From Planctomycetaceae bacterium (lineage in GTDB: Bacteria; Planctomycetota; Phycisphaerae; Phycisphaerales; SM1A02): a stretch of DNA of 33,517 bases. The notes beneath the pieces were generated by a model. The model was not told the DNA's origin. It made no database searches and saw only the letters and a program-made list of their open reading frames with translations. The position numbers and the translations under genes are program-made. Each line of letters opens with the position of its first letter. Position 1 is the stretch's first letter. This document shows positions 1 through 33,517 of this stretch, in pieces. Where the stretch lies: NCBI GenBank assembly GCA_027483065.1, contig JAIXVI010000010.1, positions 1 through 33,517 on the forward strand. The letters are read 5' to 3'.

Positions 1-527
1 CGCACAACCGTGCGCGCCGGCGATCGAACCGGTACCGAGCGAACAACCAAGAGCCCTGCATCCAACACAAACGCGCTCAAATCAGCTTTGGCTCCCGGCG
101 GAGGCGAAATTGGCTCGACGACGGGAAGCCCGAAGAAATTGCGATCTTGATCGATCGATGTCGTTGCACCGCACGCCGCGCACGCCGCATCGTCTGGATT
201 CATCGGCGACTGGCACGCCGCGCAGCGCCCAAAGAGATGCGCGAGACCCGGCGCTCGCCGCGCGAGTGTCCAAAGTTGCCGCGTCGTTGGTCCGCGGACA
301 ATCGCATCGCGTCCGATTTCGCCGTTGCGAATCGCGGCGCAAAGCGCGTCGTAACCGAACCCCACGAAATGCGGTCGACGAGGATCGCGCACGAACCACG
401 CGCCCATTTCATTTTGAGTCGCGTGCAAACTCCAAACATCAAAGAAACCACCACACGCTCGGCATTGCGAGGACGGCACCTGTCGGTCGCCGCAGTAAGG
501 ACAAAGAATCGCGCGAGTGTCTGACAT
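1..527 (-). CDS. Zinc-ribbon/GYF-domain protein (3' end outside window)
   Basis: I translated this by hand from an ATG at 527-525; the frame stays open through base 1, giving at least 175 residues. Two CxxC..CxxC zinc ribbons are visible: C9/C12 with C22/C25, and C102/C105 with C116/C119. Between them, residues 42-99 (GAWFVRDP start, RGPTTRQLWTLAR, PGLAHLFG end) resemble the GYF_2-type domain: an aromatic-glycine start, a VRG motif and a PGL-LFG end. Such domains usually mediate protein contacts next to membrane segments, and a membrane region could follow beyond the window. It is divergent from the prolyl isomerase gene, with 119 bases between them. The domain calls are pattern-based and the function is unknown. 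Confidence 0.75.
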   Translation of the reverse strand, partial: MSDTRAILCPYCGDRQVPSSQCRACGGFFDVWSLHATQNEMGAWFVRDPRRPHFVGFGYDALCAAIRNGEIGRDAIVRGPTTRQLWTLARRAPGLAHLFGRCAACQSPMNPDDAACAACGATTSIDQDRNFFGLPVVEPISPPPGAKADLSAFVLDAGLLVVRSVPVRSPARTVV

Positions 528-646
528 GTCGTTGAGCGTTTTGCGTGGAAACCGAAGTGTACGAGGTCGGCGCGTCGCGTTCGGTCCCGCGGTACAGTCG
601 GGGCGTTCCAAGATACGCACGCCCTCCCCGAACGTAGCCAACGTCT

Positions 647-1660
647 ATGCCGACTTCCCGAGAATTCCTCGCATTCCCAGTTCACCTTGTCGCCGCGTGC
701 TCGTTGGCAATCGTCGCGGCCTTCGCCACCGGCTGCGCAGGAACGGGATCGGGCGTGCAAGTTGCCACGGTTGACGGCACTGGGAACGGCAAAGATCAGT
801 CCGCCACAGCTCCGTTAGGAACCCCTGCTCGCGCTGCGAACGAACAAGCGTCTCTCGTCGCCATGCTCGACGGCCAAGCGATCGAATGGTCAGAGCTCCG
901 CGCGCCGATCGCGGAACTTGCGGGTCAACAAGTGCTGCGCGACGCGGTACTCGATATTCGACTTGCGCGGCGTCTGCGCGAACAGAGCATTGCGATCAAC
1001 GGCGAACAAGTCGCGCGCGAAGAGACGATTCTGCTCGAGGCGCTCTCGCCCGATCGCACACGCGCAGTCGAACTTCTCGGCGTGATTCGGCAACGCCAAG
1101 GCCTTGGGAGCGTGCGCTTCGCGGCGTTGCTCAAGCGGAACGCTGGTCTCCGCGCACTCGTCGCACGCGATGTTCGCATCGATGAAGTCGGCATCGCCAA
1201 CGCATTCGACATGCTGCATGGCACCAAGCGTGTGGCGCGACTCGCGGTGCTCACGTCGCTCCCCGATGCAGAGCGATTCATCGCGGATGTGCAAGCGGGT
1301 CGCTCGTTCATCGATCTCGCGGTCGAACGCTCACTCGACGATGGCGCTGCGCGCGGCGGGCTCCTTGCGCCGATCGCCCGTCGCGACCCGAGTTACCCCG
1401 AAGGTCTGCGCGCCGCGATCTACGCGACCAACATCGGCGGTGTTTCCGCGCCAATTCTTGAGAATGGCCGTTTCTTCGTCGTCACCGTCATGGAAGAGCG
1501 CCCGAGCGATGGCACCACGCTCGAATCGGCACGTGCGCGCTGCGAAGAGGTCGTGCGACGAAGCCAAGAGCGGCTTCTCATGGACGCACTCGCACGCGAA
1601 CTTTCTGAACTCAAGGGCGTCACCGTTTTCGATCGATCGTTCGATCCGCCGAACAAGTGA
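647..1660 (+). CDS. Parvulin-type peptidyl-prolyl isomerase, lipoprotein
   Basis: This 337-residue protein has a hydrophobic signal segment (about residues 11-29) ending in ATGC, so C30 is the probable lipidated cysteine; the lipobox is acceptable but not ideal. The middle is helical, like the SurA/PrsA-type N-terminal chaperone region. Residues about 195-290 fit a PpiC rotamase domain: a FIDLAVERSLDDGAARGG stretch, then Y-P-E-G-L-R and a GGVSAPILENGRFFVVTV strand near the end. The likely role is cis-trans isomerisation of prolines and chaperoning of exported proteins in the periplasm. It faces the lptFG pair tail to tail, with 42 bases between stops and no terminator hairpin that I can see. 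Family assignment is fairly secure; the precise substrate is not known. Confidence 0.8.
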   Translation: MPTSREFLAFPVHLVAACSLAIVAAFATGCAGTGSGVQVATVDGTGNGKDQSATAPLGTPARAANEQASLVAMLDGQAIEWSELRAPIAELAGQQVLRDAVLDIRLARRLREQSIAINGEQVAREETILLEALSPDRTRAVELLGVIRQRQGLGSVRFAALLKRNAGLRALVARDVRIDEVGIANAFDMLHGTKRVARLAVLTSLPDAERFIADVQAGRSFIDLAVERSLDDGAARGGLLAPIARRDPSYPEGLRAAIYATNIGGVSAPILENGRFFVVTVMEERPSDGTTLESARARCEEVVRRSQERLLMDALARELSELKGVTVFDRSFDPPNK

Positions 1661-1702
1661 ACGCGGCGAAGTCGCACGACGCCGCACGACGCCGCATGTG
1701 CA

Positions 1703-2830
1703 TCACGTCTTGAGCGCGCCAACACGCCACGCGGCGATCGGGAGCAACGCCGCAACCGGCAGGAAGACGCCGACCGCAGGTGGAATTCCAGGAAGTGCCA
1801 CAGCCATCACGAGCAAACTTCCAAGGAGCCCCGGCACTGCCGTCGCGGCGCAGAAGACGCTTGGTTTGAGCATCTTCTGTGGTTCGCGCACGAGGAAGAA
1901 TGGCAGTGCGATGATGAGCATCATCACATTCACAAGCGCACCCGCGAATCGTTGCCCCACGAGTCGCGTGGCGGCCTCCGGTTCGATGCCGCCTTCGCGC
2001 GCGAGCGCTGAGATTTGCGGCGTCGACAAGAGCTGCGCAAACCCGCGAAATCGCCGCGCGAGGATCGCCTTTGGACTGACGTCGGTCTCGATGAAGTCAA
2101 TCGCATCGCGGCGATCGATGCGCACTTCTCGACCATCGCCTGCTCCCGGCGCACTGCGACCTGCGGCAACGCCATCGATGAGATCCCATCCGCCGCGCTC
2201 GGCGTTCCATGTCGCTTCACGCGCTTCTACCCGCCGCGTGGCTGCACCTTTCTCATCGCGTTCAAGAACGAGGAGCCCGTACGCACGCTCATCACGCGGA
2301 TCGAACGCCTGCGCGAGTACAAGTTTCCCCGTGCCATCTTGCACGACGTTCAGCGGGAAACGATCGGCCGCGGGCCGCAGAATCGCAGACTTTTCGCGTA
2401 CGAGAAGCGGCGCGAGTCGCGGCAGCAGGACTTCGCCATTCACGAGTTGGACGAGATTGAGAATCACCGCGACAACGAGCATCGCGAGACCTACACGCCA
2501 AAGACTGATTCCCGCCGAGAGCATGGCCACGAGTTCGCGTGCGCGCACCATCTGCGCCAACGTGAAGCCCGCAGCGGCCACGCACGAAAGCCCCACGAGA
2601 AACGCGTAGAACTGGAACACGCGCGGCAGATTGAAGTCGAGAATCGCGATGGGCATCGCGGTCCACATCGATCCGTAGTTGCCGGCCTCGACCGCGCGTT
2701 GGCACGCCTTCACATATGCATCGAGTTCGATGATCGTGTCGATCGAAATCGCAAACAGCGTCATCACAACGAAGATCAACACGAAATTCGTGAAGAAGCG
2801 GAAGGCGATCCATCGGTCGAGGAGCGGCAT
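1703..2830 (-). CDS. lptG: LptG-like permease of the lipopolysaccharide exporter (YjgP/YjgQ family)
   Basis: The 375-residue protein has the LptF/LptG layout: a membrane segment at about 9-31 and two more between about 60 and 125, a soluble beta-jellyroll stretch at about 130-265, then three membrane segments from about 275 to the C-terminus. Its length is normal for LptG. Its ATG (2830-2828) overlaps the stop of the upstream lptF-like gene by one base (TGATG), so the two are translationally coupled. LptF and LptG form the membrane part of the LptB2FG transporter that extracts lipopolysaccharide from the inner membrane. LptB, LptC and LptA are not in this window. I call this one LptG because it is the downstream member of the pair; the F/G labels could be swapped. 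Confidence 0.85.
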   Translation of the reverse strand: MPLLDRWIAFRFFTNFVLIFVVMTLFAISIDTIIELDAYVKACQRAVEAGNYGSMWTAMPIAILDFNLPRVFQFYAFLVGLSCVAAAGFTLAQMVRARELVAMLSAGISLWRVGLAMLVVAVILNLVQLVNGEVLLPRLAPLLVREKSAILRPAADRFPLNVVQDGTGKLVLAQAFDPRDERAYGLLVLERDEKGAATRRVEAREATWNAERGGWDLIDGVAAGRSAPGAGDGREVRIDRRDAIDFIETDVSPKAILARRFRGFAQLLSTPQISALAREGGIEPEAATRLVGQRFAGALVNVMMLIIALPFFLVREPQKMLKPSVFCAATAVPGLLGSLLVMAVALPGIPPAVGVFLPVAALLPIAAWRVGALKT

Positions 2831-4506
2831 CAGTTCCTCGCAATCCTTCGAAGGCTGTCAGCGATGACTGCGAGAATCACGAGGTTTCCGCTCGACGCCA
2901 CAATGACGCCGGTGAGGCTCGTCGCATCCTTCAGCATTTGTTCTCCGCCCGAGATCAGCAAGATGTCGGCGATCGACGGGATAAACGCGATCAGATAAAT
3001 CTGTAGCGGATTTCCACCGCGCAAACGAATGGCGAGAACCGCGCCGAGCAGCAACATCAGCGGTGCCGACAGTGATTGATTGATGCGCTGCACGATGCGC
3101 GCAACGATGTCCGCGCGAACATCGTCGACTTCGCGCTCGATACGCGCGCCCGCGGCTCGCGCAGCAGCGGCGGCCTGTGCTGCGGGGCCTTCTTGGAGCT
3201 CGGGCGATGCCTTCGCTTCGACAACGAGTGCCTCGAGTGCAAGGCCTGAACGATCTGGTGCCGGGCAGTTTTCCGCGGCAAGACCAACGATGCGCGGTGG
3301 CCAGCGACCGCTGCCAAGCCCGCGAAGATCGGCGACGGTGTCGGCGCGGGCGAGCAACTCGAACCGCATGCCCGCACCCTTTGGTCGCGGCTCAGCATTG
3401 AGCGTTGCTTGCTTGACCGAAGCGCGCTTCGTGACGACACCACGCTCGATCTCGACAAGTTCGATCTCGCGCACGTCGCCAGTCTTTCCGCGCGGCACCA
3501 GTGTCGAACCCATCAACTGTGCGTTCTTCACTTCATAGATGCGAATGCCGCCAGCATCGGCGAATCGCGCCGTTCCTGTTTCCGCGAGCGACTTCGTGAT
3601 ACAGGTCCATGCATCAACCGCCGTCAACGCGCTGGTCGCTTCACGCCGTGCTTCCGCGACGCGGTGGTATCCGCCAACATCGTTCCAAACACGCAGAAGC
3701 CCCGCAGAGTCAAGATCCTTCGGCTCGAGCTGAATGCCCTTGCCGAGGTCGATCGCCTCGGGCTCCGCTTGCGGCACGTAGACGAGTGCGTCTTCGCCAT
3801 CACGAAATGCCGTCGCATTTCGGAAGAGCAGTTTGAGGAAAGCGCTCTCTTCGGTGCGGTAGACGTCGACGGTTGCAAACTCAGCAGTGAACTCGGTCTG
3901 CGTTCGCCCATCTGGGCCTGTCTCAATCGCGGCGACACCGGCGAGCGCGAGCCGCGTCGACGGTCCGCGTTGCAGCGTGCCATCGCCTCCCTGACCAACA
4001 ACCTCTTCGCCGGGAATCACCATCACCTCATCGGCGTACAACTGCGTGTTGCCGACGCGGAACGCTTCGCCGCGCTCGACCGAACTCACGAAGAGTCGCG
4101 TGACGTCGCGCGTGATCAAGCGGCGCATCGATGTCCAAAATCGCGGGACTCCCGCGTCGACCAAGAGCGCCATGCCGAGGAAGAGCACGAGTCCGAGGGC
4201 GGCCGCGGGCATCAAGATGCGTCGATACGAAAGGCCAGCCGCCGACATCGCGACGATTTCGTTGTCGGCCGCAAGCCGCGCGTACACAATCGTGCCGGCG
4301 AACGCGCCTGCGAATGGCAGCGCGTATTGCAGCATCGGCACCGATGCGAGCGTGACGAACTGCAGCACTTCCTCCGCCCCGAGGAGATTCTGCATGATCG
4401 GTCGGATCGCCGCGCCGAATGCGATCACCGCGACGAGCACGCTCGCCGTCAGAATCTGCACACGGAGAAGTTCCGCGATGATGTGTCGAAGAAGGATGCG
4501 CGGCAT
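2830..4506 (-). CDS. lptF: LptF-like permease of the lipopolysaccharide exporter, enlarged periplasmic domain
   Basis: I start this 558-residue protein at the ATG 4506-4504 (MPRILLRHIIAELLR), because everything upstream in frame is low-quality arginine-rich sequence that overlaps the divergent pseudopilin gene. A GGAGG lies 14 bases before the ATG. N-terminal membrane segments occupy about residues 15-130, including LASVPMLQYALPFAGAFAGT, and three C-terminal segments follow from about 470 (LSAPLMLLLGAVLAIRL). Typical LptF is near 370 residues. The extra length lies in the periplasmic part, including an alanine/glutamate-rich, probably helical insert (QEGPAAQAAAAARAAGA) just before the last membrane block. 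It is coupled to lptG through TGATG. The role is inner-membrane extraction of lipopolysaccharide. Confidence 0.82.
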   Translation of the reverse strand: MPRILLRHIIAELLRVQILTASVLVAVIAFGAAIRPIMQNLLGAEEVLQFVTLASVPMLQYALPFAGAFAGTIVYARLAADNEIVAMSAAGLSYRRILMPAAALGLVLFLGMALLVDAGVPRFWTSMRRLITRDVTRLFVSSVERGEAFRVGNTQLYADEVMVIPGEEVVGQGGDGTLQRGPSTRLALAGVAAIETGPDGRTQTEFTAEFATVDVYRTEESAFLKLLFRNATAFRDGEDALVYVPQAEPEAIDLGKGIQLEPKDLDSAGLLRVWNDVGGYHRVAEARREATSALTAVDAWTCITKSLAETGTARFADAGGIRIYEVKNAQLMGSTLVPRGKTGDVREIELVEIERGVVTKRASVKQATLNAEPRPKGAGMRFELLARADTVADLRGLGSGRWPPRIVGLAAENCPAPDRSGLALEALVVEAKASPELQEGPAAQAAAAARAAGARIEREVDDVRADIVARIVQRINQSLSAPLMLLLGAVLAIRLRGGNPLQIYLIAFIPSIADILLISGGEQMLKDATSLTGVIVASSGNLVILAVIADSLRRIARN

Positions 4507-4701
4507 TCCGGACGTGGCATCCTCCCCCGTTCGGGCAGTTCTCGCAACCACCATGTTGGCCGCGGCAAACGCATAGACCCTACAGGCCGAACGGCGCTTA
4601 CCCCGATTTCCGCCGAGCGCGCGGGAAGTCGCGTTTGACAACCTCGAAATGTCGACGACGAGAAGGCCCTGCGAACTTTCGCCGGATTCGTGCCATCCGT
4701 C

Positions 4702-5229
4702 ATGACAATTCTGCGCACCGATCGACCGGAGAAGCCCCGTGACGCCGAGCGTTGCAGGTCGTCTCGCGCGCCTCGGCGGCACGGCGCATGCGCACTTCGT
4801 CGTTGGAAAGCTCGCGGTCTCACGCTCATCGAAGTGCTTGTCGCCGCCGCCATCTTGTCGGTCGCGGCACTTGCCGCCCTCGAGCTTCTCGCGACCAGCG
4901 ATGCGGCCGCCCTCGCGGCGCGACGAGAGGCAATGGCATCGGTTGAGGCAGAGCGGGCCTTGGCGGACGCCGCAGAAGCCCTCCGAAACGGCCGCGAACC
5001 CTCCATCCGACGAGTCATCGATCAAGAATCTGGCGGCGAAACCCTCGCGGGATGCGCCCTGGAAGTCCGCGCGATTCGCGAGAGCCGTGCCGTCGGCGCA
5101 CTCGGCGCGAACACCGCAGAGATTCCAATCGCCCGACTCATCGCTGAAGTGACGTCGCCCGACGGCACCACGCTTGCGATCCTCGAGCGCGTCGCCCCGC
5201 GCGAGACGAGTTCAGGGGGCTCCCGATGA
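4702..5229 (+). CDS. GspI-like minor pseudopilin
   Basis: This 175-residue protein carries a type IV prepilin signal: a basic leader ending KARG, then LTLIEVLVAA and a hydrophobic helix, with the expected glutamate at +5 after the G/L cleavage site. The C-terminal half is a short mixed region (LAGCALEVRAI, ARLIAEVTSPDG, LAILERV), compatible with the small GspI fold. From ATG 4702 the leader is 39 residues, longer than most. A GTG at 4690 would add four more, and I see no start closer to the cleavage site. It overlaps the GspJ-like gene by ATGA, so they form an operon. It probably belongs to a type II secretion or MSHA-like pseudopilus. GspI is chosen from size and position only; other minor pseudopilins are possible. 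Confidence 0.7.
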   Translation: MTILRTDRPEKPRDAERCRSSRAPRRHGACALRRWKARGLTLIEVLVAAAILSVAALAALELLATSDAAALAARREAMASVEAERALADAAEALRNGREPSIRRVIDQESGGETLAGCALEVRAIRESRAVGALGANTAEIPIARLIAEVTSPDGTTLAILERVAPRETSSGGSR

Positions 5230-5822
5230 ATCGTCGCCGTGGCTTCACGCTCCTCGAAGTGATGGTTGCCGCGGGGCTTTTGGCCATCGTTGGATTTGCG
5301 ATCGTTGCATTTATCACGGCGTTTGCCCGTGGCGCCCAAGCACGCGCGCGCGTCTCCGATCCGGCGATCGAAGGCTCACTCCTTGTCGAGCGCTTTCGTG
5401 CACTTCAGCCATCGACTCGCGTCACCCTCGCAAGCGACGACCATCTCGCGGCACTCTGGCTTTCCGACCGGGTTCCGAGTCGTACCGTACACCTGAGTGA
5501 ACTCGGATGGTTGCGATTTGATGCGAAGTCAGGCGATGTCGTCCTCGAACGCATCGAAGCAGAGCGCTTCCTGGATGATCGCGCGCTCGAAAGCGAGTTT
5601 GCATCAAGCGCTGATTTCCTCGCGCTTCGCGACGATGTTCTGCGCGAGGGCCTCCTCGTCTCGACGATTCTCGCCGAGGGCCTCGACGACGTTCGTTTCG
5701 TACCGCCGCCTCGTGAGAAACGCGGAGAAACAAAGTCTGAACTCGTGATCGAACTCGAAGCAGAGCGCGCAGTCGCGCGGCTCGTTCTTTCCTACACGCA
5801 TCCCGAGGAACCGCTGCGATGA
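5226..5822 (+). CDS. GspJ-like minor pseudopilin
   Basis: The 198-residue protein starts at ATG 5226, inside the stop of the previous gene. It has a textbook prepilin signal: MNRRRG, cleavage, then FTLLEVMVAAGLLAIVGFAIVAF, with glutamate at +5. The leader is only six residues. The rest of the protein (VERFRALQPSTRV, LSELGWLRFDAKSGDVVLERIE, LDDVRFVPPP) is a beta-rich globular domain of the size seen in GspJ. It would be processed by a prepilin peptidase, which is not in the window, and would sit at the tip complex of a pseudopilus with GspI- and GspK-like partners. Both flanking genes overlap it by four bases. The subunit name is inferred from size and gene order. Confidence 0.72.
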   Translation: MNRRRGFTLLEVMVAAGLLAIVGFAIVAFITAFARGAQARARVSDPAIEGSLLVERFRALQPSTRVTLASDDHLAALWLSDRVPSRTVHLSELGWLRFDAKSGDVVLERIEAERFLDDRALESEFASSADFLALRDDVLREGLLVSTILAEGLDDVRFVPPPREKRGETKSELVIELEAERAVARLVLSYTHPEEPLR

Positions 5823-7732
5823 GCTTCAAATCGCTCGAACATTACCTGGCGTGCGCTTCGCAACGTCCGCAATCCTCGCGGAACTCGCGTTCCTTCCGAC
5901 TCGAACGCGCATCGCTTCGCTCGCGTTTCACGCATCACGGCAACACCCGCTCACACCACGCCCGCGGCTCTGCCGTATTGCTCGCACTCGTTGCAGTTGG
6001 CGTCGCCACGTTCCTTGGGCTTTCGCTCGCCGCCACCCGTGACGCGAACGTTGCTGCAAGCCACAACCTCGCGCATGCAGCGTCGGCGCGTGCAGCGGCT
6101 GCAGGTGCATTGGAAATCGCAGTCGAACTCTTAGCGGATGCGGAAACCAGCGATCCGCAAGCGCTCGTCGATGCAGATGGCGTTCTCTTCGAAAGACTCG
6201 CGATCGGCGAAGCAACTGCGAACGCGCGCGTCGTGGATCTCGCGACGGGCCTCGCGGCGGGACCTGAGTCCGACGCGGTCGAACTCGTTGTCGAGGGCGT
6301 TTCCGGTGGAATTGCGCAGGTCGCGCGTGCGGTGGGTCGAATGCCGCGACCAAACGCGGCACCAGAAGCGGACCTCGATTGCTCCGAGTTCGCCCTTCTC
6401 GCGATCGGCAACCTCGCGATCGAAGGCGATGCCCTGCTCGCGCTGTGGCCGAACGCGCCGCTCGCCGTGCTCGCTGAACCCGTCGCGTATGGCTTAGCCG
6501 ACGGGTCACGCAGCAGGATCGCCACCTCTCCTCACGCGAACTTGCATGGAACAGTCGCACTCTCGGTTGGCAACTTTGCGCCGGACGAAGAGACACGCGA
6601 TGAGCATCTCGCCGACCAGGCTCTCTTCATTCCCGCCGCAATTCATGTACCGATGACGGCACTTCCGCGAGATCGCACATCCGAGCACGCGGAAGACGTC
6701 GCCGATGGAAGTACGGATGGAAGCGACGATGAGAACGATGATCAGAGCGACGATGAGAACGACGATGACAGCGAGAGTCGCCCGGGCGCCACGCTCGATG
6801 GGTACGTCGCCTTCGACATGTCTCCGGAAGGCGACATGCGCGTGCCGGCGCGCGCCGCGACGACGATTCGCGGTGTCCGCGTATTCGATGTGGGCGGCAA
6901 TCTTCGCATCGAGCGCGGCGCACATGTTCGGGTCGAGGGCGAAACTTCTTTCGTCGTTCGGGGAAATCTCGTCATCGAACCTTGCGACATCGAAGTCGCT
7001 CCTGGTGCAACGCTCTCGATACTCGTCATCGGCGATGTCGCGATCAATGGCACGTATCTCGGCGGCGAACGCTCCAATCCTGAAGAACTTCGCGACGCAA
7101 CTGGGCGTGCGGGCTACGACGGCGGAGCATCGCGCGTTTCGATTCTCGTCGAGGGTGCGAGCGAGATTGCACTCCGCGAAGGCAGTGTTGTGAAAGGCGA
7201 GCTCTACGCACCACGCGCCAACGTTTCGATCGCTTCACGCAGTGCGATTTACGGGCGCGTGCTCGGCGCCAACGTCACGCTTGGTACCGGCACCGCGATT
7301 TTCTACGACCCAGCGCTCGACGGTCGACGCGGTTGGAGCGCGCGTAGCAGCGGCATTTGGACCGACGCTGGCGAGGTCCAACCTTCGATTCGTGAAATCG
7401 AACGACTTTCCCTCGAAGATCTCACGCACTTTGCAGCAACGACGGGAGTTTCCCCCACTATTTCGCCTGCGTTCGTACCGGTTGCGATGCATTCTCAAGT
7501 TGTCGACGTCGCGTCGGTCGAGATGCGCAACGCCACGGGCTCGAACGCGCGCGAAGGTCGCGTGCGCACATTTGCGCGCGGCATCGTCCGAGCGATGCAA
7601 ACGCAGATCGAAAACGGGCGCGGGGCGTGGTCGCGAGCGGCCGAGAGTGACGGTGATTCTTCTCGAACCAACACGCTCGAAGGCGCGTTTACATCGCTCG
7701 GCTTTGACACGCCGCGAGCATTGGATGACTGA
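5819..7732 (+). CDS. PilX/GspK-like pilus-associated protein with acidic linker and repetitive C-terminal domain
   Basis: This 637-residue protein has a serine/arginine-rich N-terminus, one hydrophobic helix at about 51-70 (GSAVLLALVAVGVATFLGLSLA) and then an alanine-rich amphipathic helix, as in PilX and GspK-type proteins, which lack the strict FTLxE motif. Residues about 290-320 are an Asp/Asn/Glu/Ser linker (DGSDDENDDQSDDENDDDSES), a candidate calcium-binding or flexible segment. Residues about 325-510 repeat short strands (VRGNLVIEPCDIEV, LVIGDVAINGTYL, GELYAPRANVSIASRSAIYGRVLGANVTL). This looks like the beta-solenoid-like domain found at the end of many predicted PilX-like proteins. GspK is normally about 300-330 residues, so this one is about twice as long. 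It overlaps the GspJ-like gene by ATGA and is the third gene of the pseudopilin operon. Confidence 0.7.
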   Translation: MSFKSLEHYLACASQRPQSSRNSRSFRLERASLRSRFTHHGNTRSHHARGSAVLLALVAVGVATFLGLSLAATRDANVAASHNLAHAASARAAAAGALEIAVELLADAETSDPQALVDADGVLFERLAIGEATANARVVDLATGLAAGPESDAVELVVEGVSGGIAQVARAVGRMPRPNAAPEADLDCSEFALLAIGNLAIEGDALLALWPNAPLAVLAEPVAYGLADGSRSRIATSPHANLHGTVALSVGNFAPDEETRDEHLADQALFIPAAIHVPMTALPRDRTSEHAEDVADGSTDGSDDENDDQSDDENDDDSESRPGATLDGYVAFDMSPEGDMRVPARAATTIRGVRVFDVGGNLRIERGAHVRVEGETSFVVRGNLVIEPCDIEVAPGATLSILVIGDVAINGTYLGGERSNPEELRDATGRAGYDGGASRVSILVEGASEIALREGSVVKGELYAPRANVSIASRSAIYGRVLGANVTLGTGTAIFYDPALDGRRGWSARSSGIWTDAGEVQPSIREIERLSLEDLTHFAATTGVSPTISPAFVPVAMHSQVVDVASVEMRNATGSNAREGRVRTFARGIVRAMQTQIENGRGAWSRAAESDGDSSRTNTLEGAFTSLGFDTPRALDD

Positions 7733-7860
7733 CGTGGCCTGCGCGATCGTGCGTGAACGCGCGATTTCAAGGCCGTTCGACTGAATGAGACTTCGTGGAG
7801 CGGGATTCTGTTGAAGCGTTGAGGCGCAACGATTCGTGTTCGAAATTGAGGGAAAATTCC

Positions 7861-8436
7861 ATGAGCCCCAAACAACCCTCCACGCGCACGCTGCACTGCA
7901 TGAGGTATCACATCGCGCGACGCGCGTTCAGCTTCGTTGAAGTGTTGGTCGTCGTTGGGATCCTCGGGCTCTTCGCCGCGCTTGTGATTCCGCGCCTCGC
8001 CAGCGCGAAACTTCCGCTCGCGACACCAGTCGAGAACACACTTGAGGCAGACCTGCGGCTCGCGCGAACCGAAGCAATCGCACGCGCAAAGCCTGTTGTC
8101 TTTGTGCTCGCTGCAGGTGGCGATGCATGGTGGATCGCCGACGCTGCGAACCCATCTGAACCGATCGAACGCACACGACGCGAGTTTGGCCGCGGCACAC
8201 TCACCGAGCTCAACGGTGTCACGATCGAAGTCGCGAGCGGCGAATTCAACGGTCAGCTCACGCCGCCTGACAGTCCGCGCGATGCGGCGGGTGTGCACGT
8301 GATCGCGACATTCGATGCGCTGGGCACACGCGACGGTGACGTCGTGCAATTCACCGCGCGCGATGAGCGTGGATTACGCATCGCGCACTGGACTCTTCCC
8401 GCCGGTCGCACACGACTGGCGAAAGTCGAGAACTGA
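7861..8436 (+). CDS. GspH/FimT-like minor pseudopilin
   Basis: I chose ATG 7861 because a GAGGG lies eight bases upstream; an in-frame ATG at 7900 is the alternative. The product has 191 residues. The prepilin signal reads HIARRA, cleavage, FSFVEVLVVVGILGLFAALVIP, with glutamate at +5 but alanine instead of the usual glycine at -1. After the helix comes LEADLRLARTEAIARAKPVVFVL, the conserved GspH/FimT pattern that begins the globular domain, and then a beta-rich end (GVHVIATFDALGTRDGDVVQF). It follows the PilX/GspK-like gene after 128 bases and may have its own promoter. It should be one of the tip subunits of the same pseudopilus. Confidence 0.78.
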   Translation: MSPKQPSTRTLHCMRYHIARRAFSFVEVLVVVGILGLFAALVIPRLASAKLPLATPVENTLEADLRLARTEAIARAKPVVFVLAAGGDAWWIADAANPSEPIERTRREFGRGTLTELNGVTIEVASGEFNGQLTPPDSPRDAAGVHVIATFDALGTRDGDVVQFTARDERGLRIAHWTLPAGRTRLAKVEN

Positions 8437-8474
8437 ACGGCACACCTGAACGACACACCTGGACGACACAACCG
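8437..8474. repeat. Degenerate 13-base tandem repeat, about three units
   Basis: Right after the FimT-like stop, the units ACGGCACACCTGA, ACGACACACCTGG and ACGACACAACCG follow head to tail. It lies in the 110-base gap between convergent genes. No terminator-like hairpin with a T tract is evident there. Confidence 0.7.
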
Positions 8475-8546
8475 AATGGCGCGCCGACTCTTCCTGCACG
8501 GGCGATAGACGAACCTGCCTGAGCGCGCTGATCCGCGTCCCTGACT

Positions 8547-9359
8547 TCACTCGCCGCACGGTCCCCAGTAGGTGAGAATCGCCGTGAGATCTGCCGCGTC
8601 GACTTCGCCGGATCCATCGATATCCGCGCGTGGATACTTGCCTCCATCGGTTCCCCACGCACTGATGACTGCGGCAAGATCGACCGCATCGATCACCCCT
8701 GTCTCGATCACATCAGCATCGACACAACGAACGCATACCGAGCCGCCTTCGCAGCAATCTGGAATGTTGTTGGCGTTGGTATCGCCGAGCGCGCCGGTGA
8801 GAATCTGCCCGTAATCGACGATGCCGTCGTTGTTGCAGTCGGCGGAGTATTCGATGAGGTAGGAAGGGACCAGCCAACCAAACGAGCAGGTTGTCTCGTC
8901 TTGGATGTCGTTCCAACCATCACTCAGAAAGGCTAAGTACTTCTCATCACCACCAGGGCCGCATTCGGCATGGTCGTTCGGCTCGCCGAAAGCCCATGCT
9001 TCGAACTTCCATGGTTCGCCCGAAACCCAAGTCCAAGACTCCGTGGCGGCTCCGTTGGCGACACTTTGAAATCCACCAAGCGCGGGCCCGAAACCGCCCC
9101 CCCACCCCATTGATGTCTTTGAGAACGCCACGTACACAAAGTTGTGCTCTTCGGACGAAGTCAGACACGCCAGATATCCGCCCGTGTTCTCCGCTTCATT
9201 CCGACAGGCGATCCATGTTGTTCCAGCAGGCACAACACGAACCTCGTACCAATGCCCATTCCCACCATCTTCCACGCGCCACTCGACCGCTTGGCCGCTT
9301 GCGTGCGACGCAACAGCTCCGCCAACCAACGCCACCGCCGCCACCGTTCGAATCTGCAT
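8547..9359 (-). CDS. Secreted C-type-lectin-like protein with dockerin-like calcium repeats
   Basis: The start is ATG 9359-9357, with GGAG about seven bases upstream and a clean signal peptide (MQIRTVAAVALVGGAVASHASGQ, cut near residue 23). The mature part of the 270-residue protein first shows a C-type-lectin-like fold: WIACRNEAENTGGYLA, WTWVSGEPW, an EPN motif in FGEPNDHAECG and WND in DGWNDIQD. EPN and WND are the calcium/sugar-contact motifs in classical lectins. Next come a DCNNDGIVD...DTNANNIPDCCE calcium motif and two dockerin-like segments (VIDAVDLAAVISAWG and DIDGSGEVDAADLTAILTYWG). This architecture is common in secreted Phycisphaerae proteins, where the dockerin-like ends may anchor or fold the protein rather than build cellulosomes. 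The sugar ligand is unknown. It is the last gene of the regulator group. Confidence 0.82.
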   Translation of the reverse strand: MQIRTVAAVALVGGAVASHASGQAVEWRVEDGGNGHWYEVRVVPAGTTWIACRNEAENTGGYLACLTSSEEHNFVYVAFSKTSMGWGGGFGPALGGFQSVANGAATESWTWVSGEPWKFEAWAFGEPNDHAECGPGGDEKYLAFLSDGWNDIQDETTCSFGWLVPSYLIEYSADCNNDGIVDYGQILTGALGDTNANNIPDCCEGGSVCVRCVDADVIETGVIDAVDLAAVISAWGTDGGKYPRADIDGSGEVDAADLTAILTYWGPCGE

Positions 9360-9671
9360 TTCTCGACTCCGTTGAGGTTGACGCTGCGTTTCGACGCAGC
9401 GTGACGCCCCCATGAAGCGCGGCGCGAGGGCCATCGGGAGGATCAATCCAAGAGAAAACGCGATTTTCCCGAAGTGCGGATGAACGCGTGACTTACGCGA
9501 GTTCGGCCGATGATTGAAGTTCGCGGGTGTTGCGGTTGGCCGAGGTGTCGATTCGCTCTCTGGGAGCGACTCGCGAGCGTCCTCTATCGCTCTCCAAAGT
9601 CGCTCGACCTCTGCAGCGCTGAGCGCGGGAAAGCCCGGTGCGCTGCGCTCCGAACTGCGTCGACTAGGCAT
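9360..9671 (-). other. 304-base gap between sigma factor and lectin gene, with a coupled in-frame leader ORF
   Basis: The sigma-factor stop (9666-9664) overlaps an ATG at 9671-9669 that opens a frame in phase with the lectin gene, with no stop for 104 codons. The first part (ALSAAEVERLWRAIEDARESL) looks like an amphipathic helix and could be genuine coding sequence. The second part is proline/arginine-rich and does not look like a signal peptide. The lectin gene's own start at 9359 is better supported by its ribosome site and signal peptide. The stretch may therefore be a small ORF, a decayed gene or an untranslated leader. A hairpin at 9381-9402 is listed separately. Confidence 0.45.
9381..9402 (-). 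promoter_or_regulatory. Perfect 9-bp hairpin in the leader of the lectin gene
   Basis: ACGCTGCGT and ACGCAGCGT are perfect inverted arms around a four-base loop (TTCG on the + strand, CGAA in the mRNA). It ends 22 bases before the lectin start codon and just upstream of its GGAG. There is no T tract, so it is unlikely to be a terminator; an mRNA stability or translational control element is possible. Confidence 0.5.
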
Positions 9672-10383
9672 CGAACCCGTCCGTCAATCGTTCGACTTCG
9701 CGGTCGAGTTCGCTCTCACGAATCCCATCCTCACGCAGAATCTTGCGCAGTTCCGCTCGAACACGACGAACGACGCGTCGAGTTGCGACCGCGAGTTGCT
9801 CTTCAGACTCACGGCTCGGCGAAAGACCTGCAGAAAGCCGGATCGCCCGATACGAACGACCTTCCAAAACGTGCTGCCGAAAGATCGACCACGCGTCGAG
9901 CCTGGTTTCTACGTCACCTTGCGCGCCTTCTTCTGCGAGTCCTGCTTCAACGCGTCGACACGCCTCGCCGAACGTTGTACGAACCCACATGCGATCAAAT
10001 GCGCGCTCTGCATCGAGCGCGGAAGCATCCACGTGCGACTCATCGAGCATCATCGAGCTCGAGCGCGCATCGCGCGCGCGCCTGCGCCACAACTCACGAA
10101 TGTGCGCTGAAACACCATGCATCAGCCACTTTCGCAAGGAAAGTCCGCTCGCGAGCCAACGTGCGAGATAGTCCTCTTCGCCGAATCGGCGCGCGAAAAA
10201 GTCATGCACGATGTCATCCGCTTCGCCAAGCACCGAAACTCGCGCGCCTTGGACGTACGCCACGAGCGCGGCGCGACTTCGCATCATCACGTGGGTGCGA
10301 ACTGCGACAAGGCCAACATCGCCTCGAGCAAGTTCTTCTTCGATCCAAGTTCGATGCGTTGATGGAAAATGCTCGACCGACAT
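9664..10383 (-). CDS. ECF-type RNA polymerase sigma factor
   Basis: The 239-residue protein has the two-domain layout of extracytoplasmic-function sigma factors. A region 2 core lies at about residues 32-105 (GEADDIVHDFFARRF, then LRKWLMHGVSAHIRELWRRR). A region 4 end lies at about 160-215 (WSIFRQHVLEGRSYRAIRLSAGLSPSRESEEQLAVATRRVVRRVRAEL), where RSYRAIRLSAGLS stands in place of the usual SYxEIAxxLGIS helix-turn-helix. The region is divergent, so promoter recognition is probably specialised. It starts 39 bases after the NtrC-type regulator stop and runs on toward the lectin gene. No membrane anti-sigma gene follows; control could be exerted by the upstream genes instead. The ECF assignment is fairly secure, the subgroup unknown. 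Confidence 0.75.
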   Translation of the reverse strand: MSVEHFPSTHRTWIEEELARGDVGLVAVRTHVMMRSRAALVAYVQGARVSVLGEADDIVHDFFARRFGEEDYLARWLASGLSLRKWLMHGVSAHIRELWRRRARDARSSSMMLDESHVDASALDAERAFDRMWVRTTFGEACRRVEAGLAEEGAQGDVETRLDAWSIFRQHVLEGRSYRAIRLSAGLSPSRESEEQLAVATRRVVRRVRAELRKILREDGIRESELDREVERLTDGFDA

Positions 10384-10422
10384 AAGAAACTCGGCTGTGT
10401 ATCGCGAGAAACGCGGGCTTCG

Positions 10423-11808
10423 TCACTTGAGTCCGTATTCCTTCAGCTTTCGGTAGAGCGTTCGTTCACCGATTCCGAGCATCTGCGCGGTCAACTCGCG
10501 ATTTCCCTGCGTCATCGCGAGCGTCTGGCGAATCGCTTCTTTCTCAAGCTTGTCGAGTCCAACGCCCGCGAGGCCCGCGCGCGATTGCGCATGGCCTTCG
10601 GCGGCATCGTCGCCCGCACGAATCTCATTTGGAATGTCGCGCACGTCAATCGTGTCGCCTTGCGCCATCACGACCATGCGGTGCATGAGTTGGAAAACTT
10701 CGCGCACGTTGCCTGGCCAGTCGTAGGCCACCAGGCGCATGAGTGCAGGCTGCGTCACCGTTGGGCGTGTGCGACCGAGTTCCGCGGAGTACTTGCCAAT
10801 CGCGTGATTCACGAGAAGCGGAATATCTTCGCGTCGCTCGCGCAACGGCGGAATGTGGATCTCCGCGCCCTTTAAGCGGAAGTAGAGATCCTCTCGGAAT
10901 TGCCCGTCTGAAACCGCCTTCTTGAGATCGCGATTGGTGGCGCTCACCAACCGTACATCGATCTTCTTCGGCTCGTTTGCACCAAGGCGCACGATGTCAC
11001 CAGTTTCGAGAACGCGCAGAAGTTTCGGCTGCATCGAGAGCGGCATATCGCCGATTTCATCGAGGAAAACCGTGCCTTTGTCTGCATACTCAAAGACGCC
11101 TTCGCGATCCTTGTCAGCGCCGGTGAAGGCACCACGCACGTGACCGAACAGTTGATCTTCGAGCAAACTCTCGGCCTGTCCCGCTGCGTTAAACGTGACG
11201 TATCGGCGCGACGCGCGCTTCGAGGCTTTGTGTAGCGCCGCTGCGACGAGTTCCTTCCCCGTACCTGATTCACCAGTCACAAGCACCGCGAGATTGCTCG
11301 GCGCGAGCTGCTTGACCATTTGAATGACCGCGCGCATCGCGGGGCTTTCACCGATGATGCCTTCAAATCCAAACGCGGCGTCGACTTGTCCCTTCAGCGC
11401 TTCGTTTTGGCTGCGCAGCATCACAGTTTCGGCAGCGCGATGCACCAGATTGCGCAACACCACAAGGTCCACCGGCTTCTCGATGAAGTCGTACGCGCCA
11501 CCTTGTAATGCCTTCTTCGCGGTCGGAATATCGCCATGCGCTGTGACCATGATGGTCTCCGCGTGTGGCTGTTCCTTCCGTGCAAGCGCGAGCACGTCGA
11601 GCCCAGCGGTCTCTGTTTCCATCACGAGATCGGTCACGACAACATCAAAGTGTCCGTGCAGAAGCTCGTCTTTCGCTGCGGCCAACGAGTGCACGATCGT
11701 GCACACGTGTCCGGGCTTTCGAAGCGTGTCGGCCATCGCTTCAGCGTGATCGCGCTCATCATCGACCACGAGAACCTGCGCTCGGATTTGGTGCGTTGCC
11801 TCCGTCAC
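10423..11808 (-). CDS. NtrC-family sigma-54-dependent response regulator
   Basis: I start at GTG 11808-11806, which overlaps the stop of the upstream lipoprotein gene as GTGA, giving 461 residues. Domains in order: receiver at 10-125 with acidic VDDE, phospho-acceptor D60 (VVVTD), T89 and K111; AAA+ at about 150-380 with Walker A GESGTGKE (179-186), an intact GAFTGA loop (226-231) that contacts sigma-54, Walker B GTVFLDE (245-251), and SATN and REDLYFRL; and a Fis-type helix-turn-helix at about 420-458 (GNRELTAQMLGIGERTLYRKL). Phosphorylation would license ATP-driven opening of sigma-54 promoters. No partner histidine kinase is in the window. The catalytic set is complete, so it should be an active activator. 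Confidence 0.93.
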   Translation of the reverse strand: MTEATHQIRAQVLVVDDERDHAEAMADTLRKPGHVCTIVHSLAAAKDELLHGHFDVVVTDLVMETETAGLDVLALARKEQPHAETIMVTAHGDIPTAKKALQGGAYDFIEKPVDLVVLRNLVHRAAETVMLRSQNEALKGQVDAAFGFEGIIGESPAMRAVIQMVKQLAPSNLAVLVTGESGTGKELVAAALHKASKRASRRYVTFNAAGQAESLLEDQLFGHVRGAFTGADKDREGVFEYADKGTVFLDEIGDMPLSMQPKLLRVLETGDIVRLGANEPKKIDVRLVSATNRDLKKAVSDGQFREDLYFRLKGAEIHIPPLRERREDIPLLVNHAIGKYSAELGRTRPTVTQPALMRLVAYDWPGNVREVFQLMHRMVVMAQGDTIDVRDIPNEIRAGDDAAEGHAQSRAGLAGVGLDKLEKEAIRQTLAMTQGNRELTAQMLGIGERTLYRKLKEYGLK

Positions 11809-13544
11809 TCGTCCGTCTCCTTTGCATCCGAGTCGCTCTTCGAAGCGTTCCCACGCGGCTTCAACGGGCTTCCATCGACGCACCCCTTCGCGACGATCGG
11901 CGGCGCATCATCGGCGACTGGACGAATCACGCCGAAACCCGAGGATGCCGCGACGTACGCAACTCCTCCGCCAACGCGATTTGGATAAAGCGCGATCATC
12001 GGGCCGTTGAGACGAATGAAGTCGCTGAGTGCGATTTGCTTCGTCAGCGGATCAAACTCGATCACGTCGATACCGCCAGTGTGTCCAATCCAGACTTTGC
12101 CATCCGCGAGTGCGAGCGTCGAAACTTCGGCGCCACCAGTTGGCTCATGCGTTTGTGAGCGCTCGCCGAATGAGAACGTCACCAATTTGCGATCTTCGCT
12201 CGTTGTGGCGGTTCCCCACGAGGCTTCGACCGAAAACTCCGGGCGATCCGGCGAAGCGATCGGACGCTGCGTCAACTCAGCTTCTTCGCCGATCAAGTAC
12301 ATCCACGAGCCTTCGCTGCTCGCCGCAAGAATGCGACGTCGATCGGTGACGGAAACGTCGAGTCGGCCTGGTACGCGTTCGACCGCGTAGAACGTGTCGC
12401 CTGGCGCATCACCTTCAGGGAGATACCGGTAGAGCGAACGACCGAAGGTGCCACACACCGCGAATCGATTGCGCTGCACCTTGGCGATGTCAATCGCACC
12501 GCGCACGGGTACGGAAAGCGTGGCACCGAGACGAAACTTTGGCTGAGGCTTCGTCGGCGCACCGTTCTGGTCAAGCTCGTTCTGGAGTTCGCTTCCGCTT
12601 GGCTCCGCTGCATCGACGGCTGGCTCGAGCTTCCACGTCGAAACTTCGAAGTCGTTGATCGCAAAGAATCGATCATCGAAGCTGCGTACGTTGTGCACGA
12701 CTCCTCGAAGACCACTCGACGAGATCTCGCGGAAATCGCGGCTCATCAAGCCAACTTGCGCTCCCTCAGAAGCCTGCAACAAGAATCCGTAACCGCCGCC
12801 CCACTCTTCGGACATCGCAAAGAGTTTGTTCGCAGCTCCAAGATAATGCGCGTCCTCAAGTCGGAGGATGCGGCGGCCGACGCAGCCGACTGGACCACCA
12901 TCCGCATCGACGATGCACTCGACGGTGCGTCCCGCGAGGAATGCAGTCGGGGGCGCGGGCGGAATCGGCTTGCCATCTTCATCGAGGTGTTCGCCGATCG
13001 CTTTCGCGTCGGTGAGTCGAATTGCGCCACCCACACCACCGACGTACGGCTCGCCCTTGATGTCCGCCACGACGCGCGGCTCGAGCCCAAGTTCCGCAAT
13101 GCCCCAGCGACGTTTCACCACAGGAATCCGCACGACGGTGATGTCGACTTCAACGACCTGATCGCCTTCGAGTACGACGTACAGCAACTTGCCAATGCGG
13201 ACGAAGTCCTGCACGTGTCCGGTCGTTCCGCGCGGGGCGAGTTCGAGTTCCGTCAGTTTCGTTCCGCTCTGTGCATCGAGAAAGAGCATGCGGTTCGCGA
13301 ACGCTTGGTACCAGATACCCGCATCGATCTCGGCCTTTCGATGCACTCCGCCGAAGCTGCTCACAACCCGCATCGACTTTGGCACCGGCGGCAACTTCGC
13401 TTCGTCCTCATCGACGACGGGAGTCCCGGGGGGCGCGGTCGTGCAACCCGGGGTCGTCAACAGCGCAATCGAGCAGCCGAAGACAGCGCAGCCGAGAAAG
13501 ATCGCGCGAACGAATCGAAGTGGTCGCAAACTTTGCCAAGCCAT
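11805..13544 (-). CDS. Beta-propeller-like outer lipoprotein of unknown function
   Basis: The start is ATG 13544-13542: the protein begins MAWQSLRPLRFVRAIF and has a lipoprotein signal ending LLTTPGC (C38 or close). The 579-residue product is a series of short beta-stranded units with recurring glycine/aspartate turns (GKLLYVVLEGDQVVEVD, GEPYVGGVGGAIRLTD, DGKVWIGHTGGIDVIEFD, GGGVAYVAASSGFGVI). This is typical of a WD40/PQQ-like beta-propeller and reads as a sensor or scaffold rather than an enzyme; I see no catalytic motif. Its stop overlaps the NtrC-type regulator start (GTGA), so the two are co-translated. That suggests, but does not prove, a sensory link. A TPR gene diverges 41 bases upstream. 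Confidence 0.7.
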   Translation of the reverse strand: MAWQSLRPLRFVRAIFLGCAVFGCSIALLTTPGCTTAPPGTPVVDEDEAKLPPVPKSMRVVSSFGGVHRKAEIDAGIWYQAFANRMLFLDAQSGTKLTELELAPRGTTGHVQDFVRIGKLLYVVLEGDQVVEVDITVVRIPVVKRRWGIAELGLEPRVVADIKGEPYVGGVGGAIRLTDAKAIGEHLDEDGKPIPPAPPTAFLAGRTVECIVDADGGPVGCVGRRILRLEDAHYLGAANKLFAMSEEWGGGYGFLLQASEGAQVGLMSRDFREISSSGLRGVVHNVRSFDDRFFAINDFEVSTWKLEPAVDAAEPSGSELQNELDQNGAPTKPQPKFRLGATLSVPVRGAIDIAKVQRNRFAVCGTFGRSLYRYLPEGDAPGDTFYAVERVPGRLDVSVTDRRRILAASSEGSWMYLIGEEAELTQRPIASPDRPEFSVEASWGTATTSEDRKLVTFSFGERSQTHEPTGGAEVSTLALADGKVWIGHTGGIDVIEFDPLTKQIALSDFIRLNGPMIALYPNRVGGGVAYVAASSGFGVIRPVADDAPPIVAKGCVDGSPLKPRGNASKSDSDAKETDE

Positions 13545-13585
13545 GGGGCGGTAGAGTACCCGCCTGCCCCGATCTGGGCCTCCCA

Positions 13586-13909
13586 ATGCAAACCTCTGGC
13601 TCCGAACGACTCTCCAAACTCCTCGCCCTCCACGCCGCCGAGCCCAACGACGGGTTCGTGCTCTACGGCCTTGCGCAGGAGTGCCAAAAACTCGGGCAAT
13701 TCGACGAAGCGATTCGTTGGTACGACCGCGCGATCGACGCCGATCCAAAGCAGTGCTACGCGTTCTTTCATAAGGCGAAGGCGCTCGAAGCGGCCAAACG
13801 AACAAGTGAAATCGCCGCAGTTTTGCGGGCTGGGCTGGTTCGCGCCCGATCGGTCGGTGATTTCAAAGCATCAAGTGAAATTCAAGGGTATCTCGACGAG
13901 ATCGAATGA
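13586..13909 (+). CDS. Small tetratricopeptide-repeat protein
   Basis: This 107-residue protein begins at ATG 13586. TPR-type helices are visible: residues about 20-53 (DGFVLYGLAQECQKLGQFDE, then AIRWYDRAIDADPKQ) form one clear unit, and CYAFFHKAKALEAAKRT a second, followed by a weaker third helix pair. There is no signal peptide, so it is a cytoplasmic adaptor. It is divergent from the propeller lipoprotein, and 158 bases separate it from the histone-like gene on the same strand. Its partner is unknown. Confidence 0.75.
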   Translation: MQTSGSERLSKLLALHAAEPNDGFVLYGLAQECQKLGQFDEAIRWYDRAIDADPKQCYAFFHKAKALEAAKRTSEIAAVLRAGLVRARSVGDFKASSEIQGYLDEIE

Positions 13910-14067
13910 TCCGTCTCGTTTGCTGAGTGCGTGTGATGGACCTTGTTGGAAGCCGTCGAACCGATGACGGAACACCTGTGACGGAAACCGTGCGCCGCGT
14001 CCGCGCACGCGGCATCGCAGGAACAACTGAGATTTACGCGGCCAGCGCCGCAAGAAAGTGAGCGGTG

Positions 14068-14628
14068 ATGGCAAAGTCGACACGAGCAACGAAGTCGAAG
14101 AAGGCAGCGAAGAAAGTCGCGAAGAAGGCGGCGAAGAAGACGGCCACAAAGGTCGTGAAGAAGGCTTCCCCAAAGACCGCGAAGAAGGTCGCGAAGAAGG
14201 TTGCACGAAAGAGTGCACCGAAGACTTCGACGAAGACTTCGACGAAAGCGCCAAAGAAAGCCGCTCGAGCCGCCGCGTCCACGCAGCGAACACGAGCGAC
14301 CTCGATCGCTGCAATCGCGCCCGTCGGCAAAGGCGATTCGTCGGAAATCATGAAGTGGGAACTCATGATGGAAGACGGCACGAGCGTGATCGTGAACGCG
14401 TCTGCTGCACAAACGATCGGGCTTGGAGTGAACGGCGCCTGGAATGCGACCGTTGCCTCCAAACTCGCGGCCGCAGAAGACGATCAGCGCGCGTTCACCG
14501 CCGCGATGCAACTCCTCGCGCAAGGGAAAACTGCTTGGACGAAGGCGAAATTGCTTCAAAGACTTGGCGGTGACGTGCGCGCAAAGCGCACTGTTGCGGC
14601 GCTCGTCGAAAGCGGATGGGTACGCTGA
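14068..14628 (+). CDS. Lysine/alanine-rich histone H1-like protein with a small C-terminal domain
   Basis: From ATG 14068 (GTG 14065 is adjacent) the product is 186 residues. Residues 2-75 are a basic array of AKK/KKVAKKA/TSTK-type repeats, resembling bacterial histone H1-like tails and the C-tails of long HU proteins, which bind DNA without sequence specificity. Residues about 100-186 form a separate domain (MKWELMMEDGTSVIVNASAA, then a helical AKLLQRLGGDVRAKRTVAALVESGWVR end that resembles a winged-helix edge). The likely role is nucleoid compaction or regulation. The repeat DNA leaves several other frames open, which are shadows. Its stop lies inside the start region of the rhodanese gene (13-base overlap). 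Confidence 0.75.
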   Translation: MAKSTRATKSKKAAKKVAKKAAKKTATKVVKKASPKTAKKVAKKVARKSAPKTSTKTSTKAPKKAARAAASTQRTRATSIAAIAPVGKGDSSEIMKWELMMEDGTSVIVNASAAQTIGLGVNGAWNATVASKLAAAEDDQRAFTAAMQLLAQGKTAWTKAKLLQRLGGDVRAKRTVAALVESGWVR

Positions 14629-15065
14629 ATGGCGACGCTCCCGCTCGCAAGCACACAACGGAAGCACCACCCTTGACCGGATTGAATCAACACGGACTCC
14701 CTGCGGGATATCCGCACCGCCCGGAGGACGAAACAACTCCGCGCGAACTCGCTCAATTCTTGCGCGACGCCAGTGCTTCGCGCCCCTTCATCCTCGACGT
14801 GCGGACACAGCCCGAGTGGGACATCTGCCGACTTGAGCACGCGCGGCTCGTTCCGCTTCAAGAACTTGAAGCGCGGCTCGATGAACTCAAGGCAGAACTC
14901 GACGACGACTTGGATCGCCGCGTGGTTGTGCACTGTCATCACGGACGCCGAAGCCTCACCGCGACGTACATGCTGCGCGCTGCGGGTTTCACGAATGTCA
15001 CGAGCCTCGCGGGCGGAATTCACCTTTGGTCGCTCGATATCGATCCGAGTGTTCCAACCTACTAG
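14616..15065 (+). CDS. Rhodanese-domain protein
   Basis: This 149-residue single-domain rhodanese shows the entry motif FILDVRTQPEWDICRLEHA (58-76), the active-site loop VVVHCHHGRRS with C107 as the sulfur-carrying cysteine, and the closing motif SLAGGIHLWSLDID. The six-residue loop CHHGRR fits single-domain sulfurtransferases, so it is predicted to be active in persulfide transfer. ATG 14616 overlaps the histone-like gene by 13 bases, and about 40 residues precede the domain. A later start, for example TTG near 14674, is possible. CdsA follows after 64 bases. The linkage to lipid synthesis looks like shared transcription, not shared function. Confidence 0.85.
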   Translation: MGTLNGDAPARKHTTEAPPLTGLNQHGLPAGYPHRPEDETTPRELAQFLRDASASRPFILDVRTQPEWDICRLEHARLVPLQELEARLDELKAELDDDLDRRVVVHCHHGRRSLTATYMLRAAGFTNVTSLAGGIHLWSLDIDPSVPTY

Positions 15066-15085
15066 TGTGCCGACCTACTAGGGTG
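15054..15085. repeat. 16-base duplication spanning the rhodanese stop codon
   Basis: CCAACCTACTAGTGTG is followed directly by CCGACCTACTAGGGTG (14 of 16 identical). The first copy contains the TAG stop; the second puts another TAG in the next frame. It looks like a recent local duplication. Confidence 0.75.
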
Positions 15086-15129
15086 ATTGCAGCGAGCGAC
15101 TGCGGGTTGATCAGGAAGGTTCGAACGCG

Positions 15130-16005
15130 ATGCTTTGGCAACGACTCATCACTGGCCCGCTTCTGATCGCGCTGATTTTGGCCGTCGTTTGGTTCGACGC
15201 TTCGCTCGATGCGTGGTCTGCTGCACGCGGATTGCCACCAGGGCTCTTACTCTTCGGTTTTGCATGCGTCCTCGCACTCCTGATCGCGCGTGAAATCGTT
15301 GCGTTCTTGCGCGGTGCAGGACTTTCAGCGAGCCTCTTCGCAGCATCGATCGCGGCGCTCCTCGGTCTCGTGGGAACTTCACTCAGCGCGCTCGCTCCCA
15401 CAAGCGTCGGCGTTTCGGGTGTGCTTTCGACGGCACTCGCCGCGATGCTTGTGACGGCGCTTTTGCGTATGGCCCGCGAGCGTGATCCGAAAGGCGCACT
15501 TGCGCTCGCGGGCGGCACGCTTCTCGCAGGGATCTATGGCGGAGTGTTGCTGGGATTCTGGATGCTCGTCCGTCTTGAGCACTCGCCATGGATTCTCGTC
15601 GGCGCGATTCTCACCACAAAGTCGTGCGACATCGGTGCGTACTTCACCGGCATGTCCATCGGCCGCCACAAGATGATCCCGTGGCTGTCACCAAAGAAAA
15701 CGTGGGAAGGCCTCGCAGGCGGCATCATCGTCGCCACCGCTGTCGGCGCAGGACTCGCGCACCTTTCCGCGCGCTGCGAATCGCCCGCCGATCAGATTCC
15801 GATGTGGGTCGGCGCACTCGGTGGCGCGCTCGTTGCGGTCGTTGGCCAAGCGGGCGACCTCGCAGAGAGCGCGTTCAAACGCGACTCCGGCCTGAAAGAT
15901 TCTGGTCGCATACTGCCGGGAATGGGCGGGGTGCTCGATGTGCTCGATAGCCCGCTTTTCACCGGCCCCGTGGTGTACTGGCTGCTGCGTTTCACGACGA
16001 CGTGA
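15130..16005 (+). CDS. cdsA: Phosphatidate cytidylyltransferase (CDP-diacylglycerol synthase)
   Basis: The 291-residue integral membrane protein starts at ATG 15130, with AGGAAGG ten bases upstream. Seven or so hydrophobic segments run through it. Conserved cytoplasmic motifs are KSCDIGAYFTG (about 160-172), SPKKTWEGLAGG (about 185-200) and the signature region SAFKRDSGLKDSGRILPGMGGVLDVLDS near the C-terminus. It makes CDP-diacylglycerol from CTP and phosphatidate, the branch point of phospholipid synthesis. In the signature, the usual HGG is MGG and the usual DR-D is DV-D. The metal/substrate residues KRD, KD and the final D are kept, so I still expect activity. Confidence 0.9.
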   Translation: MLWQRLITGPLLIALILAVVWFDASLDAWSAARGLPPGLLLFGFACVLALLIAREIVAFLRGAGLSASLFAASIAALLGLVGTSLSALAPTSVGVSGVLSTALAAMLVTALLRMARERDPKGALALAGGTLLAGIYGGVLLGFWMLVRLEHSPWILVGAILTTKSCDIGAYFTGMSIGRHKMIPWLSPKKTWEGLAGGIIVATAVGAGLAHLSARCESPADQIPMWVGALGGALVAVVGQAGDLAESAFKRDSGLKDSGRILPGMGGVLDVLDSPLFTGPVVYWLLRFTTT

Positions 16006-16127
16006 TGCATTCGCGCGCGCCCGACGGCGCGGCGAATCAACACCCTCGATGCCAACGGAAGCCCGAGGCAAAACCCGCAAAACAAGCGCGAAATCAGTTT
16101 GCGCTTCTTGTTACCATCCGACGTTCC

Positions 16128-17012
16128 ATGGGACTTCTCGCCAATCTTCTCACACTGCACCGCGTCGACGCTCAAGTCCGCGCACTCCGTTCTCGCGTTG
16201 ACAACGCCAAGATCTTTTTCAACGCGCAGGAGAAGCAACTCGCGCTTCTCGAGAGGCAGCGTGTCGATCTCGAGACGCAGTTGAAGCAACTCAAGGCCGT
16301 GGTGCACAGCCTCGAGACGGACCAAGCAGCTGCGCAGGAGCGCATCGACAAACTCCGCTCTGAACTCAACATGTCGACCAACGACAAGCAGTACAAGGCC
16401 ATCCTCAACGAGTTGAAGGTCTTGGAGAATCAGAAGGATGAAACCGTCAAGCGTGCGGTCGAAGAGATGAGCCGCATCGACGAAACGCAGAAGCGCATCG
16501 AGTTGCATGCCGCGACCACGGCGGAGCGCGCGAAGGTGCGCGAACTCGCAAAGGCGAAGCTCGATGAGTGCATGAAGGACGTGGGCGAGCGCCTGTCGGA
16601 ACTCGAGTCCGAGCGCGAGCGCGCCGCGGACTTGATCCCCGATCGCGAGCGCAAGATCTTCGATCGCGTTGCCGAGGAAACTGAGGGCGAAGCGATGGCC
16701 GACGTCACGATCGTCAGCCTCCGCCACCGTGAGTTTGCCTGCGGCGCGTGCAACATTGAAGTGCCGTTCGAAACCTATGCGAAGCTTTCGTCCGCCGCGG
16801 ACGCAGTCGTGCAGTGCAAGGCGTGCACACGCATCCTCTACTTGAGCGAAGAGACGCGCGGTGCTTCGAACGAAGAGAAGTCGGCAGAGAAGCCGAAGAA
16901 GACGCGCGCGACTGCCAGCGCGGCCGCAAGCAGTGGCGGCGACCTCGATCCAAACTCACCGGAAGCGATCGCGCGCGACAAGGCGAAGTTTGAGAAGACG
17001 CGGAAGCTCTGA
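16128..17012 (+). CDS. Coiled-coil protein with C4 zinc ribbon (DUF164/zf-RING_7 type)
   Basis: I start at ATG 16128 (MGLLANLLTLHRVD), because the upstream in-frame extension is arginine/proline-rich and overlaps the cdsA end. The 294-residue protein is a long antiparallel coiled coil at about 10-180, then a C4 zinc ribbon (C205/C208 and C230/C233), then an alanine/lysine/serine-rich disordered tail. Members of this family are widespread and often described as possible nucleic-acid-binding proteins; none of that can be proved here. It is the last gene of the + strand group and is followed by an intrinsic terminator at 17078. Confidence 0.85.
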   Translation: MGLLANLLTLHRVDAQVRALRSRVDNAKIFFNAQEKQLALLERQRVDLETQLKQLKAVVHSLETDQAAAQERIDKLRSELNMSTNDKQYKAILNELKVLENQKDETVKRAVEEMSRIDETQKRIELHAATTAERAKVRELAKAKLDECMKDVGERLSELESERERAADLIPDRERKIFDRVAEETEGEAMADVTIVSLRHREFACGACNIEVPFETYAKLSSAADAVVQCKACTRILYLSEETRGASNEEKSAEKPKKTRATASAAASSGGDLDPNSPEAIARDKAKFEKTRKL

Positions 17013-17077
17013 CGCGCTTCGCAGAAATCCCCGCAAAACCCGCGCCGCACGCTCGGCACAAACTTCAACAAGGACCC

Positions 17078-17110
17078 AATCCGCCAGTTCGCGCTGGCGG
17101 ATTTTCTTTC
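17078..17110 (+). terminator. Rho-independent terminator after the zinc-ribbon gene
   Basis: A perfect 10-bp stem, AATCCGCCAG (17078-17087) with CTGGCGGATT (17094-17103), closes a six-base loop TTCGCG and runs straight into TTTTCTTTC. It lies 65 bases past the stop at 17012 and before the convergent CRTAC1 gene. The opposite strand lacks a T tract, so it should act mainly on the + strand. Confidence 0.82.
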
Positions 17111-17160
17111 GCGAATTTCCTTTCGCGAATTTCCTTTCGCTGATTTCCTTTCGACGAGTG
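17107..17160. repeat. 14-base tandem repeat, three units plus a partial
   Basis: TTTCGCGAATTTCC occurs at 17107-17120 and 17121-17134. TTTCGCTGATTTCC follows at 17135-17148, then a decayed TTTCGACG. It begins within the T tract of the terminator and ends just before the convergent CRTAC1 stop. Confidence 0.85.
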
Positions 17161-17164
17161 ACTT

Positions 17165-19096
17165 TCAACGTCGCACACGAAGCACGCGGCCCGCGGGAGC
17201 AGGTCCGATGGCGACGGGCTCTCCACGCAGCCGATCGCCCGCGAACCAGACGCGTCCACCGACGATTTCGGTCGCGGTTCCGAGGCCAAATCGCGCGAGC
17301 GGCTCGCACTGCGATTGGTAACTGCGCGTTGGCGAAACGACGCGACGTTGCGTCACTTGCTTGCCGTCGATCGCAACATCGATTTCGACTTCCGCCCCAA
17401 GCGCTCCGACGCCCTCGGGCACGATCGCGATCCAACCATGTTTCGTTGCTTGATCGTTGCGAAGAACGCGCGCGGGCCCGTCGAGGTCGATGAGGACGAG
17501 ATCCGTGTCGCCGTCGTTGTCGAGGTCCCCCGCCGCAAGCCCGCGACCGACCGCGGGTTTCGCGAGGTCGCCGAGCGTCGACTCGGGCGCTTCAACGAAG
17601 AGCGGCACCGCGTTGCCGCCGCGGTTCATGAAGAGTTGGCCGCGCTGTGCGTAGGTCTGGCTCGGCGCGACGCGCGCGATATCAGGCTCGAGATGGCCGT
17701 TCGCCTGCACGATGTCCTCGTTGCCGTCGAGGTCGAGATCTGCGAAGAGGAGCCCGAAGGTGAGATAGCGCCGCGTGGGCGCGCCGAAACCTTGGCCGAG
17801 CGCTTCGTCGGCGAAGGTGGGCTTGCCGAACGGATCGCTGTAGAAGTTCGAGACATACAGCGAACTCGGCTCGTTCGCGAAATTGCCGACCGCGACCGCG
17901 AGGCTCATGTCGTTGCGCGGCCATGCGACGTCGATGCCCATCGCGCCCGTCGCTGCGCCGTCGCGGTCGTAGGCGAAGCCCGACTCGACGGCGATGTTCG
18001 TGAAACGCGGCGTGCCGTCGTCGGCGGGGCCGAGGTTGCGAAGGAGGAACTTCGGCGTCTTGTCGTTCGCGACAAGGATGTCGGTGCGTCCATCGCGATC
18101 GGCATCGACGAAGACGAGCCCCAACGCTTTCGCATACGGCTCGCCGGTGACGGGGTTCATGACCCCGACCCCTGATTCCGCCGTCGCGTCGCGGAAGGCG
18201 CCTCGTCCGTCGTTCAACAGCAGCGTCAGCATGGTGCCTTCGAAACCAGTTGGCGGGCCGTACGCACGACCGATCCCGTCGAGCGTGAAGTTCACGCTGC
18301 GATCGATCGCAGGCGACCACGTCACATAGTTCGCAACGATGACGTCGAGATCGCCGTCGTTGTCGGCATCGAGCATGCCTACAGAAGTGCCCCACTCGCC
18401 TTCGCTCGGCGCGTCGATCGCCGCAAACTCTAATCCCCCAGATGCACGCTCCCCGCCTTCTGGCGTTCGATTCAGAAGCACACGGTCTTGCCCGACACAG
18501 GCGATGTAGAGATCCACGTGGTTGTCGCCGTCGAGATCACCCGCCGCGAGTCCGTTCGCGAATGCGCCACGCAAGAGCGCTTCGTCACCAGACCATCGCT
18601 CGAATCGCATCTCGCCCGCAGCCTCGGTGCGGTTGAGGTAGATCCGGACTCCGCCGCGGCCCGCGTCGGGGTCGCTTGCGCTTGGCTCCAAGGGCTCGCC
18701 CTGCGTGAACACGATGTCAAGTCGCTCATCGTGATCGAGATCGACGAGCGCAACGCCGCCCGCAAGACACTCTGGCAGCAATTTGCCACCGCGTGCGCCT
18801 GATTCATGCACGAAATCAACGCCTGCAGCCCCGGCAACATCGGTGAACCGCACAACACTCGGCGGCGCAATCGCTTCCGATGGCGCGGGTGCCGGTGGCG
18901 CGACGACAGCGCCCGACCCAGCATCCGGAACAGGCTTCTTCCGCAGTGTCAGAAACAACGTGATCGCGATCGCGATGAACGCGACCACGCCAACGGAACG
19001 CCAGAATCCGCGCGCGACGAGTCGGTCATCACCCGCGATCTCGCTTCCGTCTGCAGGCTGATCCGCCGGCGGCTTGCGCGTTTCGTTCGATGGCAT
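17165..19096 (-). CDS. CRTAC1-type FG-GAP/VCBS and ASPIC/UnbV protein, membrane anchored
   Basis: The 643-residue protein has one N-terminal membrane segment at about 31-50 (SVGVVAFIAIAITLFLTL) and a proline/alanine linker. FG-GAP-type repeats follow at about 80-540, many with calcium-loop cores (DLDHDERLDI, DLDGDNHVDLYI, DADNDGDLDVIV, DADRDGRTDILV, DLDLDGNEDIV, DLDNDGDTDLVL). The C-terminus at about 545-640 is an ASPIC/UnbV domain (GAEVEIDVAIDGKQ, SYQSQCEPLARFGLG). It is a seven-bladed-propeller-like, periplasm-facing protein; family members are linked to binding or scaffolding and their chemistry is unclear. It lies nine bases after the VWA gene and closes the operon that also encodes the cytochrome and a second UnbV protein. 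Confidence 0.88.
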   Translation of the reverse strand: MPSNETRKPPADQPADGSEIAGDDRLVARGFWRSVGVVAFIAIAITLFLTLRKKPVPDAGSGAVVAPPAPAPSEAIAPPSVVRFTDVAGAAGVDFVHESGARGGKLLPECLAGGVALVDLDHDERLDIVFTQGEPLEPSASDPDAGRGGVRIYLNRTEAAGEMRFERWSGDEALLRGAFANGLAAGDLDGDNHVDLYIACVGQDRVLLNRTPEGGERASGGLEFAAIDAPSEGEWGTSVGMLDADNDGDLDVIVANYVTWSPAIDRSVNFTLDGIGRAYGPPTGFEGTMLTLLLNDGRGAFRDATAESGVGVMNPVTGEPYAKALGLVFVDADRDGRTDILVANDKTPKFLLRNLGPADDGTPRFTNIAVESGFAYDRDGAATGAMGIDVAWPRNDMSLAVAVGNFANEPSSLYVSNFYSDPFGKPTFADEALGQGFGAPTRRYLTFGLLFADLDLDGNEDIVQANGHLEPDIARVAPSQTYAQRGQLFMNRGGNAVPLFVEAPESTLGDLAKPAVGRGLAAGDLDNDGDTDLVLIDLDGPARVLRNDQATKHGWIAIVPEGVGALGAEVEIDVAIDGKQVTQRRVVSPTRSYQSQCEPLARFGLGTATEIVGGRVWFAGDRLRGEPVAIGPAPAGRVLRVRR

Positions 19097-19105
19097 GCTC
19101 CGACT

Positions 19106-20845
19106 TTACCCGATCACCGTGCGCCGCATCTTCACGTAGTCCCAGACGACGAAGCGGTCGAGTTCTTCGCCGCCTGCGAAGAGCACGCGTCCGCCTGTGC
19201 GTTCGGCGAGGCGATGCGCGAACTGCACGTCGTCCTCAGTCTGTGACCAGCTCGGCAAGAGGAAGATGTTGACGACGATCCCCTCGCGACGGCAGCGCTC
19301 GGCCTCGCGCATGGTCTCGGCCTCCGTGCGCGGATCGGGCGGATAGAGCATGAAGAGATCGCTCCCCTCAAAGTGCGCGGTGGGAAGCCCATCCGTGAGG
19401 AGGAAGATCTGGCGGTTCGGCGTGTCCTGCGCCGAGAGCACCTGCCGCGCAAGCGCGAGCGCGCGCTGGATGTTCGTGAAGTGCAACGGCAGATCGAGTT
19501 CGCCGATCTCAGGGTCCGACATATCCGCGCGCAAACGCACGACCGGATCATTGATCGACACGGGCTTCGGCAGCATCTCGACGATCTCGCCCGCCGGACG
19601 AAGTTTCGCGAGCGTGTACATCTCGATCGCTTGTAGGAAATCGCCGGGATATTCGCTCCGAATGAGCGCGTCGAGCGCGAGCGCCATCTTCTTGCACGCG
19701 ATGTACTGGCCGCCGTAGCGCATCGATCCCGACATGTCGAGGATGAGCGCCGTCGCGCACTTTGGCGTGCGACGCGTGCGATGGACGACGAGGTCCTCGC
19801 CCGCGGGGCGCGCCTGCCCAGTGCGCGCGACTGCGTTGAGAATCGACTGCGGCATGTCGAGATTCGCGGGCGAATCGCCGAATTCGTATGCGCGCGTCGA
19901 CGGAAGCTCGATCGCGCCGTCGCGCGACAGCACACCATCATGGCGACCGCGGCGCGCATCGGCGAGTTCACTGAAGATCGTCGCAAGCAGGCGCTTCTGG
20001 TAGGTGCGAAGCGCACGCGGCGACGAGCGATAGCCCTCGGGACTTCGCTCAAGCCCCGCTTCCTCCGCCATCTTTCGAAGGAGTTCATTCACCTGCCGCT
20101 GCACGCGATCCAAGTCGGCAAGTTGCTCCTCGCTCGCAAACTCGCGCAGCGCGGACATGTCGATGATCGCAGGCTTCGCGTTCTTGAGCGCTTCCTCGAT
20201 CTGCTTGAGCAGCCGCTCGATCCGGTCGAGTTCGCCCTTGACTTCAATCGCCTGCGCGACCGTCATTTCCTCGCGGCCGGTGAATGCGTACTTCGACGCG
20301 AGCTGCTCGACCGTGAATCGCTCGCGAAGCCGCGCGATCGCGCGCATGAGCGATTGCGAGAGCGGCGAAGCATCGGGGACGCGACGATGAATCTTCTCGA
20401 GTTCAGCGAGTTGCCCCGCCGCGAGCGCGGGCGCGAGGCGCGGTGCAAGTGCCGCCGGAATCTCGACCTTCGCGGCAGCTTCCGCAGCGCCTTCGTGCGC
20501 GAGTTCTTCGGCTCGGCGCGTTTCGTACTTCTCCAGGATGCGACGACGGCGCTCTTCAAGCATCGCGCGCAGTGCATCGAGGCTCGGCCCGAGACCGCGA
20601 ACTTGCGATGGGTCGAGACGGACGGCGTCGGCGAGTTCGCGCTCGGTAAAGCGACGGCGCGTGCCGTACATCAGCATGTGGTCGAGCATCGCGTCGGCGG
20701 CATCGCCCGAAGGCGGGCGCGTCGGCGGCGGGAACTCCTGCGGGTCGTAGCCGAGATAGGTGTGAACGACCCCGCCGAAGGGCGCGGGTTGCGAGGCGAC
20801 AATCGGCGCAGGATCGCGGGGAGTTGGCACGTCTTCGGTGCTCAC
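19106..20845 (-). CDS. Von Willebrand factor A domain protein paired with a MoxR-like ATPase
   Basis: I start at GTG 20845-20843, overlapping the ATPase stop as GTGA; the 31 codons upstream in frame are arginine-rich and overlap the ATPase gene. Of the 579 residues, about 1-360 are helical and charged (long helices at 85-115, 195-260). The VWA domain is at about 363-560 with a full MIDAS metal site: D370-M-S372-G-S374, T457 (HFTNIQ) and D485 (LLTDG). There is no signal peptide, so it acts in the cytoplasm. In NorD/NorQ and CbbO/CbbQ, a VWA protein couples a MoxR-type ATPase to a client metalloenzyme; I infer the same role here. Candidate clients are the flanking cytochrome and UnbV proteins. 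Confidence 0.88.
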
Positions 20846-22347
20846 AGCCCGCGGACCTCGTAGGAAACGCGGCCGTGTTTTTCGGAGCGCGAGATGCGCT
20901 CGGTCGCCCAAAGTCCTGCGAGCACGAACTCCACGCAACTCGCACGAACGGCGAGATCAGCCGACGCGTTCACTTCGAACGCCTTCTCCCACGCGGCGGG
21001 CACTTCGCGCAACGCAGCGGCGTATGCCGACGATGGCAGCATGTCGCCGACCTCGATGCGCACGCCCTTCGCGAAGATGTCGGCGATGTCGCCGAGTCCG
21101 TGGGCATCGACGTACTCGTTGAACACCGCTGCGATCGCTTCGGCGACGATCGCGTCGATCGCCTGGCGCTCGGTCATTTGGTGCGAACCCATGAGGTCGA
21201 GTTCGAGTTTGCCCGTTGCGCTCGCGTGGAGGTGCGCGAGGTCGCTGATGCGCGGTACGGCAGGCCGCTCGCCATGCGCGATACCGCGACGACGTGCATT
21301 CGCGACCATCGTGCGCCAGTTCGACGCGGCGAATCGCGCGGAGACGCCGCTCGCGTGATCGACGAAACGCGACTTGCGCGCGACGCGCGAGATTTCCTCG
21401 CAAACTTCGTCCATGAACGGCGGGACGAGCACGGGGTACGCACCGCCAAGATCGATGCCCGCTTCTTGCCGCGTGATCGCCATGCCAAGTTCGCGCTCGC
21501 GCGGATAGTGCGTCGCGATCGTGCTGCCGATGCGGTCCTTCAACTGCGGAATCACCTTGCCCGAACGGTTGTAGGTCGTGGGATTCGCGCTGAAGAGGAC
21601 AAGGACATCGAGATCGAATCGGATCGGATAGCCGCGGATCTGGACGTCGCGTTCTTCGAGAATGTTGAAGAGGCCGACCTGTACAAGTTCGTCGAGGTCG
21701 GGCAATTCGTTCATCGCGAAGATGCCGCGATGCTGGCGCGGGATGAGGCCGAAGTGGAGCGCTTCCTCGGCCGACATCGATGTGCCGGACATGAGGCGCG
21801 CCGGATCGATCTCGCCAATCACGTCGGCGAACTTCGTGCCGGGTGCAAGACGTTCTGCGTAGCGCTCGGATCGGTGCCACCACGCGATGGGGACTTGCTC
21901 CGGCGGCGACGAGGCGACGAGTTCGCGGCCTGCGCGCGTGATCGGGCGCTCGGGATCTTCGTGGACCGGCGCGTTGGGGATGTCGAGATGCGGAATCCAC
22001 TCGTCGAGGAAGCGCGGGAGGAGGCGCATGAGGCGGCTCTTGCCTTGGCCCTTTTCGCCGAGGAAGAGCATGTCGTGCCCCGCGAGGATCGCGTTGATGA
22101 CCTCGGGAAGCACGGTGTCGTCGTAACCGACGATGCCGGGAAAGAGATCGCGCGGCGAGCAGTCGGGCGTGGCGAGCGCGCGCACGAGATTGTCACGGAG
22201 TTCGTCTTTGACGGAACGTGAACGCCAACCGGAGGCGCGGAGCTCGGCGAGTGTGCGGATCTTGGGTGGAGCGGAAGTCGCCGCGCGATCGGAGGGCGCG
22301 CGTTCGATGGTGCGGTCAGTCGGTCGTTCAGTCGTGCGGTGAGCCAT
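20842..22347 (-). CDS. MoxR/magnesium-chelatase-like AAA+ ATPase
   Basis: This 501-residue protein has a disordered Thr/Arg-rich N-terminus (to about 30), then an AAA+ core. Walker A is GEKGQGKS (97-104), sensor 1 is SANP (253-256) and a probable arginine finger is in LKDRIG (R272). The Walker B position reads [11 protein letters not shown] (208-218): the usual first acidic residue is asparagine, though the catalytic glutamate E214 remains. A helical lid region follows to the end. Family members remodel clients or aid metal-cofactor insertion together with a VWA partner. That partner is the next gene, overlapping by four bases. 96 bases separate it from the cytochrome stop. Confidence 0.87.
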
Positions 22348-22383
22348 GCGTCCATCTTCGCCGCCCCGCAGCGTTGGGAGTCA

Positions 22384-22444
22384 AGCCAACTTCCGAATTG
22401 GTGTACGGCACGTGCCGCCCGACGCCTCGCACAAGCGGTTGGCT
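22384..22444 (-). promoter_or_regulatory. Nested inverted repeats in the gap between cytochrome and ATPase genes
   Basis: AGCCAAC (22384-22390) and GTTGGCT (22438-22444) are perfect 7-bp inverted arms. Inside them lies the 12-base perfect palindrome CGGCACGTGCCG (22406-22417). CCAA/TTGG arms could form a competing smaller stem. The gap could fold as an mRNA element, or hold an operator. Short palindromes are expected by chance, so this is tentative. Confidence 0.3.
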
Positions 22445-25383
22445 CACCGACCGCGCGGGCCTGCGGCTTCCCGGCGCAAACCCGGCACTTCAACCCGCGT
22501 GCCCGGCAGCAAATCACCCTCAAGTCGACCCACGCGACCGAGTGAGTAGATCACCGTCGCCTCGGCGGCCGCATTCGCCCACGGGTACTTTTCCCGTGCG
22601 AGCCGGACCGCGCGGTCGCGCGCGTTTTCGTCGGGCTTGTACCGCGCGTGCTGTTCGCGCGCCGCTTTCGCACCGTCCGCATCACCGAGCATCTCGCACG
22701 CGCGGTTCACAAACCACCACGTCGGCGCTTGCTCAGGATCGACCGCGAGCGAACGCTGCGCCACTTCGCGCGATTCCTTTGCCAGCGCCGTGCGTGCGCC
22801 GTCGTCGGGCATCGCGAGTGCCTGCTCAAGCAGCACTTCGGCCAGTTCGTTCAGGACACGCACATCGATCGAGAAGTCGAACGCACGCTCGCGCGCACCC
22901 GCGAAGTCCGTCGCGAGCACGCGTTGGAAACCCTCCGCAGCCTTCGCGAAGTTTCCGTTCTGCTTGTCGACGAGGGCCGTGAAGTACGCGACCGTCCACG
23001 GCGACTTCACTCCTTCGCCGCCCGCTGGCACGAGGAGCGCAGCCGCGTCGTCAAGTCGCCCCTCGCGGATCGCAAGCCGCGCACGCGCCAACGCACCAAC
23101 TGCAGGTTCAAGCGCCGCAACGCGCGCGAACGCTTCATCGGCCTGTCGCAGCGCACCACGTCCCGTGCCCCGGTCACTCTCGCGGAAGAGCCCAATGCCG
23201 TAGTCGTACCAACGCTGCCACTCGGGAATCGCATCGGGCGCGGAGGTCGCCTCGCCATACACGCGACCATCTTGACTGCGCACCGGCAGCACGATTTCGT
23301 CGCGCGCAAGCACCATCACGGGGTAGTCGTTGACGCGCGTCGCGCCTTCGACGAAACGCAGATAGGTCGTGTCGAATTTGCGATAGCGCACTTCGCTCTC
23401 GATGCGGAGCGGCGCCGCCGCGTCCGCTGGAACTTCGAGAAGGAGATGCGTGACATCACCCGCGCCCGGCGGAATTTGGTTGTTGTAGAGCGGGAGGAAA
23501 ATGTCCTGCGGATTGCGTCGATCGATGCGATTGCCTTCGCGATCAATGACGAACGCGTTGAACATGCGCGACCACGGATCGAGTTCGCCGGTTGCTTGAT
23601 CGAGGCCCCCACTCACGCCAACGACGCGCGCGTCGCGATCTGCTGGCTCAAGCGTCGCACGCGTCCACAGCCAAACCTCGTTTGAATCTGCGGTTCCCTG
23701 CGTGAACTCGTGCCCGATATCGAGCGTTCGGACGACGACTTCAAGCAGGTACCGCTGACCCGCGTCGAGCACGGGCAATTCCGCGCCGATCACGCGCAAC
23801 GCACCGTCGATCGCACCGCCCTCGCGCACCGCGAAGAGATCGACCCGCACGGTCTTCGCGTTGAATGCCGCGTGACCCGCGACGATCGCCGCATGGGCGT
23901 CCGCGGCCGTTTCGCTCGCCATCTCATCGGGAAGTTCGGCGCACGTTGCACCTGGAAGCATCGCGCAGGCCGATTGGTCGATCGCCTTCGAAAGTGCCGT
24001 ATTCGCGCTTGGGAACGCGTGCGACAACACGCTGCGCACGCCGCTTCCATCGCGATCGCGCGCGGCGAAGTCGTCGCTCGCCACCGCCTGCATGTGGCAC
24101 GAGTTGCATGAGGTCGCGGCCTTCTCGGGGTAGTACCAACCGAGCGCACCATGCCCGCTGCGTCCAGACGCAAGGAATGACCCGTAGTGATCTTGCCCGC
24201 GCAGCCACTTGTAATCGTTGAGCGGCTCCGGGAGGAAGACCTTGTGGCACGAGCCGCAGAACTCGTTCGAGCGGTGCACTTCCGGCTTCAAGAACGTGCG
24301 CTTATGAAACGACGGCTTCGCCTTCACCAGTTGATTCGACACCCACTGCAAGAGCGGTGATTCGCTGAAGGCAAACGGATAGTGCGGACTCTCTTCGATC
24401 GTGTAGTCGGCGTTTCCGCGCGGACTATCGATCGAAACGATGCCGTGACACACAGTGCAGGTGATGCTCGCGCGGCCGAGCGGATCATTCGCGACGTCGT
24501 ACGCGGGGTCGTCCCACTTCGCATCTTCAAACGCGCCCGCGAAGAATGGCACTGGATCGTGGCAGCCCGCGCAGAAACGCGCATCCTGCACACTTCCATC
24601 CTTCTCGAACGCTTCACGACGCGTCTCGCGCACACTCGCCGCATAAAACGGATTGTTGAACGAACTCGTCGCGTGCACGGAGTGCGCCCACGAGTGCACC
24701 ACATCGGCGTGGCACTCGAGGCAGTACTCATTCGCCATCAAGCCCTTGGCCGGAATGAATCCGCCCGTCGAGGTCTTTGCGAGTGACGGCTCGAAGTAGC
24801 TCGCGCCATCTTCCGGAACACGCGGCGCGCGCTCGGGAAGCACGACGTGCGCGAGCGTGGCGACCACCGCGACGCCGGCCGCAACCGCTGCCCACCGCGC
24901 ACCAACCGCCCACTTGATGCGACGGCCCGAGAGTCGGTGCAAAACAAAGAGCCACGCTGCGACGAATGGCGCAATGACATGCACCCAATACACGATCTCG
25001 CGCGTCGTCGGCTCGCGGACGCCGATCGTCGTGCCGCCAAATTCCACGCGTGTCAGTGCAACGCCCGTCGCGAGCAACACGATCGCTGCGACGAAGGTCG
25101 CGATACCCGCCGCGATCGCACGCGGATTCGGACGGTTGGCGACGTTACGCCAGTGGAGTGCGCCGAACACGATCGTTGGAACCACGATCGCGAACCCGAG
25201 CACGAGGTGCGCGAGGAAGTTGACGAGGTAGAAGCGATTCTCGAGCGTCTCGCCGGTCTTCCACTGCAGGAACGTCACAGCGCCGAGGTAGACGCTATTG
25301 ACCGCCAACAACGCGAACAGCCCAAACACCGCGGCAAGAAGCCACTTCAGTTTCGGACCAACCGCTGGGCGGAACTTCGACAT
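22444..25383 (-). CDS. Membrane-anchored pentaheme c-type cytochrome with C-terminal TPR region
   Basis: The 979-residue protein starts at ATG 25383-25381. About five membrane segments lie at roughly 13-37, 52-76, 90-110, 129-148 and 160-181. The heme domain follows with five CXXCH sites: CLECH (221), CAGCH (271), CTVCH (309), CGSCH (376) and CNSCH (426). Histidine-rich spacing around HSWAHSVHATS and SPHYPF could supply distal ligands. Residues about 490-720 are beta-rich, and about 750-940 are TPR-like helices (ALRQADEAFARVAALEP, FAKAAEGFQRVLA). The predicted role is electron transfer on the periplasmic face, fed from the membrane. It begins 20 bases after the UnbV lipoprotein gene. The heme part recalls cytochrome c-554-type multiheme families; substrate and redox partner are unknown. 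Confidence 0.9.
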   Translation of the reverse strand: MSKFRPAVGPKLKWLLAAVFGLFALLAVNSVYLGAVTFLQWKTGETLENRFYLVNFLAHLVLGFAIVVPTIVFGALHWRNVANRPNPRAIAAGIATFVAAIVLLATGVALTRVEFGGTTIGVREPTTREIVYWVHVIAPFVAAWLFVLHRLSGRRIKWAVGARWAAVAAGVAVVATLAHVVLPERAPRVPEDGASYFEPSLAKTSTGGFIPAKGLMANEYCLECHADVVHSWAHSVHATSSFNNPFYAASVRETRREAFEKDGSVQDARFCAGCHDPVPFFAGAFEDAKWDDPAYDVANDPLGRASITCTVCHGIVSIDSPRGNADYTIEESPHYPFAFSESPLLQWVSNQLVKAKPSFHKRTFLKPEVHRSNEFCGSCHKVFLPEPLNDYKWLRGQDHYGSFLASGRSGHGALGWYYPEKAATSCNSCHMQAVASDDFAARDRDGSGVRSVLSHAFPSANTALSKAIDQSACAMLPGATCAELPDEMASETAADAHAAIVAGHAAFNAKTVRVDLFAVREGGAIDGALRVIGAELPVLDAGQRYLLEVVVRTLDIGHEFTQGTADSNEVWLWTRATLEPADRDARVVGVSGGLDQATGELDPWSRMFNAFVIDREGNRIDRRNPQDIFLPLYNNQIPPGAGDVTHLLLEVPADAAAPLRIESEVRYRKFDTTYLRFVEGATRVNDYPVMVLARDEIVLPVRSQDGRVYGEATSAPDAIPEWQRWYDYGIGLFRESDRGTGRGALRQADEAFARVAALEPAVGALARARLAIREGRLDDAAALLVPAGGEGVKSPWTVAYFTALVDKQNGNFAKAAEGFQRVLATDFAGARERAFDFSIDVRVLNELAEVLLEQALAMPDDGARTALAKESREVAQRSLAVDPEQAPTWWFVNRACEMLGDADGAKAAREQHARYKPDENARDRAVRLAREKYPWANAAAEATVIYSLGRVGRLEGDLLPGTRVEVPGLRREAAGPRGR

Positions 25384-25403
25384 ACGCGCACTCTATCGAC
25401 CGC

Positions 25404-28400
25404 TCACCGCCCGCCCATCGGTCGAGTGCGCATTTTCTCCATCGCCGCGGGCTTCGAGCCAGGGAGCGGTTCGATCGTCTCGCCGTCCTTCGTGAAGAGG
25501 TCCATGTCCTTGCACCAGCCGCGGACTTCGAGGATGTAGCGACGCGTTGTTCCCGCGGGCGCTTCAGCGGGAAACCCGCCAGAAACCCCGCCAGAAACCC
25601 CGCCAGAAACCCCGCCAGAAACACTGGCCGAAAGTTTGGCGGGCACACGGAAATCAACCGTCACCTGCTCGCCTGGCCCGAAGACCGCGAGCGACTCGTC
25701 GCCACCACGCACGAGCTCCGCGACATCGCCGAACTCCGTGTAGAGCCCGAATTGGAATCGGCAATCCCACAACGGAAGTCGCCGCGCATCGTCGTAGTGC
25801 GGTTGCTTCTGCGGTCCGGTGGTTCGTTGCGCGAAACCGACCGACGCGAGCTCCGCGCCTGCGAGCGCGAGTTCGATCGGCGCGGTCGGCAGTGCTTCAC
25901 GCGCGACAAGCCGCACGCTGTCGAAGTAGACCTCCATGTTCGTGCGCATGCGAAGCGCGTTGACGCCTGCGGGCAGTTTCTCGCGCGGAATCGGCAGTGC
26001 CATGCGACGCGGCATCCCCGCGGGATAGCCCCACTCCTCCACCAGCGTCGTCCAAGTGCCGTCGACACCGCGTGCTTCGAGACTCGGCGCGCGATACTTC
26101 GCGCCCGCCTGCCATGCCGCAAACATCGTTTGGCAGTACGGGTACTCAACCCACCCGTCAATGACGAGCCATGGATCGGCGATCGCGCCGATCTCGGTCG
26201 CAAACTCAAGTTCGAGTACCTGTTCACCGGCGAGTCTTCCGAGAAAGCGCGGATCGTGCGGCCCGACGTCGGGCGCAACGAGGTCGACCTTCGCCAACGC
26301 TTCGCGACTCGACGCGTTTGCGGTCGATGCGATCCACTCGTCTTTCCACGCGACGATATCGCCGGTTGGCGCAACGCCGCCAATCGCGAGCCGCTCATCG
26401 GGCGCGAGGTCCCAACCTTCAGGTACATCAACCGCACGCAGCGCGACCTGATCGAGCATGCATGATTCTTCCATCGGCTCGGCAAGCGCGATCCGCAACG
26501 CGCCATCGGCGCGCGGTACAAGCGCACCTTCCGGAAACACGAACGTTTCGCGCGGACGCGGCTCGCTGTAGACGCCAGGCTCTAGGAGGTACCCGAGCCC
26601 ACCCACACCAAGGAGATCCGACACGAACTCCATCCGCTCGCCGTTCCATGCGAAGAGCACGGGGCACGAAGAGATTTGCCGCTGCGTCTCGACGATCGAT
26701 GTGATTTCGCCAGCCTTCACGCCGACTTCACTTTGAAAGACACCGTCCGACCACTCGATCTCCACGACATCCGCCGCGTCGAACGGACCGATTCCCACGG
26801 AAACAGGCGCGAGCGACTGTCCGCGACCGGTGTGTGAGCGGAACGTTTCACCGCCGAACCACTCGTTACCCACGCGAACCGCGTAGGCCGTACCGATGCC
26901 ACTGGTATTCGAACGCATCGATTGCGACGGATCGTCGCGTCCGCTGAAACGGAACGCGACCGAGTTTCCGCGCCCCGGCCCCGGCGCGAGCAGAAGCGGC
27001 GCTTTCCCCGCGCGAAGCGCGAGCACCGACGGGCCTTTCGTTGCGTCAAGTTGCACGGCCTGTGCGCGAATGATCTCTTCACCGTACGGAAGCTCGGTGA
27101 CGAGTCGTCCGGATTCATCGAGTAAAAGCATGCTTTTCGCACGCATCAGCAAGAGATCACTGTGCCCATCGCCCGTTGCATCGACGACGGCGAGTTCCGT
27201 TCGCGCGTCGCGCGCGTAGGTCTCAATACGCGTTGGCATGCGCAAGTAACCGCCACTCGCGAGTGCAAGTCGTCGCAGCGGAATGTCGGCGAGATCGACT
27301 ACTGCTGCTGCGAGGGCCTGTTCGTCCAGTTGCTCTTGCGTGAAGCCCGGAGCAGTACCTGGCACCCATCGCCAAAGCCGCTCGTTCAAGAGCAGCGTGT
27401 GCGGCGGGAGTTCGTTCAAGATGAAGATGTCGGCATCGCGGTCGTAATCGAAGTCGCCGATGATTGTTGAAATTGGCCCGCGCTCCGCGGTCTCGAATCC
27501 CGGAATATTGAGCGCCTCCTTCGCAATGTCTTTGAACGATCCGCCGACATTCGCAAGAAGTTCAATCGGCCCGTCGCGTGCGAGGAGCAACACATCGAGA
27601 TCACCATCGTGATCGAGGTCTGCGAGTGCGCCGTCACCACAACTTGTCGTCGTTCCCGCTGCTTGCCATGTCTCCGTCGCATCGCGGAAACCACCACCTG
27701 GTTCCGCGAGAATCAACCGATTTCCGCCGCTGCGACAGAGATAGAGATCAGTCAACCCGTCGTTGTCGACGTCACCGAGCAAGATCGACCACGTCGAACC
27801 TCCTGCCAACGTCGCCAGCGCGTGATCTGGCTTCGCAACGAACGATCCGTCCGCTTGACCTGCAAGAAAAAGCGCCGACAAATCAAACGCACCCTTTTCG
27901 ACGAGTGCCCGCGCGATCAGGATGTCGAGACGTCCGTCGGCATCTAGATCGCCTACAACCGCATGCTGCTCGAGATCCTGCGACCACTGCGGGGCGTAAC
28001 CCTCAGGCCAGCGAATCGCGAGTTCTTTCGGTGCTTCGAAGATCGGCCCCGACGGCGGCTTCCAATCGGAGGGCGTGAACGACTTGGGAAGTGGTGCCAA
28101 GCCAAGTGAACCCATGCGTGTGTATTTGAACTCCGCGTTCTTCGCGCGCGGATTGGCCGCCAAATCCTCGAACGACTTCAGCGCACTCTCCGCGCGCGCT
28201 TCATCGCCTGTACGACGCGCACATCGTTGCATGCCGAGAAACGCACTCTTCAAGCGCGCGTCGCGCGTGGCGGCTCTTTCATACCACTCAAATGCTTTCG
28301 CGTACTCACCGGTTTGCTCGAGTGCTTGTCCCGTGAAGTACTGCGCGTACGCATCTTCACCGCGCGCCTGCGCAACAGGAAGAAATGCCGTCAACGCTTC

Positions 28401-28853
28401 GGCCGGCTTTCCGAGATAGAGAAGGCAAAGGCCTTGGCAATAGCGTGCACGCAGCGCGAGATCTTTCGGCGGGTTGGTTTTGAGAAACTCGCCGAGCAGC
28501 GCGAGCGCTTCGTCTTGCGCTCCCTCGCGCGATTGATTCAAGATCGCAATGGCATGACCGAGCGCTACCTCACGCGGCGCGTTCGGCAACTTCGCGATCC
28601 GCGCAAACTCCGCGGCCGCTTGCTCAAACTCGAATCGCCCCATCATGCCAACGGCGCGATTGAGTTCCGCCGCGAGCGCTGCGTCGAGAGGCTCTGCACT
28701 TGACTGCTCACTCTTCCCCGCCGTTTCCGTCGCGCCTTCCTCTTTGCCGCAACCAAGTGTGACCGAAACGAGCAACATCGCGGCAGTAAGACTGCGCGCG
28801 AAAAGCACATGTTCGCGAAGGCGAAGGCTGTCGAAGTTCAAAGCGAGGGACAT
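25404..28853 (-). CDS. TPR/FG-GAP/ASPIC-UnbV lipoprotein
   Basis: The 1149-residue protein begins at ATG 28853-28851, with a lipoprotein signal ending VTLGC (C35). Order of parts: TPR-type helices at about 55-235 (LGKPAEALTAFLPVAQARGE, TGEYAKAFEWYERAATRDARL); FG-GAP/VCBS repeats at about 295-560 with calcium-loop cores (DLDADGRLDILI, DVDNDGLTDLYL, DLDHDGDLDVLLL, DATGDGHSDLLL); an ASPIC/UnbV part at about 640-700 (GTAYAVRVGNEWFGGETFRSHTG, VVEIEWSDG); then a long beta-rich end with CPVLFAWNGERMEFVSDLLG at about 715-735. A repeated VSGG linker sits at 1078-1093. It would be an outer lipoprotein facing the periplasm or surface. It is the second UnbV protein of the operon and directly precedes the cytochrome gene. 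Confidence 0.88.
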   Translation of the reverse strand: MSLALNFDSLRLREHVLFARSLTAAMLLVSVTLGCGKEEGATETAGKSEQSSAEPLDAALAAELNRAVGMMGRFEFEQAAAEFARIAKLPNAPREVALGHAIAILNQSREGAQDEALALLGEFLKTNPPKDLALRARYCQGLCLLYLGKPAEALTAFLPVAQARGEDAYAQYFTGQALEQTGEYAKAFEWYERAATRDARLKSAFLGMQRCARRTGDEARAESALKSFEDLAANPRAKNAEFKYTRMGSLGLAPLPKSFTPSDWKPPSGPIFEAPKELAIRWPEGYAPQWSQDLEQHAVVGDLDADGRLDILIARALVEKGAFDLSALFLAGQADGSFVAKPDHALATLAGGSTWSILLGDVDNDGLTDLYLCRSGGNRLILAEPGGGFRDATETWQAAGTTTSCGDGALADLDHDGDLDVLLLARDGPIELLANVGGSFKDIAKEALNIPGFETAERGPISTIIGDFDYDRDADIFILNELPPHTLLLNERLWRWVPGTAPGFTQEQLDEQALAAAVVDLADIPLRRLALASGGYLRMPTRIETYARDARTELAVVDATGDGHSDLLLMRAKSMLLLDESGRLVTELPYGEEIIRAQAVQLDATKGPSVLALRAGKAPLLLAPGPGRGNSVAFRFSGRDDPSQSMRSNTSGIGTAYAVRVGNEWFGGETFRSHTGRGQSLAPVSVGIGPFDAADVVEIEWSDGVFQSEVGVKAGEITSIVETQRQISSCPVLFAWNGERMEFVSDLLGVGGLGYLLEPGVYSEPRPRETFVFPEGALVPRADGALRIALAEPMEESCMLDQVALRAVDVPEGWDLAPDERLAIGGVAPTGDIVAWKDEWIASTANASSREALAKVDLVAPDVGPHDPRFLGRLAGEQVLELEFATEIGAIADPWLVIDGWVEYPYCQTMFAAWQAGAKYRAPSLEARGVDGTWTTLVEEWGYPAGMPRRMALPIPREKLPAGVNALRMRTNMEVYFDSVRLVAREALPTAPIELALAGAELASVGFAQRTTGPQKQPHYDDARRLPLWDCRFQFGLYTEFGDVAELVRGGDESLAVFGPGEQVTVDFRVPAKLSASVSGGVSGGVSGGVSGGFPAEAPAGTTRRYILEVRGWCKDMDLFTKDGETIEPLPGSKPAAMEKMRTRPMGGR
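25570..25623. repeat. In-frame 12-base tandem repeat coding VSGG
   Basis: Three exact units of GAAACCCCGCCA (25582-25617), plus an imperfect flanking unit at 25570-25581 and a partial one after, encode four VSGG blocks on the - strand. Because the unit is 12 bases, copy-number change would alter linker length but not the reading frame. Confidence 0.9.
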
Positions 28854-28880
28854 GTCCCGAGCATACGGCCCGACGCGGCG

Positions 28881-28938
28881 TTCGTGGGTGCAATCTTCGT
28901 GGGTGCAATGTTCGTGGGTGCAATCTTCGTGGGTGCAA
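28881..28938. repeat. 15-base tandem repeat, four units, upstream of the UnbV lipoprotein gene
   Basis: TTCGTGGGTGCAATC occurs at 28881-28895 and 28911-28925, with a one-base variant at 28896-28910 and a 13-base partial at 28926-28938. It lies 27 bases upstream of the lipoprotein start codon, in the 137-base gap after the hydrolase gene. That position suits a regulatory or variable-number repeat. Confidence 0.9.
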
Positions 28939-28990
28939 ACCGCTCAGGGAAGAACTTCTTGGGCGCGCACTTCGCGCCGCGATCTGCGAC

Positions 28991-29989
28991 TTACGGAAGT
29001 GTCCGCTTCGCTGCCGCAATACGCGCGTCGTTCGACGCGATATCAATCGCGCCACTCCCCGCCCGCGCAAATCGCGGCATTGCAGCGTACGGGTGGACTT
29101 CGGCGCGGTAGTGCGCACGCATGTCGTGGCCCTGACGTCGCGCACGCGCGTCGCGCAGCGCTGCCAAATCGATCGGCGCAACCACGACTTTTTCGCCGGC
29201 CCCTGGATCCGCCTGCGCAAGCACGCGACCGTCGAAGTCGACCGCCATCGAACCACCTGGCCACGAGAACGGCGGGTAGCCCTCGAAGGTCGCGCCTTGA
29301 TTGCACGCAAGCACAAACGCGGTGTTCTCAATCGCGCGGGCACGATTGATCGTCGTCCACCAATCCATCGGCGCGGTTGCCCCCCACGGATCCATGTACG
29401 CACTCACACGGACGAGAATCTCTGCGCCGTGAAACGCGAGTTGTCGAATGGACTCGGGGAAAAGCCAGTCGTAACAAATCGCGCAGCCGATCTTCCCGAT
29501 CTCCGTGTCCGCCACCGGAAATGGTTCTTCAACGTACTGCGGAAAATCATGCGGACTCGCGTGCACTTCCCACGGAATCCACGGATTCACCTTGCGGTAC
29601 TTCGCGACGATTCCCTCCGGACCGATGAGGCACGTCGTGTTGAACACCGCGCCCGGATAGCGCGCGTCGCGCTCGATGAATGTGCCCGTTTGCACGTAGC
29701 ACCCCGTTGCGCGCGCGAAGCGCACGTACGCGTCGGTGTGGTCGTTTGGAATCTCGACCGCGAGATGCTGAAGCAACTCTTCGACCGTGAAATAGACCGG
29801 CGCCGCGTGTGCAAACTCAGGAAACGCGATGAGCCGCACATCGAAAAACGGCTTGTATCCCGCGACGGTTTGCTCCGCCATCGCAATCATGCGCGCAACG
29901 CGCGACGGGATTTCCGCGCGCGTTCGCGGATTCTCAAACGCCGTTTGAATCGCGGCAGCGTGATAGCGTTCGACGGTAGATTTGGGCAT
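28991..29989 (-). CDS. Carbon-nitrogen hydrolase (nitrilase superfamily)
   Basis: The 332-residue protein has the complete nitrilase-superfamily triad: E58 in AFPEFAH, K133 in KYRKVN and C172 in GCAICYDWLFPES. Glycine-rich and WPGGSMAVDFDGRVLA strands support the four-layer alpha-beta-beta-alpha fold, and the length suits an aliphatic amidase, nitrilase or N-carbamoyl amidohydrolase. There is no signal peptide, so it is cytoplasmic. The substrate cannot be told from sequence; the basic HDMRAHYRAEVHPYA tail recalls amidase-type members. It follows iscX by 61 bases on the same strand and precedes the UnbV lipoprotein. Confidence 0.88.
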   Translation of the reverse strand: MPKSTVERYHAAAIQTAFENPRTRAEIPSRVARMIAMAEQTVAGYKPFFDVRLIAFPEFAHAAPVYFTVEELLQHLAVEIPNDHTDAYVRFARATGCYVQTGTFIERDARYPGAVFNTTCLIGPEGIVAKYRKVNPWIPWEVHASPHDFPQYVEEPFPVADTEIGKIGCAICYDWLFPESIRQLAFHGAEILVRVSAYMDPWGATAPMDWWTTINRARAIENTAFVLACNQGATFEGYPPFSWPGGSMAVDFDGRVLAQADPGAGEKVVVAPIDLAALRDARARRQGHDMRAHYRAEVHPYAAMPRFARAGSGAIDIASNDARIAAAKRTLP

Positions 29990-30050
29990 CTGTCTTCCTC
30001 ACGCCAATGGCGCAACGATTGGATTCGACCGGTGTCCGACCAGCTCGTCT

Positions 30051-30248
30051 TTACCCACGCTCGTCCATCCACGCTTGTTGGATCGCTTCGAGAATGCGCT
30101 CGTTGCACGGATGGCCGGGCTGCTCGACAAATCCTGGCAATGCGGTGACCATCGCTTTCAAGCGAGGGAACGACACCGTCGTCGGGTCGACCTCGGGATG
30201 AAGATCCACGAGCTCCTCTGCGATTCGTTGAACATCGAGCCAGTGCAT
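30051..30248 (-). CDS. iscX: IscX, iron-sulfur cluster assembly accessory protein
   Basis: This 65-residue protein matches the IscX (YfhJ) pattern closely: W-x-D near the start (MHWLDVQRIAEELVDLHPEVDP), TVSFPRLKAMVTALPGF in the middle, and NERILEAIQQAWMDE at the end. IscX is a small acidic winged-helix protein that binds iron and the cysteine desulfurase IscS, modulating cluster synthesis. The gene begins 12 bases after the ferredoxin stop, the same fdx-iscX order as at the end of the Escherichia coli isc operon. IscS, IscU and HscBA genes are not in the window. Confidence is high despite the small size. Confidence 0.9.
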   Translation of the reverse strand: MHWLDVQRIAEELVDLHPEVDPTTVSFPRLKAMVTALPGFVEQPGHPCNERILEAIQQAWMDERG

Positions 30249-30260
30249 GGTTCTCTCGCG

Positions 30261-30677
30261 TTAGTGCGGAATTTCCTTCACCGCGTTGCGATTCCACGCA
30301 GGAACTCGCACGACGATCGGCACGCGCTTTCCTTCGCCGAGATCTTTCAGCTCACACTGGCACGAGAGCCGCGACGTGCGCTTGATGCCAGGCGCCTCTT
30401 CCACGCGATCCTCTTCGTCTTCCGAGGCTTCGCCGACTTGGTTCGCGCCGCTCTCGAGGTAGATGTGGCACGTTGAACACGCGCAAACGCCACCACACGC
30501 GTGCTCGATGTTGATGCCGTTGTCCATCGCCACTTCGAGAATGGACTCATGCTCGCCGCCGAGCACTTCCCAAACTTTCTGCGAGGTGCCCGTCAAGCCC
30601 TCGGGGTCTTCGAGGTGGAAGGTGATCGGAATCACCGGCGGTCCGTGATGATGGCTGTCGTCGCGCTTGAGATGCAT
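30261..30677 (-). CDS. fdx: Isc-type [2Fe-2S] ferredoxin
   Basis: The 138-residue protein has adrenodoxin/Isc-type cluster ligands: C61, C67 and C70 in CGGVCACSTC, and C106 in LSCQC, with extra cysteines C65 and C108. An acidic loop (EASEDEEDRVEE) follows the second motif, as is usual at the partner-docking face. An N-terminal His-rich stretch (DDSHHHGPP) precedes the fold and may be unstructured. It supplies electrons to Fe-S cluster assembly or other redox partners in the cytoplasm. It is the first gene of the long - strand operon and is divergent from the Ycf46-like ATPase. It is tightly linked to iscX. Confidence 0.92.
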   Translation of the reverse strand: MHLKRDDSHHHGPPVIPITFHLEDPEGLTGTSQKVWEVLGGEHESILEVAMDNGINIEHACGGVCACSTCHIYLESGANQVGEASEDEEDRVEEAPGIKRTSRLSCQCELKDLGEGKRVPIVVRVPAWNRNAVKEIPH

Positions 30678-30718
30678 GGGGTTCGCCTGTCGAATGCCCT
30701 CCGACGGAGGGGGCGCGG

Positions 30719-30742
30719 ATCATAGCGGGCCGGAGAAGTCAA
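30719..30742 (-). promoter_or_regulatory. Possible promoter elements upstream of fdx
   Basis: Reading the - strand, TTGACT (30742-30737) is followed after 12 bases by TATGAT (30724-30719), about 40 bases before the ferredoxin start. The -10-like element is good, but the spacer is too short for a standard sigma-70 promoter, so only the -10 may be real. A CCCTCC-GAC-GGAGGG hairpin lies just downstream at 30697-30711. Confidence 0.3.
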
Positions 30743-30816
30743 CCGACCCACGATTCATGCCGTTATTCTGCGCGCGCGGCGTGGTACTTGCCCGCGACAC
30801 CCCGACGTGACACCCG

Positions 30817-32397
30817 ATGAGAGCGCCTGTGACCACTCCTTCCCCAAACCACGCGACGAACCACGCGACAAACCACGCGACAAACGACGTCCTCGCGTTC
30901 GTTGAAACGCTTCGCCGCCAACTCGACGGCATCTATCCGCTGCTTGTCATCGAGACCGACGATGAGGATGGGCTGCGAACCGCCCTCTTCGACGCTGTTC
31001 GGAGTGACCTCCCCTATCGCGAGTGGACCGCGGTGCGTGGCCTCGGAAACGCGCGCCTCGCGGGCGACGCCATCGCCGAGACGACCCACGCTTCCGCAGC
31101 GCTCGCGTGGATGCCCGCCAACGAGTCGCACCAGCGTTCAGTCACTGTTTTTTACGACCTCGGCGCGCATCTGGCAGATCCGCGCGTCGCCCGCGCCTTG
31201 AAAGAAGCGGTCACATGGGCTCGACGAAACTTCTGTTCGATCGTGCTCGTCGAACATCGCGTCGATCTCTCCGCCGCAACCTTCGGCGCACTCGCGGCCG
31301 AAGCCCATCGCATCGCGGTTCCGAGCCCATCCGAAGCGGATCTTTCTGAACTCGTCCGCGCGACGGTGCGCGAAGTCTCACGCTCACGGAAGATCGAGGC
31401 ATCGGTGCGCCGCTCCACGCTCGAAGCGATGGCGCGCGGCCTGCGCGGACTCACACGTCGCCAAGCGGAACGCGTCGTACTCGCTGCGGTCACCGAAGAC
31501 AATCGCTTCGACGACAGCGATCTCGAGCGCATGCTGCTCCTCAAACGCAACGCGTGCGCCGACCTCGAAGGCGTCCTCGAGTTCGTGCAAGCCCCAGTTT
31601 CCATGGATGAAATCGGCGGACTTGCGCAGTTGAAGAAGTGGCTCGATGCGCGACATCTCGGCTCGATCGACGAGGCGGAGGAGTTCGGACTCACGCTTCC
31701 GCGCGGCGTGCTTTTGCTCGGCGTGCAAGGCGCCGGAAAGAGCCTCGCTGCGAAGGCGGTCGCCACCGCGTGGCGCGTTCCGCTCCTCAAACTCGATGCA
31801 GGCGCGCTCTTCGACAAATACATCGGTGAAAGCGAGCGTCGCTTGCGCGACTCTCTCGCACAAGCCGATCGCATGGCACCTGCTGTGCTCTGGATCGATG
31901 AAATCGAGAAGGGCTTCGCAAGCGCGAGTTCGCAATCGTCGGATGGTGGTCTCTCACGCCGCATGTTCGGTACGCTCCTGACGTGGATGCAAGAGCGTCG
32001 CTCAGCCACGTTCCTCGTCGCAACGGCCAACGATATTTCCGCGCTTCCGCCCGAACTTCTCCGCAAAGGACGATTCGATGAGGTGTTCTTCGTCGACCTT
32101 CCCAACGAGAGTGTTCGACGCATGATTCTCTCCATTCATCTCCGAAAGCGTCGCCGCGATCCCGCGCAGTTTGATCTCGGCGCACTTGCGGCGGCGACTC
32201 ACGGCTTCAGCGGAGCAGAGATCGAAGCTGGCATCGAAAGCGCGCTTCGCCGCGCATTCGCCGACGATCGCCGCACGCTCACCGATCGCGATCTTCTCGA
32301 GACGTTCCATGGAAGTCCGCCGATCTCGGTGGTGATGGCCGAAAAAGTCGCGGAACTCCGCGCATGGGCCGCGCAGCGCTGCGTTTCTGCAGACTGA
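30817..32397 (+). CDS. Ycf46-like AAA+ ATPase
   Basis: This 526-residue protein has a degenerate N-terminal ATPase-like half (about 35-240: PLLVIETDDEDGLRTALFDA, VTVFYDLGAHL, SIVLVEHRVDL) without a P-loop. A canonical AAA domain follows at about 260-500: Walker A GVQGAGKS (302-309), Walker B VLWIDE (357-362), sensor TAND (403-406) and RKGRFDE (416-422). This two-part layout fits Ycf46-type proteins, found in cyanobacteria and plastids and sporadically elsewhere, with a suggested role in inorganic-carbon use there; the function here is unknown. Three 12-base repeats near the start encode NHAT NHAT NHAT. rlmN begins 16 bases downstream, so co-transcription is likely. Confidence 0.85.
   Translation: MRAPVTTPSPNHATNHATNHATNDVLAFVETLRRQLDGIYPLLVIETDDEDGLRTALFDAVRSDLPYREWTAVRGLGNARLAGDAIAETTHASAALAWMPANESHQRSVTVFYDLGAHLADPRVARALKEAVTWARRNFCSIVLVEHRVDLSAATFGALAAEAHRIAVPSPSEADLSELVRATVREVSRSRKIEASVRRSTLEAMARGLRGLTRRQAERVVLAAVTEDNRFDDSDLERMLLLKRNACADLEGVLEFVQAPVSMDEIGGLAQLKKWLDARHLGSIDEAEEFGLTLPRGVLLLGVQGAGKSLAAKAVATAWRVPLLKLDAGALFDKYIGESERRLRDSLAQADRMAPAVLWIDEIEKGFASASSQSSDGGLSRRMFGTLLTWMQERRSATFLVATANDISALPPELLRKGRFDEVFFVDLPNESVRRMILSIHLRKRRRDPAQFDLGALAAATHGFSGAEIEAGIESALRRAFADDRRTLTDRDLLETFHGSPPISVVMAEKVAELRAWAAQRCVSAD
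30847..30882. repeat. In-frame 12-base tandem repeat coding NHAT
   Basis: AACCACGCGAC(G/A) is repeated three times (30847-30858, 30859-30870, 30871-30882) in the N-terminal part of the Ycf46-like gene, residues 11-22. As with the VSGG repeat, copy-number change would keep the frame. Confidence 0.9.
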
Positions 32398-32413
32398 CTG
32401 CTACTCTTCGCGA

Positions 32414-33517
32414 ATGCCCGCGTCGACCGACTCTCCCCTGCGCCCACTCGGCTTGACCCGAGCCGCGTTTGTCGCGGCCGCGCGAGCACATGGTCAGAGC
32501 GCAGGCAACGCACTCGATGCATATCGCGCGCTCTTTCGCGATGGAATCGTGCCCGCGTGGTGCTCGGTTGCGGACTATCCCGTTACTGCAACACTCGTCG
32601 AAGGTGAGACCTCGAAGTTCGTCCTTCGACTCGGTGGCGCGGGTGATGAGTCGTACGAAAACCTCGAAACGGAGAGCGTGCTCATTCCGATGCCACGCTC
32701 GACAGGCACCACGACGACGCTCTGCGTTTCGAGTCAAGTTGGCTGCGCGATGGGTTGTCGCTTCTGCGAAACCGCGCAAATGGGCCTCATTCGCAACTTG
32801 CGCGCCGATCAGATCGTTCATCAGTGGTGGTCGGGCACGCATCGCGTGCAACGCAACGCCGAACGCCCGATTAAGAACATCGTGTTCATGGGGATGGGTG
32901 AACCCACCGACAACATCGATGAAGTCATCGCGGCAATTCGCGTGCTCGTCGATCACGACGGCGCGAAGGTCCCCGCTTCGAACATCTCGATTTCCACCGT
33001 TGGGAATCCTGAAGGCATCGAGAAAATCGGCGCACTTGTCCGCGAAACTGGCTTCCATCGACTGAATCTCGCGCTTTCACTCAATGCACCCAACGACGAG
33101 ATTCGCAGTTCAATCATGCCCGTCAATCGCGCGTGGCCAATGGCGCGTTTGAAGGACGCACTGTTGTCGTTTCCGCGGTATTCGAAGGCTGCGTTCTGCG
33201 TCGAATACGTGCTCATTCCAGGCGTCAACGATCGCGACGAGCACTGCGACGAAGTCTGCGCGTTCTTGAAAGACGTGCGTTGCTCGCTCAACGTGATTCC
33301 GTACAACCCTCGACGCAATTCACCGTGGCCTGCACCCGAAGAGCACGACGTCGATCGCTTCATTGGACGCGCGGTAGCCAACGGACAATTCACCAAACGC
33401 CGCGGAACCAAAGGCCGCAACGTTATGGCCGCGTGCGGACAACTCGGCAACGAACGCATCCGTCATCGCAGGGTTGTTGATGCAGGCGGCGATGACGCGA
33501 ACTCTGCGCGCGTGCAA
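32414..33517 (+). CDS. rlmN: RlmN, 23S rRNA/tRNA adenine-C2 methyltransferase (3' end outside window)
   Basis: I translated 368 residues from ATG 32414; the frame is open to the edge, and little is probably missing. It is a radical-SAM enzyme: C111-x3-C115-x2-C118 (CAMGCRFC) binds the [4Fe-4S] cluster, preceded by LCVSSQVG with C104. Downstream are a GMGEPTDN SAM-site motif (GMGEPLLN in Escherichia coli RlmN), ISISTVG, LALSLNAPNDEIR and EYVLIPGVND. The methyl-carrying cysteine is C341 in AACGQLGNE, matching C355 of the Escherichia coli enzyme. It should methylate A2503 of 23S rRNA and A37 of some tRNAs. The GEPTDN variant is the only notable departure. The start is 16 bases after the Ycf46-like stop. 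Confidence 0.92.
   Translation, partial: MPASTDSPLRPLGLTRAAFVAAARAHGQSAGNALDAYRALFRDGIVPAWCSVADYPVTATLVEGETSKFVLRLGGAGDESYENLETESVLIPMPRSTGTTTTLCVSSQVGCAMGCRFCETAQMGLIRNLRADQIVHQWWSGTHRVQRNAERPIKNIVFMGMGEPTDNIDEVIAAIRVLVDHDGAKVPASNISISTVGNPEGIEKIGALVRETGFHRLNLALSLNAPNDEIRSSIMPVNRAWPMARLKDALLSFPRYSKAAFCVEYVLIPGVNDRDEHCDEVCAFLKDVRCSLNVIPYNPRRNSPWPAPEEHDVDRFIGRAVANGQFTKRRGTKGRNVMAACGQLGNERIRHRRVVDAGGDDANSARVQ

Follow-up and report, generated by a model that had tools for sequence, protein, structure and literature searches.

The locus described here raises the question of why one operon should encode two FG-GAP/UnbV proteins with different anchors around a single membrane cytochrome. Planctomycetota and Acidobacteria have many UnbV/CRTAC1 proteins, for which the literature that we searched gives no known role in bacteria. 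The window (the whole stretch of 33,517 nucleotides that was analysed) carries the operon on its minus strand. The first-pass annotation had read the lipoprotein (A), the cytochrome (B) and a single-span protein (C) as a two-sided envelope complex. That account of the operon is amended here, with an amidase gene (AMI) at its head and MoxR and VWA genes between B and C, so that the gene order is AMI, A, B, MoxR-like ATPase, VWA, C. The amidase, the two UnbV proteins and the membrane cytochrome probably make up a conserved, so far unnamed gene set that builds an envelope redox complex. The features are the following:

28991..29989, minus strand: AMI, nitrilase-superfamily (CN_hydrolase) amidase, first gene of the cassette (PF00795, 137.3 bits)
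28881..28938, no strand: tandem repeat between AMI and A, with a 15-bp unit in 3.9 copies (TRF score 109)
25404..28853, minus strand: A, lipoprotein-like, 1149 aa, with TPR, FG-GAP, UnbV-like segment and C-terminal beta domain
28749..28853, minus strand: putative signal peptide of A including lipobox Cys 35 (TLG|C), from sequence and lipobox table
28149..28676, minus strand: TPRs of A, roughly residues 60-235 (PF13432 at 144-198; borders by eye)
27129..27971, minus strand: FG-GAP propeller of A, roughly residues 295-575 (PF13517, 3 stretches; borders by eye)
26673..26969, minus strand: UnbV-like part of A, roughly residues 629-727 (PF07593, below cut-off)
25407..26672, minus strand: C-terminal domain of A, residues 728-1149, starting SSCPVLFAWNGER (alignment A2 and model)
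25571..25622, minus strand: 12-bp tandem repeat in the C-terminal domain of A, coding for a Val-Ser-Gly-Gly linker (low-confidence loop in the model)
22444..25383, minus strand: B, 979-aa membrane cytochrome with 5 TM helices, five CxxCH, beta domain and TPR
24841..25356, minus strand: TM helices of B, five by prediction, which carry four invariant His (model helices 10-181)
23284..24753, minus strand: pentahaem plus beta part of B, from residue 211 to 700 (match to 5ze8; profile match)
22564..23229, minus strand: TPR region of B, residues 719-940 (predicted model and fold comparison)
20842..22347, minus strand: MoxR-like AAA ATPase (PF01078, 24.1 bits, cut-off 20.3; PF07728 below cut-off)
19106..20938, minus strand: VWA protein (CoxE-like), partner of the MoxR-like ATPase (PF13519, 28.5 bits, cut-off 27)
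17165..19096, minus strand: C, 643-aa single-span FG-GAP/UnbV protein, both domains over cut-off

Scanning the window for Rfam families and tRNAs gave no match, and promoter and terminator scans stayed at chance level.

The frame of A agrees exactly with what had been noted from the letters, and the observation itself holds. The description of A as directly upstream of the cytochrome also holds, since only 20 nt separate its end from the start of B. FG-GAP_3 (PF13517) reached 75.6 bits in A against a cut-off of 26.9 and TPR_16 (PF13432) 34.7 bits against 32.7, while UnbV_ASPIC (PF07593) stopped at 16.3 bits, under its gathering cut-off of 23.4, so A is termed UnbV-like here and not filed as a member of that family. 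Alignment of 20 of the 59 A loci fetched (A1) gave FG-GAP matches at E<=0.01 in all 20 homologues and UnbV matches in 12 of them. Protein C passed the cut-offs for both FG-GAP_3 (82.5 bits) and UnbV (35.5 bits, gathering cut-off 23.4), and one hydrophobic N-terminal span is predicted for it. TPRs had been ascribed to A only, which is true of the two UnbV proteins and not of the operon, as cytochrome B has them too. The pattern search found a lipobox-like motif in A, which is off consensus in the window. Among the best 80 of at least 332 confirmed named-genome relatives, 39 were strong homologues of A (>=440 bits) and 32 of these had a lipobox-like Cys by pattern; the other seven were cut by a contig end (three), had an uncertain start (one) or had a Cys with off-consensus residues (three).

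Cytochrome B has five CxxCH motifs in 23 of 23 cassette orthologues, and His 59, 77, 135 and 149 of the TM helices are present in the same number (alignment A3 was made without one cut-off B, from L076, and two fragments from L107; A4 additionally without L071, which has an ambiguous base). These residues form two His pairs within the predicted helices, which makes a diheme-b module possible. In the predicted model, residues 211-699 superimposed on the pentahaem cytochrome c552 (5ze8) with a Z of 15.1 over 344 aligned residues (rmsd 3.5, 17% identity), and the profile match to this cytochrome had an E of 2.9e-10. The number of haem motifs and the haem/beta fold are those of the PHC family and the soluble, secreted state is not, given the five predicted N-terminal TM helices, so we call B a membrane-bound PHC relative and not a typical member. 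Searching plasmids for B returned one distant relative. Another distant relative, in Granulicella, is found with CRTAC1 proteins in a region of TonB and glycosidase genes that has no amidase, indicating that the wider B family is not tied to amides.

No signal peptide was seen in AMI, and the Glu-Lys-Cys triad of the nitrilase superfamily was present in 29 of 29 homologues. Which of the four cassette genes (A, B, C, AMI) each of 61 relatives carries was assigned by hand from search listings; AMI was found in 33, every one of them a carrier of A. It is nearly as constant as cytochrome B. Among the best 80 of at least 332 relatives, AMI was located upstream of A in 23 of the 35 named loci with sufficient DNA and was missing there in 12. 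In the same 80, an unrelated amidase of the AS type (PF01425) adjoins A or B in L107, L108, L117, L119, L121, L124, L128 and L131, and several of the loci lacking AMI have such a substitute; in L154 an AS amidase adjoins B.

The sides of the envelope can be tentatively assigned. In E. coli, lipoproteins without Asp at position +2 go to the outer membrane. This residue was not Asp in any of the 15 gammaproteobacterial homologues of A (among the best 80 of at least 332 relatives), although two homologues labelled as proteobacterial, L076 and L069, do have Asp. An outer-membrane location of A is therefore predicted in Gammaproteobacteria by a rule that comes from E. coli and is not established for Planctomycetota. 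A two-sided complex, with A in the outer membrane opposite B and C in the inner one, is thus plausible on sequence grounds.

The explanation that we prefer, still tentatively, is that AMI, A, B and C form an envelope redox complex, linked to quinone and coupled to the hydrolysis of an amide, with A as its outer part. Judging from its anatomy, B would exchange electrons with the quinone pool through the b-type module in the inner membrane and hand them on through the five periplasmic c-haems, with C anchored next to it by its single span. A would be a lipoprotein that probably sits in the outer membrane, and the propellers of A and C could act as scaffolds that hold the complex and bind a substrate or a partner. 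The cytoplasmic AMI would hydrolyse an amide, either one that the redox step consumes or one that it yields; the constancy of AMI as an operon partner and its exchange for an unrelated amidase suggest this role. The analysis identified no catalytic site for the redox reaction, and B may do no more than carry electrons.

Alternatively, the genes could encode an electron conduit that leads from quinol across the periplasmic space as far as the outer membrane or the outside, as in the Ext systems of Geobacter, with the amidase incidental. The haem region of B resembles c552 of T. tepidum, which PMC11976967 groups with ExtKL and the pentahaem cytochromes of cable bacteria, and the probable outer-membrane position of A in Gammaproteobacteria would suit a conduit as well. 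We nevertheless consider it unlikely: the six genes AMI, A, B, MoxR, VWA and C include neither a porin nor an outer-membrane cytochrome, as far as was seen, and the constancy of the amidase and its exchange for an unrelated one are left unexplained.

The MoxR and VWA genes bring up another possibility, an assembly or maturation module in which the TPR and propeller proteins would be metalloenzyme chaperones, MoxR and VWA activators, and B would give or take electrons in cofactor loading. The TPRs of A and B, and a frequent additional TPR partner, fit such a module, as does the insertion of the MoxR-VWA pair into the operon in part of the window's own genus. Yet this insertion between B and C is limited to that part (the ATPase is present in L067, L167 and L169 and not in L160). 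The cassette had no MoxR or VWA homologues in 79 of 80 named loci (best 80 of at least 332 relatives), and the search turned up no client enzyme common to the loci, which makes a maturation role quite improbable.

Distribution bears on whether the proteins act together at all. Of the 61 relatives, 34 had A, B and C together, one had only B and C (G036, which lacks AMI as well) and 26 had none of the three (Fisher test for A and B at the genus level 3e-10, uncorrected for kinship). The never-co-occurring pattern that would have spoken against a joint complex was not seen, and A shares its presence or absence with B and C in 60 of 61 genomes. A and B were adjacent in 30 of the 34 genomes with all three. 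Among the best 80 of at least 332 relatives, B followed A in 22 of 31 named loci and not in nine, and C came after B in 19 of 21. The cassette spans Phycisphaerae, Gammaproteobacteria and one locus labelled as Acidobacteria (L094). The four proteins A, B, C and AMI also show correlated distances (r 0.68-0.88, 0/2000 permutations each), a result that could be explained by shared ancestry alone. Two genomes, which belong to different families, encode C and A as one fused protein (L154, 1709 aa; L171, 1656 aa), and such fusions support their joint action. Together with the co-occurrence and the adjacency, they bear out the first-pass view that the cytochrome goes with both UnbV proteins, a view that had overlooked the amidase. 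Operons may group unrelated functions, and members are split or lost in G027 (AMI-A and B-C on separate contigs, A inside a long one), G036 and L081. Mere co-transcription of A, B, C and the amidase, with no joint action, is still hard to reconcile with the fusions and with the 60 concordant genomes, and we give it a low probability.

The further beta-rich end of A, starting with the CPVLFAWNGER motif, is a real and conserved domain. Alignment A2 contained 75 of 77 candidate C-terminal domains (L114 and L125 were excluded) plus that of the window, and S-C-P was invariant in 76 of 76 sequences. The model was nearly all beta (pLDDT 92.5, pTM 0.91), with values under 50 at residues 354-366, the Val-Ser-Gly-Gly linker loop. 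No Pfam family covers this 420-residue domain, and Foldseek and profile searches with its entire length gave no known fold (TMq <=0.21 among the matches listed). Model residues 47-261 resembled galactose-binding-like folds of the CBM32/F5_8C type over about 130 residues, with Z up to 9.3, near the level of unrelated models; this common jelly-roll covers about a third of the domain. As to its occurrence on its own in other genomes, which the first-pass annotation had proposed to look for, no stand-alone copy was found in 199 genomes among the matches listed; the listed matches came from 67 of the 199, all in longer frames or in frames that, judging by their coordinates, are cut by a contig end. 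That A senses or binds an envelope polymer or glycan through this lobe, the cytochrome serving general respiration, is very improbable: the partial likeness and the Granulicella relative of B among glycosidases and TonB receptors would fit, but the fold is common and shows no ligand, and glycosidases were absent from the 10 scanned proteins of recurrent neighbour families.

Relatives of A are also found elsewhere. In L117, L121, L124 and L128 (best 80 of at least 332 relatives) an A homologue and an AS amidase precede a hydrazine-synthase-like (HZS-like) cluster. The HZS_alpha middle domain was found in 3 of 61 genomes. The genome of the window itself (G000) has no HZS_alpha domain match, and a role as hydrazine synthase was therefore rejected there. 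A more general scheme, which we regard as doubtful, would make UnbV proteins with the SCP-type C-terminal domain dedicated subunits of undescribed periplasmic redox complexes for amide- or nitrogen-bearing compounds, in which the haem enzyme (quinone-linked pentahaem B or HZS-like) and the amidase (nitrilase or AS type) are exchangeable and the UnbV pair is constant. The link of A relatives to these clusters bears on the origin of such nitrogen-chemistry complexes.

We found no description of the cassette in the open-access literature on UnbV/ASPIC/CRTAC1 or on FG-GAP proteins with cytochromes or amidases. Here UnbV proteins are linked to one membrane cytochrome and an amidase by operon, co-occurrence and gene fusion, and as isolates with names carry the cassette (Wenzhouxiangella sediminis XDB06, Wenzhouxiangella sp. 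XN79A and Thioalkalivibrio sp. XN8) the function of the family becomes directly testable.

Several known systems share parts of the cassette. CbcL of Geobacter, a quinol-linked fusion of diheme-b and multihaem-c parts, is like B in its anatomy, with paired-His membrane helices and multihaem c in one chain, although B has five TM helices with the b part N-terminal. The PHC family (T. tepidum c552, ExtKL, Gsu2801 and the PHCs of cable bacteria) has in common with B the five CxxCH and the haem/beta fold, to which B adds a TPR tail and the five TM helices that bear the four invariant His, and the partners of B are UnbV proteins and an amidase instead of porins. AMI shares CN_hydrolase and the Glu-Lys-Cys triad with formamidase and aliphatic amidase, but it scored far under the NCBIfam equivalog cut-offs of both (96.1 of 406 and 85.9 of 427 bits), which places it in a separate branch of nitrilase-superfamily amidases. 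Among UnbV/ASPIC (CRTAC1) proteins, C is over the Pfam cut-off and the FG-GAP part of A matches the CRTAC1 structure 9etn (E 1.2e-4), A differing by the TPR in front and the 420-residue domain behind. Finally, the HZS-like clusters that include a CRTAC1 FG-GAP gene (clades I-III), for which the portion of PMC12758564 available to us mentions neither amidase nor UnbV, resemble the cassette in placing an FG-GAP/UnbV protein beside a multi-subunit haem enzyme; B itself is not HZS-like.

The long TPR/FG-GAP/UnbV-like protein (A), the membrane pentahaem cytochrome (B) and the second, single-span FG-GAP/UnbV protein (C) are found in one operon, as the first-pass annotation had observed, and its coordinates for A were exact. 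It had missed one cassette partner, the gene upstream of A, which codes for a nitrilase-superfamily amidase (AMI, PF00795 137.3 bits). The window is one entire contig of a 3.7 Mb genome.

Features in order along the minus strand
29989-28991, minus strand: AMI, amidase, first in order
28881-28938: 15-bp tandem repeat, 3.9 copies, inside the AMI-A gap
28853-25404, minus strand: A, 1149-aa ORF
25571-25622: 12-bp repeat coding for a glycine-rich linker within the C-terminal domain of A
25383-22444, minus strand: B, cytochrome
22347-20842, minus strand: MoxR-like ATPase
20938-19106, minus strand: VWA protein
19096-17165, minus strand: C, last in order
17097-17153: 14-bp repeat array just beyond the end of C

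The spacing is 137 nt between AMI and A, 20 nt between A and B, 96 nt between B and MoxR and 9 nt between VWA and C, while the MoxR and VWA genes overlap. In relatives, several cassette genes overlap by 4 nt (e.g. AMI-A in L070, L071 and L080).

A homologue of A with the full architecture was found throughout the genus and in most of the family; homologues aligned from further families in the phylum show 22-29% identity. Among 61 relatives (own genome included), 34 carry A, B and C together, 26 have no orthologue of any of them and a single one (G036) has B and C without A. At the genus level A and B are both present in 19 cases, apart in 0 and 1 and both absent in 19 (Fisher 3e-10, uncorrected for kinship). 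They are neighbours in 30 of the 34 carriers. In the remaining four, a distance of about 2 kb separates them (G003), they lie on different contigs (G025 and G060), or A is internal to a long contig while B-C are located elsewhere (G027). In the G036 locus (L153, contig C178), AMI is also missing and the upstream genes code for an FG-GAP protein and a DHOR-type di-haem oxidoreductase. A similar order was found in named genomes, where the analysis covered the best 80 among at least 332 relatives that were confirmed; 39 of these 80 have strong A homologues (at least 440 bits). Within this set, B lies directly downstream of A in 22 of the 31 strong loci with enough DNA, and C comes straight after B in 19 of 21 B-downstream loci, except in L067 (MoxR-VWA inserted) and L068 (no C seen). 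Five loci (L080, L088, L100, L102 and L159) have a second UnbV-type gene and a TPR gene, divergent beside the cassette head; in L080 the TPR gene product is a probable lipoprotein.

Furthermore, C and A-like sequences were found fused twice. In G060 a single 1709-aa frame (L154:10740-15869) joins a C part, with 42% identity over residues 59-634 of the C protein (P0002), to an A-like half with TPR, FG-GAP, UnbV-like and C-terminal domains (23% identity, E 2e-37). In G142, from another family, a 1656-aa frame (L171:5487-10457) combines C, TPR and the A-type C-terminal domain. Of all the observations, these two fusions point most strongly to the two UnbV proteins acting together. The idea of a joint complex, proposed in the first-pass annotation, is better supported than could be known then.

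The TPR and FG-GAP domains of A exceed the Pfam cut-offs and its UnbV segment falls below (E<=0.01 in 12 of 20 homologues); in C both FG-GAP and UnbV are above. The C-terminal domain of A was modelled from 76 sequences (pLDDT 92.5, pTM 0.91) as almost entirely beta. The whole domain had no Foldseek match and a profile search against the PDB gave nothing significant; model residues about 47-261 resemble galactose-binding-like folds, with Z up to 9.3, near the level of unrelated models. Across 199 genomes of the phylum it was found in 67, among the matches listed always in a longer frame or one apparently cut by a contig end; the window's genome has it once. Hence, to the question of whether it occurs alone, the answer is that this was not seen in these 199 genomes. 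The 12-bp linker repeat is absent from the 19 homologues aligned with A (A1). One relative of A in G190 (L170:3523-9948) has 2141 aa, the first 1200 without any Pfam match.

A lipobox-like Cys was found by pattern in 32 of the 39 strong homologues (best 80 of 332), the misses being mostly truncations or uncertain starts. In E. coli, lipoproteins that lack Asp at position +2 are sorted to the outer membrane. This residue was scored in records labelled Gammaproteobacteria or its orders with a readable N-terminus (L090 by eye), and it is not Asp in 15 of 15 (best 80 of 332): S in L075, L077, L079, L084, L087, L092 and L093, G in L081 and L098, A in L085 and L090, R in L072, Q in L078, T in L089 and E in L142. 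Asp was found in L076 and L069, labelled Beta- and Deltaproteobacteria. Under the E. coli rule A is predicted to be in the outer membrane, and B and C, judged by their spans, are predicted inner-membrane proteins, which makes an A-B-C complex spanning the periplasm plausible.

AMI was found in 33 of the 61 relatives, every one a carrier of A, B and C, and is single-copy where present (in two pieces in two genomes). Its Glu-Lys-Cys triad is kept in 29 of 29 homologues, and in named genomes it lies directly upstream of A in 23 of 35 strong loci with enough DNA (best 80 of 332). Formamidase and aliphatic amidase were ruled out by the NCBIfam cut-offs. An amidase-signature (AS) protein (PF01425), of a family unrelated to AMI, adjoins distant A genes in the acidobacterial loci L107, L117, L119, L121, L124, L128 and L131, and B-C-A in L108, also acidobacterial; nine AS genes reach 390 bits in the best 80 of 332 loci, and all but the one in L111, 8 kb off, have such a position. 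In G060, a genome from the same taxonomic order as the window that lacks AMI, an AS amidase immediately precedes B-C (L154). That an unrelated enzyme with the same type of reaction takes the place of AMI suggests that the cassette function involves amide hydrolysis. In the cultured acidobacterium Granulicella tundricola a distant B relative (L174, plasmid pACIX901) lies beside three CRTAC1 (UnbV/ASPIC-type) genes in a neighbourhood of TonB receptor and glycosidase genes, a context that counts against a general amide link.

In four of the acidobacterial loci (L117, L121, L124 and L128) the A homologue and AS amidase precede, in one direction, a cluster similar to hydrazine synthase (HZS): DAHP synthase, HZS_alpha-like, UnbV-type and HZS beta-gamma-like genes, then a RidA-like protein. 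The HZS_alpha middle domain scores 61.1 bits in the L121 protein (cut-off 26.6), and the other three loci code for a similar protein. In PMC12758564 a CRTAC1 FG-GAP gene is described as flanked by pairs of HZS-like genes; the paper mentions neither amidase nor UnbV. The acidobacterial neighbourhoods link the A family, in genomes other than that of the window, with haem enzymes that have a relation to nitrogen chemistry; for the window's own genome an HZS link was rejected, as it has no HZS_alpha domain match.

B was modelled from 29 sequences (pLDDT 87.9, pTM 0.86), with five helices consistent with TM spans (10-181) along with haem, beta and TPR regions. The five CxxCH motifs and four TM His (59, 77, 135 and 149) are kept in 23 of 23 cassette orthologues. 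The membrane part appears to resemble a diheme-b module, which makes a link of B to the quinone pool most likely. His 237, 360, 455 and 558 are invariant in 29 of 29 aligned sequences; four such His against five haems would leave room for one open haem, although His 399 and 646 are likewise kept in 23 of 23 cassette orthologues. The chemistry hints point to an amide on the side of the amidase and to the quinone pool on that of the cytochrome.

We did not find the cassette described in the open papers searched. The haem and beta region of B resembles c552, a pentahaem cytochrome from Thermochromatium tepidum (5ze8; residues 211-699, Z 15.1, 344 residues, 17% identity), an entry also found by a B profile search (E 2.9e-10). 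In PMC11976967, c552-like proteins are grouped with ExtKL, Gsu2801 and cable-bacteria cytochromes, some members being counted as possibly catalytic. What is new about the cassette is the way in which known families are combined, rather than the kind of protein.
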